Source: an uncultured Mucilaginibacter sp. (GTDB lineage: Bacteria; Bacteroidota; Bacteroidia; Sphingobacteriales; Sphingobacteriaceae). Taken from it: a DNA stretch of 64,000 nt. Position 1 is the stretch's first letter; each line of letters begins with the position of its first letter. A model generated the notes under the pieces. That model saw nothing but the letters and a program-made list of their open reading frames with translations, was not told the origin of the DNA and ran no database searches. Shown piece by piece: positions 1 to 64,000 of the stretch. The DNA is taken from positions 248,001 to 312,000 of the forward strand of contig NZ_CAJYGQ010000005.1 in the NCBI RefSeq assembly GCF_913773635.1, given 5' to 3'. The position numbers were made by a program, and so were the translations under genes.

Positions 1-266
1 ACCTTTGCCGATGGATCGTTGTCATATTTGATGTGACCGATGGCGCCAAACAGGATAGCATCGCTAGCTTTAGCTTTTTCCAGTGTTTCATCAGGTAATG
101 GGTTGCCTGTGGCTTCAATACCTGCATGACCCATCAGTGCCTCATCATAAGTAAACTCATGACCGTATTGTGATGCTATTTGCTCTAAGACTGCTTTGCC
201 CCAAGTGGTAACTTCAGCGCCAATGCCATCACCTGGGATGACTAATATGTGTTTTTTAATACCCAT
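1..266 (-). CDS. leuB: 3-isopropylmalate dehydrogenase, N-terminal part (cut by window edge)
   Basis: About the first 88 residues are present; the rest lies beyond base 1. The protein starts MGIKKHILVIPGDGIGAEV, and the IPGDGIGxEV motif is the N-terminal nucleotide-binding signature of the isocitrate/isopropylmalate dehydrogenase family. A downstream FGAIGH segment also fits LeuB. LeuB oxidatively decarboxylates 3-isopropylmalate to 2-oxoisocaproate with NAD+, the third leucine-specific step. It is the last gene visible in the minus-strand ilv-leu operon and follows leuD by about 80 nt. Leucine-pathway context favours LeuB over isocitrate or tartrate dehydrogenase. Confidence 0.93.
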   Translation of the reverse strand, partial: MGIKKHILVIPGDGIGAEVTTWGKAVLEQIASQYGHEFTYDEALMGHAGIEATGNPLPDETLEKAKASDAILFGAIGHIKYDNDPSAK

Positions 267-345
267 TTTATTTTGGTTGTGAGATGCCGGTTGCTAGATG
301 CCTGTATTCAAAATTGATGACGGCGCGCAACTGACAACACATAAC

Positions 346-933
346 TTATTTCTGTTCAAATTCTTCTACTAAGCCTTTATTGCTCAAAATATAATCTATA
401 TCGTCATAGCCGTTTATTAAACAGGCTTTTTTGTACGGATTAATTTCAAAGCTTTCCTGCTCGCCGGTGCTTACTATTTTAATGAACTGGTTTTCCAGGT
501 CGACCTCAACTTCGGCGTGTGCATCTGAAAATACCGCTTCAAACAGATTTTTTAAAAACTCATCGCTTACCTGAATTGGCAGCAGGCCATTGTTAAGCGC
601 ATTGCCTTTAAAAATATCGGCAAAAAAGCTGCTTACCACCACGTCGAAGCCATAATCTGATATAGCCCATGCAGCATGTTCGCGGCTACTGCCGCAACCG
701 AAGTTTTTACCGGCTACCAGTATTTTACCAGAGTATGTGGGATGGTTGAGCACAAAATCCTCCTTAGGATTATCGTTCTCGTCAAAGCGCCAGTCGCGGA
801 AGAGGTTATTGCCAAAGCCCTCGCGGGTGGTGGCTTTCAGGAACCTTGCCGGAATAATCTGGTCGGTATCAATATTCTCGATAGGCAAAGGCACCACCGA
901 GGTTTGTAAATGTTTAAAAATTTTGGTTGCCAT
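346..933 (-). CDS. leuD: 3-isopropylmalate dehydratase small subunit
   Basis: The 195-residue protein has the usual LeuD length. It contains the [12 protein letters not shown] segment near residues 21-33 and the swivel-domain motif GCGSSREHA at residues 79-87, which is diagnostic of aconitase-family small subunits. With LeuC it isomerises 2-isopropylmalate to 3-isopropylmalate. LeuC and LeuD are normally adjacent, but here a GxxExxY gene lies between them. The start is an ATG seven bases from the inner edge of the left inverted repeat of that inserted cassette, so its upstream translation context may have been altered by the insertion. Confidence 0.97.
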
Positions 934-940
934 GTGATCA

Positions 941-971
941 GAATTTACTGAATTTAAGAATTTACTGAATT
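941..971. repeat. Left imperfect inverted repeat of the GxxExxY cassette
   Basis: A 14-mer GAATTTACTGAATT occurs twice, at 941-954 and 958-971. GAAT cores start at 941, 950, 958 and 967, giving spacings of 9, 8 and 9. The reverse complement of the whole 31-nt block matches 1360-1390 at 25 of 31 positions by my alignment. It contains the stop codon of the GxxExxY gene and ends seven bases before the leuD start. Confidence 0.8.
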
Positions 972-1352
972 AGGCTTGAAAATGTATTTTGGATTGAAAA
1001 CAAGCTTATGTTGTAAGCTTGTACCACCAAAATTTATCAATAAGCCGATAGGGAAATTATAAGCCACCGTATAATTTTTTGCCTGTGCTAAATGCACATC
1101 TTCTAAATTTATCAATGCTTTTAATTCTACTACTAATTTGTTTTCAATTACAAAATCTGCCCTTCTTGTTCCAACTTGTAAATCCTTGTAAAATATTGGA
1201 TGTTCTTGTTCTCTTAAAAAATTTAATCCAGCCTCGGCTAATTCTATTGCCAGGCACCGTTGATATATAACTTCCTGAAAACCATTGCCGAGTGTATTGT
1301 GCACTTTCATTGCACATCCGATTACTTTATATGTAAGTTCATCTTTTTCCAC
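954..1352 (-). CDS. GxxExxY family protein (PD-(D/E)XK-like fold)
   Basis: The 132-residue protein carries the family-naming motif as GFQEVIY at residues 24-30. A nuclease-like D-(E)xK core follows, with D66 in ADFVIENK and E76/K78 in VVELKA, as in PDDEXK_3 proteins. The start is GTG at 1350-1352; no ATG precedes the conserved N-terminus [10 protein letters not shown]. Biochemical function of the family is not established; a nuclease is inferred from the fold only. It interrupts the leuC-leuD pair and lies within 31-nt imperfect inverted repeats at 941-971 and 1360-1390. Its last codons (NSVNS) and its stop fall in the left repeat. It has no evident role in leucine synthesis and looks like a passenger or small mobile unit. 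Confidence 0.9.
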
Positions 1353-1359
1353 CCGACAG

Positions 1360-1390
1360 GATTCTGTTAATTCTAAAATTCTGCAAATTC
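1360..1390. repeat. Right imperfect inverted repeat of the GxxExxY cassette
   Basis: ATTC cores start at 1361, 1370, 1378 and 1387, the same 9-8-9 spacing as the left repeat but in opposite orientation. One further ATTCAG lies at 1393-1398. The repeat overlaps the 3' end of leuC: the TAG stop at 1373-1375 and the last few leuC codons lie inside it, so the end of LeuC is repeat-derived. Confidence 0.8.
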
Positions 1391-2794
1391 AGATTCAGAC
1401 AGAAACGCTCGTATATCCGTCACCTTACCCGTAATAGCCGCCGCCGCAGCAGTCAACGGACTGGCTAATAAGGTACGTGAGTTTGGCCCCTGGCGGCCTT
1501 CAAAGTTGCGGTTTGAGGTTGATACGCAGTATTTCCCCGCAGGTATCTTGTCCTCGTTCATGCCTAAACAGGCACTGCAACCTGGTTCGCGCAGTGGGAA
1601 ACCTGCTGCTTCAAATATCTTGTCGAGGCCTTCTTCAATGGCCTGTATTTGTACTTGTTTAGAGCCGGGAACAACCCATACGGTAACGTTATCGGCTTTG
1701 TGTTTGCCTTTTACAAAGGCTGCAACTTCGCGCAAATCTTCAATGCGGGAGTTGGTACAGCTGCCGATAAATACATAGTCTATAGGTTTGCCTATCAGTG
1801 ATTCGTCATCGTGCAGGCCCATATAGTTAAGTGCCTTGGCGTACGAGCCTTGTTCTTTGGCTTCGAAGCTGGCAGTTTCGGGTACGTGTTGCGTGATGCC
1901 AATACCCATACCCGGATTGGTACCGTAAGTTATCATGGGCTCAATATCAGCAGCGTCAAAATAAAGTTCGCTGTCAAACTGAGCGTCAGCATCAGAATAT
2001 AGTGTTTGCCAATAAGCAACGGCTTTGTCCCACTCTTCCCCTTTAGGGGCAAATTCACGACCTTTTACATAGTCGATTGTGGTTTGGTCGGGCGCAATTA
2101 AACCACCGCGGGCACCCATTTCGATGCTCATGTTGCAAATGGTCATGCGGCCTTCCATACTCAGGGAGCGGATGGTGTCGCCTGCATATTCTACAAAATA
2201 ACCGGTACCGCCAGCGGCCGATATTTTGGAAATGATATACAGGATAATGTCTTTAGCGCCTACGCCTTTTTGAAGTTGTCCGTTCACTTCAATTTTCATG
2301 CGTTTAGGGCGTTGTTGTAACAGGCATTGGGTTGCTAAAACCTGTTCAACTTGTGAAGTGCCTATACCAAATGCAATAGCGCCAAAAGCGCCGTGGGTTG
2401 AGGTATGGCTGTCGCCGCATACATAAGTGCAGCCGGGACGTGTGATGCCCAACTCTGGACCAATAACGTGTACAATGCCTTGGTAAGGGTGACCTAAGCC
2501 GTAAAGCTCTACGCCAAATTCAGCACAGTTTTTGGTAAGCATATCAACCTGGTAACGTGACAGTTCCTCCTTAATAGGCAGGTGCTGGTCCCAGGTAGGT
2601 ACGTTGTGGTCGGCCGTGGCCACAGTTTGTTTTGGCCTGAAAACAGGTAGACCTCGCTGACGCAAGCCATCAAAAGCCTGCGGGCTGGTTACCTCGTGTA
2701 TAAAATGCGTGTCGATGTACAAAATATCTGGAAAGCCTTCATTGTTGCTTACAACGTGTGCATCCCAAATTTTATCGAATAGTGTTTGTCCCAT
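1373..2794 (-). CDS. leuC: 3-isopropylmalate dehydratase large subunit
   Basis: The 473-residue aconitase-family subunit has the three [4Fe-4S] ligands: one Cys in GSCTNSR (about residue 346) and two in EPGCSACLG (about 406 and 409). The substrate-binding [11 protein letters not shown] segment lies near residue 127. With LeuD it converts 2-isopropylmalate to 3-isopropylmalate. The open frame extends six codons further to a TTG at 2812, but ATG at 2792-2794, preceded by AGAGGAA, gives the family N-terminus [13 protein letters not shown]. The C-terminus (SEFAEF) is encoded by the right repeat of the downstream cassette and may differ from relatives. A strong stem-loop lies upstream, between it and ilvC. 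Confidence 0.97.
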
Positions 2795-2816
2795 TTCCTC
2801 TTTTAGTATCAATAGT

Positions 2817-2897
2817 AAGTATCAAGTATTTAGTATCAAGTATCAAGATAGGAGGTTTCCTGTTTTCTTGATACCTGATACTCGTTACTTGATACTT
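2817..2897. repeat. REP-like long inverted repeat between ilvC and leuC
   Basis: Two 32-nt arms, 2817-2848 and 2866-2897, pair with 28 of 32 matches around a 17-nt loop. The arms are built from AGTATCAA units. As RNA this would be a very stable stem in the ilvC-leuC part of the operon message. It has no T-run, so it looks less like a terminator than a repetitive extragenic palindrome that might tune mRNA stability or readthrough (inference). Confidence 0.85.
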
Positions 2898-2902
2898 AAA
2901 AA

Positions 2903-3961
2903 TTATGCTTCTACTTCCTGGTTTTCAGGGCGTAAGCTGCGTACAGTTTTGCCAGCTTGCCATAATTCACTTTCGCGAAGCTCACGAAGTTCTTCGTTCA
3001 GTTTTTCGCGGTAATCTGGCTGGCTGTTGCTGTCTATAGAGCGTTGTGACTCTTTACCGGTAGCTACGCTGTCGTATAATTCTTCGAACACTGGTTTAGT
3101 AGCGTCACGGAATTTTTTCCACCAGTCTAACGCACCGCGTTGTGCAGTGGTTGAACAGTTGGCGTACATCCAGTCCATACCGTTTTCGGCAACCAATGGC
3201 ATTAAAGATTGGGTTAACTCTTCAACAGTTTCGTTGAAAGCTTCAGAAGGTGAGTGACCTTTGGCACGTAAAACTTCAAACTGGGCGGCAAAAATACCCT
3301 GGATACAACCCATCAGTGTTCCACGCTCGCCGGTTAAATCGCTGTATACTTCTTTACGGAAATCGGTTTCGAACAGGTAACCGCTACCTACGGCAATACC
3401 TAAGGCAATAACGCGCTCAAATGCTTTACCGGTTGCATCCTGGAAGATAGCGTAGCTTGAGTTTAAGCCACGACCTTGCAAGAACATACGACGTAATGAA
3501 GTACCTGAACCTTTAGGAGCTACTAAAAATACGTCAACATCGGCAGGAGGAACTATGCCGGTTTGCTCGTTAAAAGTGATACCAAAACCGTGAGAGAAGT
3601 AAAGGGCTTTACCCGGAGTTAAGTGTTTTTTAACGGTTGGCCAAAGTTCAATCTGGGCGGCATCGCTCAACAAGTAACAAATGATGGTACCTTTTTCAAG
3701 GGCTTCTTCAATTTCAAATAAAGTTTCGCCCGGTACAAAACCGTCAGCTACTGCTTTATCCCAGGTTTTTGAATTTTTACGCTGACCAACAATAACGTTA
3801 ATGCCGTTATCTTTTTGGTTTAACGCCTGGCCAGGACCTTGAACACCGTAGCCAATTACCGCTACTACTTCATTTTTAAGCACTTCCTGTGCTTTCGATA
3901 AAGGAAATTCGTCGCGGGTTACTACGTTTTCTTCGGTACCGCCAAAATTTAATTGTGCCAT
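2903..3961 (-). CDS. ilvC: Ketol-acid reductoisomerase (NADP+)
   Basis: The 352-residue protein fits class I IlvC with a short C-terminal extension. The Rossmann motif GYGVQG is at residues 37-42 and Arg/Ser residues in GQRKNS at 60-64 suit the NADPH phosphate. Metal-binding acidic residues are visible as D208 and E212 in SDLTGERGT. IlvC isomerises and reduces 2-acetolactate (or 2-aceto-2-hydroxybutyrate) to the dihydroxy acid that IlvD dehydrates. It lies between the DinB-like gene and leuC. The last 30 residues are rich in Glu and Arg and probably form a helical tail. Confidence 0.97.
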   Translation of the reverse strand: MAQLNFGGTEENVVTRDEFPLSKAQEVLKNEVVAVIGYGVQGPGQALNQKDNGINVIVGQRKNSKTWDKAVADGFVPGETLFEIEEALEKGTIICYLLSDAAQIELWPTVKKHLTPGKALYFSHGFGITFNEQTGIVPPADVDVFLVAPKGSGTSLRRMFLQGRGLNSSYAIFQDATGKAFERVIALGIAVGSGYLFETDFRKEVYSDLTGERGTLMGCIQGIFAAQFEVLRAKGHSPSEAFNETVEELTQSLMPLVAENGMDWMYANCSTTAQRGALDWWKKFRDATKPVFEELYDSVATGKESQRSIDSNSQPDYREKLNEELRELRESELWQAGKTVRSLRPENQEVEA

Positions 3962-4011
3962 TTCTATGTTATTAGTTATTGGGTTATTTGTAAGTTATTT
4001 ATGTTGTTAGT

Positions 4012-4515
4012 TTAGTTTGCGCTAAAATTATGCACTGCCGCTTGTTCAATATTCAATACTGCACGGCGCAATGCCAGGGCGTAACCAAAATGTAAATTAT
4101 CATGCGTGCAGAAGTAAGCAACGGCATTATTGATGTTACTTAAGGTTGCACCAAAAGCTGTGGTTACCGGTTCGTAGTTGTCAAATATATCAGCCTCTAT
4201 ATCGATTTTTAAATCATCGAGCAGGGTAATAGCCTTGTCTTTATAAAAATCAAGCTCTTCTTCAGTTATAAAATCTTCTGGACGAGTGCCCTTTTGGTAT
4301 TTAGTTACTTCTTCAATAGCTAATCGAGTGGGCACCTTACCTCTAACATAGCAAAGCGTTTGCTGCGCTGCCACAATGTGTGCAAAATTCCAGGCAATGT
4401 TGTTGTTATATCCTTGTGGAATAACATTCAGTTGCTCTATGCTTAGGCCTTCCATCAGTTTGATAAAGTTTAACCTCGTGTGCCGTGCTATTTCAATTGC
4501 AAACTCCATAGCCAT
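4012..4515 (-). CDS. DinB-like four-helix-bundle protein
   Basis: The 167-residue protein resembles the DinB/YfiT superfamily. H46 (in WNFAHIV), H138 and H142 (in THDNLHFGYA) occupy the usual metal-ligand triad positions. Family members include metal-dependent thiol transferases and many proteins of unknown role, so no reaction is assigned. The start overlaps the ilvN stop by one base (TAATG), implying translational coupling. A second ATG two codons in (4507-4509) is also possible. It sits inside the BCAA operon between ilvN and ilvC, which suggests co-expression but does not show a pathway role. Confidence 0.8.
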   Translation of the reverse strand: MAMEFAIEIARHTRLNFIKLMEGLSIEQLNVIPQGYNNNIAWNFAHIVAAQQTLCYVRGKVPTRLAIEEVTKYQKGTRPEDFITEEELDFYKDKAITLLDDLKIDIEADIFDNYEPVTTAFGATLSNINNAVAYFCTHDNLHFGYALALRRAVLNIEQAAVHNFSAN

Positions 4516-5129
4516 TACATGGTAAATACCTTATCGCGTTGGTTTAGGTATTCGTTTTCAATTACGTCTTCGCCCGGTTCGCGTTTTTCAAATTCACGCA
4601 GTTTGCGGTTGAAGCCTTCACTGTCTTTAATAATAGCAATACGAGCACTGCGTACAAACTCAATCAAGCCAAAAGGTTGCAATACATTAATCAAGTTGTC
4701 CGTTTCCTCGCGGTGACCGGTAGTTTCAAAAACAATGTAATCTTTACGGATAACTACCGCACGGGCGCCATTCTCGCGCAGTAAGCGCTCAACCGAAGCC
4801 TTTTCGGCAATAATATCTGCAGGTACTTTGTAAAGTGCCATTTCCTGCCAAATGATATCGGCGTTGGTATGGTAGTATACTTTTAATACCTCTACCTGCT
4901 TTTCAATCTGACGACAAAGCTTACGTACCACATCTTCTGTTTCGGTAATAACGATGTTGAAGCGGTGAATACTCTCAATCTCTGATGGAGAGGTATTTAA
5001 GCTATCGATATTGATTTTACGGCGGGTAAAAATGATAGCTATGCGATTCAGTAAACCAATTTGGTTTTCGGTATAAACCGTGATGTTATATTCCTGTTTG
5101 CCTTCGGGCAATGTATCCTGAGTGCTCAT
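4515..5129 (-). CDS. ilvN: Acetolactate synthase small (regulatory) subunit
   Basis: The 204-residue protein begins with an ACT domain (about residues 14-90: YNITVYTENQIGLLNRIAII), the valine-binding regulatory module of acetohydroxyacid synthase, followed by the usual IlvN/IlvH C-terminal domain. It is 30-40 residues longer than many bacterial IlvN proteins, mostly through a charged C-terminal tail. It activates IlvB and confers end-product inhibition. It lies directly after ilvB and overlaps the DinB-like gene by one base. A G/C-rich hairpin (CCCCC-gtca-GGGGG, about 5147-5161) lies between ilvB and ilvN. Confidence 0.95.
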   Translation of the reverse strand: MSTQDTLPEGKQEYNITVYTENQIGLLNRIAIIFTRRKINIDSLNTSPSEIESIHRFNIVITETEDVVRKLCRQIEKQVEVLKVYYHTNADIIWQEMALYKVPADIIAEKASVERLLRENGARAVVIRKDYIVFETTGHREETDNLINVLQPFGLIEFVRSARIAIIKDSEGFNRKLREFEKREPGEDVIENEYLNQRDKVFTM

Positions 5130-5169
5130 TGTACTTGTGTTTTAACTCCCCCGTCAGGGGGGCGGGGGG

Positions 5170-6909
5170 TTATTTCAATCTTATTTCGCTAACGCTGCAA
5201 CCTTGTGGTACCATTGGGAACACGTTGTTCTCTTTGGTAACAAATACCTCTAATAGGAAAGAGCCTTTATGCTCGAGCATTTCTTTCAGACTTGATTGCA
5301 GTTCATCGCGTTCCTTAATGCATTTGCCGGCAATGCCGTAACCTTTGGCCACCTGCACAAAGTCGGGGCTTTGAATATCAACAAACGAATAACGACGCTC
5401 ATTAAACAACTCTTGCCATTGGCGAACCATGCCTAAGAAGCGGTTATTAAGAATAAGAATTTTAACATCTACACCGCTTTGCATAATGGTGCCTAATTCC
5501 TGCAAGGTCATTTGGAAACCACCATCGCCTATAATAGCTACAACAGTTTTGTCTAGTGCACCAAACTTAGCTCCTATTGCTGCAGGCAGGGCAAAGCCCA
5601 TAGTGCCTAAACCACCGCTGGTAATATTGCTGCGGGTGTTGTTAAATTTAGCATAACGGCAGCCCACCATTTGGTGTTGGCCTACGTCGGTTACAATAAC
5701 CGCGTCGCCATTAGTAAGTTGGTTTAGTTGATCAACTACTTCGCCCATGGTCATTTCGCCGGTTTGCGGGCGAAGTTCGGCGTTGATAACTGCTTCTTCT
5801 TCCTGGCGGGTGTAATCTTTAAACTTAGCCAGCCAATCGGTGTGTTGTTTTTGCTCAACCAGTTCAGTAAGCATAGGCAGGGTCTCTTTACAATCGCCCC
5901 AAACGGCTACCGTAGTTTGTACGTTTTTGTCAATTTCGGCCGGGTCAATATCTAAATGAATAACCTTGGCTTGTTTTGCATATTTATCTAAACGGCCGGT
6001 TACGCGGTCGTCAAAACGCATACCTATGGCAATCAAAACATCGCAATCGTTGGTTAACACGTTAGGGCCGTAGTTACCGTGCATGCCTAACATTCCTACG
6101 TTCAACGGATGGTCGGTTGGAATGGCACCCACCCCCATAATAGTCCATGCAGCAGGAATGCCCGATTTTTCAACAAAGGCTTTAAACTCCTGCTCGGCGC
6201 TGCCTAGCAATACGCCTTGCCCCCAAAGAATGAAAGGTTTTTTAGCTTGGTTAATAACCTGTGCAGCCTGCTCAATAAACTGCGGACGTACAATAGGTTT
6301 TGGACGATAGCTGCGGATATGCTTACAAGGTGTATAACCTTTAAAGTTGAATTTTTGTATCTGCGCATTTTTGGTAATATCAATTAGCACAGGGCCCGGC
6401 CTGCCGGTACGCGCAATGTAAAACGCCTTGGCAATAGCCTCCGGAATTTCATTGGCATCGGTTACCTGGTAGTTCCATTTGGTTACCGGGGTAGTAATGT
6501 TAATTACATCGGTTTCCTGAAAGGCATCAGTACCCAGCAAATGGGCAAACACCTGGCCGGTGATACATACCAATGGAGTGCTGTCAATTTGCGCATCGGC
6601 CAAGCCTGTTACCAAATTTGTTGCACCTGGACCGCTGGTTGCAAAGACGACACCTACTTTACCTGATGAACGGGCATAGCCCTGTCCGGCGTGAATGCCT
6701 CCCTGCTCGTGGCGGACCAGGATGTGGTTTAATTTCTCTTTGTAATCATACAAAGCGTCATAAATAGGCATAATGGCACCACCCGGATAACCGAAAATGG
6801 TATCAACGCCTTCCACAAGTAAAGCTTCTAAAAGTGCAGCAGAACCTGTCATTTCGGTTACTGTTTGCGCTTCAGGTGCGGTGAGTACGTCTTGTTGTGC
6901 AACTTCCAT
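5170..6909 (-). CDS. ilvB: Acetolactate synthase large (catalytic) subunit
   Basis: The 579-residue ThDP-dependent enzyme shows the catalytic glutamate E68 in VRHEQGG, which activates the cofactor. The C-terminal ThDP/Mg motif begins GDGGF (about residue 454) and ends in LNN. The order is the usual Pyr domain, central FAD-type domain and PP domain. It condenses two pyruvates to 2-acetolactate (valine/leucine) or pyruvate plus 2-oxobutyrate (isoleucine). The gene follows ilvD; a short ACTTTCGAA/TTCGAAAGT inverted repeat occupies the spacer. Confidence 0.97.
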   Translation of the reverse strand: MEVAQQDVLTAPEAQTVTEMTGSAALLEALLVEGVDTIFGYPGGAIMPIYDALYDYKEKLNHILVRHEQGGIHAGQGYARSSGKVGVVFATSGPGATNLVTGLADAQIDSTPLVCITGQVFAHLLGTDAFQETDVINITTPVTKWNYQVTDANEIPEAIAKAFYIARTGRPGPVLIDITKNAQIQKFNFKGYTPCKHIRSYRPKPIVRPQFIEQAAQVINQAKKPFILWGQGVLLGSAEQEFKAFVEKSGIPAAWTIMGVGAIPTDHPLNVGMLGMHGNYGPNVLTNDCDVLIAIGMRFDDRVTGRLDKYAKQAKVIHLDIDPAEIDKNVQTTVAVWGDCKETLPMLTELVEQKQHTDWLAKFKDYTRQEEEAVINAELRPQTGEMTMGEVVDQLNQLTNGDAVIVTDVGQHQMVGCRYAKFNNTRSNITSGGLGTMGFALPAAIGAKFGALDKTVVAIIGDGGFQMTLQELGTIMQSGVDVKILILNNRFLGMVRQWQELFNERRYSFVDIQSPDFVQVAKGYGIAGKCIKERDELQSSLKEMLEHKGSFLLEVFVTKENNVFPMVPQGCSVSEIRLK

Positions 6910-6925
6910 TTTTATTTAGATTTTA

Positions 6926-6951
6926 ACTTTCGAATATCAAATTTCGAAAGT
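6926..6951. repeat. Short inverted repeat upstream of ilvB
   Basis: Perfect 9-bp arms ACTTTCGAA (6926-6934) and TTCGAAAGT (6943-6951) flank an 8-nt loop in the ilvD-ilvB spacer. It could be a small hairpin in the operon mRNA or part of the repeat class also seen near 22977 and 63340. No T-run follows it. Confidence 0.6.
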
Positions 6952-7004
6952 CAGTTAATTATGCAGTTCTGTAAATTGTTCAGTATTGGTTTAAAAGAAC
7001 ACCC

Positions 7005-8717
7005 TTACGCTATTTCGTCCGTTACGCACCCATCGGCGGCAGTGCTTACGGTTTTGGCATAGCGGTATAACAAGCCTTTGGTAACACGCAGTGGCGGCTG
7101 TTGCCAGGCTGCTTTGCGGGCGGCCAGTTCCTCGTCGCTAATTTTTAAATTAATGCTGTTTTTGGTAGCATCAATTTCAATGCGGTCATCGTCTTTTACC
7201 AAAGCTATGGTACCACCACGGTATGATTCGGGGGTGATGTGGCCTACCACAAAACCGTGGGTACCACCGCTAAAACGACCATCAGTTATTAATGCTACCG
7301 AGGCACCTAAACCTGCACCAAATATGGCCGATGTTGGTTTTAGCATTTCAGGCATTCCCGGCGCGCCTATCGGGCCCACGTTGCGTATTACTACCACATC
7401 ACCGGCTTTAACCCGACCGGTTTGTATGCCATCTATCAAATCAAACTCTCCATCAAACACCCGTGCAGGACCTTCAAATCTTTCACCCTCTTTACCGCTA
7501 ATTTTGGCTACACTACCACCCTCAGCTAAGTTTCCGTAAAGTATTTGCAGGTGGCCTGTAGCTTTTACAGGCGCTTCAACAGGCCATATAATTTTTTGCG
7601 TATCAAAATCAAGTTCAGGAACATCGGCCAAGTTTTCGGCCACGGTTTTTCCGGTTACAGTAAGGCAATCACCGTGTAACCAACCCTTGCTAAGGCAATA
7701 TTTCATTACTGCAGGTACGCCGCCAATTTCATGCAGGTCGGTCATCATATACTTACCGCTTGGTTTCATGTCTGCCAGTACCGGTATACGGTCGCTAATG
7801 GCTTGGAAATCATCTTGGGTAACTTTAACGCCAACGCTTTTTGCCATGGCTATCATGTGCAATACTGCATTGGTGCTGCCGCCTAATACCATAATCAACA
7901 CCATAGCATTTTCAAATGCTTCGCGGGTCATGATATCACTTGGCTTAATATCTTTTTCTAATAAAACCCTTATGGCTTTACCTGCTGCCAAACACTCAGC
8001 TTTCTTTTCATCACTCAATGCCGGATTGCTTGATGAGTAAGGCAAGCTCATACCCAATGCCTCAATAGCAGCAGCCATGGTATTGGCAGTGTAAACGCCA
8101 CCACAGGCACCTGCGCTTGGACAAGCGTTTTTAATCACTCCTATATAATCTTCCGGGCTAATAGTACCGGCTATCTTTTTACCTAAAGCTTCAAATGCCG
8201 ATACAATGTTCAGATCTTCTCCCTTCCAATGGCCGGGGTGAATAGTGCCACCGTAAACCATAATAGACGGGCGATTTAAACGGCCCATAGCAATGATGGA
8301 GCCTGGCATGTTTTTATCGCAACCAGGTAAGGTAATCAAGCCATCATAATACTGGGCACCTGTAACTGCTTCAATAGAATCAGCAATTACATCACGGCTT
8401 ATTAACGAGTAGCGCATACCCGGAGTACCATTACCCATGCCATCGCTTACACCAATAGTATGAAAAATCAGGCCAACCAAATCTTCATTCCAAATACCTT
8501 CTTTTACAAGTTTGGCTAAATCGTTAAGGTGCATGTTACATGTGTTACCATCATAACCCATACTGGCAACACCTACCTGTGCCTTTTTCATATCCTCATC
8601 AGTTAAACCAATGCCGTAAAGCATGGCCTGTGCCGCAGGTTGGGTAGGGTCTTGGGTAAAGGTTTTGCTGTATTTGTTTAATTCAGCAGCCTCGGTAGTG
8701 TCGGTATTAAAGCTCAT
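7005..8717 (-). CDS. ilvD: Dihydroxy-acid dehydratase
   Basis: The 570-residue protein matches the IlvD/Edd family. Candidate Fe-S ligands are C60, C133 (in GCDKNMPGS) and C205 (in CPSAGACGG), the spacing expected for the [2Fe-2S] type. IlvD dehydrates 2,3-dihydroxy-3-methyl acids to the 2-oxo acids that precede valine, leucine and isoleucine. It is the first gene of the minus-strand operon, so the operon promoter should lie in the AT-rich region to its right. I found no fully convincing -33/-7 pair there. Confidence 0.97.
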
Positions 8718-9265
8718 TTTTGTATAGTACTTCCGTTTATAATCTATTGACTTAGAATTAAGGTTTAAATTCTTACAAATCAGGTGACAGATGTTTAAAC
8801 AGCAACGTTAATTTTGGTTTAAACTTAATCCCTCAATCAATATTTGTAAGGTAGATAGATAGCTTAAAACTGGCAATAGCAATTGAAAAAAAAATCAAAC
8901 AGAATATGATTCTTATTAAATAGATTATTTAAAATATTATTCTGTACAAATTAATAAAAATGAAATAAAATAATTATAAGATTATACCAAAGTTTAAAAC
9001 GGTATTTGGTATTGATGCTATGCATGCATAGTAGTTTATAGAATTTCAGCCTGAAATTGCGTAGATGCCTGTAAAAGTTAGAATATTATTAATGAATTTA
9101 ATTGTTGCAATGCTTACAAAAAGCTTAGGCTGTTTTGCCTTTGGAATTTACAGTCTTTTCAATTTTTTAAGTCGCTTAATAACCAGCGATAACCTGCATG
9201 ATTATCATAATGCTGTTGTAGCAAACACAATTCCTTTTGCGTATAGGTAGTTATAAAACCTTATT
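8718..9265. other. AT-rich 548-bp divergent intergenic region with several palindromes
   Basis: This is the space between the divergent ilvD operon and the first lipoprotein gene. It holds two copies of the 8-bp palindrome GTTTAAAC (8793-8800 and 8817-8824) within 110 bp of the ilvD start, the perfect 14-bp palindrome CTATGCATGCATAG (9018-9031), and the interrupted palindrome AATTTCAG-c-CTGAAATT (9042-9058). A weak -7-like TAAGTTTA on the minus strand overlaps the second GTTTAAAC. A 61-codon frame at 9065-9250 is judged non-coding. I see no BCAA-rich leader peptide. Confidence 0.6.
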
Positions 9266-9643
9266 ATGAAAAAGCATTTTATTTTATTGATGTTGGCTTT
9301 CGCTACAATGAGCGCCTGTAAAAAGGGAGATCAAAATTCAGTAAGCGGTTTATTTGGGCGCTGGAAGCTTACCGAACAATTGATCGACCCAGGTGACGCT
9401 AGTGGTAACTGGCAAAAAGTACAAGGTGACCAATATGTAACTTTCAACGCCGACGGAACCATTAAAGGCGATTACTTATTAAATGCCAAACGGTTTACTA
9501 TCATTGATAGTGTAACCCTTAGTGTTAGTCCGCAAATGGACAATACCCAGGCTGTGCAATGGCGTTATAAAATTAAGGGCAAAAACCTGGAGATCAATCC
9601 GCCGTGTTTTGAGCCATGCGGGTTCCGTTTGGTTAAGCATTAA
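9266..9643 (+). CDS. Lipocalin-like lipoprotein (paralogue 1)
   Basis: The 125-residue protein starts with a lipoprotein signal peptide; the lipobox is MSAC with Cys18, so the mature protein should be acylated. The body has the 'GRWKLTE' opening seen in lipocalin-like/DUF-type Bacteroidota lipoproteins, predicted beta strands and a C-terminal PCFEPCGFR. It is clearly paralogous to the gene at 10565-10951: both share GRW-LTE, an N-G-I--G segment, a YRYK/WRYK strand and the terminal PC-E-CG-R with two cysteines. No function is known. The pair flanks purU. Confidence 0.8.
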   Translation: MKKHFILLMLAFATMSACKKGDQNSVSGLFGRWKLTEQLIDPGDASGNWQKVQGDQYVTFNADGTIKGDYLLNAKRFTIIDSVTLSVSPQMDNTQAVQWRYKIKGKNLEINPPCFEPCGFRLVKH

Positions 9644-9687
9644 ATCTGCGTATATACAGTAGTTTAATTTACTATCTTTCGCACCTC

Positions 9688-10515
9688 ATGATTATAATAA
9701 TTCAATGCCGCGACCGGGTGGGACTGGTGTCGGCCATATCGGGTGCAATGAGTAAGGCCGGTCTCAACATCATTAACATGGATGAGTACGTTGATAAGGC
9801 CGAAAATCGTTTTTTTGTACGGCTGAATGTTGAACAGCCCGAGGGCACCCGTTTGCATGAGGATGATTTGAAACCATTGCTACCTGATGATGCTATAGTA
9901 ACCATCAATCCATCGCCCGAGAAAAAGATAGTAGTGATGGTTACCAAAGAATACCATTGCCTGGCAGATATATTGATTCGTAATTATTTTAAAACGCTGG
10001 GCGCAACCGTGCAGGCGGTAATTGGTAACCATAATGTGCTTGAGGATATTTGCCGTCGGTTTGGTATACCTTTCCATTATATAACACACGAACAGGAAAC
10101 CAAAGGCCAGTTTGAAGCAGCAATTGCTGATACCATTAACAACTACAATCCTGATTACGTAGTGCTGGCAAAATTTATGCGAATTTTGTCGCCTGAGTTT
10201 GTAGCCAGATTCCCTATGCGGGTTATCAATATCCATCACTCTTTTTTACCTGCCTTTATTGGGGCCAACCCATACAGGCAGGCGTACAATCGTGGCGTGA
10301 AAATTATAGGTGCCACCGCTCACTTTGTAACCAATGATTTGGACGAAGGGCCTATTATTTCACAACAAACCATTCATGTAAACCATACCTACACCGCACA
10401 AGACATGATGAAGGCCGGCCGTGAAGTGGAAACCTCTGTTTTGGCAAATGCACTACAGTTGGTTTTGCACGATAGGGTATTCGTTTACAAAAATAAAACG
10501 GTTGTTTTTGAATAA
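9688..10515 (+). CDS. purU: Formyltetrahydrofolate deformylase
   Basis: The 275-residue protein has an N-terminal ACT domain (about 1-70) and a formyl-transferase domain from about 80. Catalytic residues line up as N181 and H183 in NIHHSFLPAF and D219 in LDEGPI, as in PurN/PurU. The ACT plus hydrolase architecture identifies PurU, which releases formate from 10-formyl-THF and balances one-carbon pools. TATCTTTCG just upstream resembles a -7 box. It lies between two paralogous lipoproteins with which it has no obvious connection. Confidence 0.93.
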   Translation: MIIIIQCRDRVGLVSAISGAMSKAGLNIINMDEYVDKAENRFFVRLNVEQPEGTRLHEDDLKPLLPDDAIVTINPSPEKKIVVMVTKEYHCLADILIRNYFKTLGATVQAVIGNHNVLEDICRRFGIPFHYITHEQETKGQFEAAIADTINNYNPDYVVLAKFMRILSPEFVARFPMRVINIHHSFLPAFIGANPYRQAYNRGVKIIGATAHFVTNDLDEGPIISQQTIHVNHTYTAQDMMKAGREVETSVLANALQLVLHDRVFVYKNKTVVFE

Positions 10516-10564
10516 TGTATCACACAAATCCTGAGTTTTTAACTTTAAAGTACCAACACTTTAT

Positions 10565-10951
10565 ATGGAAAAGAAAATCTATTATTTGCTTGCATTTGTA
10601 GTAGTGATTTTTGTGGCATGTACGTCTCAAAAAGGAATGTCGGTACATGACAAGTTGGAAGGCCGCTGGGCATTAACTGAAACGTTGAACGACATTGGCG
10701 ATGGTAAAGGCAAATATGTGCCCGTAACTGCCGACAGTGCTTACCTTGTATTTAATAAAAGCGGACTTATAAACGGCAATGCTATTTATGGTGCCACTAA
10801 TTATAAGATTACTGATAACACTCACCTGGCAATAAGTATAAAGGGTAACACGGCGCCGGTAAACTACCGATACAAGGTAGATGGTAACGATTTAGAACTT
10901 AATGCGCCCTGCCGTGAGGCCTGCGGTATGCGTTTTAAGCGAATGAGGTAG
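10565..10951 (+). CDS. Lipocalin-like lipoprotein (paralogue 2)
   Basis: The 128-residue lipoprotein has a hydrophobic signal ending in a VAC lipobox (Cys19) and a mature region that parallels the gene at 9266-9643, including GRWALTE, an N-G---G segment, YRYKVDGNDLEL and the terminal PCREACGMRFK. It probably folds as a small beta barrel or sandwich anchored in a membrane. No reaction can be assigned. The two copies probably arose by local duplication, with purU either inserted between them or carried along. Confidence 0.8.
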   Translation: MEKKIYYLLAFVVVIFVACTSQKGMSVHDKLEGRWALTETLNDIGDGKGKYVPVTADSAYLVFNKSGLINGNAIYGATNYKITDNTHLAISIKGNTAPVNYRYKVDGNDLELNAPCREACGMRFKRMR

Positions 10952-10981
10952 TTTTGTAGCCACAATTGCTATATTTAGCAC

Positions 10982-11647
10982 ATGGATTACTCGCAAAGCT
11001 TACCTAAACTTAATGCCGAAGAAATACGTGTGTTAGGCTCCTTAATGGAAAAAAGCCGTACCACCCCCGATTATTATCCCATGACCATTAACAGCTTAAC
11101 GGCGGCTTGCAACCAAAAGTCGTCGCGCAAGCCGGTGGTTAATTATGATGAGGATACCGTGGTGCGTACACTTGATACTTTAAAGAAAAAAGGTTTAGTA
11201 TCAACCGCCACCGGCGGTAGTAGTAGGGCTACCAAGTATAAACACAACTTTGCTATTGCGTTCCCGGTAATTCCATCCGAAGTAGCTATTATTTGCCTGC
11301 TGCTGTTGCGCGGTCCGCAAACACCCGGCGAACTGAATACCAATTCGGGCCGTTTGTACGAGTTTGAAAGTTTGGACGATGTACAAGACGCCCTGGAAAA
11401 ATTAAGCAGCGGCGATATGCCGTATCTAACCCAGTTGCCACGCCGTACCGGGCAGAAGGAAGTGCGTTATATGCATCTGTTGGGCGAATCGTTGGATATT
11501 CTGGAGGATGATGAGCCCGACAGTGCTTCTTCGTCAAAATCAAACCCTTTGGTTGCTGCACTTGAGGAACGCGTGGCAAAGCTGGAAGAAGAGCTGTCTA
11601 CTATGCGCACGGAGTTTGATAAGCTGATGAAAGAATTGATGGGATAA
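10982..11647 (+). CDS. YceH family protein (DUF480)
   Basis: The 221-residue protein begins with the YceH signature: LNAEEIRVLGSLMEK, then TPDYYPMTINSLTAACNQKSS in two blocks, followed by a second winged-helix-like domain (RGPQTPGEL around residue 108). The last 30 residues (VAALEERVAKLEEEL) form a short coiled coil. DUF480 proteins are predicted to have tandem winged helices; their role is unknown. TATATTTAG, close to the -7 consensus, lies just upstream of the ATG, suggesting its own promoter. Confidence 0.9.
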   Translation: MDYSQSLPKLNAEEIRVLGSLMEKSRTTPDYYPMTINSLTAACNQKSSRKPVVNYDEDTVVRTLDTLKKKGLVSTATGGSSRATKYKHNFAIAFPVIPSEVAIICLLLLRGPQTPGELNTNSGRLYEFESLDDVQDALEKLSSGDMPYLTQLPRRTGQKEVRYMHLLGESLDILEDDEPDSASSSKSNPLVAALEERVAKLEEELSTMRTEFDKLMKELMG

Positions 11648-11727
11648 TTTGCCGGTAAAATTTGTTTAAAATACTTTATTAAGGCAACATAAACCGCAAA
11701 GCTTTGCCTTTACCCACGCATTGCCGA

Positions 11728-13104
11728 ATGAAAAAACTAATTATCCTGTTTGCTGCGCTACTTGAAGTTTTATTGACTTTTGGACAAAATACAACTGAAC
11801 TGCCAAAGTTTTCTGCTAATGAACTTAAGACAGATCTTGACTTTTTGAAACAGCAAGTATTTAATGTGCACGCTAACCCATTTACTGAGCTTTCGCAAAC
11901 GCAATATCAAAAGTTATTCGACGACATTGAATCTAGCATCACTGATTCGCTAACAGCGGTAGACTTTTATCGTTTAGTAAAACCTGTAGTGTCTTACCTG
12001 TCTGACGAGCATGCGCAAATAGGCTACAACGGAAAACTTATTGGTACCTATTTTACCAGCAGTGTGTTCCTGCCTATCACGCTAACAAAAAAAGGTAAGG
12101 ATTACGTAGTAGATAATACCCTTACAGATGTTGCAGGTATTGTTAAGGGCGACGTTATAACGCAAATAAATAATGAGCCGGTGAATGCACTAGTTAACCG
12201 CAATATTGCTTACGCAACAGGCTTTCGTGGCCAGCGGTTAGACAAGGCTATGCAGCAGTTTGGTTTATGGTACGGCTGGAGCACACCCTATGCAAAAGTG
12301 CAATATGAAGTAAAAACAGGTGCAGGAAAAACTGTGGTTGTTCCTGGAGTTGACATAAAGGTTTGGCAAAAATACTTGAACGCTGCTTCAGTAAGTAGCA
12401 CCGCAAAATTACCGCTGATTTCTTATTCGCTTTATAAGGATGCCGGATACATCAATGCCAATTCTTTCAACGTCCATAATAATAGAGAGATGGACTCGAT
12501 AAAGAACGTACTCAAAACCGTTTTTCAAAAAATAAGCACCGATAAGCCTAAGTACCTTTTTATTGATGTGAGTAATAACGGTGGGGGAAACTCTGAAGTT
12601 GGTGATGCAATGATAGACTACTTTTACGCTAAGCCATATCTTAATTATCAATGCAACTGGCGGCGTAGCGATGAGTATTTAAAGCTGATGCAAAGTTGGG
12701 GAATAAAAGATAGCGTTTACGCAGCTAAGGCAGCAGGAAGCTTAATTCATTTTGATGCAGAAAAGGTATTTCCCTCGTCAAACAATCCGCTTCGTTATAA
12801 TGGTAAGGTTTATATAATTGTAGGCCCCGGTACATTTTCGAGCGCTATGATGTTTGCTACTGTAATTAAAGATAACAAAATAGCTACTTTAGCAGGCCAG
12901 GTGCCTAAAAACGGACACCCTTCACACTTTGGTGAAATGTACTCAGTAAACTTGCCTAATACAAAACTGCCAGTTAGGTTTGGCGTAAAAGAATGGTTGC
13001 GCCCCGCCGGAAAATCAGTTGAAAATGTTTTAAGACCCGATATCAATATTGACTTATCAGCAGGTTCAAGCCCCGAAAAGCTGTACGATTTGTTGATCAA
13101 GTAA
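11728..13104 (+). CDS. Secreted S41-family (tail-specific protease-like) peptidase
   Basis: From ATG 11728 the protein has 458 residues and a clean signal peptide (MKKLIILFAALLEVLLTFGQ). The longer frame from 11704 would put eight unrelated residues before it. A PDZ-like middle (GIVKGDVITQINNEPV) precedes an S41 core with FIDVSNNGGGNSEVG and the nucleophile segment GPGTFSSAMMF, where the first Ser after TF is the likely catalytic residue. The protein probably acts in the periplasm or at the surface. It converges on the EamA gene with only three bases between stop codons. Confidence 0.88.
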   Translation: MKKLIILFAALLEVLLTFGQNTTELPKFSANELKTDLDFLKQQVFNVHANPFTELSQTQYQKLFDDIESSITDSLTAVDFYRLVKPVVSYLSDEHAQIGYNGKLIGTYFTSSVFLPITLTKKGKDYVVDNTLTDVAGIVKGDVITQINNEPVNALVNRNIAYATGFRGQRLDKAMQQFGLWYGWSTPYAKVQYEVKTGAGKTVVVPGVDIKVWQKYLNAASVSSTAKLPLISYSLYKDAGYINANSFNVHNNREMDSIKNVLKTVFQKISTDKPKYLFIDVSNNGGGNSEVGDAMIDYFYAKPYLNYQCNWRRSDEYLKLMQSWGIKDSVYAAKAAGSLIHFDAEKVFPSSNNPLRYNGKVYIIVGPGTFSSAMMFATVIKDNKIATLAGQVPKNGHPSHFGEMYSVNLPNTKLPVRFGVKEWLRPAGKSVENVLRPDINIDLSAGSSPEKLYDLLIK

Positions 13105-13107
13105 CCA

Positions 13108-13989
13108 TTATGCCGACTTCGTAGTTGACCCGTTTTTACGTTTAGAAATTACCAGCCCTATTATAACCAGCATAGTACCTATTACCGAATAAAGCGTAAT
13201 GCTTTCGCCCAATAATAAATAGCCAAAAAGGTAGCCAAACACCGGTACAAGGTACAGCCACGAGGCCGCAGTTACAGGATCGCGCTTTACGAGGTACATC
13301 CATATCATATTTGCTACAAATGATAGTACCATGATGAGCCACGCAAGACTTAGGAGCAAATTGACATCCACTTTGTAAACCTGGTGTGCATTGAAGAGCC
13401 AGCAAAACGGTAATAACATAACCCCACCAACAAAAACCTGCCATATGTTAAACACCATACGTGAAAGTGACATGTGTGCGTTGGAAAGATAAATGCTGCT
13501 AGATGCATAGGCAGTTACATAAATAACCAGCAACAGTATGCCAAGCGGTTTAATAGAAGCGTTGGGCAGTGCTGCTAATGAGGCTACAATTAAACCGGTA
13601 AAGGATATAAGCATACCGCCAACTTCAAATCGTGTTAGTTTTCGTTTTAAAAAAATGGACGAAAGCAATGCAATCAAAAGCGGAGTAACGGCTGTAAACA
13701 GCATACTGATTCCAGCCGGTGAGTATTTTTGAGCGGCAAAAAAGCTGCCTAAGGTGGCTGTACTATTCAGAAAACCGTAAATAAAAATGGGTTTCCATTC
13801 ATTGCGTTTAGGCAAAAAACGATGCTTGGGATGAAGTAGAAAGAATGGCGAGAATAGTAAGCCCGTGCAAATAAAACGTATAGCGGCCAGCATCAATCCA
13901 TCGGCCGAGCGGATGCCAAACTTGGCTCCTATTGCCCCGGTTGACCATAATATGGCAAACATTAACCCAGGCAGTATATTCTTAAACAT
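13108..13989 (-). CDS. EamA/DMT-family transporter
   Basis: The 293-residue protein is almost entirely hydrophobic, with about ten transmembrane helices forming two homologous EamA repeats. It starts MFKNILPGLMFAILWSTGAI, typical for drug/metabolite transporters of the RhaT/EamA group, and ends with a charged tail (SKRKNGSTTKSA). Substrate cannot be predicted. There is no room for a terminator between it and the convergent S41 peptidase gene. Confidence 0.9.
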   Translation of the reverse strand: MFKNILPGLMFAILWSTGAIGAKFGIRSADGLMLAAIRFICTGLLFSPFFLLHPKHRFLPKRNEWKPIFIYGFLNSTATLGSFFAAQKYSPAGISMLFTAVTPLLIALLSSIFLKRKLTRFEVGGMLISFTGLIVASLAALPNASIKPLGILLLVIYVTAYASSSIYLSNAHMSLSRMVFNIWQVFVGGVMLLPFCWLFNAHQVYKVDVNLLLSLAWLIMVLSFVANMIWMYLVKRDPVTAASWLYLVPVFGYLFGYLLLGESITLYSVIGTMLVIIGLVISKRKNGSTTKSA

Positions 13990-14027
13990 GGGGCTAAGTT
14001 AAGCAGGATGCCGAAAAGTTTATTATC

Positions 14028-14485
14028 TTAATTATTCCCTTTTTGGCCCTCTAAATATTTCGATGAGAAGCTGCCAATCTTTTGCTTGTGCACTTCATCA
14101 TAAATAACCCAGGCTTCCACTTCTTTTAAAGGAACTTTTACTTCGTCTTGTATTTTTAGCTTTTTCAAAACGTATGGAGAGTCAACGAGCATTCCTTGAA
14201 AAGTATTACTGTTTACCACAAAAAACCTTGACCACATATGTTCATGTTGACCATCTTTAATAAAGTCTGATTTTACAGCAAAAACATAGTTCTTTTCATC
14301 GGCGGCATGTAGTTTCAAACTATCAACAAATTGGTTGATTTTCGCTTGAGCAGTATCTTTAAGCGCTAAAAAGGCACTATCTCCGGTTGGTAAATTCACA
14401 ACCGAATCGGGCTTTTATTAGCGGAATTAGTGAAAGCTTGTAAGCTGGCTATCAACAAGCCTGAATAAATAAGTAGATGTTTCAT
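14028..14485 (-). pseudogene. DUF2314-like secreted protein, apparent single-base frameshift
   Basis: An ATG at 14483-14485, one base after the CocE-like gene's stop, opens a frame encoding a signal peptide (MKHLLIYSGLLIASLQA, then FTNSANK) that ends at a TGA after 29 codons. The DUF2314-like domain (KNYVFAVKSDF..., HMWSRFFVV) is in another frame from about 14410 to 14028; as a separate ORF it could only start at the GTG at 14397-14399, without a signal peptide. One extra A in the AAAA run (T-run 14413-14416 on the plus strand) would join the two as ...SANKKPDSVVNLP. This is either a recent mutation, a phase-variable run or a sequencing error. The family's function is unknown. Confidence 0.7.
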
Positions 14486-14486
14486 A

Positions 14487-16352
14487 TTACATTACCCGTA
14501 CTTTCAAAAAGCTCGGATTGTTTTTAGAAGTGTAAACGCGGTGCGTTGCCTTTTTAAAATCGGTATCCTTAGCTTTCATTATATCCTGAAACTGCTGCGT
14601 ATTGCGGTCAATAAGTGGGAACCATGAACTTTGTACCTGTACCATAATACGGTGGCCCTTTTTAAAGGTGTGAAGTACATCCTGCAATTCAAAGTTGACC
14701 GGGCTTACCTTGCCAGGCGCAAATGGAGATGGCTTATCAAAGCCTGTACGGTACTTTCCGCGCATACCTTCGCTGCGTACCATTTGCTGGTAGCCGGCCA
14801 TTTGCACGTCTTTGCCCGTAAACTTATTATTAGGGGCGCTATCTGGGTAAACGTCAATTACTTTTACAATCCAGTCGGCATCGGTGCCGGTGGTTGATAC
14901 TTTGAGGTTAGCCCAAATGTTACCAGCAAGCGTAACATCACTGGTAAGCACATCCGTTTGATAAGTTACCACGTCAGTACGGTCCTTTAAAAAACGCTGG
15001 TCGGCCGTCATGTAATCACGTTCCATGTCCATAGTTGGCTTAGCGTAGTAAGGCACGGGTTTGTTAGGGTCTGATACAAATTCGTTAAAGCTTTCTTTAG
15101 TGGCAGATGGCGCCGTAAATGATAATCTTCCACCGGACAAAAAGTAAAGGTTCTTTTCTTTAGCGGGGGCTGGCGGCCATATGTTGTAGTTTCTCCATTT
15201 GTTTTCGCCTGTTTCAAAAGTGTTTACCTTTGGCAAGTTTAAGGGTGTGCCTTTCAAATAGTGGCTAAAGAAGACAAACTCAATACTATCACGATAATAA
15301 GGGGCTGTAGCACCACCAAAATCAACATCACCTAAGTGGTCGCCCAGGCCGCGTGCCCAGCCGCCATGTACCCACGGACCCATGGCAAAGTAAACCGGCG
15401 TGTTAGGATTTTTAGCTGCAAGCACTTTATAGGTGTTGATGGCGCCGTACAAATCTTCGGCATCATACCAGCCGCCGGTAACCAGTGTAGCAGTTTTAAT
15501 ATCGTGCAGGTGAGTTAACACGTTGCGGTCTTTCCAATGCTGATCATAGTCCGGGTGGTCCATCATCTCATTCCACAAGCGTATAGTGTCTTTGAAGTAC
15601 TTTACGTTGGTATTACGCATTGAACCCATTTTTAGGAAAAAGTCATAACCATCCTCACTGCCAGGGTTAGGGTTAAACCTTGCACCGCGGCGCTGGGTGG
15701 GTTTATCATCCTGCCTGTTAGTAAAACCCGGATAAAAGCCAAAGTTGGCTGCTAAAAAGAAGGTGCCGTTATGCCAGGCATCATCGCGCCATAAATCGGC
15801 AATAGGTGCCTGTGGCGATGCAGCTACCAGGGCCGGGTGACGGCTTAACAGCGCTGTTGTAGTGTAAAAGCCTGGATAAGAAATACCCCATACCCCAACT
15901 TTGCCGTTGTTGTTGGCTACGTTTTTAAGTAACCAGTCAATAGTATCATAGGTGTCGGTGCCTTCGTCAACATCTTTGTTGGTTTTGTGCTCTTCCAGTT
16001 CAGGAGTCATTTCTTCGTAAATGCCTTCGCTCATCCAACGACCGCGCACATCCTGGTAAACGAAAATGTAGCCATCCTGCATGAACTTTGGGTTCGGTCC
16101 TAATGATGGTCTGTAAGCATCGGCTCCGTAAGGAGCAACACTGTAACAAGTGCGGTCCATCATGAAAGGGTGCTTTTTTGATTGATCTTTAGGAGTGTAT
16201 ACCGACGTAAATAGCTTTTTGCCGTCGCGCATGGGTATTTGATACTCATGCTTGGTGTAGTGTTCTTTAACGTAAGCGGCATCAGCACTGCCGGGCTGTG
16301 CAATAGCCGTAATGCAAAATAAAGAGAATAGGAGCGTAACGAAGAGTTTCAT
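14487..16352 (-). CDS. CocE/NonD-family (S15-like) secreted hydrolase
   Basis: From ATG 16350-16352 the protein has 621 residues with a signal peptide (MKLFVTLLFSLFCITAIAQ); the frame runs eight codons further up but adds an implausible N-terminus. The alpha/beta-hydrolase nucleophile is in GISYPG (about S158). D in GGWYDAEDLYG and H in GPWVHGGW complete a likely triad. The C-terminal jelly-roll domain (from about residue 400, TSDVTLAGNIWANLKVSTTG) is the X-Pro dipeptidyl-peptidase C-terminal domain. Relatives include glutaryl-7-ACA acylases and alpha-amino-acid ester hydrolases; the natural substrate is unknown. A terminator separates it from pgk. Confidence 0.9.
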   Translation of the reverse strand: MKLFVTLLFSLFCITAIAQPGSADAAYVKEHYTKHEYQIPMRDGKKLFTSVYTPKDQSKKHPFMMDRTCYSVAPYGADAYRPSLGPNPKFMQDGYIFVYQDVRGRWMSEGIYEEMTPELEEHKTNKDVDEGTDTYDTIDWLLKNVANNNGKVGVWGISYPGFYTTTALLSRHPALVAASPQAPIADLWRDDAWHNGTFFLAANFGFYPGFTNRQDDKPTQRRGARFNPNPGSEDGYDFFLKMGSMRNTNVKYFKDTIRLWNEMMDHPDYDQHWKDRNVLTHLHDIKTATLVTGGWYDAEDLYGAINTYKVLAAKNPNTPVYFAMGPWVHGGWARGLGDHLGDVDFGGATAPYYRDSIEFVFFSHYLKGTPLNLPKVNTFETGENKWRNYNIWPPAPAKEKNLYFLSGGRLSFTAPSATKESFNEFVSDPNKPVPYYAKPTMDMERDYMTADQRFLKDRTDVVTYQTDVLTSDVTLAGNIWANLKVSTTGTDADWIVKVIDVYPDSAPNNKFTGKDVQMAGYQQMVRSEGMRGKYRTGFDKPSPFAPGKVSPVNFELQDVLHTFKKGHRIMVQVQSSWFPLIDRNTQQFQDIMKAKDTDFKKATHRVYTSKNNPSFLKVRVM

Positions 16353-16378
16353 AAATGCTATTGAATAGCTAAACATAC

Positions 16379-16408
16379 AAAAAAGGCCGCTTTGATGAAA
16401 GCAGCCTT
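16379..16408 (-). terminator. Rho-independent terminator after pgk
   Basis: On the minus strand AAGGCTGCTTT and AAAGCGGCCTT (10 of 11 paired) flank a CATC loop and run into six T (plus-strand arms 16383-16393 and 16398-16408). It lies between the pgk stop and the CocE-like gene, so the two are probably separate transcription units. Confidence 0.85.
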
Positions 16409-16432
16409 CTCGTTTATTTTGGTGTGTTAAGA

Positions 16433-17623
16433 TTACTCGTTTATAGCCTTAACACCCGGCAATTCCTTACCTTCCATGTATTCCAGTAATGCACCGCCGC
16501 CGGTTGATACGTAGCTTACATCATCATTAAAGCCAAACTTTGAAACTGCAGCAGCCGAGTCGCCGCCACCAATCAACGTAAAGCCACCATCTTTTGTAGC
16601 TTGTACTACTGCTTCGGCTACGGCTTTGGTGCCTTTTTCAAACTTTTCCATTTCGAAAACGCCCATTGGGCCGTTCCATAACACAGTTTTTGATTCGGCT
16701 ACAACTTTAGTGAATGCGGCTATCGAATCCGGACCAATATCCAAGCCCATCCAGTCTTCTTTAATTTCTTTGTTTGGCGCTATGTCGGTATTAGCGTCGG
16801 CAGCAAATGCATCAGCAATTACCGAATCGGTTGGTAACAACAAATTAACGCCTTTGCTTTTGGCTTTTTCAATCAACTGTAGCGCCAGGTCAAGCTTATC
16901 ATCCTCTACCAATGATTTGCCAATGTTTCCACCCTGAGCCTTTGCAAAGGTATAAGCCATACCACCGCCAATAATAAGGTTGTCAACTTTTTCAAGCATG
17001 TTTTCAATCAGCAGCAGCTTGTCGCTTACTTTTGCGCCGCCCATAATAGCGGTAAATGGTTTGGCAGCACCGTTCAATACTTTTTCGGCATTTTCCAGTT
17101 CGGCAGCCATCAGGTAGCCAAAGTACTTAGCTTCCGGGAAAAATTGTGCAATTATAGCGGTAGAAGCATGGGCGCGGTGAGCAGTTCCAAAGGCATCATT
17201 TACGTATACATCGCCTAGTTTTGAAAGTTTTTCGGCAAAGTCTTTATCGCCTTTTTCTTCTTCCTTGTAAAAACGCAGGTTTTCAAGCAGCAATACTTCG
17301 CCATCTTTAAGAGCAGCAGCTTTTTCAGTTGCTTGTTGGCCTATACAGTCATCTGCAAATTGGACTTCTTTACCAAGCAGTTGAGATAGGTGCGGAATGA
17401 TGTGCTTTAAAGAATACTTTTCGGTAGGTCCTTCTTTTGGCCGGCCTAAGTGCGACATCAATATAAGCGAACCGCCATCAGCCAATATTTTTTTTAAGGT
17501 TGGCAGCGCAGCAGTAATGCGGTTATCATCAGTTATGTTGTAATCCTTGTCAAGCGGAACGTTAAAATCAACCCTTATAAGGGCTTTTTTTCCGGCAAAG
17601 TTTAGTTGATCGATTGTTTTCAT
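16433..17623 (-). CDS. pgk: Phosphoglycerate kinase
   Basis: The 396-residue product, starting [21 protein letters not shown] at ATG 17621-17623, has the exact family length; the frame extends ten codons upstream but those do not match PGK. Visible are the substrate-binding RVDFNVPLD near the N-terminus, [13 protein letters not shown], and the glycine-rich nucleotide site [13 protein letters not shown]. It transfers phosphate from 1,3-bisphosphoglycerate to ADP in glycolysis. The partner gene gap is nearby (19023) but separated by two unrelated genes. TGATTTTG and TCATTTTG upstream each match the -7 consensus at 7 of 8 positions. Confidence 0.97.
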
Positions 17624-17940
17624 GATTGGTTGCATGTCAAAATGAGTGCCCAAAATCAGAAAATTAATTGAGATACGTAAACGTAATTTTAAAAATGTGT
17701 GGGAAATACACTATGCAAGCTTAATGGTGTTTAAGTTGAATGTATTTATATATCACTTAACTTTTTTAATGATAAGTAAATTGATTTGATATGTTAAGGT
17801 TAAACGTCTTTTAAACAATAGCTTACATATAAATTAGTAGTAAGAGTTGTGAAAATTGGCAGCTAAATTGCTTTTACCATTTGACTTTTATCAATTCAAC
17901 AAGTCAATTAATTATTAGCATTTACTTAAAACAGTTAATT

Positions 17941-18447
17941 ATGATACAGGTAAAGCGTTTATTGATGGTTTCGGGCGTAGCACTAGGTTTAGTTGCATGT
18001 CATTCAAACCCAAATCAATCTAACACCGTGGCTGCTAAAGTAGACAGCCAGCAAACTTCAACCGTAACAATGGAAAAGTCTGATACCGTAGGCCTGGCAG
18101 CTTTCAGGGCTCAACAGCAGGCACGTTATGAAGACAGCCTTAAAAATGTAGGCGCTATGCGCGAGCGTGAACGCCGCCGTGCAAGAGCAACAACTACTTA
18201 TGCTTCGTCAGGTACAAGGTCGTCATATGCGGCTTCTGGCTACGGTGCAAATACCACAACAACTACCAGAAAGAAAAGCCACGCAGCACGTAACGGTGCT
18301 TTGATAGGCGCTGGTGCAGGTGCTTTAACAGGTGCTTTGGTAACCAAGAAAAACCGCGGCGTTGGTGCATTAATTGGTGGTGTAGCCGGTGGTGCAGCAG
18401 GTTATGGAGTTGGTAAAATAGTAGAGAAGAAAAAAGAAAACCAATAA
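17941..18447 (+). CDS. Glycine-zipper lipoprotein
   Basis: The 168-residue protein starts at ATG 17941 (MIQVKRLLMVSGVALGLVAC) with a LVAC lipobox, Cys20. The open frame reaches a TTG at 17881 but that adds a non-signal leader. The middle is Ser/Thr/Arg-rich and probably disordered. Residues from about 115 form a glycine zipper (GALIGAGAGALTGALV ... GALIGGVAGGAAGYGVG) capable of inserting in or packing against membranes, followed by a Lys-rich tail. Such YMGG/SlyB-like lipoproteins are usually envelope-stress or structural proteins. The upstream space holds a TTGACTT/AAGTCAA inverted repeat (17881-17907). Confidence 0.85.
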   Translation: MIQVKRLLMVSGVALGLVACHSNPNQSNTVAAKVDSQQTSTVTMEKSDTVGLAAFRAQQQARYEDSLKNVGAMRERERRRARATTTYASSGTRSSYAASGYGANTTTTTRKKSHAARNGALIGAGAGALTGALVTKKNRGVGALIGGVAGGAAGYGVGKIVEKKKENQ

Positions 18448-18464
18448 GCTTACTTAGCTCAAAT

Positions 18465-18497
18465 AAAAAATGCAACCCATGAAGGGTTGCATTTTTT
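18465..18497. terminator. Bidirectional terminator
   Basis: AAAAAA, TGCAACCC (18471-18478), a 5-nt loop, GGGTTGCA (18484-18491) and TTTTTT form a symmetric hairpin between the convergent lipoprotein and GNAT genes, serving both strands. Confidence 0.92.
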
Positions 18498-18523
18498 GTA
18501 TAGGCTCATTTTATATATGCGGC

Positions 18524-18958
18524 TTATTGAATTTTAAGATACATAGCATGGTGCGGGCCAATTCCGGGTATATCAAATTCCTTTGATACAATTTCAAAAC
18601 CAACGTTGCTGTAAAAGTTAACGGCTATTTTACGTGCATTGCACCATACATAGTTTACTTTTTGGCCGCGCAGATAAACCACAGCAAAATTTACAAGCTG
18701 CGTACCCAAACCTTTACCCTGGTAGCTTTTTAAAGTAGCCATTCCCCTTAACTGGTAGCCTTTACCGGTAAACTCACCGTACCCTTGCGGATGAAAAGAC
18801 GCAATACTTACTAGCTCATCACCATCAAAGAAACCTAAGTGGAAGCTTTCTGGATAATCATCGCCCGTAAAGCGGCATTCTTCAAGGGTAAGCTTTCCCT
18901 CACGCAATATTTCATTGCGGATAGGAAGTATATCATCTTTGCTTATAAATTTTACCAC
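18524..18958 (-). CDS. GNAT-family N-acetyltransferase
   Basis: The 144-residue protein has a single GNAT fold. The acetyl-CoA pyrophosphate loop is LKSYQGKGLGTQL (QxxGxG/A type, near residue 83), preceded by the core strand YQLRGMATL and followed by NARKIAVNFYSNVGFEIV, the usual C-terminal strand with the bulge. The acceptor substrate cannot be inferred. It is a stand-alone gene between a bidirectional terminator and gap. Confidence 0.9.
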   Translation of the reverse strand: MVKFISKDDILPIRNEILREGKLTLEECRFTGDDYPESFHLGFFDGDELVSIASFHPQGYGEFTGKGYQLRGMATLKSYQGKGLGTQLVNFAVVYLRGQKVNYVWCNARKIAVNFYSNVGFEIVSKEFDIPGIGPHHAMYLKIQ

Positions 18959-19022
18959 GAGTGATAATTATTGGTTTTGTAAGTTAGAAAGGTTCAAGTT
19001 GTATTATTCTCTGAAGCTGTAT

Positions 19023-20021
19023 TTAAGAACTCAATGATGCAATTCGCTCAACCAAATCGGCCAAACGGCTGCTATAACCCATTTCATTGTCATACCAGCC
19101 CACAACTTTTACCAGGTCGCCAACTATTGATGTTAGCTGTGCATCGAATATACAGCTATGCGGGTTGTCAAGTATATCGGTTGATACTATAGGGTCTTCG
19201 GTATATTCTAAAATATCTTTCATTGCGCCGTTGGCAGCTTCCTTAAAGGCTGCATTAATGGCCTCAACAGTTGCCCGCTTTTTTAAAAGGCAGGTAAAAT
19301 CAGTAAGTGAACCGTTAAGTACAGGCACACGTATTCCTGCTCCGCCTAATTTACCATCCAAATGAGGGAATATTGAAGTTATTGCCTTTGCTGCTCCGGT
19401 GGTTGTTGGAATGATAGATGATGATGCAGCCCTTGCCCTGCGAAGGTCTTTATGAGGAGCATCGTGCAGGTTTTGATCGCCGGTCATGGAGTGTACGGTG
19501 GTGATATAACCTTCGGTTATGCCCCAGTTTTCTTCCAGCACCTTTACCATAGCAGCCACATTGTTGGTAGTACATGATGCATTTGATATAATGGGCGACC
19601 GCAAATCAATTTGATCATCATTCACACCCAACACCACGGTTGGTACCGTTTTGCCGCCTGCCGGGGCAGATATAATAACTTGTTTGGCACCTGCAGATAA
19701 ATGCTGGTTAGCGCCATCGAGCGAGGCAAACTTGCCGGTTGATTCAATTACAAGATCAATGTCAAGATCTGCCCATGGTAGATTTACCGGAATGCTTTCG
19801 GCCAGTATTTTTATTGATTTGCCGTTTATAAACAAATGTTGCTCATCAAAAGAAACATCGCCTTTAAAGCCTCGGTGAACGCTGTCGTATTTAAATAAAT
19901 GTGCCAGCGTTTGTGTGCTGGTAATGTCATTAATGGCAACTACCTCAATGCCCGGCCTGTTCAATATATTACGCAAAAAGATGCGGCCAATACGGCCGAA
20001 TCCATTGATAGCTATTCTCAT
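19023..20021 (-). CDS. gap: Glyceraldehyde-3-phosphate dehydrogenase, type I
   Basis: The 332-residue protein has the N-terminal Rossmann motif INGFGRIGR, the catalytic Cys150 in SNASCTTN and the base His177 in TTVHSMTGD. Asp32 in the IND motif at the end of the second strand favours NAD+ over NADP+, hence a glycolytic rather than anabolic role (family knowledge). It oxidises glyceraldehyde-3-phosphate to 1,3-bisphosphoglycerate, the substrate of the nearby Pgk. Confidence 0.97.
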   Translation of the reverse strand: MRIAINGFGRIGRIFLRNILNRPGIEVVAINDITSTQTLAHLFKYDSVHRGFKGDVSFDEQHLFINGKSIKILAESIPVNLPWADLDIDLVIESTGKFASLDGANQHLSAGAKQVIISAPAGGKTVPTVVLGVNDDQIDLRSPIISNASCTTNNVAAMVKVLEENWGITEGYITTVHSMTGDQNLHDAPHKDLRRARAASSSIIPTTTGAAKAITSIFPHLDGKLGGAGIRVPVLNGSLTDFTCLLKKRATVEAINAAFKEAANGAMKDILEYTEDPIVSTDILDNPHSCIFDAQLTSIVGDLVKVVGWYDNEMGYSSRLADLVERIASLSS

Positions 20022-20122
20022 TATCTAATACTTAGTACCCTGCAAAATTATAAAATATAAAGGCTTAAGCGTGTGTTTTAATACACGGGCGGGTCATATT
20101 CATACTATCTTTTAATAATGCC

Positions 20123-20130
20123 TACTTTTG
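20123..20130 (+). promoter_or_regulatory. -7 promoter box of the polytopic membrane protein gene
   Basis: TACTTTTG matches the Bacteroidota TAnnTTTG consensus and lies eight bases before the ATG at 20138, so the transcript would have a very short leader. No clear TTG -33 element at the expected distance. Confidence 0.6.
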
Positions 20131-20137
20131 TAATTGC

Positions 20138-21730
20138 ATGACCTCTAAAAGTAGCATCAGGGAAAATAAATGGGCCTTCATTATTTTGGCGGTTCCGGTA
20201 TTGGTAACGTTTATTACCGGAGCTTATAGTTTTGTAGCACCTCCGGCCATATACCCCGATCCAAGCTGGGGTTTTCAGGTAATGCGCTCAATGGAACACG
20301 GCGGTGCCTTCAATATGCTGGTAGGACCTGATACTGCCAACATAGCCAGAGATTCCGGCTTTTTTTTAACGTGGTGGTCGCCGGGACAATATTTATTACC
20401 TTACATTTTTAAGCAATTGTTTGATGTTAACACCGGGCAGGCTTCAGTATTTACCAGTGTATTATGTGAAATAACAGGCCTTTTTGGCTTTTTTGCTTTT
20501 TTTAAGAAAGTAGGCTTTAAGCCGGTTATTGCTGCTTTAAGTGTGGTCTTTATTGCCAGTCAGCTGTTTTACTATATTCCGTTTGCTTTTTATAATGGGG
20601 GAGAGGTAATCATGTTTGCTTATGCAGGGTGGTTTTTATACGGATGCTTTCATTTCAAAAAAGTTAGCCCGCTCATGCTGCTGTTTGTATTGGTTGCAGG
20701 CTGGGCAGGCTTCTTCAGCAAATCGTCAATGATGCTGGTGTACGCGGCCGGTTTGTTTTGTATGTGGATTAATATGTCGCCACAACGCAAAGATTACGCT
20801 GCATGGATTAAAAACGGAATAGCCATCAGTATTCCGTTTGTGATTTCTGTAGCTTGTATTTACATCTTCTTTTTAAGCAGGGGCGAAAACCCGGCGTCAG
20901 AGTCAAGCGGTGGTTTTCGTATCATATGGGAAACGTTCTTGTTCCCGATAGGCTCACCTTTGCTGGCTGGTTTCTCGTTAGATGAACTGACGCATGGCTT
21001 AATTTACCACCCCGACGGACCTATGTTTTCGCCGGCCGTAACAACCATATTGTTGATTGCTATAGCCGCGGGCAGCGTAGCACTGGTTTGGGCAATTGTA
21101 AGGCTTGTGCCTTACCGTCAATACATTATCGCTTTAGTTGCTTTTTATGTAGTTTTCTTTCTTTTCTTTGGGCAGGCCTTTGTACGCCAGTTAGCTATAT
21201 CATATGAAGGCCGGCACTTTCGTATTGTGGGGCTGTTGATTGTTCCGGGAGCAATTTATTTGGTTGATAATAGCAGGATTTATTTTAAGGCAGCCTTTGT
21301 GTTTATTTGGATATTTATTGCCTGGCAAAGCATTTCAACTCTGCACCGCGAATACTGGTATAACCGCGAGGAAGGCATACACGGCACTTCGGGCATTACC
21401 CAGCAATTTATTGACAAGCCAACGCTTAAGTACATTTTACAAGCAGATCAGCGGCAACGCAATGCTATCTTCGTTTTCATCAGCGCCGATTTAGGCTTGG
21501 AAATTCAAAACAACCGGTTTATAACCATTGAACCCATAGGTGCCGATGTTGGTACCAATTATGATGACTACACATTTAAAGGACACGCCGGGCCATTGTA
21601 TATTTTGCTGCCGTCGGAATATGAAACCAACGGAGGAGCTAAGTTTATAATGCAAAAGTGTTTCCCCGGGTATAAAAACTTTGAGCCTAAAAAGCTTACA
21701 AGTGATTATACCGTTTGGATAGGAAAGTAA
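20138..21730 (+). CDS. Polytopic membrane protein of unknown function
   Basis: The 530-residue protein has about 11-12 predicted transmembrane helices, the first at residues 12-34, and a soluble C-terminal region of about 130 residues after the last helix. The first extracytoplasmic loop (PDPSWGFQVMRSMEHGG ... WWSPGQYLLPY) contains Asp and Trp residues reminiscent of GT-C glycosyltransferases, where an early loop holds the catalytic acid. That is only a resemblance. It is monocistronic and convergent with obgE. Confidence 0.75.
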   Translation: MTSKSSIRENKWAFIILAVPVLVTFITGAYSFVAPPAIYPDPSWGFQVMRSMEHGGAFNMLVGPDTANIARDSGFFLTWWSPGQYLLPYIFKQLFDVNTGQASVFTSVLCEITGLFGFFAFFKKVGFKPVIAALSVVFIASQLFYYIPFAFYNGGEVIMFAYAGWFLYGCFHFKKVSPLMLLFVLVAGWAGFFSKSSMMLVYAAGLFCMWINMSPQRKDYAAWIKNGIAISIPFVISVACIYIFFLSRGENPASESSGGFRIIWETFLFPIGSPLLAGFSLDELTHGLIYHPDGPMFSPAVTTILLIAIAAGSVALVWAIVRLVPYRQYIIALVAFYVVFFLFFGQAFVRQLAISYEGRHFRIVGLLIVPGAIYLVDNSRIYFKAAFVFIWIFIAWQSISTLHREYWYNREEGIHGTSGITQQFIDKPTLKYILQADQRQRNAIFVFISADLGLEIQNNRFITIEPIGADVGTNYDDYTFKGHAGPLYILLPSEYETNGGAKFIMQKCFPGYKNFEPKKLTSDYTVWIGK

Positions 21731-21797
21731 TTATTCAATTTCCGTAATTAATCCTTTTCAAAAAAGTTCCCTCTTTGGATAAAAAGGGATAGGATAA

Positions 21798-22805
21798 TTA
21801 TTGAATGTTATTATTGATTTCTTTCCACAGCAAATCTTTCAATGGATCAATGCCTTGTTGGGCTACGGCTGAAATAAATACCGCAGGTATGCCTTCTGGA
21901 AGCTCTGCTTTCATTTCCTGTTGCAGTTCGTCATCCAGCAAATCGCTTTTGGTAATAGCCAGTACACGTGGCTTGTGAGCAAGCTCGGGATTGTACTCTT
22001 TAAGCTCATGCAATAATATCTCATATTCCTGCTTAATGCTGCGGTTAGTATCGGCCGGAATCATGAATAACAATACAGAGTTGCGCTCAATATGACGTAA
22101 AAAACGGAAGCCCAAACCTTTACCTTTTGATGCTCCTTCAATAATACCCGGAATATCGGCCATTACAAATGAACGGTTATTGCGGTAAGCCACAATGCCT
22201 AGATTAGGTACAAGGGTAGTAAAAGCATAATCAGCAATTTCGGGCTTGGCTGCTGATACTACTGATAGTAGGGTAGACTTACCCGCGTTCGGAAAACCAA
22301 CCAAACCTACATCCGCCAGTAATTTCAATTCCAGTATATTCCAGTGCTCTTGTCCAGGTTCGCCCGGTTGAGCGTAACGTGGTGTTTGGTGGGTTGATGA
22401 TTTAAAATGCCAGTTACCTAAACCACCACGGCCCCCTGAGGTTAGAATTTTGGTCTCGCCGTCTTTAGTAATTTCAAAAATCACCTCGCCAGTTTCGGCA
22501 TCGCGGGCTATAGTGCCCAAGGGTACTTCAAGTATTTCGTCTCTGCCGGTTTTACCGGTGCTAAGGGCACTGCCGCCACTGTCACCATCACCGGCAATGA
22601 TATGCTTGCGGTATTTGAGGTGTAGCATGGTCCATAGCTGGGCATTGCCCTTCACAATAACATGTCCGCCACGGCCACCGTCGCCACCATCGGGGCCACC
22701 TTTAGCCGTATGTTTATCACGGTGCAAATGCGCCGACCCTGCTCCACCCTTGCCCGAGCGGCAGCAAATTTTTACATAGTCAACAAAGTTCGAACCCTGG
22801 CTCAT
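21798..22805 (-). CDS. obgE: GTPase Obg
   Basis: The 335-residue protein has the glycine-rich Obg fold over residues 1-158 ([14 protein letters not shown] and similar loops) followed by a G domain with the P-loop GFPNAGKST, switch DIPGIIEGA and specificity motif TKSD. It lacks the extra C-terminal OCT domain, as is usual in this phylum. Obg binds the 50S subunit and couples ribosome assembly to growth and stress. It is followed upstream by degenerate inverted repeats and adk, on the same strand. Confidence 0.96.
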
Positions 22806-22868
22806 GTGTTTTGTATTTCAAAATCCAAATTTTTACATTCGAATTTGTGTAACTCTTTAATTTTCTAC

Positions 22869-22952
22869 TTGTCATTTCAAGCCCGACAAACCTCTTTAAC
22901 GTGCTTACCTTGCACATTTATCAGGATTATCTGCAATAATTAGCAATGACAA
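22869..22952. repeat. Degenerate REP-like inverted repeat
   Basis: The ends TTGTCATT (22869-22876) and AATGACAA (22945-22952) are perfect 8-bp inverted copies, with TTTCAAGC-like sequence inside. The ends match those of the element at 40650-40732 (TGTCAT...ATGACA), so the two may belong to one dispersed family. Confidence 0.55.
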
Positions 22953-22976
22953 AGTCTCAACCTGCTATAAACAACA

Positions 22977-23022
22977 ATTTCGGATTTAAACAGCCCTTTG
23001 TAGCACTGTTCAAATCCGAAAT
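22977..23022 (-). terminator. Likely terminator hairpin after adk
   Basis: Seventeen-base arms, 22977-22993 and 23006-23022, pair at 16 of 17 positions around a 12-nt loop, 23 bases past the adk stop on the minus strand. The hairpin is followed by TGTTGTTTATAG, a modest U-rich tail, so termination is probable rather than certain; it could also be a REP-type element. Confidence 0.65.
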
Positions 23023-23045
23023 CAAAATTCCGGCTAGCGGAAATA

Positions 23046-23618
23046 TTAATATTTTTCTATTACCTCGCTAATGGCATCAAAAATACCATCAATGGTACCT
23101 ACGCCGTTAATGCTGGTAAACTTATCCTGTTCTTTGTAAAACTCTGCTACCGGCGTGGTTTTGCTATTATACTCGTTAATGCGTTTACGAATAATTTCGG
23201 GGTTTGCATCATCAGGGCGGCCTGATGTTTTGCCGCGCTCTAACAAGCGTTTTTCTAACTCTTCATCATCAACCACCAAAGCTATCATGCCTGAAATTGC
23301 AGTGCTTTTTTCCTCAAGTAAGGTATCTAAAGCCGCTGCCTGCGCAACAGTGCGTGGAAACCCGTCAAATATAAAGCCTTTGGCATCAGCATTTGCATCT
23401 AGCTTATTGCTAATCATGCCAATCACTACTTCATCAGGTACAAGTTTGCCATCATCCATCAGTTTTTTAGCTTCGAGGCCCAGCGTAGTACCTTGTGCAA
23501 TTTCATTGCGTAATATATCACCGGTTGAGAGATGTATTAAGCCGTATTTTTCAATAAGTTTTTGAGATTGTGTACCCTTGCCAGCGCCCGGCGGACCAAA
23601 CAAAACTAAGTTCAGCAT
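23046..23618 (-). CDS. adk: Adenylate kinase
   Basis: The 190-residue protein has the P-loop GPPGAGKGTQS at residues 8-18, the AMP-binding LSTGDILR and FDGFPRTVAQA. The LID is the short form without zinc cysteines (LERGKTSGRPDDAN), as expected at this length. It interconverts ATP plus AMP and two ADP. It follows tRNA-Arg and its terminator on the same strand, so it should have its own promoter. Confidence 0.96.
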   Translation of the reverse strand: MLNLVLFGPPGAGKGTQSQKLIEKYGLIHLSTGDILRNEIAQGTTLGLEAKKLMDDGKLVPDEVVIGMISNKLDANADAKGFIFDGFPRTVAQAAALDTLLEEKSTAISGMIALVVDDEELEKRLLERGKTSGRPDDANPEIIRKRINEYNSKTTPVAEFYKEQDKFTSINGVGTIDGIFDAISEVIEKY

Positions 23619-23640
23619 CCTTGTGATTTGTGTTTTAAAT

Positions 23641-23676
23641 TAAAAAAGCCTTTCTGCAATAATACGGAAAGGCTTT
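23641..23676 (-). terminator. Terminator after tRNA-Arg
   Basis: On the minus strand AAAGCCTTTC and GAAAGGCTTT (plus-strand 23645-23654 and 23667-23676) form a perfect 10-bp stem with a 12-nt loop, followed by TTTTTTAA. It lies 12 bases past the tRNA 3' end. Confidence 0.9.
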
Positions 23677-23688
23677 GAGATTAAAAAG

Positions 23689-23762
23689 TGCACTCGAAGG
23701 GAGTCGAACCCCTAACCTTCTGATCCGTAGTCAGATGCTCTATCCAATTGAGCTACGAGTGC
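23689..23762 (-). tRNA. tRNA-Arg (anticodon ACG)
   Basis: The minus strand folds as a complete cloverleaf of 74 nt. The acceptor stem pairs GCACTCG with CGAGTGC; the D arm is GCTC-AATTGGATA-GAGC. The anticodon stem TCTGA/TCAGA encloses CTACGGA, giving anticodon ACG at positions 34-36. The T arm is AGGGG-TTCGACT-CCCTT. The discriminator base is A and CCA is not encoded. A34 is expected to be edited to inosine, reading CGU, CGC and CGA. It has its own promoter and terminator. Confidence 0.97.
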
Positions 23763-23778
23763 TTCCTGAAACGGAATG

Positions 23779-23810
23779 CAAAAGTAGTATTATTCTACAT
23801 TCCGTTCAAA
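23779..23810 (-). promoter_or_regulatory. Promoter of tRNA-Arg (-33 TTTG, -7 TACTTTTG)
   Basis: On the minus strand TTTG (23810-23807) and TACTTTTG (23786-23779) are separated by 20 nt, an exact match to the Bacteroidota consensus TTTG-N19-21-TAnnTTTG. The -7 box is 16 nt upstream of the tRNA 5' end. A 9-bp inverted repeat, AACGGAATG/CATTCCGTT (23770-23778 and 23798-23806), brackets the -7 box. Confidence 0.85.
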
Positions 23811-23916
23811 TGTTTTTATAAAAAAATGATAAATAATTTTTGAAAATGAGTTTCCGACTTCATAATCAGGATATTAATTTTCAAATAAACCATAACACAA
23901 GTTGTTGTTCATGTTC

Positions 23917-25527
23917 TTATTTGGCTGCCGACTTAGCCGCCGCAAGTTTAAGCGCATTATAAGCGTTTACAACACCGCCGGTTTTACACAAGTCGGCAAA
24001 GGCAATGCTTCGCTCTTTGCTGCCAACTTTATAGTTTACTTTATGGTCTATTTTAACAACCGATTTTAAAATAACTTCTTTAACCTCTGCAGCGGTCAAA
24101 GAGGGGTAGTATGATCTGATAAGTGCCGCAAGTCCGCTTACTACCGGTGCCGCCATGCTGGTACCGTCATGATTGGCATACTCTGAATTTGGTGTAGTTG
24201 AATAGATAGCAACACCTGGAGCAAATACATCCACTGTATTTTTACCATAGTTTGAAAATGGTGCTTTCAATGTTTTATCATCTATAAAGCCCGATGCACC
24301 AACTTCTATCCATGCTTCGGCCGTACCGCTTTTGTCTTCATAATTACGGTTAGGGTAAAATATCTTTTGGTCAGTGTTTTCATTGTCGTTACCGGCAGCG
24401 TGTATAAGTAGCACATCTTTACTTACAGCGTACTTCACCGCTTCGTCCACTACTTTTTTATCCCATGAGTAGGGTTTGCCAAAACTCATGTTAATTACCT
24501 TAGCTCCGTTATTGGCAGCGTATCTTATAGCGTTGGCTACATCCTTATCGCGTTCATCGCCGTTGGGTACCGTACGTACCGACATGATGGCAACGTTATT
24601 GGCTACACCTTTAATACCTAGGTTGTTTTCACGCAGGGCGGCAATAATTCCTGCCACATGCGAACCATGATCCGCATCAGGCCCGGTAACATCGTTGTTG
24701 CCGTAGAAGTGTTCGTTACTGTTTTCGTAATTGTCGCCTACAAGGTCACGCGCCTCATAGTCCATATTTAAGTGGTAATTCAGCTTTTCGTTATAATGCT
24801 GGTAGGCCTCATCTACTACATTCTTTTTAAAATCTTTAAAATCCTTGTATTCAGGCATCATGCGAAGCACAATCTCGCGCACACGGTTATCAACCTGGTT
24901 GCGCGGCACAAAATTCATCACGTCTTTATACGTTGGGTTTTCAATGCCAATGGCTTGCAGTACCGCTTCAAGGGCCTGTTTAAAGCCGCTTATATTTTGC
25001 AGGCTTTGGGTGGCTTCAGCTCGTTGCTTTTGCAGTTCGGCCTTATGCTTTTCGTGTTCATTATAAGCTTTAAGTTCCTCGCCCTTCAGTGTTTCGGGTG
25101 TTGCGTAGGCAAACTTCATCCAGTATTTTTTTAGCAGGCGGGTAAGTTCTGTATTATCGTATTGGAGGTTGCCTTTGGCCGATCCTATGAAATTCCAGCC
25201 GTGCACATCGTCGGCGTAGCCATTTTTGTCATCATCAATACCGTTGCCTGCAATTTCTTTGCTGTTGCTCCAAATTACATCTTTCAAATCTTCGTGGTTC
25301 ACATCAACCCCGCCATCAATCACGGCAACAATTACTTTTGATGGCTTTTTATCCTTCAGTAATTCGTTGTAAGCTTTTTCAGTGCTTATACCAAACATTC
25401 CGTCGGCTTTCAGGTCGAGGTTTTGCCAGTTGGGTTTTGGCTTGGCGGGAGCTTGGGCGAAGGTGTTTGTGGTACATAAAAGCATGCCTGCCAATAACAG
25501 GCGTTTTATAGAATAAAAATTAATCAT
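23917..25527 (-). CDS. Secreted subtilisin-like serine protease (S8) with long insert
   Basis: The 536-residue protein has a signal peptide (cleavage after TFAQA, about residue 26). The catalytic triad is D71 in AVIDGGVD, H287 in DHGSHVAG and S457 in GTSMAAP; N380 in AAGNDN is the oxyanion-hole residue. About 216 residues separate D71 and H287, against a few tens in classical subtilases. The insert (about 90-275) is Lys/Glu-rich and helical and resembles that of other Bacteroidota S8 proteases. It is probably periplasmic or surface-exposed; there is no T9SS C-terminal domain. Monocistronic. Confidence 0.93.
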   Translation of the reverse strand: MINFYSIKRLLLAGMLLCTTNTFAQAPAKPKPNWQNLDLKADGMFGISTEKAYNELLKDKKPSKVIVAVIDGGVDVNHEDLKDVIWSNSKEIAGNGIDDDKNGYADDVHGWNFIGSAKGNLQYDNTELTRLLKKYWMKFAYATPETLKGEELKAYNEHEKHKAELQKQRAEATQSLQNISGFKQALEAVLQAIGIENPTYKDVMNFVPRNQVDNRVREIVLRMMPEYKDFKDFKKNVVDEAYQHYNEKLNYHLNMDYEARDLVGDNYENSNEHFYGNNDVTGPDADHGSHVAGIIAALRENNLGIKGVANNVAIMSVRTVPNGDERDKDVANAIRYAANNGAKVINMSFGKPYSWDKKVVDEAVKYAVSKDVLLIHAAGNDNENTDQKIFYPNRNYEDKSGTAEAWIEVGASGFIDDKTLKAPFSNYGKNTVDVFAPGVAIYSTTPNSEYANHDGTSMAAPVVSGLAALIRSYYPSLTAAEVKEVILKSVVKIDHKVNYKVGSKERSIAFADLCKTGGVVNAYNALKLAAAKSAAK

Positions 25528-25652
25528 TTAAGTTAAAGAGCAAGTAAAATTACAAGCGTTAAATAAACCAAAAAAACGCTCATGATACAACGCTGAAATT
25601 TGATAAACCATATGAAAGTTTAAAACCGTGGGCCAGTAGCAGAGTTAATTGA

Positions 25653-26639
25653 ATGATGAAAACAGTGATAATTTGTAAACCCGGAGGACCTGATGTGTTG
25701 AAGCTGGCCGAGCGGCCAAAGCCTGTGCCCCGGCCAAATGAAGTATTGATAAAAGTGCATGCTGCCGGCGTTAACCGGCCCGATGTTGCGCAGCGTGAAG
25801 GCAGTTACCTGCCGCCCCCGGGTTCATCCATTGATATACCTGGGCTTGAAGTGGCGGGCGTGGTTGAAGCAATTGGGTCTGATGTGTCGTTATGGCAAGC
25901 GGGTGATGAGGTATGCGCTCTTATAGCAGGCGGCGGTTATGCTGAATATTGCGTGGCTCCCGAAGGGCAATGTTTGCCGGTTCCGGCGGGTATGAGCATG
26001 GTTGAAGCTGCAAGCCTCCCCGAAACTTTTTTTACTGTTTGGAGTAACGTTTTTGACAGGGCAGGGTTACAGCCGGGCCAAAGTTTGCTTGTGCATGGCG
26101 GCAGCAGCGGTATTGGTGTGGCAGCTATACAAATGGCTAAAGCTTTAGGTAGCACTGTGTATGTAACCGCCGGTACAGCCCATAAATGTGAAGTGTGCGA
26201 ACAATTGGGTGCAACAAAAGCCATCAACTACAAAACGCAAAATTTTGCTGATGAGATCATACAGTTAACCAACGGAAATGGTGTTGACATAATTTTAGAC
26301 ATGATAGGAGGCGATTACACACCGCTAAACCTTGCCGCACTTGCAAATGATGGACGGTTGGTACTGATTAATACCATGAAGGGTAAAGATGCGCAAGTTG
26401 ATTTGTCATTGGTTATGCGTAAGCGAATTGCCATAACCGGTTCAACTTTGCGTGGCAGAAATACTGAATTTAAGGCTGCAATTGCAAAACAACTCAAGGA
26501 ACATGTATGGCCACTAATTGAGCAAGGACAAATTAAAGCAGTGATTAACCAAACTTACCCGTTACATCATGCTGCCAAAGCGCATTCGCTTATGGAAAGC
26601 AGCGAACACATAGGCAAAATTGTGCTTGTGATGCCTTAA
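25653..26639 (+). CDS. NAD(P)H-quinone oxidoreductase (zeta-crystallin/QOR family)
   Basis: The 328-residue zinc-independent MDR protein has a GroES-like N-terminal domain (AGVNRPDVAQREGSYLPPPG) and a Rossmann domain with GGSSGIGVAAIQMAKALGS near residue 150. TAGTAHKCEVCEQLGA follows the second strand, as in PIG3/QOR-type enzymes. No structural-zinc cysteine lobe is present. It reduces quinones or enones with NAD(P)H; the physiological substrate is unknown. Two adjacent ATGs (25653, 25656) are possible starts. Confidence 0.9.
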   Translation: MMKTVIICKPGGPDVLKLAERPKPVPRPNEVLIKVHAAGVNRPDVAQREGSYLPPPGSSIDIPGLEVAGVVEAIGSDVSLWQAGDEVCALIAGGGYAEYCVAPEGQCLPVPAGMSMVEAASLPETFFTVWSNVFDRAGLQPGQSLLVHGGSSGIGVAAIQMAKALGSTVYVTAGTAHKCEVCEQLGATKAINYKTQNFADEIIQLTNGNGVDIILDMIGGDYTPLNLAALANDGRLVLINTMKGKDAQVDLSLVMRKRIAITGSTLRGRNTEFKAAIAKQLKEHVWPLIEQGQIKAVINQTYPLHHAAKAHSLMESSEHIGKIVLVMP

Positions 26640-26791
26640 TTTAAAAGTCAAGCTATCCGCTGATGACGATCAGCTGAACGCTTTTTATTGTGATATATTA
26701 TCCATCTGTTATTATTCATTATCCGTTGAGTGTATTAGGTTCATATTTTCAGTAAAATTCTTTCATATAAGTAGTTAAAAAGTCATTATAA

Positions 26792-28384
<1,593 letters not shown>

Positions 28385-28394
28385 TTGTTGCAGT

Positions 28395-28445
28395 TTGCGG
28401 GTTGAGAGTTAACAAATAATGAATTGCAAAACTCTCAACACGCAA
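28395..28445. repeat. Inverted repeat between atpD and atpC
   Basis: Sixteen-base arms (28395-28410 and 28430-28445) match at 15 of 16 positions around a 19-nt loop, centred on TTGAGAGTT/AACTCTCAA. There is no T-run. It may lower atpC relative to atpD expression or protect the atpD mRNA end, or simply be a REP-like element (inference). Confidence 0.75.
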
Positions 28446-28467
28446 GTTACAGCACATAACTCAAAAA

Positions 28468-28725
28468 ATGACTTTAGAAATTCTTACTCCTGATAAAAAA
28501 GTATTTGAGGGCGAAGTTAGCTCAGTAACCGTTCCGGGTACTTTAGGGTCGTTTGAGATATTAAATAACCACGCACCAATCATTTCAACGCTTGAGGATG
28601 GTAAACTTATTGTTCGCGGCGGAAGCAAAGATGGTAAAGAAGGTGTTTACCGCATACAAGGCGGAGTGGTTGAAGTAAATAATAACAAAGTAATGGTACT
28701 TGCCGAAGGCATTACCCAGCGTTAA
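28468..28725 (+). CDS. atpC: F1F0 ATP synthase subunit epsilon
   Basis: The 85-residue protein contains only the N-terminal beta-sandwich domain (MTLEILTPDKKVFEGEVSSV, then LGSFEILNNHAP). The C-terminal two-helix hairpin, which inhibits ATP hydrolysis in other bacteria, is absent, as in other Bacteroidota. Epsilon links the gamma stalk to the c-ring. It ends just before a strong terminator. Confidence 0.95.
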   Translation: MTLEILTPDKKVFEGEVSSVTVPGTLGSFEILNNHAPIISTLEDGKLIVRGGSKDGKEGVYRIQGGVVEVNNNKVMVLAEGITQR

Positions 28726-28743
28726 TACTTACTTAAACATAAT

Positions 28744-28779
28744 AAAAGCCCCTGTTATTTTATAGCAGGGGCTTTTTTG
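28744..28779. terminator. Bidirectional terminator after atpC
   Basis: AGCCCCTG (28747-28754) pairs with CAGGGGCT (28766-28773), extended by A:T pairs and a run of six T on the plus strand and AAAA/TTTT on the other. It serves atpC and probably the convergent acyltransferase gene. Confidence 0.9.
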
Positions 28780-28797
28780 TATAATAAGGTTTGCATT

Positions 28798-29880
28798 TTA
28801 TGCGCGCATCCACTTTCTTTTCAGCCAGGCGCGCACAGGTTCGTCATATAGCTTAAGTGCTGCATATGCAACCGCCACAAATACAATAAACAACCCGCAG
28901 CCAACAGTTAGCATTTGAGCGGGTGTTGGCTTTTTTGCTTGTATCCAATACAAAAAGTAATAAATGCCGGGGTAGTGTATGATGTAAAGAGGGTAAGACA
29001 AATCGCCCGAAAACTTACACAGTTTAGCCCACTTTCCGCCAATGCTGCTTCCGGCACCAGCTGCAATAACCAAAGGAAAAATGAATATGATACATGCAGC
29101 CTCAAACAGCCCGTTATATTTAAAATAGGGTAGCATGAAAAGTACAATCAATACTACCGAGCACAGCAGGTAAGCGTTGCGTATTTTAATTAATAACCCC
29201 GATCTGAATAGCAGCAACCCTGCAAAGAAAGGGAATGCCATGCGTGTTAAACCCATCCAAAAGTTACCATAAGCCCAACCGCTGGCCACGCTACCCAGCA
29301 TGTTAGCCGCATATGCTAACCATAAGCCGCTAATAATGGCTACAATCCATAATGCCTTAATGCTTATCACCCGCCCAAACGCAACATATAGAATGTTTGC
29401 GATGTATTCCTGTAATAGTGACCATAGCGGCCCGTTCAGTGAATGAGTTTCATCCCATCCCCGCACATCAGGGGTGGGCAGTAATGTTAGTCCTATTAAT
29501 GTAATGCCCACCAGTTTCATAAAGTCAATATGGTATTTGGCATCTATATAGGGGTCGAGCCAAAAGCAAACGGCACCGAGTATTGTGCTGAAAATAACCA
29601 TAGGGTGCAGGCGAATAAGGCGCGCCTTAAAAAAGTCCCAGGGTTTCAATTTACCCCAGCGGTCATCATAAGCGTAACCAATAACAAAGCCCGACAACAT
29701 AAAAAAGAAGTCGACAGCAAGGTAGCCATGGTGAATAGGGTGAATGCTATAATCGATGTACAACGATTCGTACAAATGGAAGATAACTACCATAATGGCC
29801 GCTGTTCCGCGTAAGCCATCAAGTATAGGGTAATGTGGTTTCAAAGGCAATGTAATTGGTAACAGGTTGCAAAGTACCAA
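28798..29880 (-). CDS. Acyltransferase 3 family membrane protein
   Basis: The 360-residue protein has about ten transmembrane helices and the acyltransferase-3 opening LDGLRGTAAIMVVIFHLYES, where the His is the conserved putative catalytic residue. Family members O-acylate polysaccharides, lipids or other envelope molecules. The frame starts at TTG 29878-29880, but this overlaps a TACTTTG promoter-like sequence. A TTG ten codons in (29848-29850), giving LPLKPHYPILDGLRG, fits family N-termini better; no ATG is available before the first helix, so the start is uncertain. Confidence 0.88.
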   Translation of the reverse strand: MVLCNLLPITLPLKPHYPILDGLRGTAAIMVVIFHLYESLYIDYSIHPIHHGYLAVDFFFMLSGFVIGYAYDDRWGKLKPWDFFKARLIRLHPMVIFSTILGAVCFWLDPYIDAKYHIDFMKLVGITLIGLTLLPTPDVRGWDETHSLNGPLWSLLQEYIANILYVAFGRVISIKALWIVAIISGLWLAYAANMLGSVASGWAYGNFWMGLTRMAFPFFAGLLLFRSGLLIKIRNAYLLCSVVLIVLFMLPYFKYNGLFEAACIIFIFPLVIAAGAGSSIGGKWAKLCKFSGDLSYPLYIIHYPGIYYFLYWIQAKKPTPAQMLTVGCGLFIVFVAVAYAALKLYDEPVRAWLKRKWMRA

Positions 29881-30050
29881 AAATTATTAACGAGCTAATG
29901 TTGTTGGCGCTATAGAATGTAAGTGAAAGATTTACAGTGTTGTTATGGTAGTTTATGAAAGCGCAGTAAGGAATTTATAACTGTACAAATAAGCAATTGT
30001 TTGCGGTGGTGGGGATAAAGTTATCAAAAGTTGCTGTTGAAAACTTTTTA

Positions 30051-30093
30051 GTGGGAAAAAGTGGGAGGAAGTGGAAATTCTGTGTTACTTTTA
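30051..30093 (+). promoter_or_regulatory. MraZ operator boxes and dcw promoter
   Basis: Three direct repeats GTGGGA, GTGGGA and GTGGAA lie at 30051, 30061 and 30071, exactly 10 bp apart, so all face the same side of the helix. The -7-like TACTTTTA follows at 30086-30093. MraZ is known to bind phased TGGGN repeats upstream of its own gene, so this is very probably its autoregulatory operator, overlapping the -33 region and therefore repressive (inference). Confidence 0.88.
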
Positions 30094-30120
30094 CATCTGA
30101 AAATTAGGATAAGACCCTGC

Positions 30121-30585
30121 ATGTCTCATTTTTTAGGAGAATTTGATTGTAAACTGGATGCCAAAGGGCGGATGATGATCCCGGCGGGCCTCAAGAAACA
30201 GCTTCCAGAAGCTGATAAAGAGGGCCTTGTGATCAACCGTGGCTTTGAAAAGCACCTGGTAATCTATACTCGTAAGGAGTGGGATAAGATAGTTGATGAC
30301 CTGAGTAAGCTTAATCAGTACGAGAAAAAAACCCGTGAGTTTATCCGGTATTTCACCCGTGGAGCTACCGAATTATCCCTTGATGCATCGGGTAGGGTAC
30401 TATTGCCAAAGGCGCTCACTGAATACGCGGGTATAGGTACTGAAGTGGTGTTGTCTTGCCAGTTTAATAAAATTGAGGTTTGGGATCAAACTGCATATGA
30501 TGAGCAGATGGATAGCGCCCCTGAAAACTTTGCCAACCTGGCCGAGGAGGTGATGGGTGGTTTAGGAAGGAGGGGAGATGAGTAA
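30121..30585 (+). CDS. mraZ: Transcriptional regulator MraZ
   Basis: From ATG 30121 (MSHFLGEFDCKLDAKGRMMIP) the protein has 154 residues with two SpoVT/AbrB-like half-repeats; the DAKGRMMIP and DASGRVLLP motifs are about 70 residues apart. The longer frame from 30061 runs through the operator and promoter and cannot be translated from this promoter. MraZ forms a ring and represses the dcw operon. Its 3' end overlaps rsmH by eight bases. Confidence 0.96.
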   Translation: MSHFLGEFDCKLDAKGRMMIPAGLKKQLPEADKEGLVINRGFEKHLVIYTRKEWDKIVDDLSKLNQYEKKTREFIRYFTRGATELSLDASGRVLLPKALTEYAGIGTEVVLSCQFNKIEVWDQTAYDEQMDSAPENFANLAEEVMGGLGRRGDE

Positions 30586-31480
30586 TTATCATAACCCGGT
30601 AATGCTGCAGGAGTGCATCGAGGCTTTGAATATTAAGCCAAACGGAACTTACGTTGATGTAACCTTTGGCGGTGGCGGTCACTCGCGTGAAATAATGAAG
30701 CACTTGGGTGAAAACGGAAAGTTAATAGCTTTTGACCAGGATGCTGATGCACAGCGTAATAAAATTGATGACAAGCGCTTTGTGTTTGTTGATCAGAATT
30801 TCAGGTATCTCAAAAACTTTTGCCGCCTGCATGGTGCAACAAAGGTTGATGGTATACTGGCCGATTTGGGTGTATCGTCGCATCAGTTTGATGAGGCAGA
30901 GCGTGGATTTTCAATAAGGTTTGATGCCGAGCTGGATATGCGCATGAATCAGCAATCGGAGCTTACCGCCAAGCAGGTGGTAAATACGTATAGCGAGGCT
31001 GAATTACACCGCATTTTTGGTATTTACGGTGAAATTCAGAATGCAAAATCGCTGGCAAAAACTATTGTAACAGGTAGGCTTAATGGTCAGCTGAGTACAG
31101 TGGCCGATTTAAAAAATACAATTACGGGATTAATTCCCCGTGGCAAAGAACATAAGTACCTGGCGCAGGTGTTTCAGGCGTTGCGCATTGAGGTAAACCA
31201 GGAGCTGGAGGTATTGAAAGATTTCCTGCAGCAATCAGCCGATGTGCTGGCAACAGGGGGCAGGTTGGTAGTTATGTCTTACCATTCGCTGGAAGACAGG
31301 CTGGTTAAAAACTTCATTGCTAAAGGCAAATTCAGTGGCGAGGTAGAAAAAGATTTTTACGGTAATGACCAAAAACCGCTGGAGGCTGTAAGCCGCGGCG
31401 CAATAACCGCTACCGAAGAAGAAATAAAGGAGAATAACAGGGCGCGTAGTGCCAAATTAAGAATAGCTGTAAAAAAATGA
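30578..31480 (+). CDS. rsmH: 16S rRNA (cytosine(1402)-N4)-methyltransferase
   Basis: The 300-residue protein starts MSNYHNPVMLQECIEAL, with the SAM-binding VDVTFGGGGHSREI and later the family motifs ADLGVSSHQFD and FQALRIEVNQEL. RsmH methylates C1402 of 16S rRNA. It overlaps mraZ by eight bases and ftsL by four, indicating translational coupling through the head of the dcw operon. Confidence 0.97.
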   Translation: MSNYHNPVMLQECIEALNIKPNGTYVDVTFGGGGHSREIMKHLGENGKLIAFDQDADAQRNKIDDKRFVFVDQNFRYLKNFCRLHGATKVDGILADLGVSSHQFDEAERGFSIRFDAELDMRMNQQSELTAKQVVNTYSEAELHRIFGIYGEIQNAKSLAKTIVTGRLNGQLSTVADLKNTITGLIPRGKEHKYLAQVFQALRIEVNQELEVLKDFLQQSADVLATGGRLVVMSYHSLEDRLVKNFIAKGKFSGEVEKDFYGNDQKPLEAVSRGAITATEEEIKENNRARSAKLRIAVKK

Positions 31481-31884
31481 GCAACCGTTTACGTACAGAA
31501 ATTCAGGAAGAAGAAGCTGAGAAGGAGATTGTGGTAAAGGAGATACCGGCTAAAGAAAACCCGGAAAACTTTTTTACTAACCTTATCAGTAAAGGAGTAA
31601 TATCTACCGAGGATGTTACCCGTGCTTTGCCATTTGTTTTCTTTTTGGCATTGCTGGGTATGGTGTACATAGGTAACAGGCAATTTGCCGAAAATAATAT
31701 ACGTGACATTGATAAACTAAGTAAAGAAGTAAAGGAATTAAGCTGGGATTATAAAACTACCAAAGCCGAGATGGCTTACCACAGCACGCTTACAGAAGTG
31801 GCCAAGCGTGTGGATACCCTGGGTATAAGTGAAGCTGTTGAGCCACCACAAAAGTTAACCGATAATACGGAGGTTGAAAAATGA
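31477..31884 (+). CDS. ftsL: FtsL-like cell division protein
   Basis: The 135-residue protein has a charged cytoplasmic N-terminus of about 48 residues, one transmembrane helix (ALPFVFFLALLGMVYIG) and a periplasmic coiled coil (DIDKLSKEVKELSWDY). This is the Bacteroidota FtsL form, recognised by position between rsmH and ftsI and by topology rather than by strong identity. FtsL with FtsB recruits and activates FtsW/FtsI. It overlaps both neighbours by four bases (ATGA). Confidence 0.88.
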   Translation: MSNRLRTEIQEEEAEKEIVVKEIPAKENPENFFTNLISKGVISTEDVTRALPFVFFLALLGMVYIGNRQFAENNIRDIDKLSKEVKELSWDYKTTKAEMAYHSTLTEVAKRVDTLGISEAVEPPQKLTDNTEVEK

Positions 31885-33974
31885 ATATCAGGACTAACAT
31901 ATTGTTGCGTGTGTACCTGGCCTTTGGGCTAATAGTGGTACTGGCGTTTGCTGTGTTTTTTAAGCTGTGTCATTTACAATTTGCGCAGGGTAAAAAGTGG
32001 CGCAACATGGCCGATAGTCTTTCTGTAAAGTACGTTAACGTTGATGCTGCAAGGGGTAACATTTTTGCCGTTGACGGTAGCTTGCTTGCAACCTCAGTGC
32101 CTGAGTATGAGCTGCATATGGATATGCTTGCCGGGGGCATTGAAGATGATAAGGTGTTTTATGATAAGGTAGATTCACTGGCTTATAAAATGTCGGCCTT
32201 CTTTGGCGATAAATCAGCCGGTGATTACTCACGCGCTTTGCGTGAGGCACGCCGCGAAAAGCGCCGTTACCAGTTGGTTCGCAGGCGCGTATCTTACCAG
32301 GATCTGAAGAAAATACGCAAGTTCCCCATTTTTAACATGGGCCGTTATAAAGGTGGTTTAATTGTGGTGCAGCAAAATAAGCGTATTCTTCCTTATCGCT
32401 CGCTTGCGGCACGTACCATTGGTTATAAAAACGAAAACATCAAAAACCCTGTAGGTTTAGAGGGTGCATATGCTGATTATATTGAAGGCGAAAGTGGTAA
32501 GCGTTTAATGCAGCGTATTGCAGGCAGTGTTTGGATGCCGGTTAACCCCGATAATGAGATTGCCCCAAAAGAAGGTGCAGATATTATATCAACCATTGAC
32601 GTAAATTTTCAAGACGTTACGCAAAACGCGTTGCTTAAGCAGCTCATTAAAAGTAATGCCGACCACGGCGCCGCCATATTAATGGAGGTATCAACCGGTG
32701 AAATACGCGCTGTAGCAAATTATAGCAAGGTTGCCGACGGCGAATACAAAGAGAAATTCAATTATGCTATTGCCGGTAACCAGGATCCCGGCTCTACATT
32801 TAAAATAGCATCTTATATGGCGCTGCTTGAAGATAAGTATGTTGATACCAACACCCTTGTAGGTACGGGCACATATCCTATTCGTGGCCACATCATTAAA
32901 GATTCGCATGGAAGCATTGGAGTGGTGACCGTAAAAAAGGCGTTTGAAGAGTCATCAAACGCCGCGGTTGCCTATTTAGTTGATAAGTATTATAAGCAAA
33001 ACCAATCGAAGTTTACCGACCATCTTTACGATTGGAAGTTGAATGAAAAGCTGGGTTTGCAAATACCGGGCGAAGCTCAGCCGGTGGTAAAAAATCCTAA
33101 AAGCAAAAGCTGGAACAAGAATATGTCGTTGCCTCAAATGGCCTACGGCTATGAGATGAATTTGACGCCGCTTAAAATGTTGTCGTTTTACAATGCCATA
33201 GCCAATAACGGCAAGTATGTAGCGCCAATTTTTGTGCGCGAAATTCGCAGACTGGGTAACCCCATCGAGCAGTTTTCGGCTCGTGTTGTTAACGATAAAA
33301 TATGCTCCGAAAAAACCCTGAAGAAAATGCAGGAAATGATGGAAGGAGTAATTACCGAAGGTACGGGTAAAGGCATCATTTATAACCCATTGTACAGAGT
33401 TGCCGGTAAATCAGGTACTGCACAAGTGGCCGATGCAAACAAAGGTTATAAAGCCCGCCGTCAATACCAGGCCTCATTTGCAGGTTATTTTCCGGCCGAT
33501 AAGCCCAAATACTCGCTCATAGTGGTTATCAATGATCCTAAGAACGGCTATTACGGTGCAGCGGTTGCTGGTCCGGTTTTCAGGGAAATTGCTGATAAAG
33601 TATACTCGAGCGATTTACAGATGGACCAGGCTCCTGTAACCCGCTTAGTTGGCAACACGCAGCTACCTGAGGTTAAGCACGGAAACATTAAAGCCCTGCA
33701 GCAGGTGTATGGCAAACTAGGAGTTAAACCGCTATATGCATCAAACGCATCGCGTTCGGTTGATACCAGTAATGGTTTGGCTCCGCAGGAAGTAAAATAC
33801 AAACGTGGCACTGTACCCGCCGTAACAGGAATGGGTTTGAGTGATGCGCTTTATGCATTAGGTAATGCAGGATATAAAACAACTGTAAGAGGATGCGGAG
33901 TAGTAGCGCGCCAGTCGGTAACGGGTGGCAGTATTATTCCTAAAGGATCACGCGTAACCATTGAACTGCAATGA
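31881..33974 (+). CDS. ftsI: Division-specific penicillin-binding protein (transpeptidase) with PASTA domain
   Basis: The 697-residue class B PBP has an N-terminal anchor (about 10-30), a dimerisation domain, and a transpeptidase domain with the three active-site motifs STFK (305-308), SSN (358-360) and KSGT (510-513). One PASTA domain (VPAVTGMGLSDALYALGNAGY, within about 640-697) ends the protein, as in Gram-positive SpoVD/PBP2x and other Bacteroidota FtsI. It crosslinks septal peptidoglycan. It overlaps ftsL and murE by four bases each. Confidence 0.96.
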   Translation: MNIRTNILLRVYLAFGLIVVLAFAVFFKLCHLQFAQGKKWRNMADSLSVKYVNVDAARGNIFAVDGSLLATSVPEYELHMDMLAGGIEDDKVFYDKVDSLAYKMSAFFGDKSAGDYSRALREARREKRRYQLVRRRVSYQDLKKIRKFPIFNMGRYKGGLIVVQQNKRILPYRSLAARTIGYKNENIKNPVGLEGAYADYIEGESGKRLMQRIAGSVWMPVNPDNEIAPKEGADIISTIDVNFQDVTQNALLKQLIKSNADHGAAILMEVSTGEIRAVANYSKVADGEYKEKFNYAIAGNQDPGSTFKIASYMALLEDKYVDTNTLVGTGTYPIRGHIIKDSHGSIGVVTVKKAFEESSNAAVAYLVDKYYKQNQSKFTDHLYDWKLNEKLGLQIPGEAQPVVKNPKSKSWNKNMSLPQMAYGYEMNLTPLKMLSFYNAIANNGKYVAPIFVREIRRLGNPIEQFSARVVNDKICSEKTLKKMQEMMEGVITEGTGKGIIYNPLYRVAGKSGTAQVADANKGYKARRQYQASFAGYFPADKPKYSLIVVINDPKNGYYGAAVAGPVFREIADKVYSSDLQMDQAPVTRLVGNTQLPEVKHGNIKALQQVYGKLGVKPLYASNASRSVDTSNGLAPQEVKYKRGTVPAVTGMGLSDALYALGNAGYKTTVRGCGVVARQSVTGGSIIPKGSRVTIELQ

Positions 33975-35428
33975 GATATTTAAGCGAAATAATTGAAGGC
34001 TTAGCCTTTACCGAATTGCAGGGCAGCGCCGATGTTGAGATTACTGCGGTAGTGTTCGACTCGCGTAAGGTTGTACCCGGTGCATTGTTTGTTGCAGTGC
34101 GCGGTACCCATGTTGATGGTCATGATTATATAGAGCAAGCCATTAAAGATGGTGCCGTAGCCATAGTTTGTGAAGATTTGCCGGGTCATACCGCCGAAGC
34201 TGCAGACTTTTTAATGGTACAAAACTCTGCCGAAGCGTTGGGTTTACTGGCGTCTAACTTTTACGGCAATCCATCCAAAAAAATAAAACTTGTTGGAGTT
34301 ACCGGTACAAACGGGAAAACTACTACGGCAACTTTGCTATACCAGTTGTTTCGTGATTTAGGTTACAAATGTGGTTTGCTTTCAACGGTAGAGAATCAGA
34401 TAAATGGTAAGGTAATACCTTCTACTCATACCACGCCCGATCCGGTTGCGCTTAATGCCTTACTTGATGATATGGTGGCGCAAAGCTGTGATTACTGCTT
34501 TATGGAAGTAAGCTCACATGCTGTTGCACAACACCGCATTGATGGGTTGACTTTTGCCGGCGGCATATTTTCAAACCTTACGCATGATCATCTAGATTAC
34601 CATAAAACCTTTGATAGCTATTTAAAGGCCAAAAAAGGGTTTTTTGATGCCTTGCCTAAAGGTGCATTTGCTTTAACCAACGTTGATGACCGCAATGGTA
34701 ACGTAATGCTGCAAAATACCAAAGCCTCTAAAAAAACATATGGCCTTAAAAACATGGCCGATTTTAAGGTAAAGGTTCTGGAGAATCAGTTTGGCGGCCT
34801 TTTGTTGAATGTTGACGGAGACGAAGTGTGGTTTAAAATGGTAGGCAGCTTTAATGCTTACAATTTATTGGCAGTGTATGCAGCGGCTATATTGCTAGGT
34901 CAGGAAAAAAGTGCCGTATTAACCAGCTTAAGCAAATTATCAGGAGCGGAAGGTCGGTTTGATTATTCAATAGCACCTAACAAGGTTATTGGTATTGTTG
35001 ATTATGCCCATACGCCTGATGCCGTGCAAAATGTTTTGAGCACCGTGCACGACATACGCAAAGGAACCGAAAAGGTGATAACTGTTATAGGCTGCGGAGG
35101 CGACAGAGATAAAACAAAGCGCCCCGTAATGGCAAAAACAGCCTGCGACTGGAGCGACAAAGTAATACTTACCTCTGACAACCCACGCACAGAAGATCCT
35201 GCCCAAATTATTAAAGATATGGAGGCCGGAGTTGACCCAGGCAATCAGCGCAAAACAATAAGTATAGCTGACCGCCGGGAAGCCATTAAAACAGCGGTAC
35301 ATCTGGCTCAACCCGGAGATATTATAGTGTTAGCCGGAAAGGGACATGAAAAGTACCAGGAAATAAACGGTGTAAAAAACCACTTCGATGATAAAGAAGA
35401 ACTTCTAAACGCATTTTCAAAACTATAA
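33971..35428 (+). CDS. murE: UDP-MurNAc-L-Ala-D-Glu:meso-DAP ligase
   Basis: The 485-residue Mur ligase has the ATP loop TGTNGKTTT at 111-119 and the DNPR motif at residues 403-406. DNPR is the known determinant for meso-diaminopimelate as the third amino acid, so this organism should have DAP-type peptidoglycan, consistent with dapA at 49151. It overlaps ftsI by four bases. Confidence 0.97.
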   Translation: MRYLSEIIEGLAFTELQGSADVEITAVVFDSRKVVPGALFVAVRGTHVDGHDYIEQAIKDGAVAIVCEDLPGHTAEAADFLMVQNSAEALGLLASNFYGNPSKKIKLVGVTGTNGKTTTATLLYQLFRDLGYKCGLLSTVENQINGKVIPSTHTTPDPVALNALLDDMVAQSCDYCFMEVSSHAVAQHRIDGLTFAGGIFSNLTHDHLDYHKTFDSYLKAKKGFFDALPKGAFALTNVDDRNGNVMLQNTKASKKTYGLKNMADFKVKVLENQFGGLLLNVDGDEVWFKMVGSFNAYNLLAVYAAAILLGQEKSAVLTSLSKLSGAEGRFDYSIAPNKVIGIVDYAHTPDAVQNVLSTVHDIRKGTEKVITVIGCGGDRDKTKRPVMAKTACDWSDKVILTSDNPRTEDPAQIIKDMEAGVDPGNQRKTISIADRREAIKTAVHLAQPGDIIVLAGKGHEKYQEINGVKNHFDDKEELLNAFSKL

Positions 35429-35485
35429 CAGCAATTATTAATAAAGAGAACCAGTAACCTAAATAACTCAATAAAAAACCAGCCG

Positions 35486-36727
35486 ATGCTCTATTACTTA
35501 TTTACTTATCTGGATCGTAACTACAATATTCCTGGCGCGGGTGTATTTCAATATCTTACGTTTCGTATGGCCATGGCTGTTATTGTGTCGTTGCTGGTTA
35601 CTACCGTTTGGGGGCGCAGGCTAATTGATTATTTACGCTTTAAACAAGTTGGTGAAACCGTACGCAACCTGGGCTTGGAAGGCCAGATGCAAAAAGCAGG
35701 TACGCCAACCATGGGCGGTATCATTATTTTGCTGGGTATACTCGTACCAACCTTATTATTTGCCCGGTTAGATAATGTGTACGTAATACTGATGCTGGTT
35801 ACTACAGTTTGGTTGGGCGCTATTGGCTTTTTGGATGATTACATTAAAGTATTTAAAAAGAACAAAGAAGGTTTAGCCGGTAAATTTAAAATTGTTGGCC
35901 AGGTTGGTTTATCAATCATCATTGGCTGGACAATGTGGTCAAACACAGGTATAAAAATGCGTCAGGAAGTTAAGCTTCCCGTTAAGTATGATGCACCGGT
36001 AAGCTATCACCTTAAAAACGGATTGCCTGTTTACACGCAGGATATAAAGTCTACTAAAACCACTATGCCGTTTTATAAAAACAATGAGTTTGATTACGGC
36101 AAGGTATTAAAGTTTATGGGTGGCGATTATGAACGCTGGACACTGTTGGTGTTCATGTTCTTCGTTATCATGATCATAACCTTTATATCAAACGGTGCTA
36201 ATATAACCGATGGTATTGATGGCCTGGCCACCGGTACCTCTGCAATTATAGGTGTTACACTGGCAGTATTGGCTTACGTATCGGGTAACGTTGTAATTGC
36301 CGATTACCTGAGCATTATGTACCTGCCTAATTCAGGCGAACTGGTAATTTTTGCCGGAGCGTTTGTAGGTGCCTGTGTTGGCTTTTTATGGTACAACTCA
36401 TTTCCTGCTCAGGTTTTTATGGGCGATACCGGCAGTTTGGCCATAGGAGGTATTATAGCCGTGTTTGCCATATTGATACGAAAGGAGTTAATGCTGCCTT
36501 TGTTATGTGGCGTTTTTGTAATTGAAAATGCATCTGTGCTGATGCAGGTGGGCTGGTTTAAGTTTACCAAGAAGCGCTTTGGCGAGGGGCGTCGTATTTT
36601 TTTAATGGCTCCGCTGCATCATCATTATCAAAAGCGTGGCTTTCATGAGGCAAAAATTGTAACCCGTTTTTGGATCATCGGAATTATGCTGGCCATTATA
36701 ACGGTAATAACGCTAAAGTTAAGATAG
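35486..36727 (+). CDS. mraY: Phospho-MurNAc-pentapeptide transferase
   Basis: The 413-residue polytopic enzyme carries the family motifs [14 protein letters not shown] (catalytic Asp pair), [10 protein letters not shown] and [10 protein letters not shown], then HHHYQKRG near the end. It is about 50 residues longer than E. coli MraY because of a loop at about 160-215 ([14 protein letters not shown] onwards), usual in Bacteroidota. It makes lipid I from UDP-MurNAc-pentapeptide and undecaprenyl phosphate. Confidence 0.97.
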
Positions 36728-36788
36728 AACCAAAAGGTAAGAACAAGAGCCAAGACAAAAAGACGATAGCAAGAAGATTAAAAGATAA

Positions 36789-38180
36789 ATGAACGAAACT
36801 AATAACATATCAAACCAAACTGCTCCCTCTTTGGAGATGGCTGGAGAGAGGCTTGTTATTCTCGGTGCCGGCGAAAGCGGTGTTGGGGCAGCCTACCTCG
36901 CCAGGCAGCAGGGGTATGATGTGTTTGTTTCAGATTTCGGCGCTATTGCGGATAAATATAAGGCTCAGCTTGAAGAGTGGAACATTCGCTTTGAGGAAAA
37001 GCAACATACCGAAAGTGAAATTTTATCGGCAGTTGAAGTTATAAAAAGCCCTGGAATACCAGAAAAAGCAGCTATTGTAAAAGCATTGCGTACCAAAGGA
37101 ACTCCCGTAATATCAGAGATTGAATTTGCCGGCAGGTACACCAAAGCAAACATCATTGGTATTACAGGTTCAAATGGTAAAACTACCACTAGCAGTCTTA
37201 CCTATCATATACTTAAAAACGCTGGTTTAAATGTAGGGTTGGCGGGCAATATAGGTAAGAGTTTTGCTTACCAGGTAGCTACCGAAAGCTATGATCATTA
37301 TGTATTGGAGTTGAGCAGCTTTATGCTTGATGACATGTATAAGTTCAGGGTAAACATTGCCGTCTTATTGAATATTACGCCCGATCATCTTGACCGCTAT
37401 GATTATAAGCTGCAAAATTATGCTGACAGTAAGTTTCGCATAACGCAAAATCAAACTGCGGCCGATTATTTTATTTATTGTGCCGATGATGCTGAAACCC
37501 TTAAAGGGATGGAGCAACGCACTTTTGATGCACAACTATTACCATTTAGTATACAAAAAACATTGCCTTTAGGTGCATACCTCAATGGCGAAGAACTAAC
37601 CATAAATACACCAAATAATCATTTCGAAATGACTATCACCAAACTTGCTTTACAAGGTAAACACAACATCTACAATTCAATGGCGTCCGGAATTGTGTCG
37701 AAGGTATTAGAATTGCGGAACGGGGATATCCGTGAAAGCATGGGCAACTTCAGAAACGTACCTCACCGTTTAGAGCACGTGGCTGATATTGCCGGTATCA
37801 GGTTCATTAACGATTCAAAGGCAACTAATGTTAACTCAACATGGTATGCACTTGAAGGTATGCCTAACGAAAAGGTAGTACTTATACTGGGTGGCGTTGA
37901 CAAAGGAAATGATTATAACGAATTAACATCTCTTATAAAAAGTAAAGTAAAAGCTATCGTATGCATGGGTACTGAAAACGCTCGCATTCATGAAGCTTTC
38001 AGCGATGATGTAAAAACAATAGTCAATACAGCATCGGCTAAAGAGGCAGTTGCTGCAGCTTATAATTTGGCTACAAAAGGTGATACTGTTTTACTATCTC
38101 CGGCTTGTGCAAGCTTCGACCTTTTCAAAAACTATGAAGATCGCGGCGATCAGTTTAAGCAGGCAGTAATGGAACTGTAA
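36789..38180 (+). CDS. murD: UDP-MurNAc-L-alanine:D-glutamate ligase
   Basis: The 463-residue protein has the N-terminal VILGAGESGVGAA motif and the ATP loop ITGSNGKTTT at about 125-134. The first 16-20 residues are polar and lack a family counterpart; ATG 36837 (MAGERLVILGAG) is an alternative start that would give 447 residues. It adds D-Glu to UDP-MurNAc-L-Ala. The 60-nt spacer from mraY is purine-rich. Confidence 0.95.
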   Translation: MNETNNISNQTAPSLEMAGERLVILGAGESGVGAAYLARQQGYDVFVSDFGAIADKYKAQLEEWNIRFEEKQHTESEILSAVEVIKSPGIPEKAAIVKALRTKGTPVISEIEFAGRYTKANIIGITGSNGKTTTSSLTYHILKNAGLNVGLAGNIGKSFAYQVATESYDHYVLELSSFMLDDMYKFRVNIAVLLNITPDHLDRYDYKLQNYADSKFRITQNQTAADYFIYCADDAETLKGMEQRTFDAQLLPFSIQKTLPLGAYLNGEELTINTPNNHFEMTITKLALQGKHNIYNSMASGIVSKVLELRNGDIRESMGNFRNVPHRLEHVADIAGIRFINDSKATNVNSTWYALEGMPNEKVVLILGGVDKGNDYNELTSLIKSKVKAIVCMGTENARIHEAFSDDVKTIVNTASAKEAVAAAYNLATKGDTVLLSPACASFDLFKNYEDRGDQFKQAVMEL

Positions 38181-38238
38181 TTGGAGTTTGCTGAATTTGA
38201 TTCAGGAAGTAGTTAGTGATATTGTAAAATTAAAGGTA

Positions 38239-39423
38239 ATGCATAGGATACTAAGTAAAACCAAAGGCGACAGGTGGATATGGCTCATCGTTATTATGCT
38301 TTGCGTAATATCAATGCTGGCTGTATACAGCTCAACTGGTACGCTTGCGTATAAGCGTGGCGTGGGTACCGAATCTATCTTGATTAAGCACTTTTTTATG
38401 ATGGTGGGCGGTGTTGCGTTGATGTATATAGCACATAAGCTCGATTACCGGTATTACGCCGGCATATCAAAAATGCTTATGGTGGTAACTATTCCTTTGC
38501 TGTTTTACACTTTAGCTTTTGGTAGCCATGTAAATGATGCAAGCCGCTGGATAGCTATACCAGGTACCGGCTTAACTTTCCAAACTTCCGATTTGGCTAA
38601 ACTTGCCCTAATTACTTACCTGGCACGTACACTATCGCGCAAACAGGAAAATATAAAGGACGTTAAGCAATCGTTTATCCCAATCATGGGGTCGGTTTGT
38701 GTGGTGTTTATTTTGATTGCGCTGGCTAACTTATCAACAGCTTTGATGCTTTTTGGTGTAAGCATATTGCTGCTCATAATTGGCCGCATAAGCGTGAAGC
38801 AAATTGCGGTGGTTTGTTTGGCAGGTGCAGTATTGTTGGCCGGGGTTATATTTTTAGGTCCGCGCCGTGCAACTTACATGTCACGTGTTAATACATTTTT
38901 ACACCCCGAAAAGGTAGATAAAGATAAATCATTTCAAAGCGACCATGCAAAAATCGCCATCGCAACGGGTGGCGTAGCCGGCAAGGGACCAGGTAACAGT
39001 ACTGAGCGTAACTTTTTGCCTCACCCATACTCCGATTTTATTTATGCAACCATAGTAGAAGAGTATGGCCTTATAGGTGGTTTATTCATTATTGTAATAT
39101 ACCTGTTTTTGCTATACCGGTGCATTAAAATTGTAACCAAAGCCCCTAAAGCCTTTGGTGCATTGCTAGCCGCCGGGTTGAGCTTTAGCTTAACTATTCA
39201 GGCGTTTGCAAACATGGCTGTAGCGGTAGGTTTAGGCCCGGTTACGGGTGTGCCATTACCGTTGGTTAGTATGGGTGGTACATCTATTTTATTTACCAGC
39301 GTTGCGTTTGGTATCATACTATCGGTAAGCCGCCATATTGATGAAAACGAAGCGCTTAAGGGTGCTGGTGGTAAGGAAGGCGCAAAAAAAGTAGTGGTTG
39401 GAGAAATACTGGAAGTAGCTTAA
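38239..39423 (+). CDS. ftsW: Peptidoglycan glycosyltransferase FtsW
   Basis: From ATG 38239 (MHRILSKTKGDRWIWLIVIML), preceded by AAAGG, the protein has 394 residues and about ten transmembrane helices of the SEDS family. The frame extends to a TTG at 38188, but those 17 residues are unlikely to be translated. Visible SEDS features are DASRWI, STALMLF, and the C-terminal GLGPVTGVPLPLVSMGGTS. FtsW polymerises septal glycan strands from lipid II together with the transpeptidase encoded at 31881. Confidence 0.95.
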   Translation: MHRILSKTKGDRWIWLIVIMLCVISMLAVYSSTGTLAYKRGVGTESILIKHFFMMVGGVALMYIAHKLDYRYYAGISKMLMVVTIPLLFYTLAFGSHVNDASRWIAIPGTGLTFQTSDLAKLALITYLARTLSRKQENIKDVKQSFIPIMGSVCVVFILIALANLSTALMLFGVSILLLIIGRISVKQIAVVCLAGAVLLAGVIFLGPRRATYMSRVNTFLHPEKVDKDKSFQSDHAKIAIATGGVAGKGPGNSTERNFLPHPYSDFIYATIVEEYGLIGGLFIIVIYLFLLYRCIKIVTKAPKAFGALLAAGLSFSLTIQAFANMAVAVGLGPVTGVPLPLVSMGGTSILFTSVAFGIILSVSRHIDENEALKGAGGKEGAKKVVVGEILEVA

Positions 39424-39470
39424 GAGAAAGTCAAGAGTAAAGAGTCAGTAATAATATAGTAGATAAAACA

Positions 39471-40643
39471 ATGTTAAACGAGCAAGCAAATAGCACCGAA
39501 AATCAGCTTCCCGTTGCGGGACAGGGGAGGCGTCCGCTTCGCATCATCATTAGTGGTGGTGGTACGGGTGGTCACATATTCCCGGCGGTTGCTATTGCCA
39601 ATGCGTTAAAGCAACTTGCTCCTAATACAGAGATATTGTTTGTAGGAGCCAATGGCCGCATGGAGATGGAAAAGGTTCCGGCGGCCGGCTATAAAATCAT
39701 AGGGCTCGATATACAGGGCATACAGCGTAAAGCCGTATGGAAAAACGTGTTTTTCCCCATTAAGCTAATTAACAGTATTAGTAAGGCTGCCAAAATTATT
39801 AAAGATTTTGGGCCCGATGCTGCTGTTGGCGTGGGTGGTTATGCATCAGGTCCGTTGTTGTATGCCGCATCATTAAAAGGTGTACCTACGCTTATACAAG
39901 AACAAAACTCGTACGCGGGTATCACCAATAAATGGCTAAGTAAAAAAGCCCGCAAAATTTGCGTGGCCTTTGATGAAATGGACAGATTTTTTCCGGCTTC
40001 AAAAATTGTGAAAACGGGCAACCCTGTACGCCGTGCATCAGTTGATATTGAAGGCCGGGAAGAAGAAGCCTTGCACAACTTCCAGCTTTCGCCTAATAAG
40101 AAAACTATTTTGGTTACGGGTGGAAGTTTAGGCGCACGCACTTTAAACAACAGTGTACTTGCCGGATTAGATAAATTGATAGCGGCCGATGTGCAACTTA
40201 TATGGCAAACCGGTAAAGTTTACTATAAGGGTATAATGGAACGGTTGGGCGAAAATTATCATCCTAACATACGCATACTGGAGTTTTTGAACCGTATGGA
40301 TTTAGCCTACGCTGCTGCCGATGTAATCATATCACGTGCAGGGGCCGGTACCATTGCTGAGTTATGCATTGTGGGCAAACCTGTAATACTGGTGCCGTCG
40401 CCAAACGTGGCCGAAGATCACCAAACCAAGAACGCATTGGCGCTTGTGCAAAACAATGCAGCCATGTTTATAACAGATGCCAATGCGCCTGTGAAATTGG
40501 TGCCGCAGGCATTGGAATTATTGAAGAACAAAGAAGAACAAAATAAGCTAAGCAAAAATATCAGCCAACTGGCTCTGCCTAATGCCGATGAAGTGATTGC
40601 TCAGCATGTAGTTGAAATAATAAAAGAGAATAACAAAATTTAA
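39471..40643 (+). CDS. murG: UDP-GlcNAc:lipid I N-acetylglucosaminyltransferase
   Basis: The 390-residue GT-B enzyme has the lipid-binding loop SGGGTGGHIFPA at about 28-39, a second glycine-rich loop VTGGSLGARTLN and the donor-site SRAGAGTIAEL. The first 20 residues (MLNEQANSTENQLPVAGQGR) are a polar extension. MurG converts lipid I to lipid II on the inner face of the membrane. It is separated from murC by a 97-nt spacer filled by a REP-like palindrome. Confidence 0.96.
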   Translation: MLNEQANSTENQLPVAGQGRRPLRIIISGGGTGGHIFPAVAIANALKQLAPNTEILFVGANGRMEMEKVPAAGYKIIGLDIQGIQRKAVWKNVFFPIKLINSISKAAKIIKDFGPDAAVGVGGYASGPLLYAASLKGVPTLIQEQNSYAGITNKWLSKKARKICVAFDEMDRFFPASKIVKTGNPVRRASVDIEGREEEALHNFQLSPNKKTILVTGGSLGARTLNNSVLAGLDKLIAADVQLIWQTGKVYYKGIMERLGENYHPNIRILEFLNRMDLAYAAADVIISRAGAGTIAELCIVGKPVILVPSPNVAEDHQTKNALALVQNNAAMFITDANAPVKLVPQALELLKNKEEQNKLSKNISQLALPNADEVIAQHVVEIIKENNKI

Positions 40644-40649
40644 ATAAGC

Positions 40650-40732
40650 TGTCATCGTAAACGATAGTGAGGAATCTTTTTGAATTGATAGCCTAATGCT
40701 TTTAAAAAGATATTTCCTGGATTGAAATGACA
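40650..40732. repeat. REP-like inverted repeat between murG and murC
   Basis: TGTCAT(cg...)AGGAATCTTTTT on the left and AAAAAGATATTTCCT(...)AATGACA on the right form an imperfect palindrome across the spacer. Palindromes of the form TGTCATTTCGA...AAAGATT...AATGACA are a recurrent dispersed repeat in Bacteroidota (general knowledge). The copy here is degenerate. Confidence 0.7.
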
Positions 40733-40758
40733 AATGAGATTTGAAGGTACAAGTAAAA

Positions 40759-42120
40759 ATGATGGAGTTAAGTAACATAAGACAGGTTTACCTGATTGGA
40801 ATAGGCGGCATAGGCATGAGTGGCCTTGCCCGTTATTTTAATCATTTGGGATGCGCTGTTTGCGGTTACGACAAAACACCAACGCCGTTAACTGATGCTT
40901 TGCAAAACGAGGGTATGGCTATCATTTTTATGGATGATGTAAGTCTTATCCCGTCGGCCTTTAACAAGCCTGATGATAAAACGTTAATTATTTATACTCC
41001 GGCTATCCCCAAGGATTCTGCCGTGCTTAATCATTTCCGCTCGGCGGGGTTTGAATTGTATAAGCGTTCGCAGGTATTAGGCATTATAAGTCAAAGCATG
41101 TTTACGGTGGCTGTGGCAGGTACACATGGTAAAACCACCACATCAAGCCTTATTACACACATACTTACCGAGGCTGGTAAAGATTGCAGTGCATTCTTAG
41201 GCGGTATAGCATCAAACTATAACAGTAATGTACTGTACGGCAAATCAAATATTGTAGTGGTTGAGGCCGATGAGTACGACCGGTCATTTTTAACCCTGCA
41301 CCCCGATGTTGCCGTAATTACGTCAATGGATGCCGATCATTTGGATATTTATGGCAATCATGAGCATCTGACCGAATCGTTTAAAATGTTTGCCTCGCAA
41401 ATAAAAGCAGGCGGTAAGTTAATAGCTAAGCAAGGGTTGCCATTAACGCACACACGTATCAGCTACACCATAGGTGCCGAAGCGGCAGATGCGGTTGGTA
41501 CCAACATACACGTTAAAAACGGTAGCTTTTATTTTGACTTTGAAAGTGGTGATACCATTATCAAAGACATTGAAATGGGCATTCCGGGAATACACAATAT
41601 TGAAAATGCAGTTGCCGCTATACAGGTTGCATTGTTAATGGATGTAAGCCCTGCCGACGCGAAGGCTGCACTTGCTTCTTTCAAAGGCGTTAAACGCAGG
41701 TTTGAATACATAGTTAAGGGTGCCGGTAGCGTTTATATTGATGATTACGCCCATCATCCTGAGGAGTTGAAGGCAGCTATTACATCAGTGAAAAAACTAT
41801 ACCCTGAGCGTAAGCTTACCGTGATATTTCAGCCGCATTTGTTTACGCGTACCCGTGATTTTGCCGACGGCTTTGCCGGGGCACTTGATATGGCCGATGA
41901 GCTGCTGATGCTTGACATTTACCCGGCAAGGGAATTGCCTATAGCAGGCGTTAATTCGGCTTTGATATTAAGCAAAATGCAGCTGAATAATAAACAGCTT
42001 TTAAGCAAACAAGATGTTGTTGACTACGTACAAAGCCAACAGCCCGAATTGTTATTAACCGTTGGTGCCGGAGATATTGACCAGTTAGTTGAACCCTTAA
42101 AACAAGCTTTACAGTCATGA
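40759..42120 (+). CDS. murC: UDP-MurNAc:L-alanine ligase
   Basis: From ATG 40759 the protein has 453 residues and starts MMELSNIRQVYLIGIGGIGMSGLA; the frame reaches a TTG at 40741, but GAAGGT upstream and the family start favour 40759 or 40762. The ATP loop is AGTHGKTTTSS and the motif DDYAHHPEE is present. It adds L-Ala to UDP-MurNAc, the first Mur-ligase step, although the gene lies after murE, murD and murG. It overlaps ftsQ by four bases. Confidence 0.96.
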   Translation: MMELSNIRQVYLIGIGGIGMSGLARYFNHLGCAVCGYDKTPTPLTDALQNEGMAIIFMDDVSLIPSAFNKPDDKTLIIYTPAIPKDSAVLNHFRSAGFELYKRSQVLGIISQSMFTVAVAGTHGKTTTSSLITHILTEAGKDCSAFLGGIASNYNSNVLYGKSNIVVVEADEYDRSFLTLHPDVAVITSMDADHLDIYGNHEHLTESFKMFASQIKAGGKLIAKQGLPLTHTRISYTIGAEAADAVGTNIHVKNGSFYFDFESGDTIIKDIEMGIPGIHNIENAVAAIQVALLMDVSPADAKAALASFKGVKRRFEYIVKGAGSVYIDDYAHHPEELKAAITSVKKLYPERKLTVIFQPHLFTRTRDFADGFAGALDMADELLMLDIYPARELPIAGVNSALILSKMQLNNKQLLSKQDVVDYVQSQQPELLLTVGAGDIDQLVEPLKQALQS

Positions 42121-43001
42121 ATATAGGGAGTAAACTGCTTTGGAAAAAAATAGGTATCGGGTTTGCCTGGGTTGTAAGTCTTACCGGTTTAATTGTGCTT
42201 ATGAGTTTCATTGGCGTAAAGCAAGCGGGTGTGGTTTGTGCAGGGGTTAAGGTTTACATTCCGGGCAATGAATACTTTATTGATCAGGCCGAGGTAGACA
42301 ACATTTTAGGAGTAAGCAGTAACACGCTTGTAGGCCGTAAAATTGATCAGATCAATATACATGATCTTGAAAACAAATTGCAGCGAAATTCATTTATTGA
42401 ATCAGCAGAAGTTTATGCCGATATGGACGGATTGATTAGAGTAGAAATCAGTCAACGTCACCCTATTTTACGCATTTTGAACCGTTTCGATCAGGATTTC
42501 TATATAGATCAGCACGGCGTTAAAGTACCGCTGTCTAACAATTTTACTGCCCAGGTTTTGGCTGCCAATGGCTTTATCGATGAGTTGTTTGCCAATAGGT
42601 TGGATACATTGCACACAAGGCTGGCTAAAGACCTGTTTGCTACCGCAAACTTTATAAGGAAAGATACGCTATGGAATGCCCAGATAGCACAGATATATGT
42701 TGATCAAAACCATGAGATGCAACTTATACCGCGTGTAGGTAATCACCGTATTTTACTCGGCAATGCCGATTCGCTTGACAGGAAGTTTCATAACCTTGAG
42801 ATTTTTTACAAGCAGGCTATGCCACAGGTTGGCTGGAATAAATATAAAGCTATCAACGTAAAGTATACCAACCAGGTAGTTGGTGTAAAAAGTGAAACCA
42901 GCCTGGCTGATAGTTCAACCGTTAAAAAAATTGCGCCCTCAAAAGCCGATTCATCGATAAAGAAAAAGGAAATTTTAAGAGATACAACATCCCAATTTTA
43001 A
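42117..43001 (+). CDS. ftsQ: Cell division protein FtsQ
   Basis: The 294-residue protein has a short cytoplasmic N-terminus, one transmembrane helix (about 10-32) and a periplasmic part with a POTRA-like region (YFIDQAEVDNILG ... LQRNSFIESAEVY) and the FtsQ beta domain (ISQRHPILRILN). The last 35 residues are Ser/Lys-rich. FtsQ bridges FtsA/Z-ring components to FtsL and FtsB. Position between murC and ftsA supports the call. Confidence 0.93.
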   Translation: MNIGSKLLWKKIGIGFAWVVSLTGLIVLMSFIGVKQAGVVCAGVKVYIPGNEYFIDQAEVDNILGVSSNTLVGRKIDQINIHDLENKLQRNSFIESAEVYADMDGLIRVEISQRHPILRILNRFDQDFYIDQHGVKVPLSNNFTAQVLAANGFIDELFANRLDTLHTRLAKDLFATANFIRKDTLWNAQIAQIYVDQNHEMQLIPRVGNHRILLGNADSLDRKFHNLEIFYKQAMPQVGWNKYKAINVKYTNQVVGVKSETSLADSSTVKKIAPSKADSSIKKKEILRDTTSQF

Positions 43002-43007
43002 TAAGTT

Positions 43008-44351
43008 ATGGAAAAAAGCATACCACAAGAGAAGAGCTCGCCAATTGTTGTAGGGTTGGACATTGGTACAACTAAAATATGCGCAATAGTTGGACGCAGG
43101 AGCAAAAACGGAAAGATAGAGGTACTGGGTATCGGTAAGGCCGAATCGGCCGGGGTTACCCGTGGTATGGTATCAAATATTGACAAAACTGTGCAGGGTA
43201 TAAATGTTGCCGTTGATGTTGCCGGTTCACAATCAAACGTTGAAATACGTATTGTGAATGTTGGCATAGCAGGGCAGCATATTAAAAGCCTGCAACACCG
43301 CGGCCTTATTACCCGCCGCGATTTAAACACCGAAATTGGCCGCAAGGATATTGACAAGCTGATTGAGGATATGTACAACCTGGTAATGCCTCCGGGCGAA
43401 GAAATTATTCATGTATTACCGCAGGAGTTTACGGTAGATAACGAGCCTGGTATTAAAGACCCGATCGGGATGTCGGGGGTGAGGCTTGAGGCAAATTTCC
43501 ATATCATATCAGGACAGGTAACTGCAATAAAAAATATTGTTAAGTGTGTTACCAAGGCCCAGCTTGAAAGCCAGGAATTGATACTGGAGCCACTTGCATC
43601 TTCAGAAGCTGTTTTGAGCGATGAAGAGAAAGAGGCTGGTGTAGTGCTGGTTGATATTGGCGGTGGTACAACAGACGTAGCTATTTTCCATGAAGGTATT
43701 ATTCGCCACACTGCCGTAATTCCTTTTGGTGGCAACAGCATTACCGAAGATATACGCGAAGGCTGTTCAGTAATGCGCAACATTGCCGAGCAACTGAAAG
43801 TAAGATTTGGCTCAGCGTTGGCTGACGAGAACAAGGAGAATGAAATTGTTTGCGTACCTGGCTTGCGTGGCCGCGAACCAAAAGAAATTTCTGTAAAAAA
43901 CCTGGCTTACATTATTCAGGCACGTATTGAAGAAATTATCGAGCACGTTTATTACGAAATTAAATCATCGGGTTACGAAAAGAAACTGATAGCCGGTATA
44001 GTAATTACGGGTGGCGGCGCGCAGCTTAAGCACCTGTCACAACTTGTGGAGTATGTTACCGGTTTAGATTGCCGTACTGGTTACCCAAATGAGCATTTGG
44101 CTAAAAACGAGACTTTGCCTAAAGGAATATATGAAGAGCTGCAAAGCCCTACTTTTGCAACAGGTATTGGCTTGTTAATTAAAGGCATACAGCGCATGGA
44201 GTACGATACCCTTACCTCGGTACAACCCGAAGTAAAAGTGCAGAAAGCAAAGTATACCGACGAGCGCCGTTTTGGCTTACTTGGCAAAATTTTAGAAACC
44301 GGTAAAAAGTTTATAAAAGACGATATCAAAGACGAAGACTTTTTAAAATAA
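43008..44351 (+). CDS. ftsA: Cell division protein FtsA
   Basis: The 447-residue actin-like ATPase has the phosphate-1 motif VVGLDIGTTKICAIVG, the 1C/SHS2 domain, phosphate-2 VLVDIGGGTTDVAIF and the adenosine motif GIVITGGGAQLKHL. The C-terminal 40 residues (FGLLGKILETGKKFIKDDIK) include an amphipathic Lys-rich helix that would tether FtsZ to the membrane. It is six bases after ftsQ. Confidence 0.97.
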   Translation: MEKSIPQEKSSPIVVGLDIGTTKICAIVGRRSKNGKIEVLGIGKAESAGVTRGMVSNIDKTVQGINVAVDVAGSQSNVEIRIVNVGIAGQHIKSLQHRGLITRRDLNTEIGRKDIDKLIEDMYNLVMPPGEEIIHVLPQEFTVDNEPGIKDPIGMSGVRLEANFHIISGQVTAIKNIVKCVTKAQLESQELILEPLASSEAVLSDEEKEAGVVLVDIGGGTTDVAIFHEGIIRHTAVIPFGGNSITEDIREGCSVMRNIAEQLKVRFGSALADENKENEIVCVPGLRGREPKEISVKNLAYIIQARIEEIIEHVYYEIKSSGYEKKLIAGIVITGGGAQLKHLSQLVEYVTGLDCRTGYPNEHLAKNETLPKGIYEELQSPTFATGIGLLIKGIQRMEYDTLTSVQPEVKVQKAKYTDERRFGLLGKILETGKKFIKDDIKDEDFLK

Positions 44352-44359
44352 TAACTACC

Positions 44360-44439
44360 AGTGCCTGCACCTTACAAAGTGTAAATTTTTTAGAAGAAAC
44401 TTAAAATTTGCACGTTTAAATAGGGTAAACGCGGGCACT
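44360..44439. repeat. Nested inverted repeat between ftsA and ftsZ
   Basis: Outer arms AGTGCCTGC (44360-44368) and GCGGGCACT (44431-44439) pair at 8 of 9. Inner arms GTGTAAATTTTTTA (44379-44392) and TTAAAATTTGCAC (44401-44413) pair at most positions around an 8-nt loop. It lies in the 202-nt ftsA-ftsZ spacer, the longest in the cluster. It could be an attenuator, processing site or operator setting the FtsA:FtsZ ratio (inference). Confidence 0.65.
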
Positions 44440-44553
44440 AGTTTAAGTTATTAACAATTTAGAAATGTTGATAAATTTTAAGCAAAAAGCTTTATAATTA
44501 CATAGCAGAAAACAGAATATCCATCAATTCACATACCCCTGAAAATAAGTATC

Positions 44554-46182
44554 ATGCAGTTTGAGATGTTAAAAGAAAAATCGTCGATTATCAAGGTAGT
44601 TGGTGTTGGCGGCGGCGGCGGAAACGCTGTAAACCACATGTACAAGCAAGGAATTACCGGTGTTGACTTTATTATTTGTAATACCGATGCGCAGGCGCTT
44701 GAGCTTAGCCCAATCCCTAACAAAGTACAATTAGGTGCCAGTTTAACTGAAGGAATGGGGGCAGGATCAATACCCGAGGTTGGTAAAAACTCGGCTATTG
44801 AAAATATTGAGGATGTGAAGCAGATGCTGGGAAGCAACACCAAAATGTTGTTTATAACTGCAGGTATGGGCGGTGGTACCGGTACAGGTGCAAGTCCTAT
44901 TATTGCAAAAGCTGCCCGCGAAATGGATATTTTAACAGTGGGTATTGTTACTACGCCATTTTCGTTTGAAGGCAAACGCCGTAAAATGCAGGCCGAAGAA
45001 GGTTTGGAAGAGCTAAAAAAGTATGTGGATTCTTTTTTAGTGATCTCTAACGATAAAATGCGTCAAATTTTTGGCAACCTTACTTTAGGTTCGGCATTTG
45101 CGCAGGCCGATGATATTTTGACTACTGCGGCTAAGGGTATTGCCGAAATCATAACTCATCCGGGTTACATAAACGTGGATTTTAAAGATGTACGCACTGT
45201 AATGAAAGACAGTGGTGTGGCCATTATGGGTAGCTACTCTGCCGATGGAGATAACCGTGCATCACGTGCTGTTGAAGGTGCGCTTTCTTCACCGTTGTTG
45301 AAAGACAACCAAATTGAAGGTGCCCGTTATATTCTGTTAAACATCAGCTCGGGTAGTGAGCAGGAAGTTACCATGGATGAGGTAAGTATCATCACTGATT
45401 ACATCCAGGAAGAAGCCGGTTTAGCCGCCGACCTGATCTGGGGTAACTGTATTGACGAAACTTTAGGTAACAAACTATCGGTAACCATTATTGCTACCGG
45501 TTTCCAAACTAAAGACGAACGCGAGAAAGAAGAAAGCAACAAAAAAGTGGTATCAATGCTGATGCCTGAAAATACACCGCTTGTAAAACCGGTTAACGAA
45601 TTTGTAAAAACAACTGTTAAAGAGGAGGAAGTTGTAATGGCAAAAACCACTGCAACAGCAGCACCTCAACAAAGCGATTTGTTTAACATGCAGGTTACTG
45701 CACGCCAGGAAGAGCAGGCGCCAACCGTGGTTAGGCATAACCTGATGGAGCCTGATCCGGAGCCTACGCCTGAGCCTCAGGCTGATGAACTGGTTTATAA
45801 GGTAACTGAAACCGTAATGAACTTTGGCCCGGTAAACGAAGCACCTGTAGCACCACAGCCTCAATATGCACCACAGCCGCAGCCGCAACCAGAACCGGAG
45901 CCGGTGGTTAATGCCGATGAAGGTAAAACCAACGAGTCTATAGAAGAACAGCTGCGTAAATCGCGTGAGCGTATTATGCGTTTAAAAGATTTGAGCATGA
46001 AATTGCGTAATGGCAACATTCAGGAGCTTGAAAATGTACCTGCTTACAAACGTAAGGAGATATCATTACAGCAGCCTGCTGCCTCAAATGAAAGCTCTAT
46101 TTCTAAGTTCTCATTGTCAGACAATGAGGGTAATCCTGAAATTCGCCGCAACAATTCGTTTCTGCACGATAATGTCGACTAA
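44554..46182 (+). CDS. ftsZ: Cell division protein FtsZ
   Basis: The 542-residue tubulin homologue has the GTP tubulin signature GGGTGTG at 106-112, the N-terminal VVGVGGGGGNAVNHM and the NADLIWG-type T7 region (AADLIWGNCID). The globular part ends near residue 325. A linker of about 170 residues follows, rich in Pro, Glu and Gln between about 395 and 455, then a charged helix and the C-terminal peptide NPEIRRNNSFLHDNVD, which replaces the usual DxPAFLR motif. Longer linkers are typical of this phylum. Confidence 0.98.
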   Translation: MQFEMLKEKSSIIKVVGVGGGGGNAVNHMYKQGITGVDFIICNTDAQALELSPIPNKVQLGASLTEGMGAGSIPEVGKNSAIENIEDVKQMLGSNTKMLFITAGMGGGTGTGASPIIAKAAREMDILTVGIVTTPFSFEGKRRKMQAEEGLEELKKYVDSFLVISNDKMRQIFGNLTLGSAFAQADDILTTAAKGIAEIITHPGYINVDFKDVRTVMKDSGVAIMGSYSADGDNRASRAVEGALSSPLLKDNQIEGARYILLNISSGSEQEVTMDEVSIITDYIQEEAGLAADLIWGNCIDETLGNKLSVTIIATGFQTKDEREKEESNKKVVSMLMPENTPLVKPVNEFVKTTVKEEEVVMAKTTATAAPQQSDLFNMQVTARQEEQAPTVVRHNLMEPDPEPTPEPQADELVYKVTETVMNFGPVNEAPVAPQPQYAPQPQPQPEPEPVVNADEGKTNESIEEQLRKSRERIMRLKDLSMKLRNGNIQELENVPAYKRKEISLQQPAASNESSISKFSLSDNEGNPEIRRNNSFLHDNVD

Positions 46183-46212
46183 TTGAATAAACTTCACCTT
46201 GTAAAGTATACG

Positions 46213-46258
46213 AAAAAAAGAGGTGCCCGACTCACATGAGTCGGGCACCTCTTTTTTT
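46213..46258. terminator. Strong bidirectional terminator at the end of the dcw cluster
   Basis: A7 then GAGGTGCCCGACTCA (46220-46234), a CA loop, TGAGTCGGGCACCTC (46237-46251) and T7 form a perfect 15-bp stem flanked by A and T runs. It terminates ftsZ on the plus strand and the SDR gene on the minus strand. Confidence 0.96.
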
Positions 46259-46276
46259 ACAGCTATAATAGTTGTT

Positions 46277-47068
46277 TTAAACGGTCCCGTAACTATTTGA
46301 TTGCCCTCCGTCAATTGCAATTACCTGTCCGTTTACGTAGCTGCAGACATCGCTTAGCAAAAAGCAAACTACTTTTGCAACTTCTTCGGGCTTACCCAGT
46401 CGTTTAGTTGGGTTGGCTTGTGCATACTCCTTTTCGGCTGCTGCCGGATCGCTCGGGTTTACTTGTTTAAAAGCACCTGCCACCATAGGTGTTAAAATAG
46501 CTCCGGGGGCAATGGCGTTGGTAACAATTCCAAATTTTGCATACTCTAATGCTGTGTTTTTGGTTATACCAGCTACTGCATGTTTACTGGCCACGTAAGG
46601 TGTTTGGTTCATAACTCCGCGTATACCACCAACAGATGCCACGTTCACTATACGTCCGTAGTTTTTGTTTTGCATATGCGGCAGCACGTGCTTAATACCA
46701 TAGTACACTCCGAGTAAATTAATATCAATAACCTTTTTAAATACTTCAGCATCGTAATCAGCCAAAGGTGCCTGCTTTCCTTCAATCCCTGCGTTATTGT
46801 AGAAGCCGTCAATGGCACCAAACTTATTAATGGTTTGTTCCACGTAGTTTTGCACCTGCTCTTCGCTTGATGTGTCGGCAACAATAGTTAGTATTTCCGC
46901 AGCGGGAAATTGCTCGCTGATTTGTGCCTTAGCTTTCTCCAAGCCTTCTGCATTATAGTCTACAAGCGCAAGTTTAGCACCCGTAGCTGCAGCTTCAACC
47001 GCTGTAGCAAAACCTAATCCCATTGCTGCACCGGTAATAAGTATTACTTTGTCTTTTAAATGATTCAT
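46277..47068 (-). CDS. Short-chain dehydrogenase/reductase (SDR)
   Basis: From ATG 47066-47068 (MNHLKDKVILITGAAMGLG) the protein has 263 residues; the frame extends to 47092, but that ATG lies inside a 22-bp palindrome. Classical SDR motifs are the TGAAMGLG cofactor loop, DYNAE after the second strand (acidic, suggesting NAD(H)), NNAG, the catalytic Ser in VASVGG and YVASK. The C-terminal NGQVIAIDGGQS is typical. The substrate is unknown. The palindrome directly upstream suggests tight local repression. Confidence 0.92.
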   Translation of the reverse strand: MNHLKDKVILITGAAMGLGFATAVEAAATGAKLALVDYNAEGLEKAKAQISEQFPAAEILTIVADTSSEEQVQNYVEQTINKFGAIDGFYNNAGIEGKQAPLADYDAEVFKKVIDINLLGVYYGIKHVLPHMQNKNYGRIVNVASVGGIRGVMNQTPYVASKHAVAGITKNTALEYAKFGIVTNAIAPGAILTPMVAGAFKQVNPSDPAAAEKEYAQANPTKRLGKPEEVAKVVCFLLSDVCSYVNGQVIAIDGGQSNSYGTV

Positions 47069-47085
47069 AGCATCTGAAATTAAAT

Positions 47086-47107
47086 AATACATGTTTAAAC
47101 ATGTATT
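47086..47107 (-). promoter_or_regulatory. Perfect 22-bp palindrome, candidate operator of the SDR gene
   Basis: AATACATGTTT at 47086-47096 is followed immediately by its exact reverse complement AAACATGTATT at 47097-47107. It lies 17 bp upstream of the SDR ATG and about 150 bp from the divergent alpha-oxoamine synthase start. Such length and symmetry suit a dimeric or tetrameric regulator of TetR/MarR type. No regulator gene is adjacent. Confidence 0.75.
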
Positions 47108-47199
47108 TTGATGAATTGTTTTTATGTTTTAAGCCTTAATTATGCTCAACGATAACCTGTCAATGTTATGTTATAACCTATTATAAAAAGTTATAGGCG

Positions 47200-47230
47200 T
47201 TGATTGCCTGAATGTAATCCCTTATATTTG
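47200..47230 (+). promoter_or_regulatory. Promoter of the alpha-oxoamine synthase gene
   Basis: TTG (47200-47202) and TATATTTG (47223-47230) are separated by 20 nt, matching the TTG-N19-21-TAnnTTTG consensus. The -7 box lies 25 nt before the TTG start codon. Confidence 0.75.
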
Positions 47231-47255
47231 CGTTTAAATAAATAAATTAAAGACA

Positions 47256-48500
47256 TTGGATTTATTTGACAAAATTTCAAAGAACCTTGGCGGACCTATT
47301 GGTCAGCACCAGAAGTGGTCACACGGTTATTTTTCTTTTCCCAAGTTAGAAGGGGAGATTGCTCCTCATATGATGTTTAACGGAAAAGAGCACTTAGTTT
47401 GGAGTCTTAACAACTATTTAGGTTTAGCAAATCATCCGGAAGTGCGCCAGGCTGACGCTCAGGCAGCTGCCGATTACGGTATGGCTTATCCTATGGGTGC
47501 CCGTATGATGTCTGGCAACACCAAATATCACGAGTCGTTAGAGCAGGGTTTGGCCGAGTTTGTGGGCATGGAAGATGCCTTTTTATTAAACTATGGTTAC
47601 CAGGGCATGGTATCAATTATTGATACGCTTGTTGATCGTAATGACGTAATTGTATACGATGCTGAATCACACGCCTGTATTATAGATGGTGTACGCCTTC
47701 ACATGGGTAAGCGCTTTGTTTACCAGCATAACGATATCGCCAGCTTTGAAAAGCAAATGGAGCGGGCTACAAAACTTACCGAGCAATCAGGCGGCGGCAT
47801 TTTAGTAATCACCGAGGGCGTTTTCGGTATGTCGGGTGCTCAAGGTAAAATTAAAGAAATTGTTGACCTTAAAAGCAAGTATAATTTCCGTTTACTTATT
47901 GACGATGCTCATGGCTTTGGTACAATGGGCAAAACAGGGGCAGGTACTCACGAGGCTCAAGACTGTATTGAAGGTGTTGATGTGTTTTTTGGCACGTTTG
48001 CAAAGTCAATGGCAGGCATAGGTGCATTTGTGGCTGCTAAAAAGGATATTATTGCTTACTTACGTTATAACATGCGTTCGCAAACTTTTGCTAAGGCACT
48101 ACCAATGCCAATGGTTATGGGCTTGCATAAGCGTTTTGAACTTCTAAAATCACAACCTGAGCTGCGCGAAAAGCTTTGGCTGATTGCTACCACACTGCAA
48201 AATGGTTTAAAAGAACGCGGTTTTGACATAGGCAACACCAATACAATGGTTACGCCTGTATTTTTAAAAGGCGATTTATTTGAGGCAACAAGTCTTACCC
48301 GTGATTTACGCGAAAACTATGGCATCTTTTGTTCAATAGTGGTTTACCCCGTTATTCCAAAAGGGCTCATTGTATTACGACTTATACCTACTGCAACACA
48401 TTCGTTAGAGGATGTACAGCGTACGCTTGATGCTTACAGCGAAGTTGCTCAAAAATTAAAGGACGGTTTTTACAAGGAGAAGAACTTAGAACTCGCCTAA
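47256..48500 (+). CDS. Alpha-oxoamine synthase family PLP enzyme (SPT/KBL-like)
   Basis: The 414-residue fold-type I PLP enzyme has D216 and H219 in IDDAHGFG and the Schiff-base Lys250 in FGTFAKSMAG, all typical of alpha-oxoamine synthases. The start is TTG; MDLFDKISKN is the expected N-terminus and no ATG is available. This family includes serine palmitoyltransferase, 2-amino-3-ketobutyrate CoA ligase, BioF and HemA. Bacteroidota make sphingolipids, so SPT is attractive, but the sequence does not decide between SPT and KBL. Flanked by a clear promoter and terminator, it is monocistronic. Confidence 0.85.
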   Translation: MDLFDKISKNLGGPIGQHQKWSHGYFSFPKLEGEIAPHMMFNGKEHLVWSLNNYLGLANHPEVRQADAQAAADYGMAYPMGARMMSGNTKYHESLEQGLAEFVGMEDAFLLNYGYQGMVSIIDTLVDRNDVIVYDAESHACIIDGVRLHMGKRFVYQHNDIASFEKQMERATKLTEQSGGGILVITEGVFGMSGAQGKIKEIVDLKSKYNFRLLIDDAHGFGTMGKTGAGTHEAQDCIEGVDVFFGTFAKSMAGIGAFVAAKKDIIAYLRYNMRSQTFAKALPMPMVMGLHKRFELLKSQPELREKLWLIATTLQNGLKERGFDIGNTNTMVTPVFLKGDLFEATSLTRDLRENYGIFCSIVVYPVIPKGLIVLRLIPTATHSLEDVQRTLDAYSEVAQKLKDGFYKEKNLELA

Positions 48501-48522
48501 ACTAAAAACTTAGCTATACAAG

Positions 48523-48548
48523 GCCTCCGCGATAGCGGAGGCTTTTTT
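48523..48548 (+). terminator. Terminator after the alpha-oxoamine synthase gene
   Basis: GCCTCCGC (48523-48530), loop GATA, GCGGAGGC (48535-48542) and six T form a perfect 8-bp G/C-rich stem. Confidence 0.95.
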
Positions 48549-48857
48549 GCGTTTTTTAAGTAGGTTCATGCATCAATTACTATTCAAATTATAGCCTGAA
48601 TGAGTAAATAATAGCTGTTTGAGTATTTTGACAGTCTAAAAGTTTTCAACATACATACTGCCTTTTTGAAAAAAATTAATTTATAAGCGATAATTGATAG
48701 TATAATTCAATTAAATAAACGGTTTGATTGAAAAAGTGCCTAAACAGCATCAGAAGGGCGTTTTTAGGATATCAAACGTTTTTATATTCAAAAAAAAGAT
48801 TTTAGATTAGCCTTAGTTAAAACAATAAACCTCAATCTTTAAAAGGAGTAAATTAAA
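48549..48857. other. AT-rich intergenic region upstream of the H1-like gene
   Basis: About 310 bp with no supportable ORF. It must contain the promoter of the small H1-like gene, but no full TAnnTTTG box stands out; GTATTTTGAC near 48619 is one base short. A Shine-Dalgarno-like AGGAG sits at 48845-48849, just before the next gene. Confidence 0.5.
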
Positions 48858-49034
48858 ATGGACAAATTTAACCAGGTAAAAGAGCTTATTGCTTCATTAG
48901 AAGGCGATGCTGACAAATTCTATAACAAAGGTAACAGCGCTGCTGGAACCCGTATACGTAAAGGAATGCAGGATTTAAAAAACCTTGCTCAAGCAATACG
49001 CCTGGAAGTACAAGACACTAAAAACAAAGCCTAA
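48858..49034 (+). CDS. Histone H1-like protein Hc1 family
   Basis: This 58-residue ORF (MDKFNQVKELIASLEGDADK...) is strongly similar in style to the small Bacteroidota H1-like proteins, which share a FYNKGN-AAGTR-RKGMQDLK core and a LEVQDTKNKA end. It is predicted helical, with basic residues concentrated in the middle and end. It probably binds DNA as a minor nucleoid protein (family knowledge; no test here). Unusually for this genome it has a good Shine-Dalgarno sequence (AAAAGGAG, about nine bases from ATG), implying high expression. It is followed by a strong terminator. Confidence 0.88.
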   Translation: MDKFNQVKELIASLEGDADKFYNKGNSAAGTRIRKGMQDLKNLAQAIRLEVQDTKNKA

Positions 49035-49063
49035 GTTTATATCAGGGCTTAATTAAAAGCTAT

Positions 49064-49096
49064 AAAAAAAGCTGGTTGAAAAACCAGCTTTTTTTA
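49064..49096. terminator. Bidirectional terminator between H1-like gene and dapA
   Basis: A7, GCTGGTT (49071-49077), loop GAAA, AACCAGC (49082-49088) and a T-run of eight form a symmetric hairpin that also serves the convergent dapA. Confidence 0.93.
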
Positions 49097-49150
49097 TGTT
49101 GTAAAATTACGTTGTATTATTTGGCAGAGCTTTAGTGAAATGCTCAGCTA

Positions 49151-50032
49151 TTAGGCAGTAATCTTTTTGAGTTCTGATGCAATTTTATCAGCAGCAGCAC
49201 TGCTTACCTGTACTAAAGGTAAACGCAGGGTATCTCCACAAATGCCTAATTGCTTAAGGGCTGTTTTAATGCCGCCCGGACTTCCTTCGGCAAACATAAG
49301 GCGGGTAAATTCAATTAAATCGTAATGGCCTTTAAGTGCAGCTTTAAAGTTGCCGGTTAAGCAGGTACGTATCATATCTGAAAACTGGCGTGGTACCGCA
49401 TTGCCAATAACTGATATTACACCAACAGCACCCATAGCAATCATAGGAAGGGTTACCGGGTCATCGCCTGATATAAACATGAAATCTTCAGGCTTATCGC
49501 GCATAATCTGGTTAAACTGTTCAAAGTTGCCTGACGCTTCTTTAGTGCCAATAATATTTTTAAAGTCATTGGCTAAACGTACAGTAGTTTCAGCGGTTAC
49601 ATTACTGCCGGTACGGCTGGGTACATTGTAAAGCAACACCGGTAGAGGAGATGCCTCGGCAATAGCCTTGTAATGCTGATAAATGCCTTCCTGTATTGGC
49701 TTATTATAATAAGGGCTGGCCGATAGTATAGCATCATAGCCTGCGGCTTCAAAACCTTTAACGGCTTCAACAACTTCGTAAGTGTTATTGCCGGCTATGC
49801 CAGCAACAAGGTGAACACGTTTATTAACTTTTTCGGCGGTAAAAGCCCATACCTTCTTCTTCTCCTCCTTGCTTAATGTGGCGCTTTCGCCGGTTGTACC
49901 CAATGATACCAGATATTCAACACCTCCGCCAATGAGGTGATTAATCAGGTTTTCGAGGCCGGCATAATCAACCTGGCCATCGGTAGTAAACGGAGTTACC
50001 ATTGCCACTCCCGTTCCGTGAAACATTTCCAT
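49151..50032 (-). CDS. dapA: 4-hydroxy-tetrahydrodipicolinate synthase
   Basis: The 293-residue TIM-barrel enzyme has the Schiff-base Lys164 in GTKEASG, catalytic Tyr135 in LLYNVPSRTG and the GTTGE motif at 45-49. It condenses pyruvate with aspartate semialdehyde, the first step to lysine and meso-DAP, which MurE (33971) uses. A second ATG at 50024-50026 (MFHGTGVAMVTPF) is a possible start. Other aldolases of the NAL family are less likely given the motifs. Confidence 0.94.
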   Translation of the reverse strand: MEMFHGTGVAMVTPFTTDGQVDYAGLENLINHLIGGGVEYLVSLGTTGESATLSKEEKKKVWAFTAEKVNKRVHLVAGIAGNNTYEVVEAVKGFEAAGYDAILSASPYYNKPIQEGIYQHYKAIAEASPLPVLLYNVPSRTGSNVTAETTVRLANDFKNIIGTKEASGNFEQFNQIMRDKPEDFMFISGDDPVTLPMIAMGAVGVISVIGNAVPRQFSDMIRTCLTGNFKAALKGHYDLIEFTRLMFAEGSPGGIKTALKQLGICGDTLRLPLVQVSSAAADKIASELKKITA

Positions 50033-50121
50033 CTTATCTAATTAACAGGATTGCTAAGATATGATTTCCGCTGTTTAAATGCCATTTTTATTTAACCAAC
50101 GTTAAGTTTGTATCAACTTTT

Positions 50122-52572
50122 TTAAAATTCGAGATTGATACGAAATGCTGTTTTTGAGTTAGGACCGCTGTTGAATGACCATCCGTAGAGTGCTTTTATG
50201 CCCAGGTAGCTTATGCCCACGCCAAGCTCCGAGTAGTTTTTAAATTGTGGTGTGGTAAGATAGCTTGCCTTTACTATTTCCTGTAATTTAAGCCGGCGTA
50301 TCAACGGAATTTTACTTAATACCAAGCCGCCAAAGTTATGCTCATAATGTCCTTCCAAGTAACTGCTGGCGGTACTATTGGTATAGTAATTAAGCATCAG
50401 GAAAGAGTTTGGAGCATCATGATGAATTAGTATTTCGTTACCCGAAAAGTGTTTGTAATCGGTAAAGTAAAGTTGCTTGTTGTTGAAAAACTTACCTGCG
50501 CCAATGTAAAAGTCAAACTTACCGTACATACCCAGGCTTACATCACTCTTACTTAAACTGGCGGTGAGTAAATCATAGTCTACATCAGAGCCCAGTAGCT
50601 TGTTTATTCCTTTTGTATAGCCAACCTCAAGCTTAGGATACTTTGATGCTAGATAGAACCTGCCTGTTGGATAGGTTACATAGCGGTTGCTGAAATCATA
50701 ACTGGCGCGAATGCTAACTTTCAAAGCTTGGTTGTTGGGGAACAGTGGTGTATTTGAAAAGGGGGCCAGCGGGTTGTTTGATGAGTACTCTCGGTTGCGG
50801 AAAAAGAAACTGTAATCTGATGTATTGTCAAGCCAGCGCCTGTCTGCAAATTCGGCAACTACGCTTCCCTGTAAGCCTCCTGCAATACGCCTTGATAAGC
50901 CAACAGAAATGAAATGCTTATCATATAGCTTTTGGTAGTTAAGCCGGTAAAACAAGCTTGATATGGAATTTGACAGCGGCCGTATAGGGTAGGTGTTATT
51001 TAAATCTACTACATCTGAGCCACCAGCAAAGCTTAACGAGTAATCATTTATTGGAATAATGCCCGTTATGTTGCCATGTAGCAGTTTATTACTAAAGCCA
51101 TACCTCACCCGGCCTGATAGCCTGAGGTATTTATTGCGGGCACTATCAATTTGCTTACTGAACGATGCGCCATAATTGATAGCCACGCCCTCTACCGTGT
51201 TATATAGCAATGAACCTAATACCGATTCGGTATTGAAATATGTTTTTTTATAGCGGTTACGTATGCTGATGCCTGACAGTAAAAATCGTGTAGCCGATAC
51301 TTTGTTATGAACCTTGTCGAGCGAGTCGAGGTAAGGCTTTGATTCGCGCTTTTTTGCAAGCACCGCCTTTTTTTCATAATCGGTCATTTCTTCAGCAGTA
51401 AGTGGTATTGGGCGCGCCTGCTGCCAGTAGGTAGAGTCTTTTTTATTAACGCCCTGGGTAACCCGCATAACCTCGGCAAACGTTTTGCGTGTAAGTGCAG
51501 GGTTGATGTCGTAGTTTTTAAATACCGCTACAAAGTAACCGCCAATTTTGAAGCTGAATAAGCCGGCCGTAAACTCAAATTTAACCGACGATGGCATCCA
51601 TGTTTTAGTACCCACCGGTACAAATTGCTGTTTAACGGTGAGGGTGTCAACAAAGTTAATTCCGGCCGATTTGGTCAGCATTAAATCGGCGCTGTGCAGG
51701 CGCCAGCTATCTTCAATAATGTAAATAAATCCTTCAAAAGTGGGTTCAAACTTACGCTTGGGTGTTACTTTAATACGGTTAATAGTTTCACCGTTTTCTA
51801 CGGTTTCACCCATGTATTTATAATTATAAAACGATAAAGCATTTTCGGCAATTGGCGAAACTAACGGGCGGTTGCTTAGTCCTTCCCAGTCCTGCAAATT
51901 TTCGTAAAAGTTTACGTTAAGCTCAGATGCCCTGTTGAAACTAAAAGCCCTGTTGCTACCCGATACTTTTGACGATACCATTTCCTCATGGTAATTATTG
52001 GGTTGCATGAAAGCAAGTTTCGATTCAGACTCAGAAAGGTAAACAATCCCTCTGCGGTTGGAGTCAAGGCCAATCTCGCGTGCCATTTGATCAAGATCAC
52101 GACCCATGAACTTTTTTGGCATATTCAATATTCGCTGTAAACCTTTAATGTAAGTATCACAGGTGTAAGACTTAATTTCGGTTAAATATCCTTTACGCTT
52201 ACGTATGGCTTTGCGTATTATAGCATACGCCGGGTCTTCGCCACCAGCCCTTACCACTACGTTTTGTAATTGGAACGCCTCGGGCAAAAGCTCAATGTTC
52301 AAAGTCAGATTGCCTTGTAAGGTTATTTTCCTGCTTTCCTGCTTGTAGCCTATCGCTTTAAACTGTATATCATAGGTGCCGGTTGGAAGCGTAAGCGTAT
52401 ACTGCCCGTCGGCATTGGCGGGCGAGCCTTTGGTGGTGCTTTTTACCAACACAGTAGCAAAAGGCACAGGTTGGCCTGTATTATCTTTTACTGTGCCATT
52501 AATAGTAAAGTTTTGGGCCAGCGCTGTGAAAGATATAAACAACAGGCTGATAAGCGATAAAACAATCTTCAT
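50122..52572 (-). CDS. DUF5686 / carboxypeptidase-regulatory-like outer-membrane protein
   Basis: The 816-residue protein has a signal peptide (MKIVLSLISLLFISFTALAQ), a carboxypeptidase-regulatory-like domain (about 22-105: INGTVKDNTGQPVPFATVLV) and a long DUF5686 region. The C-terminal 300 residues alternate hydrophobic and polar residues and end in Phe (RINLEF), as expected for an outer-membrane beta barrel. Related proteins occur throughout Bacteroidota but their function is unknown. It lacks TonB-dependent plug features, so it is not a SusC protein. Monocistronic. Confidence 0.88.
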   Translation of the reverse strand: MKIVLSLISLLFISFTALAQNFTINGTVKDNTGQPVPFATVLVKSTTKGSPANADGQYTLTLPTGTYDIQFKAIGYKQESRKITLQGNLTLNIELLPEAFQLQNVVVRAGGEDPAYAIIRKAIRKRKGYLTEIKSYTCDTYIKGLQRILNMPKKFMGRDLDQMAREIGLDSNRRGIVYLSESESKLAFMQPNNYHEEMVSSKVSGSNRAFSFNRASELNVNFYENLQDWEGLSNRPLVSPIAENALSFYNYKYMGETVENGETINRIKVTPKRKFEPTFEGFIYIIEDSWRLHSADLMLTKSAGINFVDTLTVKQQFVPVGTKTWMPSSVKFEFTAGLFSFKIGGYFVAVFKNYDINPALTRKTFAEVMRVTQGVNKKDSTYWQQARPIPLTAEEMTDYEKKAVLAKKRESKPYLDSLDKVHNKVSATRFLLSGISIRNRYKKTYFNTESVLGSLLYNTVEGVAINYGASFSKQIDSARNKYLRLSGRVRYGFSNKLLHGNITGIIPINDYSLSFAGGSDVVDLNNTYPIRPLSNSISSLFYRLNYQKLYDKHFISVGLSRRIAGGLQGSVVAEFADRRWLDNTSDYSFFFRNREYSSNNPLAPFSNTPLFPNNQALKVSIRASYDFSNRYVTYPTGRFYLASKYPKLEVGYTKGINKLLGSDVDYDLLTASLSKSDVSLGMYGKFDFYIGAGKFFNNKQLYFTDYKHFSGNEILIHHDAPNSFLMLNYYTNSTASSYLEGHYEHNFGGLVLSKIPLIRRLKLQEIVKASYLTTPQFKNYSELGVGISYLGIKALYGWSFNSGPNSKTAFRINLEF

Positions 52573-52690
52573 GCGTATGATAGGGGTTGTGCATAAAGAT
52601 GCACATTATTGCCTTAACGCCTTGTTAAATAGTGTTAAATAAGCATATATAGGTTAGCTCACCTTGTTTTGTGTAAGATTATAACGCGGC

Positions 52691-53218
52691 TTAATACTCC
52701 GCCAACACTACAATCTTATCTGCCAAAGGCGCAATTTTTTTTCTGCCCTCTAATGCACTCAATCCTACAATAAAGCTAAAGCCGGCAATTACACCGCCCA
52801 TTTGAGTAACCAGGTTTGCAGCTGCAGTAACGGTGCCTCCGGTAGCCAGCAAATCATCATGTATTAAAATACGCTGACCAGATTTAAAGGCATCGGTATG
52901 AACCTCAATAACTGCCGAGCCATATTCTAAGTCATACTCCATTTTTTTAACCGTATATGGCAATTTGCCTGCTTTGCGTATAGGCACAAAAGGCACACCT
53001 AATTTACCGGCCAGTTGTAAACCAAACAAAAAACCGCGGCTTTCAATACCGGCTACGGCATCAACAGTAGAGTTTTGAAAATGGGCTGCAAATGCGTTAA
53101 CTATGTTTTCGCACAAAACAGGCTCTTTAAGTATAGGGGTAATGTCTTTAAATACTATTCCGGGCTTTGGAAAATCAGGGATATCGCGAATTACGGATTT
53201 GATTTGCTGGTCAATCAT
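52691..53218 (-). CDS. apt: Adenine phosphoribosyltransferase
   Basis: The 175-residue type I phosphoribosyltransferase has the PRPP loop HDDLLATGGT at about 120-129 and the Apt-specific FPKPGIVFKDITP and GIESRGFLFG segments. It salvages adenine to AMP. It lies divergently from glyQS with a 144-bp gap and stands alone on its strand. Confidence 0.96.
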   Translation of the reverse strand: MIDQQIKSVIRDIPDFPKPGIVFKDITPILKEPVLCENIVNAFAAHFQNSTVDAVAGIESRGFLFGLQLAGKLGVPFVPIRKAGKLPYTVKKMEYDLEYGSAVIEVHTDAFKSGQRILIHDDLLATGGTVTAAANLVTQMGGVIAGFSFIVGLSALEGRKKIAPLADKIVVLAEY

Positions 53219-53347
53219 AATTTGCCAAAGCTAGCTTTTTTTGGCGATGCATCATAGACGGTAGTTTAACAGTGTATTTTGAGCTAACGGTTTATAACTA
53301 ATGTAATTCCGCAATAGAACATCCGATATCTAAAATCAAAAAAATTC

Positions 53348-53355
53348 TATCTTTG
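53348..53355 (+). promoter_or_regulatory. -7 promoter box of glyQS
   Basis: TATCTTTG matches TAnnTTTG exactly and lies seven bases before the ATG, implying a near-leaderless transcript. A -33 TTG is not evident. Confidence 0.7.
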
Positions 53356-53362
53356 ACGCGCT

Positions 53363-54844
53363 ATGAGTAAAAGTACCGACGAATTATTTAAAAATGTAAT
53401 TGCCCATGCTAAAGAGTATGGTTTTGTATTTCAGTCAAGTGAAATTTACGACGGCCTGAGCGCTGTTTATGATTACGGCCAAAATGGTGCTGAACTGAAA
53501 AATAACATCAAAACCTACTGGTGGAAAAGCATGGTTCAGTTGAACGATAATATTGTGGGTATTGACTCAGCCATATTTATGCACCCAAAAATATGGAAAG
53601 CCAGCGGTCACGTTGATGGTTTCAGCGATCCGATGATTGATAACAAGGATTCGAAAAAACGCTACCGTGCCGACCAGCTTTTAGAAGATCGTATACAAAA
53701 ATACGATGCTGATGGCAAAACCGATAAAGCTGAGCAGCTGCAGCTGGAGTTGGATAAGGCCATGAACGCAGATGACCTTAACCGCCTGCGCGAATTAGTT
53801 GTAGAGCATGAAATTGCCTGCCCTGTAAGCGGTACCCGCAACTGGACCGAAGTACGCCAGTTTAACCTCATGTTCAGCACTCAAATGGGGGCCGTTGCTG
53901 ATGATGCCGATACTATTTACTTACGCCCCGAAACTGCACAGGGTATATTTGTAAACTACCTTAACGTGCAAAAAACCGGTCGTATGAAAATACCTTTTGG
54001 TATTGCACAAATTGGTAAGGCTTTCCGTAATGAGGTTATTGCACGCCAGTTTATAATACGTATGCGCGAGTTTGAACAAATGGAGATGCAATTCTTTGTT
54101 CGACCGGGTACGCAAAAAGAGTGGTTTGATAAATGGAAAGAAACCCGTTTGCAATGGCATTTGGCCTTGGGAACAGCTCCTGAAAAATACCGTTACCATG
54201 AGCATACCAAACTGGCACACTATGCTGATGCCGCTTATGATATTGAATTTAACTTCCCGTTTGGCTTCAAAGAGGTAGAAGGTATTCATAGCCGTACTGA
54301 TTTTGATTTGAGCCAGCATCAGCAGTTCTCGGGCAAAAAAATGCAGTACTTTGACCCTGAGGTTGATCCGGACACTAATAAGCCATATGGTAACTACGTG
54401 CCATACGTTATTGAGACTTCAATAGGGTTAGACCGTATGTTTTTACTTACCATGATTAATGCGTACGAGGAGGAAGACCTGAGCACCGAAGAAAAGCAGG
54501 ACAGCCGTACTGTACTACGCCTGCACCCTTGCCTGGCACCGGTAAAAGCCGCTATTTTCCCGCTTACTAAAAAAGATGGTTTGCCGGAAAAAGCGAGAGA
54601 AATTATGGACACGCTTAAGCTCGACTTTAACATTCAGTACGAAGAAAAAGATGCTATTGGCAAACGTTACCGTCGTCAGGATGCTATTGGTACACCGTTT
54701 TGTATTACGGTAGATCATCAAACACTCGAAGATAACACCGTAACCATACGCCACCGCGACAGTATGCAGCAGGAGCGCGTACCTGCCGACCAGTTGCAAA
54801 AAATAATCGGCGATTTGGTAAGTTGGAGAAACGTGTTGAAATAG
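53363..54844 (+). CDS. glyQS: Glycine--tRNA ligase (alpha2 type)
   Basis: The 493-residue class II synthetase has motif 2 region GKAFRNEVIARQFIIRMREFEQMEMQ (in two halves around residues 217-240), motif 3 ETSIGLDRMFL near 350 and the C-terminal anticodon-binding domain (LHPCLAPVKAAIFPL). It is the single-chain homodimeric type found in eukaryotes and some bacteria rather than the alpha2-beta2 GlyQ/GlyS form. A charged insertion at about 95-135 carries the usual glycine-enzyme insert. Confidence 0.96.
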   Translation: MSKSTDELFKNVIAHAKEYGFVFQSSEIYDGLSAVYDYGQNGAELKNNIKTYWWKSMVQLNDNIVGIDSAIFMHPKIWKASGHVDGFSDPMIDNKDSKKRYRADQLLEDRIQKYDADGKTDKAEQLQLELDKAMNADDLNRLRELVVEHEIACPVSGTRNWTEVRQFNLMFSTQMGAVADDADTIYLRPETAQGIFVNYLNVQKTGRMKIPFGIAQIGKAFRNEVIARQFIIRMREFEQMEMQFFVRPGTQKEWFDKWKETRLQWHLALGTAPEKYRYHEHTKLAHYADAAYDIEFNFPFGFKEVEGIHSRTDFDLSQHQQFSGKKMQYFDPEVDPDTNKPYGNYVPYVIETSIGLDRMFLLTMINAYEEEDLSTEEKQDSRTVLRLHPCLAPVKAAIFPLTKKDGLPEKAREIMDTLKLDFNIQYEEKDAIGKRYRRQDAIGTPFCITVDHQTLEDNTVTIRHRDSMQQERVPADQLQKIIGDLVSWRNVLK

Positions 54845-54863
54845 ACTTATCGTTATAATTACA

Positions 54864-54900
54864 AAAAAGCGGCCTGGATTTATTATTCAGGCCGCTTTTT
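54864..54900. terminator. Bidirectional terminator after glyQS
   Basis: Perfect 13-bp arms AAAAAGCGGCCTG (54864-54876) and CAGGCCGCTTTTT (54888-54900) with an 11-nt loop serve glyQS and the convergent DUF4230 gene. Confidence 0.95.
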
Positions 54901-54932
54901 GTTTACGTTAATATTGAATTAATAAAAATCAG

Positions 54933-55517
54933 TTACTTGAAGTTAAGCACAACCGTTTTGCCCGATATACCTTCTAACAAAGGTTTGAATATAACCTGTG
55001 CGTTCTGCCTGGCTTTACCGGTAATATCCTGTTGTTTGGCATTATCCAGCAAACGCTTTTCGGCAAGTTTGTAAATATCCTCAACCATAGCTTTGGTGGT
55101 GCTTGGTAGTATTACGCCGCTTACGTCATATACTTTGGAGCGTTGATGATCGAGCTTTGCGTAACAAATTTCGGGCTGGGGCAGCGTTACAGTAACTACA
55201 CTGTCGCCGTTACTGCGGGTAATGTTCTGTTTGGTTACTTTGGTAAGATCAATGCAGGCGGTTACTTCGCCCACGGCTACAAATAATACTCGTTCATCCG
55301 GTAAGATGGTGTGTATCTGTTTCTTTTCCAGCACATCCTTCATGCTGTATTTTACCAACTCGAGTTTGCCCATAGCAGTTATTTTTTCTACCATAACATC
55401 TTCCTTAACCTCGGTGCGTACGGTGCCAAATTGGTGCTTCATGTAAAAAAACAGGAATACAAGAAACCCAGTAATAATAATCACAAATAAAAAAGTAAGC
55501 GATAAACGTCTACGCAT
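54933..55517 (-). CDS. DUF4230 domain membrane-anchored protein
   Basis: The 194-residue protein has one N-terminal transmembrane helix (about 7-27) and an extracytoplasmic DUF4230 domain with the conserved KLELVKYSMKDV, VAVGEVTACIDL and LPQPEICYAKLD segments. The domain is widespread but uncharacterised. It is separated from OsmC by a hairpin and stands alone. Confidence 0.87.
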   Translation of the reverse strand: MRRRLSLTFLFVIIITGFLVFLFFYMKHQFGTVRTEVKEDVMVEKITAMGKLELVKYSMKDVLEKKQIHTILPDERVLFVAVGEVTACIDLTKVTKQNITRSNGDSVVTVTLPQPEICYAKLDHQRSKVYDVSGVILPSTTKAMVEDIYKLAEKRLLDNAKQQDITGKARQNAQVIFKPLLEGISGKTVVLNFK

Positions 55518-55546
55518 AGTATTAATATGTATTTGGTTTTAAACAA

Positions 55547-55576
55547 CAAGGAGCAGACGTTATTGTCTGCTCCTTG
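55547..55576 (-). terminator. Terminator after the OsmC-family gene
   Basis: Perfect 12-bp arms CAAGGAGCAGAC (55547-55558) and GTCTGCTCCTTG (55565-55576) with a 6-nt loop lie 77 bases after the OsmC stop. On the minus strand TTGTTGTTT follows. The orientation is inferred from that tail. Confidence 0.75.
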
Positions 55577-55652
55577 TATATTTTACCTGCGCATGTCATT
55601 ACCGTGAACTATCAGCAATTACAGCAGCAAGAAAGGTAGTGTTTTCTATTAC

Positions 55653-56075
55653 TTATACGCCGTAAATCACGTTAAGGGTAAATGGCACGCTTAAAGCTTT
55701 TGAAATGATACAGTTCTTTTTAGCGTCTTCGGCAACGGCTTTAAACTGATCTTCAGATACACCGTCAATAGCTGTAGCTTTAATTTCAAGATGAATACCG
55801 GTTATGGCAAGGTTGGCCATATCAAGGTCTAACACAGCGGCGGTGTCTAAATCACCAGGCTGAAAACCTTGCTGGGTTAAAGCTGCTCCAACAGCCATAG
55901 TAAAGCAACCTGCATGTGCAGCTGCTAATAACTCCTCGGGGTTAGTACCCACGCCCGACTCAAAACGGGTTTTAAAAGAGTATTGAGTTTGATTTAAAGT
56001 AGTGCTTTGTGTAGTTAAGTGGCCTGCGCCGTCTTTCAATGTTCCGTTCCAGTGTGCAGTTGCTGTACGTTTCAT
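55653..56075 (-). CDS. OsmC-family peroxiredoxin
   Basis: The 140-residue protein has both family cysteines: C57 in [10 protein letters not shown] and C122 in [11 protein letters not shown], spaced as in OsmC/Ohr proteins that reduce organic hydroperoxides. [14 protein letters not shown] matches the OsmC rather than Ohr subgroup. It likely detoxifies lipid peroxides in the cytoplasm. It is the downstream neighbour, on the same strand, of the Old Yellow Enzyme, and the two may form an oxidative/electrophile-stress pair. Confidence 0.93.
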
Positions 56076-56122
56076 GTTCTTTTTGGGTTGATTATTAAAA
56101 GGTTAATTAGTTTTGCATTCAA

Positions 56123-57193
56123 TTAACGCCATTGTGCGCGTTCGTATTGTGCAGGCCATGCAATTTCATGTTGCAACTCATGTGCAGCGCGTAAAGCAAA
56201 ATGCGGATCACGCAACAATTCGCGCGCCATCAATACCATGTCGGCCTTGTTGTTTTCTATAATTTCATTGGCTTGGGCCGCATTGGTAATTAAACCAACG
56301 GCGCCGGTCAATATTCCGGTTTGTGCTTTAATCTTCTCGGCAAATTCAACCTGGTAGCCCGGTTTATTAGGTATGTTTGCTTTCGGCACGTTACCGCCCG
56401 ATGAGCAATCAACCAAATCTACACCTTTTTCTTTTAAAACTGCAGCCAGTTTAACCGAATCTTCAATAGTCCAGCCACCCTCAGTCCAGTCGGTTGATGA
56501 TATACGTACAAATAGCGGGTAATCCTGAGGCCACACTTCACGCACCACTTCAGTAACTTCAACCAGCAAACGTATACGGTTTTCAAAGCTGCCTCCATAT
56601 TCATCAGTACGTTGGTTGCTCAATGGCGAGTAAAACTGGTGAAGCAGGTAACCATGTGCTCCATGTACTTCTGCTACTTTAAAGCCTGCGCTAAGCGCAC
56701 GCTCGGCAGCACTTTTAAAGTCGGCTTTAACCTTTTCAATTCCGGCCTTATCTAACGCTACTGGCGCTTCTTCGCCTTCAGTAAAAGGCAGGGCACTTGG
56801 TGCAACGGTTAACCAGCCATTTTCATGATTTGATGTAAACTGCTTACCGCCAAGCCAAGGCTTATCATGGCTGGCTTTACGACCCGCATGTGCCAGTTGT
56901 ATACCGGCTACCGAACCTTGTGCCTCAATAAAACTTGTTATTTGTTTAAGCTTTTCAATTTGCTCATTATTCCATATGCCTAAATCGGCGTAGGTTATAC
57001 GGCCTTCGGGTGATACCGCGGCTGCTTCGGTAATTATAAGGCTTGCGCCACCGGTAGCAAATGCACCTAAATGTACCAGGTGCCAGTCATTAGCGAAGCC
57101 ATCATTACTGCTGTACTGGCACATGGGCGATACAACAATACGATTTTTAAAAGTTGTGCCTTTTATAGTTAAGGGTGAAAGTAAATTAGCCAT
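56123..57193 (-). CDS. Old Yellow Enzyme family NADH:flavin oxidoreductase (YqjM/NamA-like)
   Basis: From ATG 57191-57193 (MANLLSPLTIKGTTFKNRIV) the protein has 356 residues; a TTG seven codons upstream overlaps the promoter. Features are SPMCQYSS with the Cys characteristic of the YqjM class, the active-site HAGRKAS, EVHGAHGYLLHQFYSP and RISSTDWTEGG. It binds FMN and reduces activated alkenes or nitro compounds. It precedes osmC on the same strand by about 47 bp, so both may form one operon. Confidence 0.93.
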   Translation of the reverse strand: MANLLSPLTIKGTTFKNRIVVSPMCQYSSNDGFANDWHLVHLGAFATGGASLIITEAAAVSPEGRITYADLGIWNNEQIEKLKQITSFIEAQGSVAGIQLAHAGRKASHDKPWLGGKQFTSNHENGWLTVAPSALPFTEGEEAPVALDKAGIEKVKADFKSAAERALSAGFKVAEVHGAHGYLLHQFYSPLSNQRTDEYGGSFENRIRLLVEVTEVVREVWPQDYPLFVRISSTDWTEGGWTIEDSVKLAAVLKEKGVDLVDCSSGGNVPKANIPNKPGYQVEFAEKIKAQTGILTGAVGLITNAAQANEIIENNKADMVLMARELLRDPHFALRAAHELQHEIAWPAQYERAQWR

Positions 57194-57198
57194 ATCAT

Positions 57199-57240
57199 CA
57201 AACTTACGGTACAAACATTAACACTGTGTAAACGGTTTGT
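57199..57240 (-). promoter_or_regulatory. Promoter and candidate operator of the OYE gene
   Basis: On the minus strand TAAGTTTG (57206-57199) matches the -7 consensus and lies just upstream of the ATG. Beyond it, ACAAAC (57211-57216) and GTTTGT (57235-57240) form an inverted pair around a near-palindromic TTAACACTGTGTAAA. OYE genes are often controlled by a local repressor, so this may be an operator; no regulator gene is adjacent. Confidence 0.5.
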
Positions 57241-57336
57241 AAAAGCGTTTTTAGATGATGTGTATATGACATTAAAGCGTCCCTTAACAAACAATTTAAG
57301 CCAAAATGTTATATTGCTACACAAGTTAATTGCATT

Positions 57337-58533
57337 TTGACTACCTATACTACTTTAATCGTTCTGTGTTCGCTGGTTATTTTTTCATACCTGTTTGATT
57401 TAATTGCAGGTAAAACAAAAATTCCGTCAGTACTGCTGCTTCTGTTTTTAGGTGTAGCCTTACATCAGTTGGTTGATTACTTCAGCATAAAGCTGTTTGA
57501 TTTAACCACTATTTTACCAACACTTGGAACGCTGGGTTTGATCTTAATAGTTTTTGAGGGCGCACTAGAGTTAAAGTACTCACCTTCAAAAAATCAGGTA
57601 ATCAAAAAATCGTTCTTATCGGCATTTTTTGTACTGTTGTTCACTACATTCAGTATATCAGGCTTGATTTATGTACTCACCCGGGCCGATTATTACCGAT
57701 GCTTTATAAACGCCATTCCCTTTTGTGTTATCAGTTCGGCTATTGCTATACCGTCAGCTTCAAACATCAATAAGCATAAAAAGGAATTTATAATATACGA
57801 ATCCTCGTTTTCAGATATTTTAACGGTAGTACTGTTTAACTTTATGCTTAGTAACAGCGTTATAAGCGTAGGGTCATTTGCCAAGTTAGGCGTTGAGCTG
57901 GTTGCCATACTTATACTGGCGCAGGTGGCTTGTTTACTATTACTGTATTTAATTGGCCGCATAACGCACCACGTAAAGTTCTTCTTAATTATTGCGTTGC
58001 TAATTTTGGTTTATGCTATAGGGCAGTCGTTTCATTTGTCGTCGCTCATTATTGTGCTGGCGCTGGGGCTGTTCTTTAACAATGCCGATCAGATAAACCT
58101 GCCCTGGTTTCGCAAACATTTCATTTACCACGGCTTAAGTCTTGACCTTAAGCAGTTGCTGCAACTTTCGGCCGAGAGCGCCTTTATCATGCGTACGTTT
58201 TTCTTTATCATTTTCGGGTTCAGCATGGACGTATACCAACTGCAAAAGTCAACCGTGCTGTTCATTGGGGCACTTATACTGTTTACAATTTACTTTATAC
58301 GCTTTGTTTATATCAAACTGGCATTGAAAACCGACTTGATGCCCGAACTGGTTATTGTTCCGCGCGGATTAATAAGCGTGTTGTTGTATTATAATTTGCC
58401 GCAGCAATTACGTTTACCCGGTGTTGAAACGAGTTTGCTGTTTGTGGTAATACTTGGCACCAGTATTATTATGAGTCTAGGCTTGTTCTTTTACAACCGC
58501 AGGGTTAGTGGTAGGGAATTTGAAAATGTTTAG
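57337..58533 (+). CDS. Cation:proton antiporter (CPA1-like)
   Basis: The 398-residue protein has about 11-12 transmembrane helices and lacks a cytoplasmic regulatory domain. KTKIPSVLLLLFLGVALHQL is the typical second helix of the CPA family. The start codon is TTG, with no ATG before the first helix. A Na+/H+ or K+/H+ exchanger is expected; the classical ND or DD pair is not obvious, so substrate and directionality are uncertain. It is divergent from the OYE gene. Confidence 0.85.
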   Translation: MTTYTTLIVLCSLVIFSYLFDLIAGKTKIPSVLLLLFLGVALHQLVDYFSIKLFDLTTILPTLGTLGLILIVFEGALELKYSPSKNQVIKKSFLSAFFVLLFTTFSISGLIYVLTRADYYRCFINAIPFCVISSAIAIPSASNINKHKKEFIIYESSFSDILTVVLFNFMLSNSVISVGSFAKLGVELVAILILAQVACLLLLYLIGRITHHVKFFLIIALLILVYAIGQSFHLSSLIIVLALGLFFNNADQINLPWFRKHFIYHGLSLDLKQLLQLSAESAFIMRTFFFIIFGFSMDVYQLQKSTVLFIGALILFTIYFIRFVYIKLALKTDLMPELVIVPRGLISVLLYYNLPQQLRLPGVETSLLFVVILGTSIIMSLGLFFYNRRVSGREFENV

Positions 58534-58564
58534 GATGAAGTAAGTGATAGCAGCGGCGAAATAA

Positions 58565-60634
<2,070 letters not shown>

Positions 60635-60645
60635 CTCAAAAATCT

Positions 60646-60653
60646 TATATTTG
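60646..60653 (+). promoter_or_regulatory. -7 promoter box of pheT
   Basis: TATATTTG matches the consensus exactly and lies 17 bases before the pheT ATG, immediately after ligA. A TTG at 60617 is 26 nt away, longer than the ideal spacer. Confidence 0.6.
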
Positions 60654-60670
60654 ACCGTTTATAGAGTATA

Positions 60671-63214
60671 ATGAAGATTTCGTATAACTGGCTTAAAGAG
60701 TTTATTTCAACTGATAAGTCGCCCGAAGATATATCACAAATACTTACCGGCGTAGGGCTGGAGGTAGAAAGCCTTGAAAAGGTGCAGGCCATTCCCGGTG
60801 GTTTGGAAGGTTTGGTTATTGGTTATGTTAAAGACGCTCAACAACATCCTAATGCTGATCGTTTGCGTATAACCAAAGTTGACGTTGGTGCCGAAAATGA
60901 TTTGCAAATTGTTTGTGGTGCACCCAATGTTGCTGCCGGTCAAAAAGTGGTTGTAGCTGTGGTTGGTTCAACCGTACACCCAACTACTGGCGAGCCTTTT
61001 AAAATAAAAGAATCAAAAATTCGCGGCGAACTATCGCAGGGTATGATTTGCGCGGAAGATGAAATTGGCTTAGGCCATGACCATGATGGTATTATGGTTT
61101 TGGATGCTGATGCACCTGTTGGAGCTTTTGCAAAAGATTTCTTTAAGCTTAATGACGATTACTTATTTGAAATTGGCCTTACACCAAACCGTGCCGATGC
61201 TGCTTCACACCTGGGCACAGCCCGCGACATTGCAGCGTTTTTGCGTATTGGTATAACCAAGCCTGATGTTTCGGCCTTTAAGGTTCAAAATAACGATTTA
61301 AACATACCTGTAACCATTGAAGCTCAAGCTGCATGCCCGCGGTATGCCAGTTTAACAATAACAGGCGTAAAGGTGCAAGAATCACCGCAGTGGTTAAAAG
61401 AGCGTTTGGCAGTTATTGGCGTACGCGCAATTAATAACATTGTTGATGTTACCAATTACGTGTTGCATGAGTTAGGCCAGCCCTTGCATGCGTTTGATGC
61501 TAATGCCATTACCGGTGGTAAAGTATTGGTTAAAACGTATGCCGAAGGTACGCCATTTGTAACGCTTGATGATGCTGAGCGCAAACTATCAGCAGATGAT
61601 TTGATGATAGGCAATGCCGAAGAACCAATGTGTATTGCAGGGGTATTTGGTGGAGCTAAATCGGGCGTAACAGAGGGCACAACGTCTGTTTTTCTTGAGA
61701 GCGCTTATTTCAACCCGGTTTCCGTACGTAAAACATCAAAACGCCATGGTTTAAAAACCGATGCCTCTTTCCGTTTTGAGCGTGGCGTTGATCCTGATAT
61801 AACGGTGTTTGCGCTTAAACGTGCTGCCTTATTAATTCAGGAGGTTGCAGGTGGTGTAATCTCATCAGAAATATCTGACATTTACCCGGCACCCGTTGAA
61901 CCGTTTAGCGTTGAGGTTACTTTTAAAAATATCGACAGGCTTATTGGTAAAGCAATAGGTAACGGTACCATTAAGGCAATTATACAAGCTTTAGATATTG
62001 TTATAACTAACGAAACTGCCGAAGGCTTATTCTTAAAAGTGCCGCCTTACCGTGTTGATGTAACCCGCGAAGTTGACGTCATTGAAGACATCTTACGTAT
62101 TTACGGTTATAACAATATCGAAATTCCTACACAAATACGTGCGTCGCTGAACACCAGTAACCGGCCAGAGCGCGACACCGTGCAAAATGCGCTGTCAGAT
62201 TTACTGTCCGCTAATGGATTTAACGAGATGCTGGCAAATTCATTAACCAGTTCATCGTATGCCCAAAGTTTGGATAACGCGGTTAAACTGCTTAATCCGC
62301 TGAGCAGCGATCTGGACATCATGCGTCAAACGCTGTTGTATTCAGGTTTGGAGGCTATTGCATACAATCAAAATCGTCGTCAGGCCGATTTAAAGCTTTA
62401 CGAATTTGGTAAAACCTACTTTTTTGAGGATGACAAATACGTTGAAACGCAACGTATGTCAGTTTTTATAACTGGTAGGACATCTGTAGAAAATTGGAAT
62501 GATCGCCCTAATTACTTCATTCCACTTTTTGAAAATGTTGGTAAGTTGGTAAAAGCAGTTGAAGAAAGTGAACATGCAAGTGAATTTGTTAAGTTCAAGC
62601 AACCAATCGTTAATGCGCGTAATAATGCTGTTAAGGAAGTTGATAGTATTAAAACAGGTACTTTTTACACCCTTAAAGCTATTGTTGATGGGTTACTGAG
62701 CCGGTTAAATATTACCGATTATACAACCGACGAAATACATGATCATGAATTTGCTTACGGTTTGCAATACAACTTTCGTGGTGGCAAAACGCTGGTAAAA
62801 TTTGGCTCAGTTTTACCTGGTGCTTTGAAAAAAGCCGGGGTAGAGAAAGAAGTGTTTTATGCCGACTTTAACTTTGATACGTTGCTGAGCATTGTTCGTA
62901 AGAATAAAATTGTAAACAAAGAAATTTCTAAGTTTCCGGCCGTACGGCGCGATTTATCTATGCTGGTTGATACCGCAGTTACATTTGGTCAGTTAAAGCA
63001 AATAGCGCACAAAACCGAGCGTAAGTTGCTTACTGAGGTTAGTGTATTTGATGTGTATCAGGGAGATAAGCTTCCGGCGGGTAAAAAATCATATGCGCTT
63101 AGCTTTGTTATACAAGACGAAGAAAAAACGCTTACCGACAAGGCTATTGATTCGATAATGCAAAAGCTTATTTACAACTTTGGAAAAGAGGCGGGAGCAG
63201 AAATAAGAAAGTAA
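60671..63214 (+). CDS. pheT: Phenylalanine--tRNA ligase beta subunit
   Basis: The 847-residue protein begins MKISYNWLKEFI, with the tRNA-binding EMAP/OB domain at about 40-155, the B3/B4 editing domain (about 210-400), B5 and the inactive catalytic-like module, and the C-terminal ferredoxin-like anticodon-binding domain (KFPAVRRDLSMLVD). It pairs with PheS, which is not in this window. It proofreads Tyr-tRNA(Phe). Length is slightly above the norm of about 800 for this phylum. Confidence 0.97.
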   Translation: MKISYNWLKEFISTDKSPEDISQILTGVGLEVESLEKVQAIPGGLEGLVIGYVKDAQQHPNADRLRITKVDVGAENDLQIVCGAPNVAAGQKVVVAVVGSTVHPTTGEPFKIKESKIRGELSQGMICAEDEIGLGHDHDGIMVLDADAPVGAFAKDFFKLNDDYLFEIGLTPNRADAASHLGTARDIAAFLRIGITKPDVSAFKVQNNDLNIPVTIEAQAACPRYASLTITGVKVQESPQWLKERLAVIGVRAINNIVDVTNYVLHELGQPLHAFDANAITGGKVLVKTYAEGTPFVTLDDAERKLSADDLMIGNAEEPMCIAGVFGGAKSGVTEGTTSVFLESAYFNPVSVRKTSKRHGLKTDASFRFERGVDPDITVFALKRAALLIQEVAGGVISSEISDIYPAPVEPFSVEVTFKNIDRLIGKAIGNGTIKAIIQALDIVITNETAEGLFLKVPPYRVDVTREVDVIEDILRIYGYNNIEIPTQIRASLNTSNRPERDTVQNALSDLLSANGFNEMLANSLTSSSYAQSLDNAVKLLNPLSSDLDIMRQTLLYSGLEAIAYNQNRRQADLKLYEFGKTYFFEDDKYVETQRMSVFITGRTSVENWNDRPNYFIPLFENVGKLVKAVEESEHASEFVKFKQPIVNARNNAVKEVDSIKTGTFYTLKAIVDGLLSRLNITDYTTDEIHDHEFAYGLQYNFRGGKTLVKFGSVLPGALKKAGVEKEVFYADFNFDTLLSIVRKNKIVNKEISKFPAVRRDLSMLVDTAVTFGQLKQIAHKTERKLLTEVSVFDVYQGDKLPAGKKSYALSFVIQDEEKTLTDKAIDSIMQKLIYNFGKEAGAEIRK

Positions 63215-63364
63215 TTTTTACCATTTTGGTTTGAAGCTATGCCCGTTTTAAAATTAAATTTTAAATGAGGATATTACGCAAATTTGAAATTATATTGCGT
63301 GGCAAAGCGTTAGTCCGAAATAAAAAAATCCCAAATAGAATATTCGAAATCTGAAATCAAAAAG

Positions 63365-63655
63365 ATGCCATCAGTAACCGATCAGCTGAGTATAGTAGTA
63401 GAGAAAACGGAGCGGCTTATAGCGCTTTGTGGTGCGTTGCAGGAAGAAAACGACTTGCTGAAGCTTGAAAACCAGTCGCTGAGCACAGCTTTAGATGTAA
63501 GTAAAAGTAAGAATAAAGAGCTTGAAGAGAAGCTTCGTGTATTGAAGCTGGCTAAGTCATTTTCAGAAACAAATGAAAAAAGCCTTGACATCAAGCAAAA
63601 AATTAACGAATTTGTGCGGGAAATTGATAAGTGTATCGTGTTGCTTAAAAAGTAA
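63365..63655 (+). CDS. Small coiled-coil protein, possible ZapB-like partner of ZapA
   Basis: This 96-residue protein is not recognised from a named family. It is almost wholly helical: heptad-like leucines run from about residue 18 to 65 (LIALCGALQEENDLLKLENQ, then LEEKLRVLKL), followed by a second Lys/Glu-rich helix. It lacks a signal peptide or membrane segment. It lies 23 bases upstream of zapA in the same direction, so the two are probably co-transcribed. Its size, composition and position recall ZapB, a coiled coil that binds ZapA in Gammaproteobacteria; that is inference. Confidence 0.75.
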   Translation: MPSVTDQLSIVVEKTERLIALCGALQEENDLLKLENQSLSTALDVSKSKNKELEEKLRVLKLAKSFSETNEKSLDIKQKINEFVREIDKCIVLLKK

Positions 63656-63678
63656 CATTGTAAAGTGAACAAGCTCAA

Positions 63679-63972
63679 ATGGGAGAAATCTCAATAAAAA
63701 TAAACATTGCTGATCGCGTATATCCGTTGAAAGTTGATACGGAAGAAGAGGAATTAATACGCCGGGCTGCCAAATTGGTTAACGACCGCATAAAGGAGTA
63801 TCAGGAGAACTATGCGGTAAAAGATAAGCAGGATTTGCTTTCAATGAGTGTTTTGCATTACGCAACCGCATCATTAAAAGCAGAGCGTAAAGTTACGGTT
63901 GAAGATACAACCGTGGCCGAAAAGGCTTACCAGTTAGACCATATGCTGACGGAGTTTTTTAAAAAGCAATAA
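63679..63972 (+). CDS. zapA: Cell division protein ZapA
   Basis: The 97-residue protein has the ZapA fold: MGEISIKINIADRVYPLKV, then EEELIRRAAKLVNDRIKEY and a C-terminal helix. ZapA tetramers bundle FtsZ filaments and stabilise the Z-ring. It follows the coiled-coil gene and ends 28 bases before the window end. It is about 17 kb from ftsZ, outside the dcw cluster. Confidence 0.9.
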   Translation: MGEISIKINIADRVYPLKVDTEEEELIRRAAKLVNDRIKEYQENYAVKDKQDLLSMSVLHYATASLKAERKVTVEDTTVAEKAYQLDHMLTEFFKKQ

Positions 63973-64000
63973 ACGTTCTTATAAATAGAGCAATATAAAT

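Follow-up and report, generated by a model that had tools for sequence, protein, structure and literature searches.

A small helical protein encoded directly upstream of zapA in Bacteroidota, a probable ZapB-type partner of ZapA

We consider it rather likely that the product of a small gene, here called gene X, is the ZapB-type partner of the cell division protein ZapA in Bacteroidota. Gene X (63365..63655, + strand; an ATG start, 96 aa and a stop in the ORF list) was found in a 64-kb stretch of DNA (the window) from an uncultured Mucilaginibacter sp. and encodes a small helical protein, a ZapB-like candidate partner of ZapA. A spacer of 23 bases in the sequence (63656..63678, +) separates it from zapA (63679..63972, +; ORF of 97 aa), which encodes the FtsZ-binding cell division protein. 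The identity of ZapA is firm (PF05164, E-value 9.4e-18, score: 64.8 bits, cut-off: 23.8), and this score, the coordinates and the spacer all agree with the original prediction of a 96-residue ORF located 23 bases before zapA. The same prediction regarded X as a Z-ring partner, yet as an unrelated analogue that departs from the way in which ZapB-type proteins are encoded. The partnership stands as likely, since a coil-like gene that is conserved and linked to zapA is likely to encode a Z-ring partner. The remainder is not supported: X is tied to the ZapB family by its layout and by its profile similarity, and location away from zapA is characteristic of zapB in E. coli and not of the kind, as both the ZapB-ZapA and the zauP-zapA gene orders have been published (passages of PMC7641849 and PMC7858052).

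X is a real coding sequence. Its same-genus relatives match at the N-terminus, the spacer between X and zapA is 20-24 bases long in all 29 genus copies where it was measurable, and the 19 same-genus copies of equal length reveal purifying selection (458 synonymous versus 180 non-synonymous single-base codon changes; per-site non-synonymous/synonymous ratio: 0.105). No Pfam or NCBIfam model is reached at its cut-off by the window protein. Upstream of X on the same strand, across a gap of 150 bases in the window, lies pheT (60671..63214, +; phenylalanyl-tRNA synthetase beta, an ORF named by its protein sequence and not by a family search), and past the window end lies rny (RNase Y; L002:3176-4738, +), likewise named by its protein sequence. 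On the opposite strand, an open frame of 98 codons (63382-63678, -) overlaps X; the part of it within X contains no stop in 13 out of 18 relatives, for which the codon use of X may be a sufficient explanation. The Rfam search at gathering thresholds reported only one tRNA in the whole window, and on an 11-kb extension past the window it reported nothing up to an E-value of 1, hence there is no 6S RNA context behind zapA in this genome. The ~200 bases between zapA and rny (L002:2974-3175), which gave no Rfam match, occupy the place where beta/gamma-proteobacteria carry 6S RNA.

A search with the single X sequence identified X in 50 of 60 relatives. Protein similarity to named loci points to Bacteroidia as the class concerned and to a place of the window near Sphingobacteriaceae. 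In order to avoid counting from X itself, the loci for the analysis of linkage were anchored on zapA. PF05164 is present in 182 of the 198 genomes of the class, and our class sample comprised 90 zapA loci with 63 family labels. The first X profile detected X on the same strand as zapA in 84 of them, while the iterated profile placed it directly upstream of zapA in 85; lack of conserved linkage, on which the original prediction could have foundered, is clearly not what was found. The class loci with no match include two at a contig edge (L040, L059), two in which a coil-like upstream ORF of 125 and 97 aa, respectively, is visible by eye (L103, L120), and one (L117, genome G112) in which zapA occurs without X, and X is found directly behind pheT on another contig (L150, L151). 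G112 is a natural case of unlinking of X and zapA, with both genes kept. The spacer ranges from -8 to 50 bases in 81 of the 84 class loci with a first-profile pair (start codons were chosen by a script). Among the 88 class loci that were judged, an upstream ORF attains a simple coil score in 83, and ORFs on the opposite strand attain it in 6. The conserved position upstream of zapA on the same strand corresponds to the gene order of the ZauP type, and from this order the two genes may be supposed to form one operon. A separate observation concerns the family f43 (G079, G118, G152, G183, G213; genomes 96-99% complete): zapA was not found at E-value <=0.001 in four of its five genomes, and the fifth one has a highly diverged zapA (E-value 2.3e-5), preceded by the coil-like ORF of L120.

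For the analysis of the protein we used an alignment (A1) of the window X and 69 other proteins, from which we omitted copies with odd starts, long or divergent (L002, L030, L031, L068, L082, L083, L094, L095, L108, L109, L121), near-duplicates (L043, L044, L045, L048, L049, L055, L058, L061, L096) and the same-genus copies with the exception of L003 and L011. With this 70-row alignment, AlphaFold2 predicts X to be one helix encompassing residues 4-95 (mean pLDDT 89.3), in agreement with the all-helical character initially ascribed to it. Thus, X is predicted to be a small protein made essentially of one long helix, which is the shape of ZapB. A leucine heptad pattern had also been claimed, and it is present (L/I/V/M at 9 of the 14 a/d positions in the best 49-residue stretch), but not beyond chance, as 424 of 2000 shuffled versions of this protein reach that number. 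The pattern in the window protein being unexceptional, the significance of X comes from its conservation and linkage. Two parts can be distinguished in the protein: an N-terminal coil (residues 5-62; 63377..63550, +), delimited by the hhalign alignment with residues 5-62 of E. coli ZapB and by the AlphaFold2 helix, and a conserved C-terminal helix (residues 77-96, KQKINEFVREIDKCIVLLKK; 63593..63652, +), delimited by A1. D88 and C90 of the latter are at least 90% conserved among the 70 proteins, and its class consensus in A1 is KINELVREIDKCIALL; outside the class the corresponding place often reads like LKxKIxxLIxKIDxHL. The coil varies in length and the C-terminal helix is kept, even in the family f41, where the coil is stretched five-fold (540 aa in L082, 479 aa in L109) in front of the usual C-terminal end. 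Ends that stay constant around a middle that varies would be expected of a spacer or a tether.

Beyond the class, the A1 profile matches 150 of 296 genomes of the phylum (E-value <=0.001) and zapA is found in 293 of them, which indicates that the profile misses X in many genomes or that many lack it; some of the weaker whole-genome matches are unrelated long coils. Our outside-class sample consisted of 50 zapA loci with 37 family labels, the families f75 and f96 being left out because they had already been fetched through X. The iterated profile identified X upstream of zapA in 36 of these loci, and in nine of the 14 non-matches a coil-like upstream ORF is visible by eye (L177, L196, L197, L198, L199, L205, L215, L217, L219; in six of them the frame has ~220-460 aa). 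In L180, a coil of 291 aa that ends in a hydrophobic tail is encoded at a distance of 250 bases from zapA; we did not count it as X, and no coil-like ORF was seen upstream of zapA in L175, L201, L206 and L208. An ORF that attains the coil score lies upstream in 40 of the 50 loci, versus one of 50 on the opposite strand. The zapA frame of L201 (genome G482) is itself unusual: it has 206 aa with the ZapA part near the start, and seemingly a long C-terminal extension, and no X was found upstream of it. As to X-ZapA fusions, no zapA frame itself matches the X profile and none was seen in the examined parts of the 14 zapA frames of at least 135 aa.

Other phyla were scanned with an alignment of Bacteroidota RNase Y (A2) against named genomes; the best 80 loci were kept, which makes the sample lean towards Bacteroidota, and only the rny strand was searched. 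Among these best 80 loci, zapA occurs in 50, and the profile identified X directly upstream of it in 48; one of the two misses (L294, Neomarinimicrobiota) exhibits a 66-aa coil before zapA. No zapA was found beside rny in the remaining 30, many of them from Bacillota. The arrangement X-zapA-rny was found, among the best 80, in Zixibacteria (L264), candidate division WOR-3 (L280), Neomarinimicrobiota (L294) and a Deltaproteobacterium MAG (L242), and of these four non-Bacteroidota loci only L264 and L294 have pheT in front. A MAG titled Alphaproteobacteria (L288) has X-zapA-rny like that of the window's class, probably due to a wrong label or a foreign contig. Two further loci have X-profile matches downstream of rny near the locus end (0-based positions L276:8952-9228 in a Deltaproteobacterium MAG and L282:9090-9447 in Lucifera butyrica); neither contains zapA within the stretch searched, and zapA might follow beyond it. 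Altogether, in the few-kb stretches of the loci that hold zapA, the best 80 rny loci included, all 211 iterated-profile matches lie directly upstream of zapA and none elsewhere, with 42 of the 211 in loci fetched through X itself. Four further X-profile matches fall in loci with no zapA match, and whole genomes hold weak extra matches, one of them in the window's own genome (E-value 2.4e-4).

The company of rny and pheT raises the question of whether X serves RNase Y or the expression of the operon, with zapA being merely a neighbor in a cluster of translation and RNA genes. Such a role would be in line with the finding that in 84 of 90 class loci zapA is followed by rny on its own strand, and with the presence of pheT upstream, as a same-strand frame in 22 of 90 class loci, many of which have short flanks, and in 42 of 50 loci outside the class; rny was found in 38 of these 50. 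However, the pair X-zapA is kept in five class and eight other loci whose stretch shows no rny, and the protein distances of X follow those of ZapA (correlation 0.65) more closely than those of RNase Y (0.41). These values, as well as that for ZapA and RNase Y (0.43), were calculated for 75 loci with X shorter than 140 aa and an RNase Y frame of at least 250 aa. The correlation of X with ZapA given RNase Y equals 0.57 and was reached in none of 2000 permutations, with the reservation that lineage-wide rates and truncated RNase Y frames may contribute to it. We regard this correlation as no more than supportive of the tie between X and ZapA, and service to RNase Y as a very improbable role for X.

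The relationship of X to known families was sought with the A1 members among 24,736 Pfam families. PF06005 (ZapB) was matched by the largest number of them (35 of 70 at E-value <=0.1, best 5.9e-8), followed by YabA (24 of 70). The window protein itself scores 13.8 bits against PF06005, under the gathering cut-off of 31.5, and finds its best Pfam match in YabA (PF06156, 18.2 bits). It might therefore be asked whether X regulates replication initiation in the manner of YabA; yet the latter score is also under its cut-off (30), the match is confined to the coil (profile positions 13-65 of 103) and falls short of the full length, and X is linked to zapA, all of which make this explanation extremely unlikely. 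The cut-off of PF06005, on the other hand, is passed in single scans of 30 X proteins by three: L242 (39.0 bits) and L264 (36.5 bits), both linked to zapA and both from other phyla, and the class member L105 (33.5 bits, residues 7-85 aligned with profile positions 5-71 of 71); L153 from Bacteroidota remains just under it (29.5 bits). Hence, it is through intermediates, and not through the window protein by itself, that the relation to the ZapB family is established. TIGR02449, whose members we take to be possibly the "ZapB" of the beta/gamma-proteobacterial ZapB-ZapA-ssrS operons, matches seven of 70 X proteins at E-value <=0.1 (best 1e-4), with its cut-off of 55.4 bits far from reached (L192: 18.3 bits).

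The hhalign comparison of A1 with E. coli ZapB yielded 58 ungapped columns with a probability of 87.3, and the intermediates bring the tail of E. coli ZapB into alignment with the C-terminal helix of X. Because coils resemble one another, the long coil of RNase Y was used as a control. A ZapB profile was built from E. coli ZapB and four zapA-linked proteins from outside the Bacteroidota, repeating a seven-protein version that held two Bacteroidota proteins, and was run on 80 of the 84 class X proteins (frames longer than 160 aa were left out). The X proteins obtained a median score of 15.2 bits, with 63 of 80 reaching 10 bits, and 166 RNase Y coil fragments obtained a median of -0.2 bits, with only one reaching 10; the area under the curve for the separation is 0.984. 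At the level of sequence profiles, X is thus specifically related to those members of the ZapB family whose own genes adjoin zapA.

Could a true ZapA partner in the Z-ring have acquired a ZapB-like layout independently, by convergence of short coiled coils? Besides the low Pfam score of the window protein, such an origin would account for the pairwise BLASTP result (17.3 bits over 41 residues between X and E. coli ZapB) and for the PDB profile search, in which A1 is matched no less well by generic coils than by ZapB: E. coli ZapB (2jee) was found at E-value 3.2e-5, with designed coils and kinesin light chain ranked above it, for which reason we give this match little weight. Single-sequence PDB searches with X and with ZapA returned nothing useful. 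Against convergence speak the separation of X from the RNase Y coils by the ZapB profile and the extent of the match, which in the intermediates spans both the coil and the C-terminal helix, and we find independent origin unlikely, if the most serious of the alternatives. X is probably homologous to ZapB, as judged from the profile comparisons. Given the score of the window protein below the Pfam cut-off and the designed coils above ZapB in the PDB, we call X "ZapB-like, probably homologous" and do not file it as a member of the family.

The first of the known systems closest to X, E. coli ZapB (PF06005, NF011951, PDB 2jee), is described in parts of PMC4388696 and PMC7246612 as reaching FtsZ only via ZapA, forming a separate structure inside the ring and connecting to MatP on the terminus. 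Like X, it is a soluble helical protein (by prediction in the case of X) of similar size (81 versus 96 aa), with the layout of an N-terminal coil followed by a short C-terminal helix. The C-terminal motif of X is, however, longer and contains D88/C90, and in E. coli zapB is a lone gene flanked by glpF and rraA, a long way from zapA, whereas X adjoins its zapA. The second system is ZauP of Caulobacter crescentus, a coiled-coil protein that interacts with ZapA and is called a functional homologue of ZapB; according to the portions of PMC7188993 and PMC7858052 that deal with it, its oligomer works with ZapA and the DNA-binding ZapT, and the latter source places zauP and zapA in one operon. By description and gene order ZauP resembles X, being a coiled-coil protein encoded, like the coil-like X, upstream of zapA, but ZauP links to the MerR protein ZapT, and no such partner is known for X. 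A 2017 paper on ZauP reportedly noted the zauP-zapA operon in diverse Gram-negatives. Our search of a plasmid collection toward ZauP returned only gamma-proteobacterial zapA. Several of the plasmid records concerned (H1-H3, H6, H9-H11) that carry zapA are 4-5 megabases long and are apparently mis-filed chromosomes.

In beta/gamma-proteobacteria, operons of the form ZapB-ZapA-ssrS-(FAU1)-EVE have the ZapB gene immediately before zapA (section of PMC7641849). These have ssrS next, whereas behind the window zapA no 6S RNA was matched and the next gene is rny. ZapB and MatP are stated, in the passages concerned of PMC7188993 and PMC7858052, to be confined to enteric or enteric-related bacteria. 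In the largely open-licence literature that we searched, we found no description of X in Bacteroidota and no paper on ZapB in Bacteroidota. A ZapB-type gene beside zapA is already known in Proteobacteria; what X adds is its breadth and the missing anchor.

The anchor was sought with the MatP family (PF06303), which matched in none of 148 genomes of the phylum, the window's own genome included, and did match in the E. coli control. While E. coli ZapB links to MatP, X thus occurs in a phylum where a ZapB-type link of the Z-ring to MatP on the terminus was not found, and since MatP was not found, the link to the chromosome, if any, must use another protein. The Bacteroidota division ring probably has the same helper pair as that of E. 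coli, without the chromosome anchor of the latter. Beyond the linkage, the conservation, the predicted helix and the profile relation of X, its position, size and layout lead us to infer binding, oligomerization, localization and possible anchoring as follows. X would form a coiled-coil oligomer and would bind ZapA seated on FtsZ filaments, but would not itself bind FtsZ. It could then condense and space the Z-ring from the cytoplasmic side, as ZapB and ZauP do, with its C-terminal helix as the putative site at which ZapA, or else some additional factor, docks.

We also put forward, tentatively and with somewhat less than even confidence, an evolutionary scenario. ZapA and a ZapB-type coil would be an ancient operon pair that predates the split between Bacteroidota with their relatives and Proteobacteria, with X(zapB)-zapA as the original order. 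E. coli would be the exception, having unlinked the pair and added MatP, the Bacteroidia would have gained an almost invariant D/C helix to dock a further anchor to the chromosome or the envelope, and the ~500-residue coil of one family would be a longer spacer.

For a gene that is widely conserved, and of which the window copy reaches the cut-off of no Pfam or NCBIfam model, the analysis suggests a function. If X is of the ZapB type, the ZapA-ZapB module would be far older and wider, and the question of how Bacteroidota, with MatP matched in none of the 148 genomes, couple the Z-ring to their chromosome would become directly testable with one gene in hand.
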